Assembly: GCA_016868015.1 (NCBI GenBank)
Contig: VGIF01000014.1
Coordinates: 1 to 37,379, forward strand
Direction of reading: 5' to 3'
From: Betaproteobacteria bacterium
GTDB taxonomy: Bacteria > Pseudomonadota > Gammaproteobacteria > Burkholderiales > SG8-41
DNA: 37,379 nucleotides
Made by a program: the position numbers and the translations under genes
Notes under the pieces: generated by a model
Database searches by the model: none
What the model was told of the DNA's origin: nothing
The model's input: only the letters and a program-made list of their open reading frames with translations
In this document: piece by piece, positions 1 to 37,379 of the stretch
How positions within the stretch are numbered: position 1 is the stretch's first letter
Layout of the letters: every line of letters begins with the position of its first letter

Positions 1-2
1 CG

Positions 3-203
3 CAAATCTGGATCGCGGTCTCGGTCTACGTGCTGGTGGCGATCGTCAAAAAGCGGCTTAACCTGTCGGCGAGCCTGTATGAGATGCTACAAATCTTGAG
101 CCTCACGATGTTCGAGAAAATGCCATTGGATCAACTACTTAACAAAATCGTCGCCGACGAAATTCCGGACATGTCCGCTAACCAATTGAATTTATTCGAT
201 TAA
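3..203 (+). CDS. IS4-family transposase, C-terminal fragment (5' end outside window)
   Basis: An open frame enters from the left edge and ends at TAA 201-203, giving 66 residues. The peptide begins QIWIAVSVYVLVAIVKKRL and ends NQLNLFD, which is the C-terminus typical of DUF4372-containing IS4-type DDE transposases: a hydrophobic helix, a Lys-rich turn, then a short tail shortly before the IS end. The catalytic DDE residues would lie upstream, outside the window, so whether the element is intact cannot be judged. It stands about 150 bases before the homospermidine synthase gene and reads in the same direction, so it could donate read-through transcription. The family call rests on recognition of the tail only. 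Confidence 0.75.
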   Translation, partial: QIWIAVSVYVLVAIVKKRLNLSASLYEMLQILSLTMFEKMPLDQLLNKIVADEIPDMSANQLNLFD

Positions 204-220
204 CGTCCGGACACTACTGA
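204..220 (+). mobile_element. Probable right terminal inverted repeat of the IS4-type element
   Basis: The bases directly after the transposase stop (GTCCGGACACTACTGA, 205-220) look like the terminal repeat of this IS group, which normally sits a few bases after the transposase stop. The matching left end is outside the window, so the inverted repeat and target duplication cannot be confirmed. Confidence 0.4.
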
Positions 221-283
221 CGTTTTATATTTTTCGGCGAGTGTGCCGCGCCGGCTGCGGCGCGCGCGTCGCTGTCGTTTGCA

Positions 284-312
284 TTGAAATGTCCGCTGTG
301 GTTTTGTTAAAC
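284..312 (+). promoter_or_regulatory. Possible sigma70 promoter of the homospermidine synthase gene
   Basis: TTGAAA at 284-289 and TTAAAC at 307-312 are 17 bases apart, upstream of the ATG at 350. The -35 box is good and the -10 box is weak. A 7-bp GC hairpin with a tetraloop (247-253 with 258-264) lies just upstream and may insulate the gene from the IS element. Confidence 0.3.
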
Positions 313-349
313 TCCGCGCGTTTTGAGCTTCGACAAGGCAGTTTATGAA

Positions 350-1768
350 ATGGCCGATAAAAAGCACGTCAAATTCAACGGCAACCTCGTTTTTGTTGGC
401 TTCGGTTCTGTCGCGCAGGGCACGCTGCCGCTCGTATTGCGCCACATCGACATGCCTAAAGCGCGCATTCGCATTATCACCGGTGATGAGCGCGGGCGCG
501 ATGAGGCAGCCAGCTACGGCATAAGTTACGAAGTCAAGCCGCTTACGCGCGAGAACTTCCACGCGATACTCGACCCCTTGCTGGGCAAGGGCGATTTCCT
601 GATCAATCTGTCCGTCGATGTCGCGAGTTCGGCACTGATCGAGTTTTGCTGCGAAAAAGGCGTGATGTATCTCGATACCTGTATCGAGCCGTGGCTGGGC
701 GGTTATACCGATCAAGCGGTGTCGCCCTCGCGCCGCTCCAACTACGGTCAGCGCGAGGAGGTACTGGCGCTGCGCCAAAAATTCCCCAAAGGTCCGACGG
801 TGATCCCGACGCACGGTGCCAACCCCGGCTTGATTTCGCACTGGGTGAAGCAGGCGATGGTTGATTTGGGGCGTGATATTTTAGGCCACAAGGATATTCC
901 CAAAACCAAGGCCGAGTGGGCCGAGCTTGCGATGCGGTTAAACGTAAAATCGATCCACTGCTCGGAGCGCGACACGCAGGTGGCGCATCCGCGCAAGCGC
1001 CGCGGCGAATTCGTCAACACCTGGTCGGTCGACGGTTTCATCGGCGAGGGCTCGCAGCCGTGCGAACTGGGTTGGGGCTCGCACGAAAAACATTTTCCGC
1101 CCGATGGCAAGGAACACGACTTCGGCTGCAAGGCGGCGATTTATTTGACGCGCCCCGGCGCCTCGGTGCGCGTGCGCACGTGGACGCCGGAGGAAGGTCA
1201 CTTTCACGGCTTTTTGATCACGCACGGGGAATCGATTTCGATTTCGGATTATTTCACCGTCAAAAACGGCAAGGGTGAGGTGATCTACCGCCCGACTTGC
1301 CACTATGCTTATCATCCGAGCGATGACACCGTGGTGTCGATCCACGAACTCGCGGGCCGCAACTGGATCGGCCAGGAAAAGCGCCGCGTGTTGACCCAAG
1401 AAATCACCGATGGCGTGGATGAACTCGGCGCGCTGCTGATGGGCCACGCCAAGGGCGCGTACTGGTACGGCTCGCGCATTTCGATCGGCGAAGCAAGAAG
1501 CCTTGCGCCGTATAACAACGCCACCAGCATTCAGGTCGCCGCCGGGGTGTTGGGCGCGGTGGTGTGGGCGATGGAAAATCCGCATGCGGGCATTGTCGAT
1601 CCGGACGATCTTGATTTTCAGCGCGTGCTGGAAATCGCCAATCCGTACCTGGGCAAGGTGCATGGCGCGTATTCCGATTGGACGCCGCTTCAAGGCCGCC
1701 ACCATCCGTTCGCGGAAGATGTCGATAGCGCTAATCCGTGGCAGTTCAAGAACTTCCGCTTGAACTAA
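350..1768 (+). CDS. hss: Homospermidine synthase
   Basis: This 472-residue protein matches the bacterial homospermidine synthase family (about 470-480 aa), which makes homospermidine from putrescine in an NAD-dependent aminobutyl transfer in the cytoplasm. The Rossmann glycine motif GFGSVAQG lies at residues 17-24, followed by the family-typical TLPLVLRH, a TCIEPW motif near residue 110 and PTHGANPGL near 150. I chose ATG 350, which has AAGG about 11 bases upstream. A TTG at 323 would add nine residues without a visible ribosome site. It is a single gene, with the IS end upstream and repeat copy A downstream. The saccharopine dehydrogenase-like fold is shared with lysine enzymes, but the length and motifs favour homospermidine synthase. 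Confidence 0.9.
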   Translation: MADKKHVKFNGNLVFVGFGSVAQGTLPLVLRHIDMPKARIRIITGDERGRDEAASYGISYEVKPLTRENFHAILDPLLGKGDFLINLSVDVASSALIEFCCEKGVMYLDTCIEPWLGGYTDQAVSPSRRSNYGQREEVLALRQKFPKGPTVIPTHGANPGLISHWVKQAMVDLGRDILGHKDIPKTKAEWAELAMRLNVKSIHCSERDTQVAHPRKRRGEFVNTWSVDGFIGEGSQPCELGWGSHEKHFPPDGKEHDFGCKAAIYLTRPGASVRVRTWTPEEGHFHGFLITHGESISISDYFTVKNGKGEVIYRPTCHYAYHPSDDTVVSIHELAGRNWIGQEKRRVLTQEITDGVDELGALLMGHAKGAYWYGSRISIGEARSLAPYNNATSIQVAAGVLGAVVWAMENPHAGIVDPDDLDFQRVLEIANPYLGKVHGAYSDWTPLQGRHHPFAEDVDSANPWQFKNFRLN

Positions 1769-1788
1769 GCGCGCGCCAGAGAATTAAC

Positions 1789-1821
1789 GTAAGTATATGA
1801 TTTAATTAAATATTTTTTTGA
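1789..1821 (+). repeat. 33-bp AT-rich intergenic element, copy A (IHF-site-like)
   Basis: It begins GTAAGTATATGATTTAATT and continues into a T-rich tract. On the minus strand it reads AATCATATACTTA, one mismatch from the IHF consensus WATCAANNNNTTR, so this is the weakest of the seven copies. It lies between the homospermidine synthase and the beta-helix protein, about 60 bases before the latter's start. Confidence 0.7.
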
Positions 1822-1880
1822 CGGCGATCAAGTGTCTCGTGGCTTATCATGGGCGCGTGTATCGGCTCGGTGAGTCTTTC

Positions 1881-3242
1881 ATGATCGTGTCGCGGATGCC
1901 GGCTTGCCGGTTGTGGCTGCGCGTGTTGCTGGTGATCGTTATTGCCGTGGCTGCAAGCGACGCGCGCGCGGCCGTGCTACAGGCCAACCCCGATAACTAT
2001 CGCGCGCTGCTCACGCAACTCAAACCCGGCGATGAGTTGCTGCTCGCGCCGGGCATTTATCGCAGCGGCATGCCGCTGCACGGCGTGCGCGGCACGGCGC
2101 GCCAACCGATCATTATTCGCGGGCCGGCCAACGGTGCGCCGGCGGTATTTTTCGCGCGGGCGGGGCATAACACCATCAGCTTGTCCAACACCGCGCATGT
2201 GCACATCCGCCATCTCATACTCGATGGCCGCAACCTTGACACCGACGCGGTCAAAGCCGAGGGGCGCCGCGATTGCGTGTCGGTGCATCACATGGTGCTG
2301 GAGGATTTGCTGATCATCGGCCACGGCGCGCACCAGCAGTTGATCGGCATTTCGAGCAAGTGCCTGGCGTGGAATTGGGTGATCCTCCGCAACGTCATCA
2401 TCGGCGCCGGCACCGGCATGTACCTGGGCGACTCGGACGGCAACAAGCAATTTTTCGCGGGCTTGATCGAGCAGAACGTGGTGCTCGACACGCTGGGCTA
2501 TAACGTGCAGATCAAGCACCAGAACGAACGCCCGCAAGCGCCCGGCATGCCGATGGAGCACACCCGCACTGTGATACGCCATAACCTGTTCAGCAAGGCG
2601 CATCTGGCGGCGCCCGGCATCAACGCGCGGCCGAATTTGCTGCTGGGGCATTTTCCCAGGCAAGGCGCGGGCGCTGACGATGGCTATGAAGTCGCGCACA
2701 ACGTGTTTTTTTGCAATCCGGTGGAGGCGCTGCTGCAAGCCGAAGGCCATCTCGCGATTAGCGGCAACGTGTTGCTCAATCCCGCGGGCGACGCGGTGGC
2801 GGTGATGGCGCACAACGACGTGCCCAAAACCGTCATGGTGCAGGGCAATTTCGTGGCGGCATCCGCGCGCGGCGTCGGCGTTTTTAAGGGCTCACCCGCG
2901 CACACGCAGAGCGTGGTCGACAACTGGATCCATGCCAATGAGCCCATCAACGGCGGCAGTGCGCGCAACAATCAAATCGCGGCTTACGCCTCTTTTGCGG
3001 CGGCAGAATCGCAGTTGCAGCGCTGGCTCAAGGGGCATGCGGGTGCGAACGCGCGCGCCAACGCCTTTGCGCCGCTGGTGGCGGCCGCGCAGCGCGTGTG
3101 CGCGGGCATGCCGCAAGATTGGCCGGCCGAGTTGACGCCCGCACTCGAGAGCATCGGCCAGCATCCGGCGTGCCGCTTGATCGAGGTGTTAGCCGGCGTG
3201 CGGCCGGCGGCCGAACGTGTGGCGGGCGTGTGTCTGCCGTAA
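1881..3242 (+). CDS. Secreted right-handed parallel beta-helix protein
   Basis: This 453-residue protein has a signal peptide: basic residues, then a hydrophobic segment at about 11-25, with likely cleavage after ARA at about residue 30. The mature part starts with the pattern of pectate-lyase-like beta-helix proteins: NPDNYRALLTQLKPGDELLLAPGIY, then repeated I-I-I and N-x-V/I rungs such as HIRHLILDGRNL, VLRN-type turns and HNVFF. Such proteins bind or cleave polysaccharide (alginate lyase or polygalacturonase-like) in the periplasm or outside the cell. I see no certain catalytic set, so enzyme or binding protein stays open. The ATG at 1881 has GGTGAG six bases upstream; ATG 1896 is an alternative, and the long upstream TTG frame is unlikely. 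The methyltransferase gene follows directly. Confidence 0.7.
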   Translation: MIVSRMPACRLWLRVLLVIVIAVAASDARAAVLQANPDNYRALLTQLKPGDELLLAPGIYRSGMPLHGVRGTARQPIIIRGPANGAPAVFFARAGHNTISLSNTAHVHIRHLILDGRNLDTDAVKAEGRRDCVSVHHMVLEDLLIIGHGAHQQLIGISSKCLAWNWVILRNVIIGAGTGMYLGDSDGNKQFFAGLIEQNVVLDTLGYNVQIKHQNERPQAPGMPMEHTRTVIRHNLFSKAHLAAPGINARPNLLLGHFPRQGAGADDGYEVAHNVFFCNPVEALLQAEGHLAISGNVLLNPAGDAVAVMAHNDVPKTVMVQGNFVAASARGVGVFKGSPAHTQSVVDNWIHANEPINGGSARNNQIAAYASFAAAESQLQRWLKGHAGANARANAFAPLVAAAQRVCAGMPQDWPAELTPALESIGQHPACRLIEVLAGVRPAAERVAGVCLP

Positions 3243-3247
3243 CCGCG

Positions 3248-3817
3248 ATGGCGCCTTCGGCGTGGGTCACGCGCTGGGGCGAACTGGCGCCCGCGCGCGG
3301 CCGCGTGCTCGATGTCGCGTGCGGCCACGGCCGGCACGCGCGTTGGTTTGCCGCGCGCGGACACGCGGTGGACGCGCTGGATCGTAACGCCGAGGCGTTG
3401 GCGAGCCTGTCGGGCGTCATCAATATCACGCCACTGCATGCCGACATCGAAGGCGGGCCGTGGCCGTACGCGCCGCGCGTTTACGCCGGCGTGGTGGTGA
3501 CGAATTATTTGCATCGCGCCTTGTTCACGCATTTGCTCGATGCGGTGGCGCCGGGGGGGGTGTTGATTTACGAAACCTTCGCATTGGGCAATGAGCGTTA
3601 CGGCCGCCCGTCCAACCCCGACTTTCTGTTGCAACCCGGAGAATTACTCGAGGTTGTGCGCGGCCGGCTCGCGGTGCGTGCTTACGAAGATGTGTTGCTC
3701 GCCGCGCCCTCACCCGCGCGCGTGCAACGCATTTGCGCGCTGCATGCAACTGACAGCGCTTGCGCTGGTCTCACCGCTAACCCGCCGCGAGGTTCTTCGG
3801 GTACAATACGGGGTTAG
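3248..3817 (+). CDS. Small class I SAM-dependent methyltransferase
   Basis: A 189-residue protein with the SAM-binding motif I VLDVACGHGRH at about residues 20-30, an acidic residue at the end of strand 2 (ALDRN) and a motif near VVVTNYLHR. It belongs to the TehB/UbiE-like group of stand-alone methyltransferases of about 190-200 aa; the methyl acceptor is unknown. ATG 3248 fits the usual family N-terminus (PSAWVTRW). GTG 3230 overlaps the previous stop and is the alternative, with a purine-rich GGCGGG before it. Either start implies coupling to the beta-helix gene upstream. The last 20 residues (Ala, Gly, Arg-rich) read through a probable dapA promoter and look like an unstructured tail. Confidence 0.75.
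   Translation: MAPSAWVTRWGELAPARGRVLDVACGHGRHARWFAARGHAVDALDRNAEALASLSGVINITPLHADIEGGPWPYAPRVYAGVVVTNYLHRALFTHLLDAVAPGGVLIYETFALGNERYGRPSNPDFLLQPGELLEVVRGRLAVRAYEDVLLAAPSPARVQRICALHATDSACAGLTANPPRGSSGTIRG
3802..3807 (+). promoter_or_regulatory. Probable -10 box (TACAAT) for dapA
   Basis: TACAAT stands 124 bases upstream of the dapA start, inside the 3' end of the methyltransferase gene. No good -35 box is seen. Similar lone TACAAT boxes precede the FKBP gene (9294) and the hotdog gene (34031). Confidence 0.4.
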
Positions 3818-3824
3818 CTTAAGG

Positions 3825-3858
3825 CTATTAAAAAAACCCTTTAAAATCAAATAGTTAC
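3825..3858 (-). repeat. 33-bp AT-rich intergenic element, copy B (IHF-site-like)
   Basis: On the minus strand it begins GTAACTATTTGATTTTAAA and continues into a T-tract. On the plus strand it reads AATCAAATAGTTA, an exact WATCAANNNNTTR match with an A-tract upstream. It lies between the -10 box at 3802 and the dapA start, so a bound protein could affect dapA expression. Confidence 0.75.
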
Positions 3859-3930
3859 ATTAAGCACAACGACCAGAACGCGACCAACGCGACCAAAGCG
3901 AAGCGAAGGTTACAACCAAGGCGGGCATCG

Positions 3931-4815
3931 ATGAAAACGTTAAAGGGTAGTGTGGTGGCAATCGTCACGCCGATGCGTGAAGACGGCGTGCTCGATCTCG
4001 AGGGTTTTCGCAAATTGCTCGATTGGCATATCGCCGAGGGCACCGACGGCGTGGTGGTGGTGGGGACCACCGGTGAGTCGCCCACGGTGGATAACGACGA
4101 ACACTGGCAGCTCATCAAAACCGCGGTGGAGCACGTCAAAAAACGCATCCCGGTGATCGCCGGTACCGGGGCGAATTCCACGCGCGAGGCGATCGAGCAC
4201 ACGCAGTATGCGCAAAAGGTCGGCGCCGATTACAGCCTGTCGGTGGTGCCCTACTACAACAAGCCCACGCAGGAGGGCTTGTATCAACATTTCAAGGCGG
4301 TGGCCGAGTCGGCGGACATCCCACAGATCCTTTATAACGTGCCCGGCCGTACCGTCGCCGATATGCAGAACGAAACCGTGCTGCGCCTGGCGCAAGTGCC
4401 CAGCATCGTCGGTATCAAGGATGCCACCGCAAATCTGGAGCGCGGTTCCGATTTGATTCGCCGCAAGCCCAATGGCTTCATGGTGTTTAGCGGCGACGAC
4501 GCCACGGCACTGCCGTTGATGTTGATGGGCGGCGATGGCGTCATTTCGGTGACGGCCAACGTCGCGGCCAAGGACATGCATCAGATGTGCGCGGCGGCGC
4601 TCGAAGGCAATCTTGCCAGGGCGCGCGAGATCAACGACCGGCTGCTGGGGCTGCATCGGCATTTGTTCTGCGAGGCCAATCCGATCCCGGTGAAATGGGC
4701 GGCGCAGCAAATGGGGCTGATCAAAAGCGGCATTCGTTTGCCGTTAACGCCGTTGTCGGCGCAATTTCATGATCTGGTGCGCGGTGCAATGCGCCAGGCG
4801 GGCATCGCGGGCTGA
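3931..4815 (+). CDS. dapA: 4-hydroxy-tetrahydrodipicolinate synthase
   Basis: This 294-residue protein (E. coli DapA is 292) condenses pyruvate with aspartate semialdehyde, the first committed step of lysine and diaminopimelate synthesis in the cytoplasm. The (beta/alpha)8 landmarks are present: GTTGESPT at 45-52 (pyruvate-binding threonines), YNVPGRT with catalytic Tyr135, and the Schiff-base Lys163 in GIKDATAN. Residue spacing matches E. coli Tyr133 and Lys161. ATG 3931 gives the standard N-terminus ([11 protein letters not shown]). The leader of about 110 bases holds repeat copy B and a short tandem of ACGCGACCA units (about 3873-3895). bamC follows after 60 bases, an arrangement common in proteobacteria (nlpB/dapX next to dapA), so the two are probably co-transcribed. 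Confidence 0.96.
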
Positions 4816-4875
4816 CGGCCCGGGCATTGCCGCCATGGGTTCGCCAGGGTTCAGTGTGAGCAATTGAGGTAAAGC

Positions 4876-6015
4876 ATGGTACTTATTCGGACGCTTAACG
4901 CGTTGTGCTGCGTCGCCGCGGGCGTGATGGTGGCGGCGTGCGGATCGTTTCAGATGCCGACCAAAAAGATCGACTACAAGTCGGCCGGCAAGATTCCATC
5001 GCTGGAAGTGCCGCCCGATCTTGCGCGGCCGAGCGCCGATGATCGCTACGTGGTGCCCGATGCGCGCAAGGGCACCGCGACGTTTTCCAACTACAACACT
5101 GAACGCGATGCGCGGCCGCAGGTGAGCTCGGGCGCCGTTTTGCCGGAGCAAAACGATGCACGCATCGAACGCGCGGGCACACAGCGCTGGCTGGTGGTGA
5201 AAGGCGATCCGGCGCAAGTGTGGCCGGTGGTCAAGGATTTCTGGCAAGAGATCGGTTTTATCATCAACATCGAAATCCCCGACGCCGGTGTCATGGAAAC
5301 CGACTGGGCGGAAAACCGCGCCAAGTTGCCGGACGGCATTATTCGCGGCGCCTTGGGCAAACTGTTTGATTCGATCTATTCGACCTCGGAGCGCGATAAA
5401 TTCCGCACGCGGCTGGAGCGCGGCATGCAATCCGGCACCACGGAGGTGTACGTCAGCCACCGCGGCATGCAAGAGGTGTATATCACCGAAGGCAAGGATC
5501 AGACACGCTGGCACCCGCGCCCTGTCGACCCCGATCTGGAAGCCGAAATGCTGCGCCGGATGATGACGCGTTTCGGTGTGCAGGAAGCGCAGGCCAAACA
5601 GCGTATCGCCGCGGCTGCGCAAGCGCCGCGTGCCGCGTTGGCAAGCCAAAGCGGTGGGGTGCTGACGGTGAACGAGCAGTTCGACCGCGCGTGGCGGCGC
5701 GTGGGTTTGGCGCTGGATCGCGTGGGCTTTACGGTCGAAGACCGCGACCGCTCGAAGGGCATCTATTTCGTGCGTTATATCGACCCCGAGTCCGATGTCG
5801 AGAGCAAGAAAGACGGCAAGGGCCTCATCGGCCGCACTCTGGGCTCGCTCAAATTCTGGGGCGGCAGCCCGGCCAAAAAGAACGAGCAATTCCAAATCGC
5901 CGTGCGCGACATGAACACCAGCGCGCAGGTGAGCGTGCTCAACAAAGACGGCAAGCAGGAGCAATCCGCCACGGCCAACCGCATTTTGACGCTGCTGCAT
6001 GATCAGCTAAAGTGA
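4876..6015 (+). CDS. bamC: Outer membrane assembly lipoprotein BamC (NlpB/DapX)
   Basis: A 379-residue lipoprotein with a signal peptide and the lipobox VAAC, lipidated Cys22. The mature N-terminus is extended and proline-rich (KIDYKSAGKIPSLEVPPDL), the BamC segment that lies along BamD. Two helix-grip domains follow, at about 100-215 and 255-379, separated by an Ala/Gln-rich linker. BamC is an accessory part of the BAM complex that inserts beta-barrel proteins in the outer membrane. GAGGT is well placed before ATG 4876. The protein is somewhat longer than E. coli BamC (344), as is usual in betaproteobacteria. It is transcribed with dapA and probably with the downstream metallo-beta-lactamase-fold gene. 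Confidence 0.92.
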   Translation: MVLIRTLNALCCVAAGVMVAACGSFQMPTKKIDYKSAGKIPSLEVPPDLARPSADDRYVVPDARKGTATFSNYNTERDARPQVSSGAVLPEQNDARIERAGTQRWLVVKGDPAQVWPVVKDFWQEIGFIINIEIPDAGVMETDWAENRAKLPDGIIRGALGKLFDSIYSTSERDKFRTRLERGMQSGTTEVYVSHRGMQEVYITEGKDQTRWHPRPVDPDLEAEMLRRMMTRFGVQEAQAKQRIAAAAQAPRAALASQSGGVLTVNEQFDRAWRRVGLALDRVGFTVEDRDRSKGIYFVRYIDPESDVESKKDGKGLIGRTLGSLKFWGGSPAKKNEQFQIAVRDMNTSAQVSVLNKDGKQEQSATANRILTLLHDQLK

Positions 6016-6106
6016 GTGAGGCGAGAGGCGTGAGGTGTAACCACCGAAGCGAGCTTTATGCCCGATGCTTTGCGCCTCACGCTTCACGTCTCACCCCTCA
6101 CCATTA
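6016..6106. repeat. GTGAG/CTCAC-rich inverted repeat between bamC and the hydrolase gene
   Basis: GTGAG-containing heptamer-like units (6014-6036) are followed by the complementary series CCTCACGCTTCACGTCTCAC and CCCTCACC (about 6072-6101). The two blocks can pair imperfectly into a long hairpin across the gap, upstream of ATG 6109. This resembles short GTGAGGC-type intergenic repeats seen in environmental betaproteobacteria. Confidence 0.5.
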
Positions 6107-6108
6107 GC

Positions 6109-6885
6109 ATGCGCTTCGCCTCCCTTGGCAGCGGCAGTGAAGGCAATGGACTGATCGTCCACCATCAAGGCACTCATCTCTTACTCGATTGCGGTTTCGG
6201 GCTCGCCGATACCGTGCGGCGGCTGGCGCGGCTTCTTCTTACGCCCGCCGACATCGACGTCATCGTGGTGACGCACGAGCACGACGACCACGTCGGCGGC
6301 GTGCCGCGCCTGGCGCGCAAGTATGATATCCCCGTTTATTTGACGCACGGCACGCTGATGGCCACCGGCGTTTCGCGTTTCGAGGGCGTGGTGGTCAACA
6401 TCATCGATAGCCACGTTGCGCTGCCGCTGGGTGACATAGAATTAAAGCCCTTTCCAGTGCCGCACGATGCGCGCGAGCCCACGCAGTTTGTGTTCGGCGA
6501 CGGCGACAAGGCGTTGGGGGTGTTGACCGATGTGGGCATTGCCACCGCGCATATCGAGGCCACGCTGTCCGAGGCCGATGCGCTGGTGCTGGAGTGCAAC
6601 CACGATCGCGAAATGTTGATGAACGGTAATTATCCTTACACGCTCAAGCAACGCATCGGCGGGCGTCTGGGGCATTTGGCGAACGATGCCGCGGCGCAGT
6701 TGTTGGGGGCTGTTTCGAGCCGCTCGACCAGCAGCCTGCAACACGTGATCGCCGCGCATTTGTCCAAGCAAAACAATACGCCGGCGTTGGCGCGCGAAGC
6801 GCTGGCGGGTGCGTTAGGGTGTGACCCGGCGTGGATCGGCGTCGCCACGCAAGACCATGGGTTTGCGTGGCGCGAGATCATGTGA
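6109..6885 (+). CDS. Metallo-beta-lactamase-fold hydrolase (YycJ-like)
   Basis: A 258-residue protein with the start MRFASLGSGSEGNGLIV and the dinuclear metal motif HEHDDH at 56-61 (HxHxDH). A further histidine follows at PHDAREPT and an acidic residue in LTDVG, then LECNHD, as in the YycJ/WalJ group of MBL-fold proteins. Such proteins are cytoplasmic phosphodiesterases or nucleases; the substrate here is unknown. ATG 6109 restores the family N-terminus. An upstream ATG at 6058 would translate the CTCAC repeat and is rejected. The gene ends the dapA-bamC unit, and a strong terminator stands about 60 bases downstream. Confidence 0.85.
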   Translation: MRFASLGSGSEGNGLIVHHQGTHLLLDCGFGLADTVRRLARLLLTPADIDVIVVTHEHDDHVGGVPRLARKYDIPVYLTHGTLMATGVSRFEGVVVNIIDSHVALPLGDIELKPFPVPHDAREPTQFVFGDGDKALGVLTDVGIATAHIEATLSEADALVLECNHDREMLMNGNYPYTLKQRIGGRLGHLANDAAAQLLGAVSSRSTSSLQHVIAAHLSKQNNTPALAREALAGALGCDPAWIGVATQDHGFAWREIM

Positions 6886-6937
6886 TTTTTCCAGACGTTT
6901 TAGCGTACGGCGCGTAGCGCACGCACGAAAAACGTAC

Positions 6938-6975
6938 AAAAAAAAAACCGGCACCGATGATCGGTGCCGGTTTTT
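6938..6975. terminator. Bidirectional rho-independent terminator
   Basis: A perfect palindromic stem (6948-6970, CCGGCACCGAT with ATCGGTGCCGG around one base) is flanked by ten A on the left and five T on the right. It can end transcription from both sides and stands between convergent genes. Confidence 0.93.
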
Positions 6976-7042
6976 GATTGGGCGCTATTGCCCCAATTGG
7001 ACTTGTGCGCCCGGGCTTTTAGTGCGCCGGGCTGCGCGGTAA

Positions 7043-7387
7043 TTACTTCTTCATCGCGTCCATGGCGCCAGTCTTGGCGCCGGCAGCGGCGCCCGCAACG
7101 CCACCACCGTCTTTCGCGCCAGCGGCTTTGTCCTTGGCGGCGTCAACCGCGCCCTTGGCGGCATCAGTAGCGGCGCCAGCGGCGTCTTTGGCGGCATCGG
7201 TGGCGGTACCGGCGGCATCTTTCACCGCATCCTTGGCGGCATCGACCACCGACGGCGCGGGAGCGGGGGCCGGAGCCGCCGCAGGCGCCGGAGCAGGTGC
7301 GGCAGCTTTTGGGGCGGGCTTATCGCCGCAACCAGCAATACCAACCGCCATTAAGGCGGCAACAATCAGAGTAGGTTTCATCATCAT
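7043..7387 (-). CDS. Small Ala/Lys/Asp-repeat lipoprotein
   Basis: A 114-residue protein with a lipoprotein signal and lipobox GIAGC (Cys20). After a Pro/Ala segment (about 24-46, PAPAPAAAP) come repeats of the type DAAKDA and GAATDAAK (about 48-95), close to an 11-residue period. Such repeats predict an amphipathic helix or coiled coil, as in late-embryogenesis-like and periplasmic entericidin or Lpp-like proteins. No enzyme function can be assigned. Three ATG codons in a row start the frame; GAAGGG at 7391-7396 fits the second or third best. The gene stands alone, with the terminator at 6938-6975 downstream. Confidence 0.7.
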   Translation of the reverse strand: MMMKPTLIVAALMAVGIAGCGDKPAPKAAAPAPAPAAAPAPAPAPSVVDAAKDAVKDAAGTATDAAKDAAGAATDAAKGAVDAAKDKAAGAKDGGGVAGAAAGAKTGAMDAMKK

Positions 7388-7612
7388 ATTCCCTTCGAAG
7401 GTGAGTTTTTTTCAGGCGCTACTTGACCAGCCGGAACCGATCCGCGGAACTGAATCGGTTCAACCATCCAGGCTAATGACCCATAGCTAACTGGCCGATG
7501 GATTTTAGCGAGGCAGATTCTAACCTGCATGCAAAGCGATTGTCCACTTTTTGGGGGGGGCAATTTGCGCTGAAATCCCCCTGATTCAAAAAGGATTTCT
7601 GACGTTTTTGCA
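7388..7612. other. Intergenic region with a 7-bp inverted repeat
   Basis: The 225 bases hold the leader of the lipoprotein gene. The only structure seen is AACCGAT/ATCGGTT (about 7435-7460), a possible weak hairpin or operator, plus an eight-G run near 7553. No convincing gene is present. Confidence 0.4.
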
Positions 7613-8113
7613 TCAAAGTCCACTGGGGCTGGCCAAGCTTAGGGCGCTCGAGACCTCCCAAAGTTCCAGATGACGGTCAATCAGTTGTCGGGCGTTTTCC
7701 ACATCGTGCTTACCAATTGCGGCGCGCATGTGCGCGTGGTGAAAACGATGCAGGTAGTGGCTCGCGTCAAAGACGATAAACGGGTCGTAAACATGATGCG
7801 CCATGCGCGGTGTTTGGCGGATCTTGAAGGCGTGGCCAAAATCGCGGTTAAGTTCGGCCACGCGTGGCAGCTCGCGCGCGATGTTGCTTGCATCGTGCAC
7901 AATCACCTGTAGGCGGTTGACGCGGTTTTCGCGCAGAAATTGCTTCAACAGATGGCAGCGCGCGGCGCTGTTCCACGCCGCGGACAGCGTGCGGTCGAAC
8001 ACACGAATCACCGCTTGCGTTTGCGGAATCAAGCCGTCGAAAAGCTCTTCGAATTCCTTGAAACTTTCGAAGCGTCGGTACTGCGCGTTGGGCAGTGACG
8101 GATGGTTGGCCAT
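7613..8113 (-). CDS. DUF7931-like protein of unknown function
   Basis: A 166-residue protein with no membrane segment or signal. It reads FxxFEELFDGLIPQTQAVIRVFDRTLS, then LKQFLRENRVNRLQVIVHDASNIARELPRV and HVYDPFIVFDASHYLHRFHHAHMRA. The order of a strand, an Arg/Asp motif, HDA, and a late YDPF...HR segment resembles the DUF7931 domain often found next to, or fused to, GNAT acetyltransferases in betaproteobacteria, with a distant phospholipase-D-like look. The identification is from memory of the family and is tentative. Its start is six bases after the RoxA stop, so the two genes are surely co-transcribed. Confidence 0.6.
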   Translation of the reverse strand: MANHPSLPNAQYRRFESFKEFEELFDGLIPQTQAVIRVFDRTLSAAWNSAARCHLLKQFLRENRVNRLQVIVHDASNIARELPRVAELNRDFGHAFKIRQTPRMAHHVYDPFIVFDASHYLHRFHHAHMRAAIGKHDVENARQLIDRHLELWEVSSALSLASPSGL

Positions 8114-8119
8114 GACGAT

Positions 8120-9250
8120 TTAAATTTCCACGTAACCCGCGCGATACCAGGCGTGCGCGGCACGTGCGAGCGACGCGGCCAGTGGGCATGCCGGCAACCG
8201 CCGCCAATCAGCGAGTTGCTGCAATGGCGTGAGGTCGGCTGCGCTAATGCGTTGATGCTCGCCGTTGACAAAAAAATCGCCGCCGCTAAACAGCATGCGC
8301 GACGCTGGCGCGAGGCGCAGCCCGTGCGCGGCCACCCGTTTTGCGAACGCCGCGAGCGGCAGCGCCCGGCGCGGCGGCGTGAACACGGTGTGCGGCTTGG
8401 GCTCGGTCAGGTAACGTCCGCAAAAAATACGAATATCGTTGGCGCTCCAACGCACGCCCCGCAGCAGGCGCGTGTAGCGCTTTAACAGCTCGCCCGACAG
8501 CGCCGCGGGATGCCGCCGCGGTTGGAGATCGCGGTCCTGGTAGATGCCGTCGAGTTGAATGTCGTCTTGCAGGAACTCCAAAAAACGCGTGGCGAGTTCC
8601 TGCGCGCGCGGCGCGCGAAAGCCCACCGAAAGCGTCACGCACGGTTTAAGGGCGACACCTTCGTGGGCGTAGCGCGGCGGCAGATACAGCAAGTCGCCTT
8701 GCTCGAGGCGCCACTCGCGTTCGGGGCGAAAGCGCTTGAGGATACGTAGCGGCGCGTTGTCGACCAGGGTCACGTCGCGCTGCGCGCCGATGCGCCAGCG
8801 GCGCGTACCCGCGCCCTGCAGCAAAAAAACGTCGTAGCTGTCAAAATGCGGGCCGACGCCGCCGCCCGGCGGCGCGTAGCTCACCATCAAATCGTCGAGC
8901 CGCGCGTGCGGGATGAACGAAAAGCATTGCAGCAGCGCGGCGGCTTGCGGGTGTAGCACTTCAACGCCCTGCACCAGCAGCGTCCAGCCGCGCGCGGGCA
9001 GCCGCTTGAAATCGGCCTTGCGAAACGGGCCGTGGCGCACCGACCAGCGGTTGCGCGTGCACATCACCAGCCGCGATTCGACATCGTCGCGCGCCGCCCA
9101 CTCGAATAAGGCGTTGCGATCGAGCCAATCACCGCAGCCGGGCAGCGCGCCGCGCGCGAGCAACGGGCGCTTTTGCCAATGACGGCGCAGGAAGGCGCCC
9201 GCGTCAAGCCCGCCAAGCATACGTCGTGTTGTGTTCACCATTGCAGTCAT
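8120..9250 (-). CDS. roxA: Ribosomal uL16 arginine 3-hydroxylase-type JmjC cupin oxygenase
   Basis: A 376-residue Fe(II)/2-oxoglutarate oxygenase of the YcfD/RoxA family, which hydroxylates an arginine of ribosomal protein uL16. Metal ligands are visible as HFD (His135, Asp137) and the distal His196 in LPPRYAHEG. The N-terminal FLRRHWQKRPLLARGALP and GGGVGPHFDSYDVFL are family hallmarks. The C-terminal third (about 215-376) fits the dimerisation and winged-helix part of RoxA. The length is close to E. coli YcfD (373). ATG 9250 or 9241 may be the start. The gene is divergent from the FKBP gene and is followed by the DUF7931-like gene. Confidence 0.88.
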   Translation of the reverse strand: MTAMVNTTRRMLGGLDAGAFLRRHWQKRPLLARGALPGCGDWLDRNALFEWAARDDVESRLVMCTRNRWSVRHGPFRKADFKRLPARGWTLLVQGVEVLHPQAAALLQCFSFIPHARLDDLMVSYAPPGGGVGPHFDSYDVFLLQGAGTRRWRIGAQRDVTLVDNAPLRILKRFRPEREWRLEQGDLLYLPPRYAHEGVALKPCVTLSVGFRAPRAQELATRFLEFLQDDIQLDGIYQDRDLQPRRHPAALSGELLKRYTRLLRGVRWSANDIRIFCGRYLTEPKPHTVFTPPRRALPLAAFAKRVAAHGLRLAPASRMLFSGGDFFVNGEHQRISAADLTPLQQLADWRRLPACPLAASLARAAHAWYRAGYVEI

Positions 9251-9293
9251 TATAACGGCCGCGTTTTGCCGGCGTTTAAGCCGGGAATTCGGC

Positions 9294-9299
9294 TACAAT
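9294..9299 (+). promoter_or_regulatory. Probable -10 box (TACAAT) for the FKBP gene
   Basis: TACAAT lies 38 bases before ATG 9337 in the 86-base divergent region with roxA. TTGCCG at 9266-9271 is 22 bases away, too far for an ideal -35 box. Confidence 0.4.
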
Positions 9300-9336
9300 G
9301 GCCGCCCCATACAATCGCGCGCTAAGCCGAGACACT

Positions 9337-9816
9337 ATGAACGTCGCTCCCAAAACGGTGGTCACGCTGTCGTACACGCTCTACGAAGCCAACGGCGCCT
9401 TGATCGAAAAATCCGATGTGCCGCTGGTGTATTTACACGGCGGTTTTTCGGGCATCTTTCCGGCGGTGGAAAAAGCGCTCGACGGCAAGGTGGTAGGCGA
9501 GACCTGCCGCGTGCGGCTGGAACCATCGGACGCGTTCGGCGAATACGACGCGCAACTGGTGCGCATGGAGCCGCGCGACAAGTTTCCGGCCAAGCTCGAC
9601 GTGGGCATGCAGTTCGAGGGAGAATCCTCGCGCAAGGGCGAGACCCTGGTCTACACCGTGACCGACATCGCCGAAGGCAAGGTGGTGGTGGACGGCAATC
9701 ATCCGCTCGCCGGCAAGGCGCTTAACTTCGAATTCACCATCGCTGCGGTGCGCGCCGCCACTGAAGAAGAGCTGTCCCACGGCCACGTGCATGGGGCGCA
9801 CGGGCATCATCATTGA
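9337..9816 (+). CDS. SlyD-like FKBP-type peptidyl-prolyl isomerase
   Basis: A 159-residue protein with the FKBP/SlyD order: VTLSYTLYEANGALIEKS, then PLVYLHGGFSGIFPAVEKALDGKVVGE, an insert-in-flap chaperone domain (about 75-125) and NHPLAGKALNFEFTI. It catalyses proline isomerisation and acts as a cytoplasmic folding helper. The last residues are His-rich (HGHVHGAHGHHH), a likely nickel, zinc or copper binding tail as in SlyD. ATG 9337 is preferred over 9298, which would translate the promoter. The FKBP family is firm. The choice between SlyD and the ribosome-associated FkpB form rests on the His tail and the insert domain and favours SlyD. Confidence 0.9.
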   Translation: MNVAPKTVVTLSYTLYEANGALIEKSDVPLVYLHGGFSGIFPAVEKALDGKVVGETCRVRLEPSDAFGEYDAQLVRMEPRDKFPAKLDVGMQFEGESSRKGETLVYTVTDIAEGKVVVDGNHPLAGKALNFEFTIAAVRAATEEELSHGHVHGAHGHHH

Positions 9817-9822
9817 TGGCTT

Positions 9823-9875
9823 AGGGCCTGTTAACAATTAACTCGCGTCTCACGAATCAATTGTTAACAAGCCCT
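9823..9875. repeat. 53-bp TA-flanked palindromic element between convergent genes
   Basis: Arms of 17 bases (AGGGCCTGTTAACAATT and its complement AATTGTTAACAAGCCCT, one mismatch) surround a 19-base loop. TA abuts the GGGC/GCCC core on both sides (9822-9823 and 9875-9876), like a TA target duplication of an IS5- or IS630-type end. The right arm runs into the TAG stop of the phosphoesterase gene. It can act as a shared terminator hairpin for both convergent genes. Confidence 0.7.
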
Positions 9876-10794
9876 AGTTGGGCCTGAAACCGGGCGCGGC
9901 GCTAAAGACGATTCTGCCGTCGCGTTGCGACACCCGCACGCGCACCCAGTTCATGAACGGGTAGCCGAACACATCCAGCCGCGTGAAGTTGCCGACGCGG
10001 CGCCTGCTTTGCGGCTCCACCAGCGGCTGATCGAAGCGGTAGCGGTGCGTATCACCGTGGATCAACAGCACTTCGCCCGCAAAATCTAGCGACGCCCGCG
10101 TCATGGCGGCAAGCAACTCGGCGTAGCCGTTACGCGTGCCGATACTGCTCACGAACGGGTTGGCTTGCATCACCAGCACCACCGCGCGATGGTGGTGCGT
10201 TTGTGCGTAAGCAAAGGTCTCGCGGATCCATGCATCGAGTGCCTTGCCGCGTGCCGCGAATTCCTTGGGCATGTGCAAATTATTGTTGCCGCCGGGCACG
10301 TTCAAGGTCGCGAACACCACGCCTTGGTGCACCCAGCGCGCGTTTTCAGGGTAGCCGCCGCTTTGGCGCGTCAATGTGATTTTGTTCTGGCCCAGCGAAT
10401 AAGCGTCGGCGAAAAAAAGGCTGCGCAACTTTTGCAGCCGCTCCAGCGGATCATGGCGGCCCGCGCGCAGGCGGCGGCAGTCCGACCACTCGTTATCCCC
10501 CAGCGTGTAAATCAGCGCGTGGTGGAATAACGCGAACCATTCCGCGCGCTGTTCGAAAACGGCATCGCTGCACGGGGACGAGCCGCGCTTAAAATCGCCA
10601 ACGTGAATCGCGAACGCGAGTTTTTCGCGATTCATCTCACCGATCATGTCGACGAAAAGAGGCTCCTCATCCTCGGTGTAGGGGGTGTCGCCGAACGCGG
10701 CAAAGGTGAAATCCGCCGCGCTAGCTAGCGGCGCTACACTGAACGCGCTGATCGCGAGTATCAGCCACCATCGGAAAAATCGTCGCATCTTCAA
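9874..10794 (-). CDS. Secreted calcineurin-like metallophosphoesterase
   Basis: A 306-residue protein with a signal peptide (MKMRRFFRWW, hydrophobic core, cleavage after ASA at about residue 26). The mature protein carries metallophosphatase blocks: GDTPY (35-39), HVGDFKRG (about 64-71), GDNEW (99-103) and a late HGDTHRY. These give the Asp/His/Asn ligands of a dinuclear centre. It is probably periplasmic and hydrolyses a phosphomonoester or diester; the substrate is unknown. It lies 34 bases downstream of mutS on the same strand, with repeat copy C in between. The stop codon is shared with the 53-bp palindrome. Confidence 0.75.
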   Translation of the reverse strand: MKMRRFFRWWLILAISAFSVAPLASAADFTFAAFGDTPYTEDEEPLFVDMIGEMNREKLAFAIHVGDFKRGSSPCSDAVFEQRAEWFALFHHALIYTLGDNEWSDCRRLRAGRHDPLERLQKLRSLFFADAYSLGQNKITLTRQSGGYPENARWVHQGVVFATLNVPGGNNNLHMPKEFAARGKALDAWIRETFAYAQTHHHRAVVLVMQANPFVSSIGTRNGYAELLAAMTRASLDFAGEVLLIHGDTHRYRFDQPLVEPQSRRRVGNFTRLDVFGYPFMNWVRVRVSQRDGRIVFSAAPGFRPN

Positions 10795-10802
10795 GTTAAA
10801 AC

Positions 10803-10835
10803 GTAATCCATTGATTTTATTGATATTTTTATCTA
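10803..10835 (+). repeat. 33-bp AT-rich intergenic element, copy C (IHF-site-like)
   Basis: It begins GTAATCCATTGATTTTATT and continues into an AT tract. On the minus strand it reads AATCAATGGATTA, an exact IHF consensus match. It overlaps the mutS stop codon (10829-10831) and fills the gap to the phosphoesterase gene. Confidence 0.75.
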
Positions 10836-13399
10836 TCGATTTGATTGCGTAACTGATACAGCAGTTTCAGCGCGGCGCGCGGCGTAAGCGCATCCGGGTC
10901 GGTCGCACGCAATGCGTTAATGATGGGATGCTCCAGCGCGGCCTCAGGTTCCCGCGCGGCACGCGCCTGCGTAAACAAATCACCTTGCCCGCCGGCGCTG
11001 AGCGCTTTTTCTTCCAGCGCCTGCAAATTACGCCGCGCCGCGCGTATCACATTCGCCGGCACGCCGGCGAGTTGCGCCACTTGTAAACCGTAGCTTTGAT
11101 TGGCGGGGCCTTCCTCGACGCTGTGCAAAAAAACGATGTGGTCCTTGTGCTCCACCGCGCCGAAGTGCACGTTGGCTACTTCCTTGAATTTGAGCGCGAG
11201 CTCGGTCAGCTCGAAATAGTGGGTGGCAAACAGCGTATAGCAGCGGCATTTTTCAACCAGGTGCCGTGCGATCGCACCGGCCAGCGCCAGCCCATCGTAA
11301 GTCGAGGTGCCGCGGCCGATTTCATCCATAAGCACCAGGCTCTTGGGTGTGGCGTGATGCAAAATGTACGCCGCCTCGGTCATCTCCACCATGAATGTCG
11401 AGCGCCCGCCCGCGAGATCGTCGGCGGCGCCAATGCGCGTGAAAATTTGATCCACCGGGCCGATGCGCGCGCGCGTCGCCGGCACAAACGAACCGCAGTG
11501 GGCGAGCAGCACGATGATCGCCACTTGTCGCATGTAAGTCGATTTGCCGCCCATGTTGGGGCCGGTGATCAGCAACATTTGCCGGGTGGGCGAGAGCTGC
11601 GCGTCGTTGGGGACGAAGCGATCGACCTGCGCCTGCACCACCGGGTGACGGCCGCCTTCGATAGCAATGGCGGCGTCGTCGCAAAACTGCGGCGCGCACC
11701 AGTCGAGCGCGGCGGCGCGCTCGGCAAAAGTGGCGAGCAAATCGAGCTCGGCGAGCGCCGCCGCCGCTTGCTGCAATGCCGGGATGTGCGGCGCAAGGCT
11801 GTCGAGTAGCGCGTCATAGAGCAATTTTTCACGGGCGAGTGCGCGATCTTGCGCGGACAGCGCCTTGTCTTCGAAGGTTTTGAGTTCAGGCGTGATGTAA
11901 CGCTCGGCGTTTTTGAGCGTTTGCCGGCGGCGGTAATCGTCTGGCACCTTGTCGCTTTGCGCGCGCGTGACCTCAATGTAAAAGCCGTGCACGCGGTTGT
12001 ATTCCACCTTGAGATTGGCAATGCCGCTGCGCGCTTTTTCGCGTGCTTCCAGCGCCAGCAAAAATTCGCCGCAGTTGTTTTGAATGCCGCGCAACTCGTC
12101 AAGTTCGGCATCGTAGCCGCCGGCGATGACGCCGCCTTCGCGGATCAGCGCGGCGGGTTCGGCTTGAATCGCGGCGGTGAGTCGGGCCGCCACGGCCCCT
12201 GGCACGCCCAGCCGATGCGAGAGAAACTTAAGGTGTGCGCTGGCGCCGCCGCCGAGCAAGCCTTGCGCCGCCGGCAGTTGTTTCAAGGTGTCGCGCAAGC
12301 CCGACAGATCGCGCGGGCGCGCGGTTTTTAAGGCGAGCCGTGCGGTAATGCGTTCGACGTCCACGAAGGTGCGCAGCAACGCCTGCACGCGTTCGTGGCC
12401 GCTGGTTTCGATCAACTCACCGATGGCGTCGTGCCGCGCGACCAGGGTTTCGCGATGCGTCAACGGATGATGCAGCGCGTGGCGCAGCCGGCGGCTGCCC
12501 ATGCTGGTGGCGCAGCGATCGAGCAGCGACAACAAGGTCGGCGCCGCTTCGCCGCGGATGGTTTCCGTGAGCTCCAGGTTGCGCCGCGTGGCCGGGTCCA
12601 TGCGCACCCACTCGCTTGATTGCTCCACCGAGAGTGCGGTGAGATGCGCGATGGCCGCGCCTTGCGTGGCCTTGACGAAATCGAGCAGCGCGTTGGCCGC
12701 GCCCACCGCGATGCTCAATGCCTCGGCGCCAAAACCGGTCAGATCGAGCGTGCCGAAGTGCTTACACAGGTTGCGGCGCGCGGCATCGAATTCGAATGGC
12801 CACGGCGGCACGCGCTTCACCGGCATTTTCCAGTGCGCCGGCAGGCTTTGCGCCAAACTGTCGGGCGCCAAAATTTCCGCCGGGCGCAGGCGCTCGATTT
12901 CGGCATCGAGATTGCGCCACGCGGTCTCCAGCACCGCGAAGCGCCCGGAGGCGAGCGACAGCCACGCAATGCCCAGCGTGTCGCGCGCGCGGTTTAACGC
13001 GAGCACGATGTTGTCGCGCTTGTCGTCGAGCAGCGCCGCGTCGGTCAGCGTCCCCGGCGTGACGATACGCATGACCTTGCGCTCGACCGGGCCTTTGGAG
13101 GCCGCCGGGTCGCCGATTTGTTCGCAGATCGCCACCGATTCGCCGAGCTTCACCAGCTTGGCGAGGTATTGCTCAGCGGCGTGAAACGGCACGCCCGCCA
13201 TTTTGATCGGCACGCCGGCGGAAGCACCGCGGCTGGTCAACGTGATGTCGAGCAACTTCGCCGCGCGCTCGGCATCGTCATAAAACAGCTCGTAAAAATC
13301 GCCCATGCGGTAGAACAGCAGCTTGTCCGCGTGCTGCGCTTTGATGCGCAGATACTGCTGCATCATAGGCGTATGGTTGCTGAAACTGGGGTCGTTCAA
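10829..13399 (-). CDS. mutS: DNA mismatch repair protein MutS
   Basis: An 856-residue protein (E. coli 853) that recognises mismatches and recruits MutL. The N-terminal mismatch-binding Phe35-Tyr-Glu37 lies in [12 protein letters not shown]. The connector, core and clamp follow. The ATPase has a Walker [10 protein letters not shown] with Lys619, a Walker B near [13 protein letters not shown] and the H-loop LFATHYFEL. The start is TTG 13399, preceded by the purine-rich AAGAGAAGAG. The first ATG (13366) would cut into the conserved HTPMMQQYL segment, so the TTG is preferred. No frameshift is seen. The integrase gene starts 158 bases away in the opposite direction, so the native mutS promoter may have been changed by that insertion. 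Confidence 0.97.
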
Positions 13400-13480
13400 G
13401 CTCTTCTCTTCTTTGGCAAAACTGCGGGTAACTACTTGTACAGATGGCGCTTATTGCAAATTCCGGTCTCTGCTTGATGG

Positions 13481-13513
13481 CTGGACTCGTCCAGTCTTGT
13501 CCAGCCTTGTCAG
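13481..13513. repeat. Inverted and tandem GTCCAG repeats upstream of the integrase
   Basis: CTGGAC and GTCCAG form a 6-bp inverted repeat around TC (13481-13494). Two further units, TCTTGTCCAG and CCTTGTCAG, follow in tandem. The array stands in the 158-base gap between mutS and the integrase. It may be part of the attachment site or an integrase arm-binding or regulatory site. Confidence 0.45.
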
Positions 13514-13557
13514 TCGGTTTGGTGTAGGTGGCGGTATAGGTCTACGCTGCATTCGCA

Positions 13558-14799
13558 ATGAAGAAACCGCCACCCATGCTCACCCCTCGCATTATCGCCG
13601 ACCTGCGTTCAGGAGACGAGTGCGCCGATCCCGATTACCCGGGATTGAGGGTGCGCCACACGAATGCAGCCCGAGTGTTTTTCTACCGCTACCGGGCCAG
13701 TGATGGCGCACTGCGCGAGATCAAGCTCGGCGAGTTTGGTCCCATGACCCTCGCGGAAGCACGCAAGGCGCTGGGACGCTTGAAGCTCGAACGCGAGCGC
13801 GGGTTCGACCCGCAGTTGGAGAAGCAGCAGGCACGCGCGGAAGCGAGACGACATCGCGAAGCCGAGAAACTCGCGCGCTATACGGTGGAGAAAATGGTCG
13901 AGGACTACATCGCTGAGCGCCTGAGCAAACAGAAGCGCGGTGACGAGGGCGCACGGCTGCTGCGTCGCGAACTGCTCTCCAAGCTCGGCGATAGCCCTGC
14001 GGCGGCGGTGACACGACGCGAACTGCAGGACGAAGTGATCCGGCCCATGCTGAATCGCGCCCCACGGTGTGGCACTTACCTGCTTGGCCGCATTCGCTGC
14101 GCGTACACGCACGCCGCGGAACAGGGACGTCTCCCCGACGACTTCGTGTTTCCGACGCTGGGCATCAAAGGTGCGCCGCAGGTGCGCAGAAAGCGCGTCT
14201 TCAGCGACAGCGAGCTCGCGACGTTCGTGCGTTGGCTGCCGCGCAGTCCCTACAGCCAGACCGTGCGAGATGCGCTGGCGCTGGTGCTCTTCACCGGCTG
14301 CCGCTCGGGCGAAGTGGTCGCGGCAATGTGGCGAGACATCGACTTGGAGCGCGCGGTATGGACGATCCGCGAAACGAAAAACGGCGAGCCGCACGACGTC
14401 ATGCTTTCGCGTCAGGCGATCGACCTGCTGAAAGTGCGCCGGGCGCTGCATGATGTCTTCGTCTTTCCTTCACCGATGGACAGATACCACATCGCGCAGA
14501 AAGCGCTCGGCCTTGCGCAATACGAGGCACGCAAGAAGAAGGAGGGGAAGCCGCGCGCCGATCCGATCGAGCTACCGTGGACAGTTCACGACCTGCGTCG
14601 CACGGTGGCCACGGGGTTGGCGAAGCTCGGTTACCTTCGTGTCGTGCAGGACCGCATCCTCAATCACGTCGACAGTTCGGTGAGCGCCATCTACGACCGG
14701 CATCGCTACGACGCCGAGGCGCGGGTGTGGCTGCAGAAGTGGGCGGATTATCTCGACGCGCTGACCGTGAGCAACGTGGTGCCGCTGCGCGCCGCGTGA
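13558..14799 (+). CDS. int: Tyrosine recombinase/integrase with DUF4102-type arm domain
   Basis: A 413-residue phage- or island-type integrase. The N-terminal part (about 10-90) is the DUF4102 arm-binding domain (IADLRSGDECADPDYPGLRVR, IKLGEFGPMTLAEARKAL). A core-binding domain follows at about 105-200. The catalytic domain shows Arg249 (GCRSGE), His344 and Arg347 (HDLRRT), His370 (LNHVD) and the nucleophile Tyr379 (IYDRH), so it appears intact. It catalyses site-specific integration and excision of the element that brought the AbiE pair. ATG 13558 is at the start of the open frame; an ATG six codons later is possible. Confidence 0.93.
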   Translation: MKKPPPMLTPRIIADLRSGDECADPDYPGLRVRHTNAARVFFYRYRASDGALREIKLGEFGPMTLAEARKALGRLKLERERGFDPQLEKQQARAEARRHREAEKLARYTVEKMVEDYIAERLSKQKRGDEGARLLRRELLSKLGDSPAAAVTRRELQDEVIRPMLNRAPRCGTYLLGRIRCAYTHAAEQGRLPDDFVFPTLGIKGAPQVRRKRVFSDSELATFVRWLPRSPYSQTVRDALALVLFTGCRSGEVVAAMWRDIDLERAVWTIRETKNGEPHDVMLSRQAIDLLKVRRALHDVFVFPSPMDRYHIAQKALGLAQYEARKKKEGKPRADPIELPWTVHDLRRTVATGLAKLGYLRVVQDRILNHVDSSVSAIYDRHRYDAEARVWLQKWADYLDALTVSNVVPLRAA

Positions 14800-14906
14800 T
14801 CGTTTCGATACGGAGCCGGAACGGTGCCTTGTCAGGACCGGCAACTCCTATCGCGATGAGCCTCGATTTCCCCTGGACGGGGGCCATCGCGTGTCAGTAA
14901 CGGCGG

Positions 14907-14987
14907 CTGATTAGATATAGTGTCGTAATTACAATAAGATACGAATATGGCGTGAATAATTAATCAAAAACGTCGTATCTGATTAGA
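14907..14987. promoter_or_regulatory. AT-rich control region with inverted repeats, probable AbiEi operator
   Basis: AATAAGATACGA (14933-14944) and the complement of AATCAGATACGA (14973-14984) form a 12-bp inverted repeat with one mismatch. A direct repeat CTGATTAGA occurs at 14907-14915 and 14979-14987. TATAGT at 14916-14921 could be a -10 box. The region is far more AT-rich than its surroundings and lies just before abiEi. AbiEi antitoxins are known to repress their own operon by binding inverted repeats. Confidence 0.6.
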
Positions 14988-15010
14988 AATTGCGGTAAGA
15001 TTCATGCACT

Positions 15011-15766
15011 ATGGGAACTTCAAGACATTCGCTAATCAAGCAGCTCCAGACCAGCCTCCCACGCGGAGCGCCATTCGATGTGGGCGCGCTCGCGCGCTTG
15101 GGGGTGTCCGCGAAGCTGGCGGCCCACTATGCCGCGACGGGTTGGCTGGTCCGGCTGGCGCAGGGCGTGTACGCCTTTCCCGCCGATGAACTGAACGCAC
15201 ACGCGACGACCAAGTTCCTGCAGACCCGTGTCGCCGGCCTGCACGTCGCAGGCAAGAGCGCGCTTGCCATACACGGCGTGCGCCACAATCTGGCCACGCG
15301 CGAGCAGTGGGTGCTCTGGGGCGATGTGCGCTTCGCGCTGCCTGCATGGTTCACCACGCGTTTTCCCGCGCGTTACGTGTCGGCCCAGCTGTTCGATTGG
15401 CCGGATGAGGCGCTGGCCGCAAAGAGCCTGACTACGCCACCCGACGTGACTGAAGGCTTGCGCGTGTCGGTACCCGAGCGCGCGCTGCTCGAACTGCTCT
15501 ACGACGTGGGCACCCATCAGGGGCTGGAAGAAGCGCGCAACCTGTTCGAGAGCCTGAGCAATCCGCGCAAGGAGATACTCGGCCGTCTGCTCGCCTGTTG
15601 CACCAGCGTCAAGACGGTGCGCCTCTTCCTGACCTGGGCGCGCGAGACAAAGTTGGTGGACGTCGCCGCCCTCCAGCAGCACTACACCTTGCCGGTCGGC
15701 AGCGACAAGCGTTGGATGACCCGCCTGAAAGACGGCACCTTGTTGAGCCTGAAACCGCATGGATAA
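15011..15766 (+). CDS. abiEi: AbiEi-family antitoxin of a type IV toxin-antitoxin system
   Basis: A 251-residue protein. The N-terminal 60 residues form a winged-helix pattern (FDVGALARLGVSAKLAAHYAATGWLVRLAQGVYAF) typical of AbiEi antitoxins. The rest has the AbiEi C-terminal sequence (GKSALAIHGVRHNL, VSVPERALLELLYDV, NPRKEILGRLLACC). It should repress the operon and counter the AbiEii toxin without binding it directly. Its stop overlaps the abiEii start by eight bases, so the two are translationally coupled. The upstream region has matching inverted repeats. GGTAAG about ten bases before ATG 15011 is a weak ribosome site. Confidence 0.9.
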   Translation: MGTSRHSLIKQLQTSLPRGAPFDVGALARLGVSAKLAAHYAATGWLVRLAQGVYAFPADELNAHATTKFLQTRVAGLHVAGKSALAIHGVRHNLATREQWVLWGDVRFALPAWFTTRFPARYVSAQLFDWPDEALAAKSLTTPPDVTEGLRVSVPERALLELLYDVGTHQGLEEARNLFESLSNPRKEILGRLLACCTSVKTVRLFLTWARETKLVDVAALQQHYTLPVGSDKRWMTRLKDGTLLSLKPHG

Positions 15767-16673
15767 GGTTTATGCCGATGCCGTGCGCTTGCTGCTGGCC
15801 GCCGCGCCTGAGGTGTTCGCCAACGACATCTTCGCGATGAAGGGTGGCACCGCCATCAACCTTTTCGTGCATGACATGCCGCGCCTGTCGGTCGATATCG
15901 ACGTGGTCTACACCCCCTGGCAAACGCCGCGCGAGCAGGCGCTGGCGGCCATCGCCGGCGAAATCGAAGCTATCGCCGGGCGGCTTGCCAAACGAGGCAT
16001 GCGCACGCGTAAGGTGGCAAGCAAGGATGTTGGCGAAACGAAACTGCTGATCGAGCGTGACGGCGATCAGGTAAAGGTCGAAGTCAACGCGGTTTTTCGC
16101 GGAACAGTCTTGCTGGTGGAGCGGCGCAGCCTGACGTCCAGGACGGCCAATATGTTCGGCGCCGAACTCGAAGTGCCTTTGCTCGCCACGGCCGAACTCT
16201 ACGGCAGCAAGCTCGTGGCCGCGATGGACCGGCAACATCCCCGCGATTTGTTCGACGTATGGCAGATGTTTATCTCCGACGGTCTGTCCGACGCGACCGT
16301 TGAGTGCTTCGTTACCTATTTGGCCGGTCACAACCGGCCCACCCATGAAGTCCTGTTCGGCAACGACAAAGACATCGCCGACGAATACCGGAATACCTTT
16401 GTTGGGATGACTGTGGAACCGGTCAGCTTCGATACGCTGCTGGAAACGCGCGCGCGTCTGCGCGCGGAACTGCCGCAACGGCTGACCGGCGCGCAGCGTA
16501 ATTTCCTGACAGGCCTTTCGCGCGCGCAACCCGACTGGACCTTGCTGCAATGCCCGCATGCCGCCGAATTGCCCGCACTGCGCTGGAAGCTCGCGAACCT
16601 CCAGACATTCAGCAAGCGCCGCCCGGCGGATTTTGAACAGCAAGCCAGGGCACTGGAAATCAGACTGAGCTGA
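15759..16673 (+). CDS. abiEii: AbiEii-family nucleotidyltransferase toxin
   Basis: A 304-residue DNA polymerase-beta-type nucleotidyltransferase. Motif I is GGTAIN (29-34) with the metal-binding pair Asp46 and Asp48 in LSVDIDVV. The later motif KLVAAMDRQHPRDLFDV (about 151-167) is the AbiEii motif III/IV. A helical C-terminus follows. AbiEii toxins arrest growth (members of the family add nucleotides to tRNA) and give abortive infection against phage. All key residues are present, so it should be active. It is coupled to abiEi by the ATG/TAA overlap. No terminator is obvious in the 118 bases to the convergent hybrid gene. Confidence 0.92.
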   Translation: MDKVYADAVRLLLAAAPEVFANDIFAMKGGTAINLFVHDMPRLSVDIDVVYTPWQTPREQALAAIAGEIEAIAGRLAKRGMRTRKVASKDVGETKLLIERDGDQVKVEVNAVFRGTVLLVERRSLTSRTANMFGAELEVPLLATAELYGSKLVAAMDRQHPRDLFDVWQMFISDGLSDATVECFVTYLAGHNRPTHEVLFGNDKDIADEYRNTFVGMTVEPVSFDTLLETRARLRAELPQRLTGAQRNFLTGLSRAQPDWTLLQCPHAAELPALRWKLANLQTFSKRRPADFEQQARALEIRLS

Positions 16674-16791
16674 GGCTTGCTCGCCCGCAGCGGGATGAGC
16701 GTAGATATTGCCTATCCGGCCACGCGCGCGCCTGGGTACAGTCGATCCTTTTACTTGCCATTCGCCGACTTCCTCCTCCTGGTGCCGCGTG

Positions 16792-18201
16792 TCACGCACC
16801 TGCCGTCAATTGACCAAAGAGCTGTTCCATTCCTCGAAGATGGCGAAGTCGATCGGCATACGCAATTGCTTCTTCCCGTCTCCCGTGTGCCGCGAGCTTC
16901 GTCAGCAAAGACTTCAACCTATCCTGGAAGTCGAATGTCGGAACGAAGGTGTCAAGAACCTTCCCGAGCACAGCGCTGACATTTTCGGGGCTGATGTCCG
17001 CGAGGCGCTCAAGCTCTTCGATGAAATCGTCGGCGTCGTAACCGATGTGGACGTAAGGGGCCACCGCCAGCAGCCATTCCCGCTCGTGCTCACCAATGGT
17101 CTTGATGTAGCAGCTTAGGCGGCCGAGTTTGGAAAGCAGCTTTTCTGGTGGCTCTGCGGCGCCCCGACTCCAAGTCACGCATCGTGCCCAGAAAGAAAGG
17201 ATTCTCTCCACTTGAGATTTCGATAGGTCCTGATTGCTTACGCTCCAGAAAAATGTGGTGGCCTGCTCAAGATCATCGATTCGCCCAACTTCAAAGAGGT
17301 AGGAGAATCGGGGGCCGTCAAGTTCCTCGTCTCCCCACAGGAAAGCGAGGGCGATTCGTTCGACAATCTTTTCCCGCGCGTGCCGGCCTTTGGCCTCTTG
17401 TCGTAGCCCGAAGTCTAGGATTCCGCCTTCGGCCAGCAGCGCATATACGGGGCGTGTCGCAGGCGCGTAGGCGAGACCCTCGAGGGCGCAGTGAAAGTTG
17501 TTCAGAAAATCGAATGGGAAAACGCCCTTGAGGTTACCCTGCAACCAATCGCGATCGATGAAATCAATGTTGGCTATGTAGTTCGCAGCCAATGTGGAAA
17601 ATTCGTAGTTCGCGTTCTCGCATTTGGCGATTTCTTGGTCAAACAGCGGCTTCATCTGCGCCCACGCGCCGGCATGTCCGCCACAGGGATCCGGCGTCAG
17701 CGCGGCCGCACCCGGTTTCATGCTCAATGTGTAAGTCGCGAGCCCGTGCTGATCTTGCAGCTGCGGCACCGCTTGCAGCATCACGTTTTGTGCGCCCGCG
17801 TCCGGGAACGTCACGTCGTGCGTGACTTGCCAGGGATTGCGGTTGGGCATGTGGTTTAACGCGGCGATCGCTGCGGCGTCGTGCTGTGCGCCGGTATCGG
17901 GGCGCGAACGAATGATCAGACAGGTTAGGCTGCTGTCGTCGGCGGCCGTGAACGGGCCGTACGGTGTGTGCGGCCGCGAAAAATGCACGGTATTGGTCTT
18001 GACCTCACGCCGCCCGATTTTGCCCCTGCCGCCGAGCATGATCTGATACTGCGGGACGTCGTGGAAATGCGGCGTGGAGAGCCGGCCGGGTGCGAACGTC
18101 ACCAGCGCGGCGAGCGGCAGCTGCGGATTGCCGCGTTTGCCCAGCAAGGGCGTGGTGACGTTTCTGGAGCCATCGACGCCGGTCCTGATGGCCTGATTCA
18201 C
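16792..18201 (-). CDS. Hybrid ORF: cupin N-terminus joined in frame to a foreign helical C-terminus
   Basis: A 469-residue frame of two unlike parts. Residues 1 to about 170 are a cupin-type domain (APGRLSTPHFHDVPQYQIMLGGRGKIG, His45 and His47, then VHFSRPHTPYGPF). From about residue 175 the text changes to an all-helical sequence rich in Glu, Phe, Trp and Leu (MKPLFDQEIAKCENANYEF, LWGDEELDGPRFSYLFEVGRI, LLTKLAAHGRREEAIAYADRL). This resembles the C-terminal tail of large defence-type ATPases, though I cannot name the family surely. The DNA of the second part (about 16792-17680) is visibly lower in GC than the first. The start is GTG 18201. I read it as a native cupin gene cut at the edge of the integrase/AbiE island and fused to a leftover gene end. 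Whether the product is functional is unknown. Confidence 0.6.
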   Translation of the reverse strand: MNQAIRTGVDGSRNVTTPLLGKRGNPQLPLAALVTFAPGRLSTPHFHDVPQYQIMLGGRGKIGRREVKTNTVHFSRPHTPYGPFTAADDSSLTCLIIRSRPDTGAQHDAAAIAALNHMPNRNPWQVTHDVTFPDAGAQNVMLQAVPQLQDQHGLATYTLSMKPGAAALTPDPCGGHAGAWAQMKPLFDQEIAKCENANYEFSTLAANYIANIDFIDRDWLQGNLKGVFPFDFLNNFHCALEGLAYAPATRPVYALLAEGGILDFGLRQEAKGRHAREKIVERIALAFLWGDEELDGPRFSYLFEVGRIDDLEQATTFFWSVSNQDLSKSQVERILSFWARCVTWSRGAAEPPEKLLSKLGRLSCYIKTIGEHEREWLLAVAPYVHIGYDADDFIEELERLADISPENVSAVLGKVLDTFVPTFDFQDRLKSLLTKLAAHGRREEAIAYADRLRHLRGMEQLFGQLTAGA

Positions 18202-18507
18202 TTTCGCATCGTCATACGCAATTACCGTTGCCGTTTCGTTCTCCGGTGTGTGAGATTGCCTTTGGTCGCGCCCATCATGGTGTCAGCCACGGTTCATAAA
18301 AAAGCGCAATAGTATAGTCGCAGTTCGTTGTCCAAGCGGTGTACGAATTCGACTCAGCCAAAGCCCCGCCGCACGCAACAACACTCGTGGGAATGAGCCT
18401 GTCAATGTCGGCAGCGCCCTGACCCGGCCACGCAAAAAACTTCCGCGTGTGTTGCGCCGGATGCGGCGCATCGGTCAGCCGATCATGCATCGGCGGCGCC
18501 GTCCGCG

Positions 18508-18582
18508 CGCGAAGTGCATGCCGCAATAGGGCTTGGCCACACCCTGCGATAAATCGGCAACCGGCACGCTCCCGAACTCCAA
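18508..18582 (-). pseudogene. N-terminal remnant of a CaiB/BaiF family CoA-transferase
   Basis: The frame reads LEFGSVPVADLSQGVAKPYCGMHFA in two overlapping parts, with the core ADLSQGVAKPYCGM. This matches the N-terminal signature of family III CoA-transferases (VLDLSQGVAGPYCGM). After this the frame runs into an Arg-rich stretch and a stop, and the rest of the about 400-residue protein is absent. It suggests a deletion next to the hybrid cupin gene. Confidence 0.45.
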
Positions 18583-18602
18583 ATCATCCTGAGTGTTAGT
18601 TT

Positions 18603-18635
18603 GTAACATATTGATTTTATGGATATTTTTATGTC
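18603..18635 (+). repeat. 33-bp AT-rich intergenic element, copy D (IHF-site-like)
   Basis: It begins GTAACATATTGATTTTATG and continues into a T-tract. On the minus strand it reads AATCAATATGTTA, an exact IHF consensus match. It lies 20 bases upstream of the CaiB remnant. Confidence 0.75.
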
Positions 18636-18753
18636 GCTCATTGATGCTTGCGCATCACCATTGTCGGCTCGCTGCAGGGTGTGCACATGCTTCGCGCCGT
18701 TTCGCGCACGGACACGTTTGCGCTCACGCAGCGGTGCGACGCCTTTGCTTAAC

Positions 18754-19107
18754 CTATTTACCGGGGCCTTGCTTATCTTCGAACGCCCCCGTCGGCGGAA
18801 ACACTTGGCGATAAACCAGCCGCTTGCTTTTGTGCGGGGGCTGGTAATCCGGCGGCGTGCAGGTGGCGACCGATTGCGCGTAACCCTCGCCGTGCAGCAC
18901 CGATTCGTCCGCCAGTTCGTAGATGTTGAGATATTTGTAGGCGCCGTTTCCCTCGCATAGCTCGAAGCGCCGCGCGCTCAAGAAGCCGGGCACCATCATT
19001 CGCTCGGGTATGTGCTGCTCGGTAAACCATGCGCTCGACTTGTCCTGCACCTGCGGATCAGCCTCCGTGAATACGATTAGCAGCGCTTTTCCGATTTCCT
19101 GCTTCAT
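18754..19107 (-). CDS. EthD-like dimeric alpha/beta-barrel protein
   Basis: A 117-residue protein reading KALLIVFTEADPQVQDKSSAWFTEQHIPERMMVPGFLSARRFEL, then YKYLNIYELADESVL. This is the ferredoxin-like dimeric barrel pattern of small EthD/Dabb-type proteins encoded beside aromatic and cyclic-compound degradation genes. The role is likely as a small helper or isomerase-like protein; no catalytic residue is certain. ATG 19107 has a perfect AGGAGGT eight bases upstream, which decides the start over the longer frame to 19182. The first domain of the protein at 33311-33997 shows the same pattern. Confidence 0.65.
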   Translation of the reverse strand: MKQEIGKALLIVFTEADPQVQDKSSAWFTEQHIPERMMVPGFLSARRFELCEGNGAYKYLNIYELADESVLHGEGYAQSVATCTPPDYQPPHKSKRLVYRQVFPPTGAFEDKQGPGK

Positions 19108-19329
19108 GGCCGTACCTCCTTTTGATAGCTGCCGCCCGGCGGATGGGCCAGGCGCCCGCGCGATTACCATAACCTTCAGCAAATCAGCGAATCCGCTCCC
19201 GCCCCTTGCGCCTCATTGACGTTCTCGCCGCTTTGGTGCCGTTCACAACGAAGCGCCACACCCGGCGCCACCAGGCTCGTTCAGCGTTGTTGCAACGAAT
19301 GCAATGGCCTCGGCGCGGCAATACCGGCG

Positions 19330-19728
19330 CTACTTCAATGCGGCCACGCCAGCCTTGGCGATCTCCTCGTCCTCCTCGGACTTGGCGCCGCTCACGCCGA
19401 TTGCGCCGAGCACGCCGCCCTCGCGCAACACCGGCACCGCGCCCTGCGCCGGCACCATAGCCCCTTGCGCGGATAACATGAACGCCTGCATCACCGGCGA
19501 GTTTGCCCGTGCGGTGAGCTCGGCGCTCGGTACGCCGAAGTTGGCCGAAGCGTAAGCCTTGCCTTTCGAAATGCCCGCCGTGCGCCAGGACGCGCCGTCC
19601 AGCCGTACCATCGCCAGCAAGTCTCCCCGCCCATCCACGACGGAGATCGACACTTTGACGCCCATCTGCTGCGCCTTGGCCTGTGCCGTTTGCAACATCT
19701 TCTGTGCTTCGTTTGAGGTGAGATACAT
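19330..19728 (-). CDS. GlcG/HbpS family heme-binding protein
   Basis: A 132-residue protein with the GlcG/HbpS (DUF336) sequence: LTSNEAQKMLQTAQAKAQQMG, VKVSISVVDGRGDLLAMVRLDGA, SKGKAYASANFGVPS and GGVLGAIGVSGAKSEEDEEIAKAG. Members form oligomers, some bind heme, and they are often encoded with oxidative catabolism genes. AAGGAG seven bases before ATG 19728 sets the start. It lies in a loose minus-strand series with the dehydrogenase and glutathione transferase genes. The precise role is unknown. Confidence 0.85.
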   Translation of the reverse strand: MYLTSNEAQKMLQTAQAKAQQMGVKVSISVVDGRGDLLAMVRLDGASWRTAGISKGKAYASANFGVPSAELTARANSPVMQAFMLSAQGAMVPAQGAVPVLREGGVLGAIGVSGAKSEEDEEIAKAGVAALK

Positions 19729-20037
19729 GCGAGGCTCCTTGATGGAAAGTGCTGCGATTGACGGCGCAACCGCGGATGCTTGATGGGCGGCGGCCCCTGG
19801 AGGGCGGCCGTCGAGCGTCAAATGGGTGCGCGACGCTGGCGGCCCGGCTGCCCAGAGATTCTAAGCCCGCAAGGCAATCGGCAAAAACCGCTGCTGAATT
19901 TGCATATGCCTTGTCTTGAGGGCGCGGGCCCGCCCTGCGCGATTGTCCGCCGGAAACTCGTGCCCGCCGAAAACGCTACGCCTCCCACCGCCGCGAAGCC
20001 GTGCCTCGTGCAAGTCATGCGCGATGGGTGGCTGCGT
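19729..20037. other. Intergenic region of 309 bases without a visible gene
   Basis: Besides the ribosome site of the GlcG-like gene I see only a short GC-rich hairpin candidate, GGGC/GCCC, around 19920-19937, which could end the upstream dehydrogenase transcript. No T-run follows. Confidence 0.4.
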
Positions 20038-20913
20038 TCACGCCGCGGTGCGCCCGTTACTCGCCACAAAGCGGGCAATGTCCTCGGCGAACACGCGCTC
20101 GGAATCGTCCTGCGGCGCGTAACCGATCACTTGCCGGGCGTTGGCGATGCTCCAGCACGAACGCGTATTATCGGACACGCCATAAAAGCAGTGCCACGGC
20201 ACGCCGTCGGCGTTGCGGATGTCGGGCGTCTCGATGGATTTCACGTAAAGCTGCTGCAGATCGCGCACGCTGATGTAGCCCGCCAGATCACGCTTGTAGG
20301 TGGTCTGATTGTCCGCAAGCTTCGCGCCATCGACCGGGCGCGGCACGACGATGCGGATGTGTATGTTTTCGACCGGCCTGCCGAAACGGCCGGTGGCGAA
20401 AATAAACCCGAGATTCTCATAAGCGATCTTGGCCCAGCCGTAGAAGTTGTCCGACAGCGGATAAGTCGTGTGATCGCAAGCCGCCATGCGCCCGTCGTGC
20501 ATTTTGGTTTCGTACCAGTCGGTGGCGTGGTTGGAGCTTGCCGTGACAACGCGCGTCACGCCTTCTTCCTGAGCGAGCCGAAACACGTGATAGGCCATGT
20601 CGAGCGAATCGCGCTCGACGTAGTAACCCTGAAGATCGCCCGGCGGCCGCTCCTTGAGCCACTGCCGCGGTGCGCCGGTATTCACGCCCGGGCGCGTGCT
20701 GCGAGTATTGTGAACGATTGCATCGACGCCTTTGAAGTGCTTGCGATAGGCGTCGATGTCGGAATTGACCAAATCGACCTCGATGATGTCGTCGATATCG
20801 TGTGGTTTGCGCCGGTCCAGCAAAACCAGGTCATAGCGGCTGCGGAACACGGGCAGGAGCTGGCGCGAAAGGTAACCGGCTGCGCCGGTGATCAGGACGC
20901 GTTTGCGTGCCAT
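20038..20913 (-). CDS. NAD-dependent epimerase/dehydratase (extended SDR)
   Basis: A 291-residue extended short-chain dehydrogenase. The dinucleotide motif is TGAAGYL (9-15), an Asp at the end of strand 2 (LLDRR) favours NAD, and the catalytic set is Ser126/127 with Tyr158 and Lys162 (YGWAK). The nearest named relatives by pattern are uronate dehydrogenases and sugar epimerases, but the substrate is unknown. The gene starts 22 bases after the YghU-like stop on the same strand, so both are likely in one transcript. Confidence 0.85.
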   Translation of the reverse strand: MARKRVLITGAAGYLSRQLLPVFRSRYDLVLLDRRKPHDIDDIIEVDLVNSDIDAYRKHFKGVDAIVHNTRSTRPGVNTGAPRQWLKERPPGDLQGYYVERDSLDMAYHVFRLAQEEGVTRVVTASSNHATDWYETKMHDGRMAACDHTTYPLSDNFYGWAKIAYENLGFIFATGRFGRPVENIHIRIVVPRPVDGAKLADNQTTYKRDLAGYISVRDLQQLYVKSIETPDIRNADGVPWHCFYGVSDNTRSCWSIANARQVIGYAPQDDSERVFAEDIARFVASNGRTAA

Positions 20914-20935
20914 GGTGGGCCACTCCTCGACTGGG

Positions 20936-21829
20936 TTACCCGCGCGCGGCGAGTTTGTCTTGCGTCTTCGTCAGAAAATCGCCGGCGTCGTGACGCTCGT
21001 GCAACTGTTGTTCGGGCGGCCCGCTGGTGCGGTTGACCATGCGCCCGCGCCTGACGGCCGGGCGCTCGCCGATTTCCTTCGTCCAGCGCGCGAGGTTTTT
21101 GTATTCGTGCGTTTGCAGGAATTTGCGCGCGTCGCCGTAGGAGGCGCCGTTCATCATGCCGTTGCCGTACCACGGCCAGATCGCCATATCGGCGATGGTG
21201 TATTCGTCGCCGGCGACGAATTGATTATTCGCAAGTTGCCGGTCGAGCACGTCGAGCAGGCGTTTTGTCTCCATCGCGAAACGGTCGATGGCGTATTTGA
21301 TCTTCACCGGCGCATAGTCATAAAAATGGCCGAAGCCGCCGCCGACATAGGGCGTCGAGCCCATTTGCCAGAACAGCCAATTCAGCACTTCGGTGCGCTT
21401 GGTGGCTTCCGTGGGCAGGAAAGCGCCGAATTTTTCCGCCAGGTAGAGCAAGATCGCACCGGATTCGAACACGCGGCGCGGCGGCTCTACGCTATAGTCC
21501 ATCAACGCCGGGATTTTGGAATTCGGGTTTACCGCGACAAAGCCGCTGCCGAATTGGTCGCCCGCGCTGATGCGGATGAGCCAGGCGTCATATTCCGCCG
21601 CGCGATGACCCGCCGCCAGCAGCTCCTCCAGCAGAATCGTGACCTTGACGCCATTGGGCGTGCCCAACGAATAGAGCTGCAGCGGATGCTTGCCGCGCGG
21701 CAACACCTTCTCGTGGGTTGCGCCCGCGACGGGGCGATTCATGTTGCTGTAGCGCCAATTGGGGCTGTCGCCTTTTTCCCAGACCCAGACTTCCGGTGGC
21801 GTGTATTGGGATTGTGGTGTGTCGGTCAT
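20936..21829 (-). CDS. yghU: YghU-type glutathione transferase/disulfide-bond reductase
   Basis: A 297-residue protein very close in text to E. coli YghU (288): NRPVAGATHEKVLPRGKHPLQLYSLGTPNGVKVTILLEELL, NPNSKIPALMDY, FESGAILLYLAEKFG, GGGFGHFYDYAPVKIKYAIDRF and QLHERHDAGDF near the end. YghU is a nu-class glutathione S-transferase that reduces organic peroxides and disulfides using two glutathiones. The chosen start ATG 21829 gives MTDTPQSQYTPPEVWVWEKG, like the family; the longer frame to 21931 is rejected. It is followed directly by the SDR gene, fitting a detoxification or oxidative-catabolism setting. Confidence 0.93.
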   Translation of the reverse strand: MTDTPQSQYTPPEVWVWEKGDSPNWRYSNMNRPVAGATHEKVLPRGKHPLQLYSLGTPNGVKVTILLEELLAAGHRAAEYDAWLIRISAGDQFGSGFVAVNPNSKIPALMDYSVEPPRRVFESGAILLYLAEKFGAFLPTEATKRTEVLNWLFWQMGSTPYVGGGFGHFYDYAPVKIKYAIDRFAMETKRLLDVLDRQLANNQFVAGDEYTIADMAIWPWYGNGMMNGASYGDARKFLQTHEYKNLARWTKEIGERPAVRRGRMVNRTSGPPEQQLHERHDAGDFLTKTQDKLAARG

Positions 21830-22129
21830 GTTGGGCTCTCGGGCGTCGCTGGATGGATGGGCGCAATGGATAAAACCGGGAGGGGCAGTGTAAACTTTTC
21901 CGCGCTGCGTGTGTTGAAGACGAAAACCCACGGGGCGCTTTGCGCACGATCATTCGGCGTGCTGATGCGCATGCGGTAGACGGCGCAGGGCAACTTCCGG
22001 CACAGGGCAGCGGTGGCGGCGCTGAGCGCGGTGCGCGCCAAAGGTGTGGTGTCTCGGTAGCCTGTCGCGCATGAATACGGCGTTGCTTCTGCCGCCCCGC
22101 CCCGCGGCTAAACTCGCCGTGCCGTTTTT
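21830..22129. other. Intergenic region of 300 bases without a visible gene
   Basis: It separates the MoaD-like and YghU genes. I see no hairpin with a T-run, no repeat copy and no convincing reading frame. It may hold the promoter of the YghU/SDR transcript. Confidence 0.35.
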
Positions 22130-22375
22130 TCAACCGCCACGGATCGACGGCACCAAATGCACTTCACTGTCCGGGCGGATCGGCGCAAACCACGCGTCCT
22201 GAAAAATCTCGCCGTCGATGGCGATGGCGTAGCCTTCCACGAGATGCGGCGCGAGTGCGGGGTAACGTTCGCCGAGCACGCGCAGCAACTGGCGTACGTT
22301 TTTCGCGTCGACATCGATTTGCGACACGCCGCCGGTAAACTGCTTTAACGTGCCGGTGAGGTGGACGCGCGCCAA
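22130..22375 (-). CDS. MoaD/ThiS family sulfur-carrier-like protein
   Basis: An 81-residue ubiquitin-fold protein ending in SIRGG, the diglycine tail of MoaD and ThiS on which a thiocarboxylate is formed. The pattern VHLTGTLKQFTGGVSQIDVDAKNVRQLLRVLGERYPAL is typical of MoaD-like small proteins. The start codon is TTG (22375), preceded by AAGGA that overlaps the stop codon of the molybdenum hydroxylase gene, so translation is coupled. It may supply sulfur for molybdenum cofactor or for another transfer. A partner MoaE or E1-like enzyme is not in the window. Confidence 0.85.
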   Translation of the reverse strand: MARVHLTGTLKQFTGGVSQIDVDAKNVRQLLRVLGERYPALAPHLVEGYAIAIDGEIFQDAWFAPIRPDSEVHLVPSIRGG

Positions 22376-22383
22376 GCCGATCC

Positions 22384-24681
22384 TTATCCTGCCGCGCGCT
22401 CGATCGCTTCCAGCACGCGCGGCGGCGACATCGGCAGTTGCGTCATGCGCAGCCCCAATGCGTTGGCGACGGCATTCGCAATCGCCGCCATCGGCGGCAC
22501 GATCGGTGTCTCGCCGACGCCGCGCACGCCGTAGGGGTGGCGCGGGTTGGGCACTTCGACGATGACAGTGTCGATCATCGGCACGTCGGAGGCGACCGGC
22601 GTGCGGTAGTCGAGAAAGCCCGCGTTTTCGAGTTGGCCTTTGGCGTTGTAGATGTACTCTTCGTTCAACGCCCAGCCGATGCCTTGCACCGCGCCGCCGT
22701 GCATTTGGCCCTCGACATACGCGGGGTGCACCGCCTTGCCGGCGTCCTGAATTGCGGTGTAGCGCAGGATTTTAACTGCGCCGGTTTCGCGATCCACTTC
22801 AACGTCAACCACATGCGTGGCAAATCCCGGCCCCGCGCCTTGCGCGTTGATCGCGGCGTTGGCGACGATAGGGCCGCCGGTCTTGCCGGCGGCCGCGGCG
22901 AGTTCGGCGAGGGTCATTTTTTTCTCGCCACCGGCGCTGCCGCTGGCCGAGCGCGCGCAGCCACCTTCCCAGATCACTTGATCGAGCGGCAGTTCCCACA
23001 GCTTGGCCGCGCGTTCGCGCAACTGGGCAATCATGTTACGCGCCGCTTCGATCACCGCCATGCCGCTGGAGAACGTCACGCGGCTGCCGCCGGTGAGAAA
23101 GGTGAAGCCCAGCGAGCTGGTGTCGCCGATCGACGGGCGCACCTTGTCATACGGAATGCCCAGTGCCTCGGCGCCCATCATGGCGAGGGATGCGCGCGGG
23201 CCGCCGATGTCGGGCGTGCCGGCGATTAACGTCACGCTGCCGTCCTCGGCGAGATTCAGCGTGGCGCAGGTTTCGCCGCCGATGTTGAACCAAAAACCGG
23301 AAGCGACGCCGCGGCCCTGGTTGGCTTTGAGCGGTGCCTGGTAGTGCGCATGCGCGCGCGCTGCTTCGAGTGTTTGCACCAGGCCGACGGGGCCGAACTT
23401 GGGGCCGTAGGCGGCCTTGGTGCCTTCCTTGGCAGCATTTTTTAAACGCAATTCGATGGGGTCGATGTTGAGCTTTTTCGCCAGTTCATCGATTACGCTC
23501 TCCACCGCGTATTCGGAAATCGGCGCACCGGGCGCGCGATAGGCGGCGACCTTGGGGCGGTTGCTCACCACGTCAAAGCCGATCACGCGCACGTTTTCCA
23601 GATCGTACGGCGCGAACGCGCACATCGCGCCGGGGCCCACCGGAGAGCCCTGAAACGCGCCGGCCTGATATTTGAGCAGCGCGTCGGCCGCGGTGATTTT
23701 GCCCTCGCGCGTGGCGCCGATTTTCACCCATACTTTCGCGCCGGAGGTGGGGCCGGTGGCTTCGAACACTTCGGCGCGCGTCATGGTCATTTTCACCGGC
23801 TGCTTGCATTTGCGCGAGAGGGCCAGCGCCAGTGGCTCCAGGTACACCACCGTCTTGCCGCCGAAACCGCCGCCGATTTCTGTGGCGGTGACGCGCAGCT
23901 TGGCGTGCTCCATGCCGAGCAGCTTGGCGCAGAAGCTACGCACGATGAACTGCCCTTGAGTGGTGCACCACAGCTCGGCTTGGCCATCTTCCGACACGCT
24001 GGCCAGACACGCGTGCGGCTCGATGTAACCCTGGTGCACGGGCGCGGTGTTGAATTCGCGCTCGATCACCACATCGGCCTTGGCAAAGCCGGCGGCGATG
24101 TCGCCGAGCGCGAACTCGACGCGCTTGGCAACATTGGAAGGTTGCGCGGGCTTGGGCTCGACGCCGATGGTGTACATATTCTCGTGCAAGAGCGGTGCGC
24201 CGGGCGCCATCGCGGCTTCGACGTCGATCACGTGCGGCAGCACTTCATAGTCGACTTTGATGAGTGCGAGCGCTTGAGCGGCAATCGCATCCGTAGTTGC
24301 AGCCACCGCGGCTACCGCGTGCCCGACGTAAAGCGCTTTTTCGCGCGCCATAATGTTGCGCGTCATATCGCGATAGTTGACCATCATCTCGCCCGCGGGG
24401 ATAAACTCGGAAGGCAGATCGCCGAAATCGGCGCACGTCACAATCGCTTTCACGCCGGGCAGCGCCAACGCCTTCGACGCGTCAATCGATTTGATGCGCG
24501 CGTGTGCGTGTGGACTGCGCAACACCTTGCCCACCAGCATGTTCGGCAAAAAAAGATCGGCGCCAAAGCGCGCGCGGCCAGTGACTTTATCCACGCCGTC
24601 GGGGCGCGGCGGGCGCGTGCCGACGATTTTGAATTCGCGTTCGCGTAGGTTCATTGCGGCCGTGGTGGTGAGGTCGTTCAT
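22384..24681 (-). CDS. Xanthine dehydrogenase family molybdopterin-binding large subunit
   Basis: A 765-residue large subunit of a molybdenum hydroxylase (CoxL, XdhA and aromatic-acid CoA reductase group). It shows the entry KVTGRARFGADL, the molybdopterin loop GGGFGGK (270-276), AYRAPGAPISEYAVES and the active-site glutamate Glu724 in GVGETP. It would hydroxylate an N-heterocycle, aldehyde or CoA-linked aromatic. The iron-sulfur and FAD subunits normally encoded beside it are absent here. ATG 24681 has GGGAGA upstream; the frame open to 24735 is rejected. The MoaD-like gene follows eight bases downstream. Repeat copy E and the divergent ThDP-enzyme gene lie upstream. Confidence 0.9.
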   Translation of the reverse strand: MNDLTTTAAMNLREREFKIVGTRPPRPDGVDKVTGRARFGADLFLPNMLVGKVLRSPHAHARIKSIDASKALALPGVKAIVTCADFGDLPSEFIPAGEMMVNYRDMTRNIMAREKALYVGHAVAAVAATTDAIAAQALALIKVDYEVLPHVIDVEAAMAPGAPLLHENMYTIGVEPKPAQPSNVAKRVEFALGDIAAGFAKADVVIEREFNTAPVHQGYIEPHACLASVSEDGQAELWCTTQGQFIVRSFCAKLLGMEHAKLRVTATEIGGGFGGKTVVYLEPLALALSRKCKQPVKMTMTRAEVFEATGPTSGAKVWVKIGATREGKITAADALLKYQAGAFQGSPVGPGAMCAFAPYDLENVRVIGFDVVSNRPKVAAYRAPGAPISEYAVESVIDELAKKLNIDPIELRLKNAAKEGTKAAYGPKFGPVGLVQTLEAARAHAHYQAPLKANQGRGVASGFWFNIGGETCATLNLAEDGSVTLIAGTPDIGGPRASLAMMGAEALGIPYDKVRPSIGDTSSLGFTFLTGGSRVTFSSGMAVIEAARNMIAQLRERAAKLWELPLDQVIWEGGCARSASGSAGGEKKMTLAELAAAAGKTGGPIVANAAINAQGAGPGFATHVVDVEVDRETGAVKILRYTAIQDAGKAVHPAYVEGQMHGGAVQGIGWALNEEYIYNAKGQLENAGFLDYRTPVASDVPMIDTVIVEVPNPRHPYGVRGVGETPIVPPMAAIANAVANALGLRMTQLPMSPPRVLEAIERAAG

Positions 24682-24755
24682 CGCCTGTCTCCCAGGTAAC
24701 GGTAGCTGGATTGAGTTGCACATTATGCCCGGCACTGCCCGCTGTCAATTTTGAT

Positions 24756-24788
24756 GTAAGTATTTGATTTAATTCATATTTTTATTTT
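24756..24788 (+). repeat. 33-bp AT-rich intergenic element, copy E (IHF-site-like)
   Basis: It begins GTAAGTATTTGATTTAATT and continues into a T-tract. On the minus strand it reads AATCAAATACTTA, an exact IHF consensus match. It lies in the divergent region between the molybdenum hydroxylase and the ThDP enzyme, where DNA bending could affect both promoters. Confidence 0.78.
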
Positions 24789-24895
24789 GCAGTGCATGTA
24801 GGCACCTGCGGCGGCGTTTGACGCTACCCAAACGAGTGGCTACATTGCATCGAGCCAGAAAAATTCGAATTTCAATCTCATCGATCGGAGATTCC

Positions 24896-26521
24896 ATGAA
24901 AGTCGGCGAAGCCATAGCACACGCGATGAAGGCCGAAGGGATGCAAATCCTCTGCGGCTATCCGGTCAATCACTTAATCGAATTCGCGGCGGCGCAGAAC
25001 ATACGCCCGATCATCGTGCGTCAGGAGCGCATCGGGCTGCACATGGCGGATGCGATCTCACGCGTCACCTCGGGCAAAATGATCGGCGCGTTTTGCATGC
25101 AGCACGGCCCCGGCGCGGAGAACGCTTATGGCGGTGTGGCGCAATGCTACAGCGAGAATATTCCGGTGTTGGTGGTGCCGCAGGGCTACCCGCGGCGCAT
25201 CGCGGGCGTGGACCCGAATTTTTCGTCTGCGCTTCAGATGCGCAGTGTGTCCAAGTCCGCCGAACATCTGATGTTGCCGAAGGAAACGCCGAACGCGTTG
25301 CGGCGCGCCTTCTCCAAACTGCGCAACGGCCGCGGCGGGCCGTGCCTGATCGAAGTGCCCACCGATCTGTGGCAAGAAGAAATCGGCGACTTCACTTATA
25401 CGCCGGTGGTGAAGGCGCGCACCGCGCCCGATCCCGCGGACGTGCGCAAGGCCGCGGCGGCAATCCTCGCGGCCAAACGGCTGGTGATTTATGCCGGGAC
25501 CGGCGTGCAGTGGGCCGAAGCGTGGTCTGAACTAAAACAATTCGCCGAGCTGCTGGGCGCGCCGGTGACCACCAGCTTGGGCGGCAAGTCGAGCTTTCCG
25601 GAAAACCATCCGCTATCGCTGGGCTCCGGCGGCAACTCGGTGCCGTTGCAAGTGCATGAATTCATCAAAAACGCCGATCTCATCATCGGCATCGGCTGCT
25701 CGTTCACCGAAACCAACTTCGGTATCAAGTTCCCCGCCGGCAAGAAATTCGTGCATGCCACGCTAGACCCCGATCATCTGAACAAGGATGTGCGCGCGGA
25801 AGTAGCGTTGCTGGGCGACGCGCAGTTGGTGCTGCAAGCACTGATCGGCGAACTCGGTCAATCCATCAAATCGCCGCGCGACGCCTCCGCTGTCGTCGCC
25901 GAAATCGTCAAACTGCGCGAGCAGTTCATGGCGCAGTGGATGCCGCTACTTACCAGCAACGATGCGCCGTTAAACCCCTATCGCGTGATCTGGGATTTGA
26001 TGCACACGGTGGATCGCGACAACTGCATCATCACCCACGACGCCGGCAGCCCGCGCGATCAGATTACGCCGTTCTGGGTATCCACCACACCGCTGTCTTA
26101 CATGGGCTGGGGCAAGACCACGCAGTTGGGCTCGGGCTTGGGCATGGCGATGGGCGCCAAACTCGCCAAGCCCGACAAGCTGTGCATGAACCTGTGGGGC
26201 GACGCCGCCATCGGCTTCACCGGCATGGATTTCGAAACGGCGGTGCGCGAGCGCATACCGATACTCTCGATCCTGCTCAATAATTTTTCGATGGCGATCG
26301 AGTTAAAGGTGATGCCGGTGTCCACCGAGAGGTACCGCTCCACCGACATCTCCGGCAACTACGCCGACATGGCGAAGGCGTTCGGTGGTTACGGCGAGCG
26401 CGTGACACAACCGGGTGATATCAAGGCGGCGATCAAACGCGGCATCGAGGCGACGCAACAGGGAAAGCCGGCGTTGCTGGAGTTTATTACCAGCAAGGAA
26501 ACGCGGGTGTCGAAGCTGTAG
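24896..26521 (+). CDS. Thiamine diphosphate-dependent enzyme (acetolactate synthase-like)
   Basis: A 541-residue protein of the three-domain ThDP family. The catalytic Glu44 lies in RQERIGLHMADA (pyrimidine domain). The central domain reads LVIYAGTGVQWAEA and the C-terminal domain holds the ThDP/Mg motif as GDA with Asp436 and Asn462-Asn463. The usual GDG is here GDA, seen in some family members. It could be an acetolactate synthase-like lyase, decarboxylase or oxalyl-CoA/benzoylformate-type enzyme; the substrate cannot be read from sequence. GGAGAT seven bases before ATG 24896 sets the start. It is divergent from the molybdenum hydroxylase and followed by a REP-like hairpin. Confidence 0.85.
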   Translation: MKVGEAIAHAMKAEGMQILCGYPVNHLIEFAAAQNIRPIIVRQERIGLHMADAISRVTSGKMIGAFCMQHGPGAENAYGGVAQCYSENIPVLVVPQGYPRRIAGVDPNFSSALQMRSVSKSAEHLMLPKETPNALRRAFSKLRNGRGGPCLIEVPTDLWQEEIGDFTYTPVVKARTAPDPADVRKAAAAILAAKRLVIYAGTGVQWAEAWSELKQFAELLGAPVTTSLGGKSSFPENHPLSLGSGGNSVPLQVHEFIKNADLIIGIGCSFTETNFGIKFPAGKKFVHATLDPDHLNKDVRAEVALLGDAQLVLQALIGELGQSIKSPRDASAVVAEIVKLREQFMAQWMPLLTSNDAPLNPYRVIWDLMHTVDRDNCIITHDAGSPRDQITPFWVSTTPLSYMGWGKTTQLGSGLGMAMGAKLAKPDKLCMNLWGDAAIGFTGMDFETAVRERIPILSILLNNFSMAIELKVMPVSTERYRSTDISGNYADMAKAFGGYGERVTQPGDIKAAIKRGIEATQQGKPALLEFITSKETRVSKL

Positions 26522-26530
26522 GAGCGTGCC

Positions 26531-26615
26531 ACAAAATGGCCGTTCACCCTTCGACGGGCTCAGGGCGAACGGCCATTTTGTACTCCGTTCGTGCTGAGCT
26601 TGTCGAAGCGCGAAC
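26531..26615. repeat. Inverted pair of REP-like hairpins (TTCGAC...GCTCAG...CGAAC family)
   Basis: Copy 1 (26531-26581) has 20-base arms, ACAAAATGGCCGTTCACCCT with its complement, and a loop TTCGACGGGCT. Copy 2 (26587-26615) is the same unit in reverse orientation: GTTCGTGC, TGAGCTTGTCGAA, GCGCGAAC. Both fit the consensus TTCGACRRGCTCAGSRCGAAC in head-to-head order. Copy 1 can end transcription of the ThDP gene. Confidence 0.8.
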
Positions 26616-26689
26616 ACACACTTGTTCATTATGTTTCGCGCTCCAAGTGTAGCGCGCAGAATGAAGCAGATCAGTCCAGGAGAATAGCC

Positions 26690-28333
<1,644 letters not shown>

Positions 28334-28389
28334 CGAGAATTTCCGTAACTATTCGACCACCTTTGTCCGAAGCCGGGATACATCCCACT

Positions 28390-28471
28390 CGTCATTCCCG
28401 CGCAGGCGGGAATCCATAGCACGACAGCATATGGCACTGGGTTATGGGTTCCCGCCTGCGCGGGAACGACA
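28390..28471. repeat. Inverted pair of 18-bp REP-like palindromes
   Basis: TTCCCGCGCAGGCGGGAA (28394-28411) and its exact reverse complement (28449-28466) lie 37 bases apart. Each forms its own hairpin and together they form a larger one. This is the widespread TTCCCGC...GCGGGAA intergenic repeat type. It stands between the monooxygenase and the hydrolase and may act as an mRNA stabiliser or terminator. Confidence 0.8.
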
Positions 28472-28550
28472 CGTGAGGTAGTTCGTGCCCATTGCCAAAC
28501 GACGCTAAATAAATACACACTTTCTACCAACCTTCAACCAGGAGAACCTC

Positions 28551-29300
28551 ATGCCCTTCTACGAAAAAGGCAACGTCCGTATCCGCTATGAAGAAGCCGG
28601 CAGCGGCTTTCCTTTGCTTGTCACCCCAGGCGGCGGCCTGAACTCGCGCGTGAGCAACTGGCCTACGGCGGTGTTCAACTCGATGGAGATTTTCAAGAAC
28701 GAGTTTCGCTGCATCACCATGGATCAAAGGAATGCCAACGGCGGACTATCCACCGGCCCCATCCCGTCCGAAAAGCCGTGGGACGCGTTTGCCGACGACC
28801 AGTTGGGGCTGATGGACCATCTGGGCATCAAGCAATTTCTGTTCATGGGCTATTGCATCGGCGGCTGCTTCGCGATGAAACTGATGGAGCGCGCGCCCGA
28901 GCGCGTGGTGGCCGCGGTGCTGGTGCAAACCGTCGGCCATCATCCGCAGCACCCCGATTACATGTATAACTCGGGGCGCGATGTGTGGGCGCCGGAACTG
29001 CTGCCCAAGCGCCCCGATCTCACCATGGCGCAGGTCGAGCGTTACTTGCACGATCTTTACCGCGCGCGCCCGGAGTTCGTTTACAGCGTAACCCGTGACT
29101 TCGCGCGATCGTGCCACACGCCGATCCTGGTGCTGCCCGATGAAACGCCTGCTCATCCGCAGGTGGCGTCGATCGAAGTTGCCTCGCTGTGCCCAAACGC
29201 CGATATCACCGTGTTCCCGTGGCGCGAGCCGCCGGAACTCAAAGCGCGAACCATCGATAAGGTCAGACGTTTTCTGCGGGCGCATCGGCCCGCAGGCTAG
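28551..29300 (+). CDS. Alpha/beta hydrolase with cysteine nucleophile
   Basis: A 249-residue alpha/beta hydrolase. The nucleophile elbow is GYCIGG with Cys102 in place of the usual serine, as in dienelactone hydrolases. Asp197 (VLPDETPAHP) is a candidate acid. A conventional C-terminal histidine loop is not obvious (FPWREPPELK). It is cytoplasmic with no signal peptide. The position after the Baeyer-Villiger gene suggests a lactone or ester hydrolase. AGGAGA lies before ATG 28551. Its stop overlaps the convergent CocE-family gene by four bases (CTAG). Confidence 0.8.
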   Translation: MPFYEKGNVRIRYEEAGSGFPLLVTPGGGLNSRVSNWPTAVFNSMEIFKNEFRCITMDQRNANGGLSTGPIPSEKPWDAFADDQLGLMDHLGIKQFLFMGYCIGGCFAMKLMERAPERVVAAVLVQTVGHHPQHPDYMYNSGRDVWAPELLPKRPDLTMAQVERYLHDLYRARPEFVYSVTRDFARSCHTPILVLPDETPAHPQVASIEVASLCPNADITVFPWREPPELKARTIDKVRRFLRAHRPAG

Positions 29301-31042
29301 CGCTTGGGGATCAGCGGCAACAGCGCGAAGGACTCGCGTTGCGCGCCAAAATGCAACGATGTCGTGCCCGCAAAAATCGCGGTGGGCCGATCGCGCGGGT
29401 CATCGTGCAAAAACGGCCCGCAGCCCAGCAATTCGTTCTTGAAATTCGACAGCCGCGCGCCGGTGGACTTGGCGAACTCGTAGTCGCGCCCGCGCACGGT
29501 GAACGCGATGCGGTGGCCGGCGGGCACGACGATGGAGGTCGGCCACAATTCGATATCAAGCCGCACCACTTCGTTGGGCTTTAACGGCTGGTGTTCATCG
29601 TGCGTGTGATACGGGCGATGGGGCAGGGTCAGTTGGGGGTCGAGCTTGCGGTGCGAAGCACGCAGCCAGCCTTGCGCGATCGGCGTGTGCGGGTCGATGG
29701 CGCCCATGAAAGTGACTTCGCGCAGGTCGGGGGTGTAGACGCGGAAAATCACGAACAGATCCGCGTCGCTGGTCGATGACGACACAAACAAGCGCGCGGC
29801 GAGTGGCCCGGTGAATTCGCTTTCGGCGTCAAGGGGTGGCGACAGGAAGGTCACGCCTTCACCCATTGCCGCGAAACTCACGCTGCCATCAACCGCCGGC
29901 GGCCCGCGCCGCAGGCTGTGATCCGTTGGGTGCAAATGAAACTTCGTCCACTGCGTGCGCGCGATCGGCCATTCGTGCTCATGGCGCTCGACGAATTTAT
30001 CGACGTGGCGCACTTGCAGTTGCACCCGGGGTTGTTGATCCCAGCCGTTGGGCTCGCCCTTTAAATAAAAATCGAAAAAACGCTTTTGCAGCAAGCGGCC
30101 GTAATCGGTGTAAAAGTGCGTCCAGTGTTCGATGCCGTGGGCTTCCAGCCATTTGTCTTGTGACGCGGCGCGCGTAAACCCCTCGAAATTGCCGCGCGGG
30201 TGCAGGCCCTGGCCGCCCCAGTTGGCCGCTGACAACAGCGGTACGCCGATGTTCTCCCAAACGGGGGAGCGCGCACGGTGATAGGCGTCATCCAGCGGAT
30301 GCGCCAGCACCTCGTCGCCAAATTCACAACGTTGTGCGGCGAGTGCCTTGTCCGACAACGTGACCTCACCGCACACCAGCGTGCCATTTGCACGCGACCG
30401 CGGGCCGCGCTCGCCCAGGCCGTATTGCACGGTCTTCACCTGCATGTCGTACCAATTGCCCCAGAAGGTGCTGACCATGCCCCCGTGGTGCGTCATGTCG
30501 CGATACCAATCCGCGGCGCCCTCCCACACGCACATCGCGGCAAGGTGCGGCGGCTTGAGCGAGGCGACATGCCATTGATTGATGCCGTAATACGAAATGC
30601 CGTTTAACCCCACTTTGCCGTTCGACCACCGCTGCACGCCCGCCCATTCGATGCACTGATAAAAATCGCGGGTCTCGCGCGGCGAAAACGGATCGATAAA
30701 ACCTGGCGAACGCCCCGCGCCGCGTGAATCCACGCGCACACAGACGTAGCCGTGCGGCACCCATTTTTCCGGGTCGACCACTTCCCAGCTTTGATAAAGA
30801 TTGCTCGAGCCATGGGCGACGTCGGGATGCTCGGCGACCATGCGGTTCCACGCCGAGGGGTAGCCGTCCTGGAAGGCGAGGCCCTTGGCGTAAGGGCCGT
30901 GGCTCAGGATCACCGGGTGCTGACCGTTGCCGATGGGCCGGAAGATATCCGCGCGCAGCACGAGGCCATCATCCATGGTGATGGGCGCATCCCAATCGAT
31001 GTGCATGTTATCGCGGGTCTCGCTGTAGGGGAGTTGTTTCAT
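29297..31042 (-). CDS. CocE/NonD family hydrolase
   Basis: A 581-residue protein of the CocE/X-Pro dipeptidyl-peptidase-like family. The N-terminal alpha/beta hydrolase domain has VCVRVDSRGAGRS and the nucleophile Ser150 in GISYYG. The late jelly-roll domain carries VRLDIELWPTSIVVPAGHRIAF. The family cleaves esters (cocaine, cephalosporin and glutaryl esters). No signal peptide is seen, so it is likely cytoplasmic. It starts 24 bases after the enolase-superfamily gene, so the two are co-transcribed. ATG 31042 is used; ATG 31006 is an alternative with a similar weak site. Confidence 0.88.
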   Translation of the reverse strand: MKQLPYSETRDNMHIDWDAPITMDDGLVLRADIFRPIGNGQHPVILSHGPYAKGLAFQDGYPSAWNRMVAEHPDVAHGSSNLYQSWEVVDPEKWVPHGYVCVRVDSRGAGRSPGFIDPFSPRETRDFYQCIEWAGVQRWSNGKVGLNGISYYGINQWHVASLKPPHLAAMCVWEGAADWYRDMTHHGGMVSTFWGNWYDMQVKTVQYGLGERGPRSRANGTLVCGEVTLSDKALAAQRCEFGDEVLAHPLDDAYHRARSPVWENIGVPLLSAANWGGQGLHPRGNFEGFTRAASQDKWLEAHGIEHWTHFYTDYGRLLQKRFFDFYLKGEPNGWDQQPRVQLQVRHVDKFVERHEHEWPIARTQWTKFHLHPTDHSLRRGPPAVDGSVSFAAMGEGVTFLSPPLDAESEFTGPLAARLFVSSSTSDADLFVIFRVYTPDLREVTFMGAIDPHTPIAQGWLRASHRKLDPQLTLPHRPYHTHDEHQPLKPNEVVRLDIELWPTSIVVPAGHRIAFTVRGRDYEFAKSTGARLSNFKNELLGCGPFLHDDPRDRPTAIFAGTTSLHFGAQRESFALLPLIPKR

Positions 31043-31066
31043 CTGGGTTTTACCGGGTGTCGCCGG

Positions 31067-32194
31067 TCACGCCGCGTGCCGCTTGGCAAACGCCCAATCG
31101 ATTTCAATTCCAAACCCCGGCTTGTCGTTCATATAAACGTGGCTGTCACGCACCTGCGCGCGCTCGCTGAACAAACCGTGCCAAATCGGATCACGCTCGT
31201 GCGAGCCGTGCGATTCCACCGCGAATCCCGTGCGCGGGAACGCGGCGACCAAATGGCAATGCAACTCCGGCGCGTGATGCGGCGTGATCATCACGCCCAG
31301 TTGGTCGGCCATGTGCGCAACGCGCAGCGATTCGGTGAAGCCCGCGGCGCGGGTGGCGTCGAACATGACGTAACGTATATTGCCCAGCGTCATGAAATCG
31401 CGCGTGGTGAAGCGCGTCAACTCGCGCTCGCCGTGGGCGAGCGGGATCGGCGTCGCCTTGCCGAGCAGCGCGAAATCCGCCGGCTGCAAATGCCAATGCA
31501 GCGGCTCTTCCAGCCAGAAAATGTCGAAGGGCGCCACCGCGCGCGCGAATTCGATGCACGCCGGCAGATCGTATGCGGCGTTCAAATCGAGCATCAACGA
31601 AACATCCGGGCCTATGGCCGCGCGCGTGGCGGCGACGCGTTTGACCTCGTTGGCGATGGTGTCGGCGCCGGTTTTGAGCTTCACCGCCTGGTAGCCGTTG
31701 GCAACAAAGCCGGCGAGTTCATCGGCGCACGCGGTGAGTTTTGCGCCTTCGACGTAATAGCCGCCGGTGCCGTAGGTGAACACGGGCTTGTTTTGGGCGC
31801 CGAGCATTTGATACACCGGCATGCCCGCGGCCTTGCCGGCGATGTCCCACAGCGCCATGTCGATGCCGCCGATCGCCGCCATGATTTGCGGCCGTGCATT
31901 GCGCGGCAGCCCGCCTTTGCCTGGCTGCGGCGAGGTGAGCGCGAACAATTTTTCCCACACGGCGGTGTAGGCCAACGCGTTCATGCCGATCACCTGCGGC
32001 GCAAGTTTGCCGATCCACGCCGCGATGTCGTTCATCGGCGTGCTGCTCACCTGGCCGTAGCCTTTGATGCCGTCGCTGGTGATGACCTCCACCAACAACA
32101 GCCGCACCTCGCCGCTGGCTTCGTGCGCGGTGCGGTAGGCGCGTTTGAGCGCGACGCTGACGGGGAATGTGTTGATTGCGGCGATTTTGCTCAT
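31067..32194 (-). CDS. Enolase-superfamily enzyme (mandelate racemase/muconate lactonizing type)
   Basis: A 375-residue protein with the two-domain enolase-superfamily layout: an N-terminal capping domain, then a barrel with the KxK base motif VKLKTG (Lys172, Lys174), the metal ligand Asp in MLDLNAAYD, the second ligand in WLEEPLHW, the third Glu in HGERELT and a late HHAPELHCHL with a possible catalytic histidine. This makes a mandelate racemase-type or sugar-acid dehydratase-like activity likely. The substrate is unknown. ATG 32194 gives the family start MSKIAAINTFPV. The frame open to 32365 is rejected. It heads the transcript with the CocE-type gene. Confidence 0.87.
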   Translation of the reverse strand: MSKIAAINTFPVSVALKRAYRTAHEASGEVRLLLVEVITSDGIKGYGQVSSTPMNDIAAWIGKLAPQVIGMNALAYTAVWEKLFALTSPQPGKGGLPRNARPQIMAAIGGIDMALWDIAGKAAGMPVYQMLGAQNKPVFTYGTGGYYVEGAKLTACADELAGFVANGYQAVKLKTGADTIANEVKRVAATRAAIGPDVSLMLDLNAAYDLPACIEFARAVAPFDIFWLEEPLHWHLQPADFALLGKATPIPLAHGERELTRFTTRDFMTLGNIRYVMFDATRAAGFTESLRVAHMADQLGVMITPHHAPELHCHLVAAFPRTGFAVESHGSHERDPIWHGLFSERAQVRDSHVYMNDKPGFGIEIDWAFAKRHAA

Positions 32195-32366
32195 GGGTAT
32201 ATCTCGATGGTTTTGACGGGTACTATACCTGCCTTGCTCTTTCGCTTGGCGGCGAAGCCTTGCCCGTGCGAGGGAAAAGCAATTCGCCGTGGTGACTGAT
32301 CGCTGGCTGCTTGCCACACCGCGCAGGCGCGCTGCGCAGATTTCAAGCGGCGTCGCGTGAAGCAAC

Positions 32367-32399
32367 GTAAGTATTTGATTTTATTATAGAATTTTTTAT
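32367..32399 (+). repeat. 33-bp AT-rich intergenic element, copy F (IHF-site-like)
   Basis: It begins GTAAGTATTTGATTTTATT and continues into a T-tract. On the minus strand it reads AATCAAATACTTA, an exact IHF consensus match. It ends 16 bases before the DUF2520 gene start in a divergent region, so it sits within or right beside that gene's promoter or leader. Confidence 0.78.
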
Positions 32400-32415
32400 A
32401 GCACCCTTTGTGGCG

Positions 32416-33309
32416 ATGGCCATCAAAACACTGAACATCATCGGCGCCGGCCGCGCCGGGTGCACGCTTGCCGCGTTGTGGCGGCGGCGCGGCGTGTACG
32501 CCATCGGCAGTGTGTTGAATCGCTCGCGCGCGAGCGCGCAAGCGGCGGTGGCGCTGATCGGCGCGGGCGAGGCTTGTGATGAAATCCCGGCGATGGGCGC
32601 GGCCCACGCGTGGCTGATCGCCACGCCGGATGGGCAGATCGCCGGCAGCGCCGCGCGGCTGGCGGCGAGCGGCGTAACGCGCGCGGGTGATGTGGTGTTT
32701 CATTTAAGCGGTGCGCTGGCCTCGGGCATTTTGCGTGAACATCTGCCGCCGCCGGTGGCGGTTGCGAGCGTGCACCCCCTGAAGAGTTTTGCCGATGCGC
32801 GGGCCGCGGCCGAAAGTTTTACCGGAACCTGGTGCGCCGCCGAGGGCGACGATGGCGCGCTCGCGCTATTGACGCCAGCGTTTGAAGCCATCGGCGCACG
32901 CGTCACGCGCATTGCACCGCAAAACAAAACGCTCTATCACACGGCAAGCGTCATCGTGTGCAACTATCTCACCGCGTTGATGGAAGCGGGGCTGCGGTGC
33001 TACGAACAAGCGGGTTTATCGCGTGACACCGCGGCGTCGATGATGGAACCGCTGGTGCGCGAAACGGTGGACAATGTGTTTAAACTCGGCACGGCGAAAG
33101 CGCTGACCGGCCCGATTGCGCGCGGGGACCATGCGGTGGTGGCACGCCAACTCGAGGTGCTGCGTACATTCGATCCGCGTATCGCGGAACTTTATCGCGC
33201 GCTGGGCGTGATCGCCGCGCAACTTGCGAAAACGCAAGGCGGCGCGGGTGCCGGTGCGCTGGAAACTTTACAAAAACTGCTCGACGGCAACAAACCAGCG
33301 GGAGCCTGA
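32416..33309 (+). CDS. DUF2520 Rossmann-fold NAD(P)-binding protein
   Basis: A 298-residue protein with the dinucleotide motif IIGAGRAG near the N-terminus, followed by SVLNRSRAS, and a C-terminal all-helical domain from about residue 155 (LYHTASVIVCNYLTALMEAGLRCYEQAGLS). This is the two-domain plan of DUF2520 proteins, related to ketopantoate and F420-dependent reductases. The substrate is unknown. ATG 32416 is taken as start; a GTG two codons upstream (32410) is possible. No clear ribosome site is seen, and repeat copy F ends just upstream. The next gene starts one base after this stop, so they form an operon. Confidence 0.85.
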   Translation: MAIKTLNIIGAGRAGCTLAALWRRRGVYAIGSVLNRSRASAQAAVALIGAGEACDEIPAMGAAHAWLIATPDGQIAGSAARLAASGVTRAGDVVFHLSGALASGILREHLPPPVAVASVHPLKSFADARAAAESFTGTWCAAEGDDGALALLTPAFEAIGARVTRIAPQNKTLYHTASVIVCNYLTALMEAGLRCYEQAGLSRDTAASMMEPLVRETVDNVFKLGTAKALTGPIARGDHAVVARQLEVLRTFDPRIAELYRALGVIAAQLAKTQGGAGAGALETLQKLLDGNKPAGA

Positions 33310-33310
33310 C

Positions 33311-33997
33311 GTGTTCGACATTCAGCGGTATCCGTATATGTGCTTTGTGCGCTTCGATTTGGTCAACAAGGAATTCGACCGTCTGTTCAACCAATATTAC
33401 GACGATCACATTCAGGAGCTCGCCGACAAGCCGGGCTACTCGACCGCCTGGCGCACGCGCGAGCTGCGCGGCGGACCCGTGGTGATGAATGCCGGGCCGC
33501 TGGAGCAGGAGTATCAGCAGATTTACGCCATCGCAGACCCCGCGCTGTTTAAATCGTTTCCAAGCCATCCGCCGCCGCCGGTGCCGGAACACGAGCCGTG
33601 GCGGCGCGATGTCGGTAATTGGGGGCGCGTGTTTTATCGCGTGCATGATGGGGTGGAAAAAGACCCGCGTGCGGGCCGCTATTGGGCGCGTTGCGAAAGC
33701 CGTCGTGTTGCCGCCGCGCATAGCGAATGGCAAACCGCGGGCGCGCGACACCTGCGGCAGGTGTTGGAAAATCTGCCCGGCGTGCACCGCGCGTGGTTGA
33801 TGCAACACGCGCCGCACCCCGCGCAAATCGGTGCGGATCCGGCGGGCGACGTGTTGATGCTCTACGAACTCGATGCACCGGAGAATCTGTTCGACCCCAG
33901 CCTGAATCAAGAGCGCATGCCGTTTAACGCCGGCGCGAACACGTTCGCCGCGCGGCATTTTGCGCATCTGTTGCGTAAGGCCGAGCCGCGGCGTTGA
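33311..33997 (+). CDS. Tandem EthD-like alpha/beta-barrel protein
   Basis: A 228-residue protein with a GTG start (33311) and GGGAG seven bases upstream. The first half reads YMCFVRFDLVNKEFDRLFNQYYDDHIQELADKPGYSTAWRTREL. The second half repeats the pattern as SEWQTAGARHLRQVLENLPGVHRAWLMQHAP followed by DVLMLYELDAPENLFD. I read this as two ferredoxin-like barrel domains joined by a Pro-rich linker (about residues 90-115), related to the single-domain protein at 18754-19107. No function can be given. It is coupled to the DUF2520 gene upstream. Confidence 0.65.
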   Translation: MFDIQRYPYMCFVRFDLVNKEFDRLFNQYYDDHIQELADKPGYSTAWRTRELRGGPVVMNAGPLEQEYQQIYAIADPALFKSFPSHPPPPVPEHEPWRRDVGNWGRVFYRVHDGVEKDPRAGRYWARCESRRVAAAHSEWQTAGARHLRQVLENLPGVHRAWLMQHAPHPAQIGADPAGDVLMLYELDAPENLFDPSLNQERMPFNAGANTFAARHFAHLLRKAEPRR

Positions 33998-34004
33998 GTC
34001 ATAA

Positions 34005-34026
34005 GCCGCCGGCCGCGATCGGCGGC
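34005..34026. terminator. GC-rich hairpin after the barrel-protein gene
   Basis: GCCGCCG and CGGCGGC form a perfect 7-bp stem with an 8-base loop, starting eight bases after the stop. It has no T-run, so it may act as a weak or rho-assisted terminator, and it lies immediately before the -10 box at 34031. Confidence 0.5.
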
Positions 34027-34030
34027 GCGC

Positions 34031-34036
34031 TACAAT
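34031..34036 (+). promoter_or_regulatory. Probable -10 box (TACAAT) for the hotdog thioesterase gene
   Basis: TACAAT lies 35 bases before the GTG start at 34071, right after the GC hairpin. No -35 box is evident. Confidence 0.4.
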
Positions 34037-34070
34037 AGCGCCCCTTGAATTCGCTTAAACCACAACCACC

Positions 34071-35006
34071 GTGTCCCTCGAATCACCCATCCGCGCGCAA
34101 GTGCTGCGCGGGCTCGCCTTGAATCGCACGCCGGGATATCACTACATCGGCAATTTCCTCGATTTTTCGTTTGACCACGTCGCCGAGCGCGACCTGCGCC
34201 TGCGCATGGCGGTCGGGCCGCATTGCGCGCAGCCCGACGGCAGTGCGCACGCCGCGGCGGTGGCGGTGTTCGCCGACATCGCGCTATCGTCCAGCGTGCG
34301 CGCCGGGCACACGCCGGCATCCCGGCTCGCCACCGTGCAGATGAATCTGCAGTTTACCGGCACGCCGGCCACCGGGTGCCTGCATGCACATGCCGCGCTG
34401 CAAGGATATGTGCGCAACATCACCAGTTGCCAGGCCGCGACCCAGGTCACCGTCACCGCGCGGGAGCATCCCGTGTGTTTCGGTTACGGCACGTTCATGG
34501 TGCTCGATCCGCCCAAGGGCGTGGCACTTTACGCGATGGCGCATCGCCAATGGAGCGAAGGCGACATCACGCCGCTGGCGGAAACTGAATTAACGCGCGA
34601 GGAGCGCAAGGTGCTCACGTTGGCGGACGCGGCCTTGGTGGAAACGAAGGGCCACGCGTTTTTTCGGCGTTTTCTGGGGTATGAGACGCACGTCATCAAG
34701 GGCGGCGCCGCGGGCGTGCTCAACAACGGGCCGCATGTGGCCAATCGCGTCGGGCACTTGCAGGGCGGTATCACCATGGCGCTGGGCATCGCCACGGCCG
34801 AGACCGCGTTGCCGCCGACGTGGCTGTTAAGCGCGGTGACCGCGTGGTACATCAGCCCCGGCGAAGGGCGCGTGATCAAAGCGCGCTCGAAGGTGATTCA
34901 CCACGGGCGTTTGACCGCGGTGGTACGCACCGAAATTTTCGGCAAAAACAAGCGCCGGGTGATGGAAATGATCACCACGCACGCGCATAAGTCGCAGCCG
35001 GCTTAA
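34071..35006 (+). CDS. Double-hotdog thioesterase-like protein (PaaI type)
   Basis: A 311-residue protein with two hotdog domains, at about 15-160 and 190-310. Each has the PaaI/acyl-CoA thioesterase pattern: HAAAVAVFADIALSSSVRAG with LATVQMNLQFTG, and HVANRVGHLQGGITMALGIATAETALP with LSAVTAWYISPGEGRVIKARSKVIHHGR. It would hydrolyse an acyl-CoA or bind one; the acyl group is unknown. The start is GTG 34071, downstream of a TACAAT box. The radical SAM gene begins nine bases after the stop, so both may be in one transcript. Confidence 0.85.
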   Translation: MSLESPIRAQVLRGLALNRTPGYHYIGNFLDFSFDHVAERDLRLRMAVGPHCAQPDGSAHAAAVAVFADIALSSSVRAGHTPASRLATVQMNLQFTGTPATGCLHAHAALQGYVRNITSCQAATQVTVTAREHPVCFGYGTFMVLDPPKGVALYAMAHRQWSEGDITPLAETELTREERKVLTLADAALVETKGHAFFRRFLGYETHVIKGGAAGVLNNGPHVANRVGHLQGGITMALGIATAETALPPTWLLSAVTAWYISPGEGRVIKARSKVIHHGRLTAVVRTEIFGKNKRRVMEMITTHAHKSQPA

Positions 35007-35015
35007 GCTCGCGCG

Positions 35016-36125
35016 ATGGCGTTACGAACCACATCGGGCAAGCACGAGGATTTTCGCAAAGGGCGCGGCGCGGCCCTCAATCCCGAAGGACGCTTTGAGA
35101 AAACCGGGCGCGAGGCGTTTGATGACGGTTGGGCGCATGACAAGGCGGAAAACGAGCGCGCGCTAAAAACCCAAATTATCGAGGAAAAAGCCGCCTCGAT
35201 CATCTCGCGCAACAACTCGCCCGACATTCCGTTTACGCAGTCGATCAACCCCTATCAAGGCTGCGAGCACGGCTGTTCTTATTGCTATGCGCGGCCGACG
35301 CACGCGTATCGCAATTTGTCGCCGGGCATCGATTTCGAGACGCGCATTTTTGCCAAGGTTAACGCGGCGTCGTTGTTGCGCAAGGAATTATCCAAGCCTG
35401 GTTATAAGTGCGAGGTGATTTCACTCGGCGCCAATACCGACGCGTATCAGCCCGCCGAGCGCAAGTTGGGGATCACGCGCGGCATTCTTGAAGTGTGCGC
35501 CGAGTTTAATCAGCCGGTGGGCATCGTCACCAAAAACGCCCTGGTCGAACGTGATCTCGACATCCTGGCGCGGATGTCGCGGCAACGTCTGGCAAACGTG
35601 TTTATCTCGGTGAACAACCTCGATCACGACATCGCGCGCCGCCTGGAGCCGCGCTGCTCGGCCCCGGCGCGCCGTTTGCAAGCGGTGCGCGCGTTGGCCG
35701 ATGCCGGCGTACCGGTGGGGGTGCTGGTGGCGCCGGTGATTCCGTTTATGAACGACGATCAAATCGAAGCGGTGCTGCAAGCCGCGTATGAAGCCGGCGC
35801 AACCCAAGCCGGTTATGTGCTGCTGCGCCTGCCGTACGAAGTGAAGACCTTGTTTCGCGATTGGCTCGAACGCCACTATCCGCTCAAAGCCAAACACGTG
35901 ATGAGCCGCGTGCACGCCATGCGTGGCGGGCGCGATAACGATCCGGCTTTCGTCAGCCGCATGCGCGGCCAAGGCGAGTTCGCCGCGCTGCTCTCAAAAC
36001 GTTTCGCGATCGCCAAGCGGCGCATCGGCTTTGACGCACGTGATCGCATGCAACGCAACAGCACGCTCGACACCACGCGGTTTCGCGTGCCCGGCGCGGT
36101 GAGCGGGCAGCTTGCGTTGTTTTAG
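35016..36125 (+). CDS. PA0069-family radical SAM protein
   Basis: A 369-residue radical SAM enzyme with the cluster motif CEHGCSYC (Cys83, Cys87, Cys90) inside NPYQGCEHGCSYCYARPTH. This spacing and the long N-terminal region GKGR-like (RKGRGAALNPEGRF) identify the PA0069/Rv2578c group, related to spore photoproduct lyase. The reaction is unknown. The C-terminus GQLALF is typical. The ATG at 35016 begins nine bases after the thioesterase stop, suggesting co-transcription. Repeat copy G follows eight bases after the stop. Confidence 0.92.
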   Translation: MALRTTSGKHEDFRKGRGAALNPEGRFEKTGREAFDDGWAHDKAENERALKTQIIEEKAASIISRNNSPDIPFTQSINPYQGCEHGCSYCYARPTHAYRNLSPGIDFETRIFAKVNAASLLRKELSKPGYKCEVISLGANTDAYQPAERKLGITRGILEVCAEFNQPVGIVTKNALVERDLDILARMSRQRLANVFISVNNLDHDIARRLEPRCSAPARRLQAVRALADAGVPVGVLVAPVIPFMNDDQIEAVLQAAYEAGATQAGYVLLRLPYEVKTLFRDWLERHYPLKAKHVMSRVHAMRGGRDNDPAFVSRMRGQGEFAALLSKRFAIAKRRIGFDARDRMQRNSTLDTTRFRVPGAVSGQLALF

Positions 36126-36429
36126 GGGTGAATATAAGTTATTGATTTTATTTTATTTTTTTGATATACGGCTTTTTCCGCAACATTTTCGTGTAAAACG
36201 GGTGGGTCCGGTCGAGTAACCCGCTGCCAGGGCGGGCAAGCGGCGGTCTGAAGCCAAGATGACTAGCGCGGGCTGCGCAAACGCCTGCGCCCACCTTGGC
36301 AGCGCAATGGGCGCCCTTTGGTGGCTTTGGTGGCCTTTGCGTTGTGATCAACGCCAAACGTGGTGTGCACGGCGTCGGCGTGGTCGTCCGCAACCCACGC
36401 GACATGCAAGTGCAATCCCAGCGCCTCGT
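36126..36429. other. Intergenic region of 304 bases with repeat copy G
   Basis: Besides repeat copy G I see two short direct GGTGGCTTTGGTGG-type units near 36318-36337. No gene, clear promoter or T-run terminator is visible between the convergent radical SAM and chemoreceptor genes. Confidence 0.4.
36134..36166 (+). repeat. 33-bp AT-rich intergenic element, copy G (IHF-site-like)
   Basis: It begins ATAAGTTATTGATTTTATT and continues into a T-tract. On the minus strand it reads AATCAATAACTTA, an exact IHF consensus match. It lies just after the radical SAM stop, at a convergent gene end. Confidence 0.75.
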
Positions 36430-37379
36430 TTAGAACTCTTTCCAGGACGCCTCGCCGCTCTTAGCGGCGGCGGCCAGCGGCAGGGCGGCCGGCGAAGCGA
36501 CCCCGAGGCGCGATGCAACCCGCTGTAACGAGCCGGGCAACCCGCCGCTACGCTGCTGCGGTTCGGCAGTGGCGGGCGCGGCGCTCTCGTGTTCGACACC
36601 ATCGAGCCGAAAGCGTGCCACCGCCGTGACCAACAACTCGGCCTGACCAGCCAGATGTTCGGCCGCGGCCGCGGCTTCTTCCACCACTGCCGCGCTTTCC
36701 TGGGTGTTGCCGTCGATCTGCATAATGGCCTGGTTGACTTGCCCGATGCCCGCGAGCTGTTCGCGGCTGCCGTGTGCAATTTCGGTGATCAGCGTGCTCA
36801 CGCTGCCGACGGCCGTGACGATTTCGTTCATGGTCGCGCCGGCGCTCTCGACTTGTTTCACGCCGTCTTCGACGCGCTGGGCCGATTCCAGTATTAATGC
36901 GCGAATTTCCTTCGCCGCTTGGGCCGAACGCTGCGCCAGCGCGCGCACCTCACTCGCCACCACCGCGAAGCCGCGGCCTTGCTCGCCGGCGCGCGCAGCC
37001 TCCACCGCGGCGTTAAGCGAAAGGATATTGGTTTGAAATGCGAGACTGTCGATCACGCCCACGATATCGCCGATTTTTTTCGATGATTCCGAAATATTGC
37101 GCATGGTCGCCACCACCTTCGTGACCGCGCCGCCGCCTCGCGTCGCCACGTCAGCGGCCGCATTGGCCAGGTGATTCGCCTTTTCCGCGCTTTCGCTGTT
37201 TTGTTTAACCGTGGTCGAAATCTGCTCCATGCTCGCCGCGGTTTCTTCGATGCTGGAGGCTTGTTCCTCGGTGCGGGTAGATAAGCCGGTATTGCCCTTG
37301 GCGATTTCCCGCGAGGCCGAACTCACGTTCTCGGCGGCCATGCGTATCTCCGTCACGGAATGAGCGGGTCCCAGGCGCA
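36430..37379 (-). CDS. Methyl-accepting chemotaxis protein, C-terminal part (5' end outside window)
   Basis: The frame is open to the right edge, so the protein is cut at its N-terminus; 316 residues are visible. It carries the receptor signalling domain: the methylation helix with [22 protein letters not shown], the hairpin tip around [44 protein letters not shown], and the return helix ending [29 protein letters not shown] flexible tail of about 60 residues ends in SWKEF, an xWxxF pentapeptide that in receptors binds CheR/CheB. Ligand and membrane parts lie outside the window. A GTG at 37356 would give a soluble product, but the open frame upstream favours a longer receptor. Confidence 0.92.

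Follow-up and report, generated by a model that had tools for sequence, protein, structure and literature searches.

When an open reading frame runs without interruption over the edge of a mobile island, it must be asked whether it encodes a new protein or joins two broken genes by accident. The frame that raises this question here lies on a contig that was analysed at its full length (37,379 nucleotides, hereafter the window), which belongs to a 97%-complete draft genome of 366 contigs. On the minus strand, it extends from a GTG start at 18201 to a stop codon at 16792-16794 and encodes 469 amino acids with no internal stop, and from stop to stop the frame is open over 496 codons. The first-pass annotation, made from the letters alone, had described a cupin of about 170 residues followed by an unrelated remainder, and this two-part make-up was borne out, i.e., cupin orthologues match residues 1-172 and Dsr1-like proteins match from about residue 173. 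We consider the hybrid frame to be, with high probability, a chimera of two broken genes that a deletion made by chance. Its parts are the following (genomes are labelled G, loci L, and contigs C):

17686 to 18234, minus strand: remaining 5' part (183 codons from the native start) of a bicupin-rubredoxin gene, holding barrel one and the beginning of barrel two
17682 to 17687, minus strand: join of the two gene fragments, where cupin DNA similarity ends and Dsr1-like protein similarity begins
16795 to 17685, minus strand: C-terminal end of a Dsr1-like (SIR2-partner) gene, about 297 codons to the natural C-terminus, recognized by PADLOC and by identity to the proteins at L041 and L085

Taken as a whole, the hybrid frame had no match in Pfam (E up to 1) or NCBIfam (E up to 0.01), and no relative among the PDB sequences; a search of phage records gave no match. 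The two-part architecture was not seen a second time, neither among the matches listed from 100 genomes including its own, with the whole frame as the query, nor when the tail or a relative of it was searched against 399 genomes of the order and 398 of the phylum. The read-through product of 469 residues, which had been expected to be a new domain combination, is therefore new in the sense that no other genome searched has this architecture, while a functional two-domain protein found no support; the combination exists on paper only, because the hybrid has lost its native start codon and neither half retains the essentials of its family. An old architecture shared with other bacteria was also considered and was dropped, since the searches of 100, 399 and 398 genomes gave no second case.

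The front half is 83-88% identical at the protein level to orthologues in seven of the 13 congeners and 73-74% identical to that of G014 from a related genus, and over residues 1-172 the identity is 85-88% in five congeners. Matches to the cupin part occur in at least 50 of 100 genomes (own included), and none of the matches listed from these 100 genomes outside the window goes beyond residue 181. The uninterrupted gene was found in seven relatives: of the eight close orthologues, seven are complete with 307-308 residues from the native start, and the eighth, in G004, is interrupted at the contig end. The C-terminus of the G002 orthologue is a rubredoxin domain (PF00301, E 8e-18), and the other six full orthologues have a C-terminal sequence similar to this copy, the one on which the domain test was made. 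The orthologue at L034:9688-10614 on the minus strand is a bicupin protein with a C-terminal rubredoxin domain, and a literature search for cupin-rubredoxin fusions returned no paper on such proteins, judging from the titles.

The cupin identity of the front half is weak by sequence and clear by predicted fold. Pfam Cupin_2 scores 13.5 bits in the full G002 orthologue, below the cut-off given by its gathering score of 27.2, and it is absent from the hybrid frame at E<=1; the profile of the cupin part found no relative among the PDB sequences. The structural model built from the window part and 18 relatives (pLDDT 83) had 224 matches in the PDB at E<=0.001, mostly cupins among the 50 matches listed, and VIA-align superposed it on 2qdr (Z 13.8, rmsd 3.9, 156 aligned) and on the cupin 4e2g (Z 12.3, rmsd 1.8, 93 aligned). 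The first ~108 residues of the model form one complete barrel, so the window would retain barrel one and the start of a presumed barrel two; the second cupin barrel and the C-terminal rubredoxin are absent from the hybrid.

The rear half belongs to a relative of Dsr1 (defence-associated sirtuin 1), in line with the earlier suggestion of a tail left from a large defence protein whose main part was deleted. The PADLOC profile PDLC04166 matches residues 182-444 of the frame (E 8.6e-26) at profile positions 934-1201 of 1227, and the NCBIfam Dsr1 equivalog NF041818 gave no match at E 0.01. The tail is 56% identical (167/297) to the end of a 946-residue ORF at L041 from a deltaproteobacterial MAG and 47.5% identical to the end of a 940-residue ORF at L085 from G386, with alignments that extend to the natural C-termini of both proteins. 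These two partner proteins cover about positions 307-312 to 1205-1207 of the Dsr1 profile, and directly before each of them lies a SIR2 ORF that covers positions 4 to 277-279. Relatives of the tail thus match nearly the whole profile with the SIR2 and partner ORFs taken together, whereas the tail matches the C-terminal 22% of it, the hybrid having neither the SIR2 part nor two thirds of the helical part. Matches to the tail were found in three of the 399 genomes of the order (its own, G386 and G403); in the phylum sample, the query with the L041 protein matched one of 398 genomes, which was its own. The search of plasmids gave one distant match and that of viral contigs no relative.

The remainder had been called helical, and the predicted structure of the tail (pLDDT 86.6) is indeed all helix. 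In the fold comparison, the matches listed include generic HEAT/ARM-like repeats, importins, and others, with Z up to 12.0, a range that according to the comparison tool is common for helical repeats; DSR2 is not among the matches listed, and the profile of the tail had one chance match in the PDB (E 0.38). Like the C-terminal sensor region of DSR2 as PMC10973363 presents it, the tail is all-helical and forms the C-terminus of a defence protein linked to SIR2; it differs from that region in having no sequence match to a solved chain and only generic repeats among the fold matches listed. PMC10973363 also describes the helical C-terminal domain of DSR2 as sensing the phage tail tube protein and controlling the SIR2 domain, and by this analogy the lost Dsr1-like protein would have been a sensor.

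The boundary between the halves is sharp. Cupin DNA similarity ends at 17685-17687 in six of the eight relatives (at 17712 in G003 and at the contig end in G004), and Dsr1-like similarity starts near a GGH motif, with search alignments that reach 17694-17697 and overlap the join by a few codons, which together place the join at 17682-17687. This is the upper end of the range 17640-17690 named by the first-pass annotation, and it lies, as was also claimed there, on the right-hand side of the segment with the integrase and AbiE. GC content is 0.639 in the cupin part and 0.558 in the tail, and GC3 is 0.781 and 0.633, respectively. The lower GC attributed to the remainder is accordingly real and limited to the tail: the GC3 values of the integrase (0.773), AbiEi (0.802), and AbiEii (0.748) resemble those of the adjacent host genes, so that the foreign look is confined to the Dsr1-like tail. 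No useful repeat or microhomology was seen at the join, and the direct repeats between 13200 and 20000 fall into six short families with no convincing attachment-site pair.

A contig that joins unrelated stretches at this point through an error of assembly or binning has to be considered for a 366-contig draft, all the more as no second sequence with this join was found (its 32-base pattern had no match among viral contigs). We regard such an artefact as improbable. There is no repeat of useful length at the join, and both flanks are typical of the genus, with long mutS matches of 77-80% (68% in G009) and 81-91% DNA identity in the genes to the right of the cupin. Moreover, a false join should leave the 3' half of the cupin gene elsewhere in a genome that is 97% complete, and it was not found there.

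The left side of the hybrid frame is occupied by a segment with the marks of an integrated island:

13356 to 13375, minus strand: mutS-start segment, duplicated in two congeners and present once in the window
13558 to 14799, plus strand: tyrosine integrase (Pfam PF00589 and PF13356)
15011 to 15766, plus strand: AbiEi antitoxin (PADLOC E 5e-62, Pfam PF11459)
15759 to 16673, plus strand: AbiEii toxin, a nucleotidyltransferase (PADLOC E 4.6e-111, Pfam PF08843)

The AbiEi and AbiEii genes are adjacent on the same strand, the distance between the integrase start and the mutS start is about 160 bases, and no tRNA gene was found in the window. Signs that the mutS start serves as an integration site were seen in at least four of the 13 congeners, a count that may miss others since most mutS loci were examined with short flanks. 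Upstream of mutS, G006 has a relative of the integrase at the matching place (35% over 394 residues) and G002 an integrase-start fragment (43% over 63 residues). Two congeners have an additional copy of the mutS start, located about 1.6 kb upstream of the gene in G012 (77% over 66 bases) and on a different contig in G004 (80% over 81 bases). In this genus, the mutS 5' end (13356-13399 in the window, and L050, L055, L079, and L084) resembles an integration hot spot.

In the window, no second mutS-start copy was found with up to three mismatches, a threshold at which an eroded copy could be missed, and in the whole genome with up to two mismatches the segment occurs at one other place, a two-mismatch match on another contig. 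With a single copy in the window, the far end of the island appears to be lost, which is what would be expected if a deletion ran through it. Decay of AbiE islands in the order has left another sign in G071, where relatives of AbiEii on contigs C12 and C16 are fragmented with stops.

The missing parts of both genes are absent from the assembly. The full partner protein as a query finds only the tail in this genome, and the Dsr1 profile, its SIR2 part included, finds no place besides the tail. The orthologous 3' half of the cupin gene was not found either; the full-length query returned the 5' half, diverged paralogues (27-39%), and separate rubredoxins. From this we infer a single deletion. 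An integrase island with AbiE and, on the minus strand, a Dsr1-like pair (SIR2 and a partner of about 940 residues) would have inserted at the mutS 5' end. Later, a single deletion would have removed everything between codon ~640 of the partner gene and codon ~184 of the neighbouring bicupin-rubredoxin gene on the same strand, including the SIR2 gene and the right end of the island, and the break would have fused both genes in frame by chance, an outcome expected in one case of three. The two source genes are oriented as a simple deletion would require. Based on sizes in relatives, at least about 3.2 kb of DNA would have been lost, consisting of ~0.37 kb of the cupin gene, ~0.93 kb of SIR2, and ~1.92 kb of the partner. 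The product would be neither a working cupin-rubredoxin enzyme, its second barrel and rubredoxin being lost, nor an NAD-cleaving defence protein, as it lacks the SIR2 effector and retains one third of the helical partner.

Neither an empty nor an intact form of the island was found among close relatives. Since the genes upstream of mutS and those around the cupin gene are arranged differently in the congeners read, the order before the deletion is a reconstruction. An identical-looking join would be expected if, by illegitimate integration, the end of an island with an already truncated Dsr1-like gene had landed directly inside the cupin gene. We find this very unlikely, since the 3' half of the cupin gene should then lie across the island or nearby and is not found in the genome, and since the integration site of the genus is the mutS start and not the cupin gene.

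Whether the fused frame, once made by a deletion, could be expressed depends on its start region, in which three features were compared with relatives:

18232 to 18234, minus strand: native cupin start position, ACG in the window, ATG in seven and TTG in one of eight relatives
18241 to 18244, minus strand: GGAG, a motif resembling a ribosome-binding site, retained, present in all six congeners of the upstream alignment
18311 to 18316, minus strand: TATACT, a -10-like box, retained, present in five of the six congeners of the upstream alignment and not in G003

The likely native start thus lies 11 codons upstream of the annotated GTG. In the orthologues this GTG corresponds to an internal codon (TTG in G008), and no good ribosome-binding motif is seen for it by eye. 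One E. coli reporter test in PMC6925171 gave ACG 0.1-1.5% of the expression from ATG, and the same paper records pathway strains with ACG starts, so an ACG need not be dead. With ACG at the native start, the hybrid is probably translated poorly.

The substitution patterns give no sign of long relaxed selection in the cupin part. Its dN/dS is 0.09-0.18 against seven relatives and 0.08-0.18 among the relatives, and its private changes (13 silent and 8 amino-acid-changing) do not differ from those in six congeners (47 and 23, p 0.79), a count that omits G014 and G004, the latter not being in the alignment. In the tail, 139 of 293 residues are identical to L085, the same number as between L041 and L085, and 76 of 293 to L086, compared with 83 of 293 between L041 and L086; it has no stop, although about 3.4 are predicted for each 0.1 neutral substitutions per site. 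We read this lack of decay as a recent break, and it would also fit a retained gene.

A retained gene could mean a functional hybrid, with promoter and folded domain coming from the cupin front and the helical tail serving as a binding module, e.g., a decoy or brake for related defence proteins. The frame open over the join, the retained -10-like box and ribosome-binding motif, and the absence of clearly accelerated change in either half speak for it. The native start codon, however, is lost and the second cupin barrel is severed midway, the architecture was found neither among the matches listed from 100 genomes nor in the 399 and 398 genomes of the order and phylum, and no SIR2 partner of the Dsr1 family was found in the genome, the profile matching the tail only; a functional hybrid is thus highly doubtful. 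The slightest chance is given to a hybrid that is transcribed from the cupin promoter and translated from the weak ACG or from a start inside the frame, with the tail acting as a stand-alone decoy for a phage trigger or as an inhibitor of incoming Dsr1-like systems. If the hybrid were expressed and functional, it would be a new protein born through deletion at the edge of a defence island.

Chimeric ORFs and pseudogenes made by deletion at island edges, in which a truncated gene of a mobile island is fused to a truncated host gene, are of a known kind, and the hybrid differs from them in that it happens to stay in frame over 469 codons. With the bicupin-rubredoxin proteins of the congeners it shares 183 codons of the same gene, and it differs from them in its altered start codon and in the defence tail that replaces the second barrel and the rubredoxin.

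The search for relatives of the tail led to a separate observation. At all five close Dsr1-like loci read, SIR2 and its partner are two overlapping ORFs:

L041:3047-6867: two-ORF Dsr1-like locus
L085:7988-11745: two-ORF Dsr1-like locus of G386
L086:8687-12456: two-ORF Dsr1-like locus, split about 190 profile positions further on
L125:2992-6733: two-ORF Dsr1-like locus, on the Vibrio coralliilyticus plasmid NZ_CP009266.1
L115:3-2370: two-ORF Dsr1-like locus, its second ORF cut by the locus end and left out of the profile scan

The SIR2 ORF has 306-329 amino acids (506 at L086) and the partner ORF, where complete, 750-946. Any match to the Dsr1 profile occurs in 31 of the 399 genomes of the order; in 13 of these genomes, frames of 1107-1313 codons have weak matches (E 1e-12 to 4e-4), and this suggests that single-frame Dsr1-like forms also exist in the order. 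DSR1 is described as a single-gene system in PMC10973363, and our literature searches found no split or two-gene form in the collection searched; the two-gene Dsr1-like form may therefore be an undescribed variant. At L085:744-15960 in G386, the Dsr1-like pair lies between genes for a DpdE/DrmD-like helicase and a DrmMI-like methylase on one side and a ZacB-like gene on the other, and could belong to a larger composite defence locus. The two-gene form may be a better lead than the hybrid frame, as separate SIR2 and sensor genes would permit the effector and the sensor to be tested apart.

The deletion-made chimera would be a clear fossil of the decay of a defence island, in which the effector and the island end have been lost while the toxin-antitoxin pair and the integrase remain. 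It is also a warning to annotators that a long open frame over an island edge can be a chance fusion.
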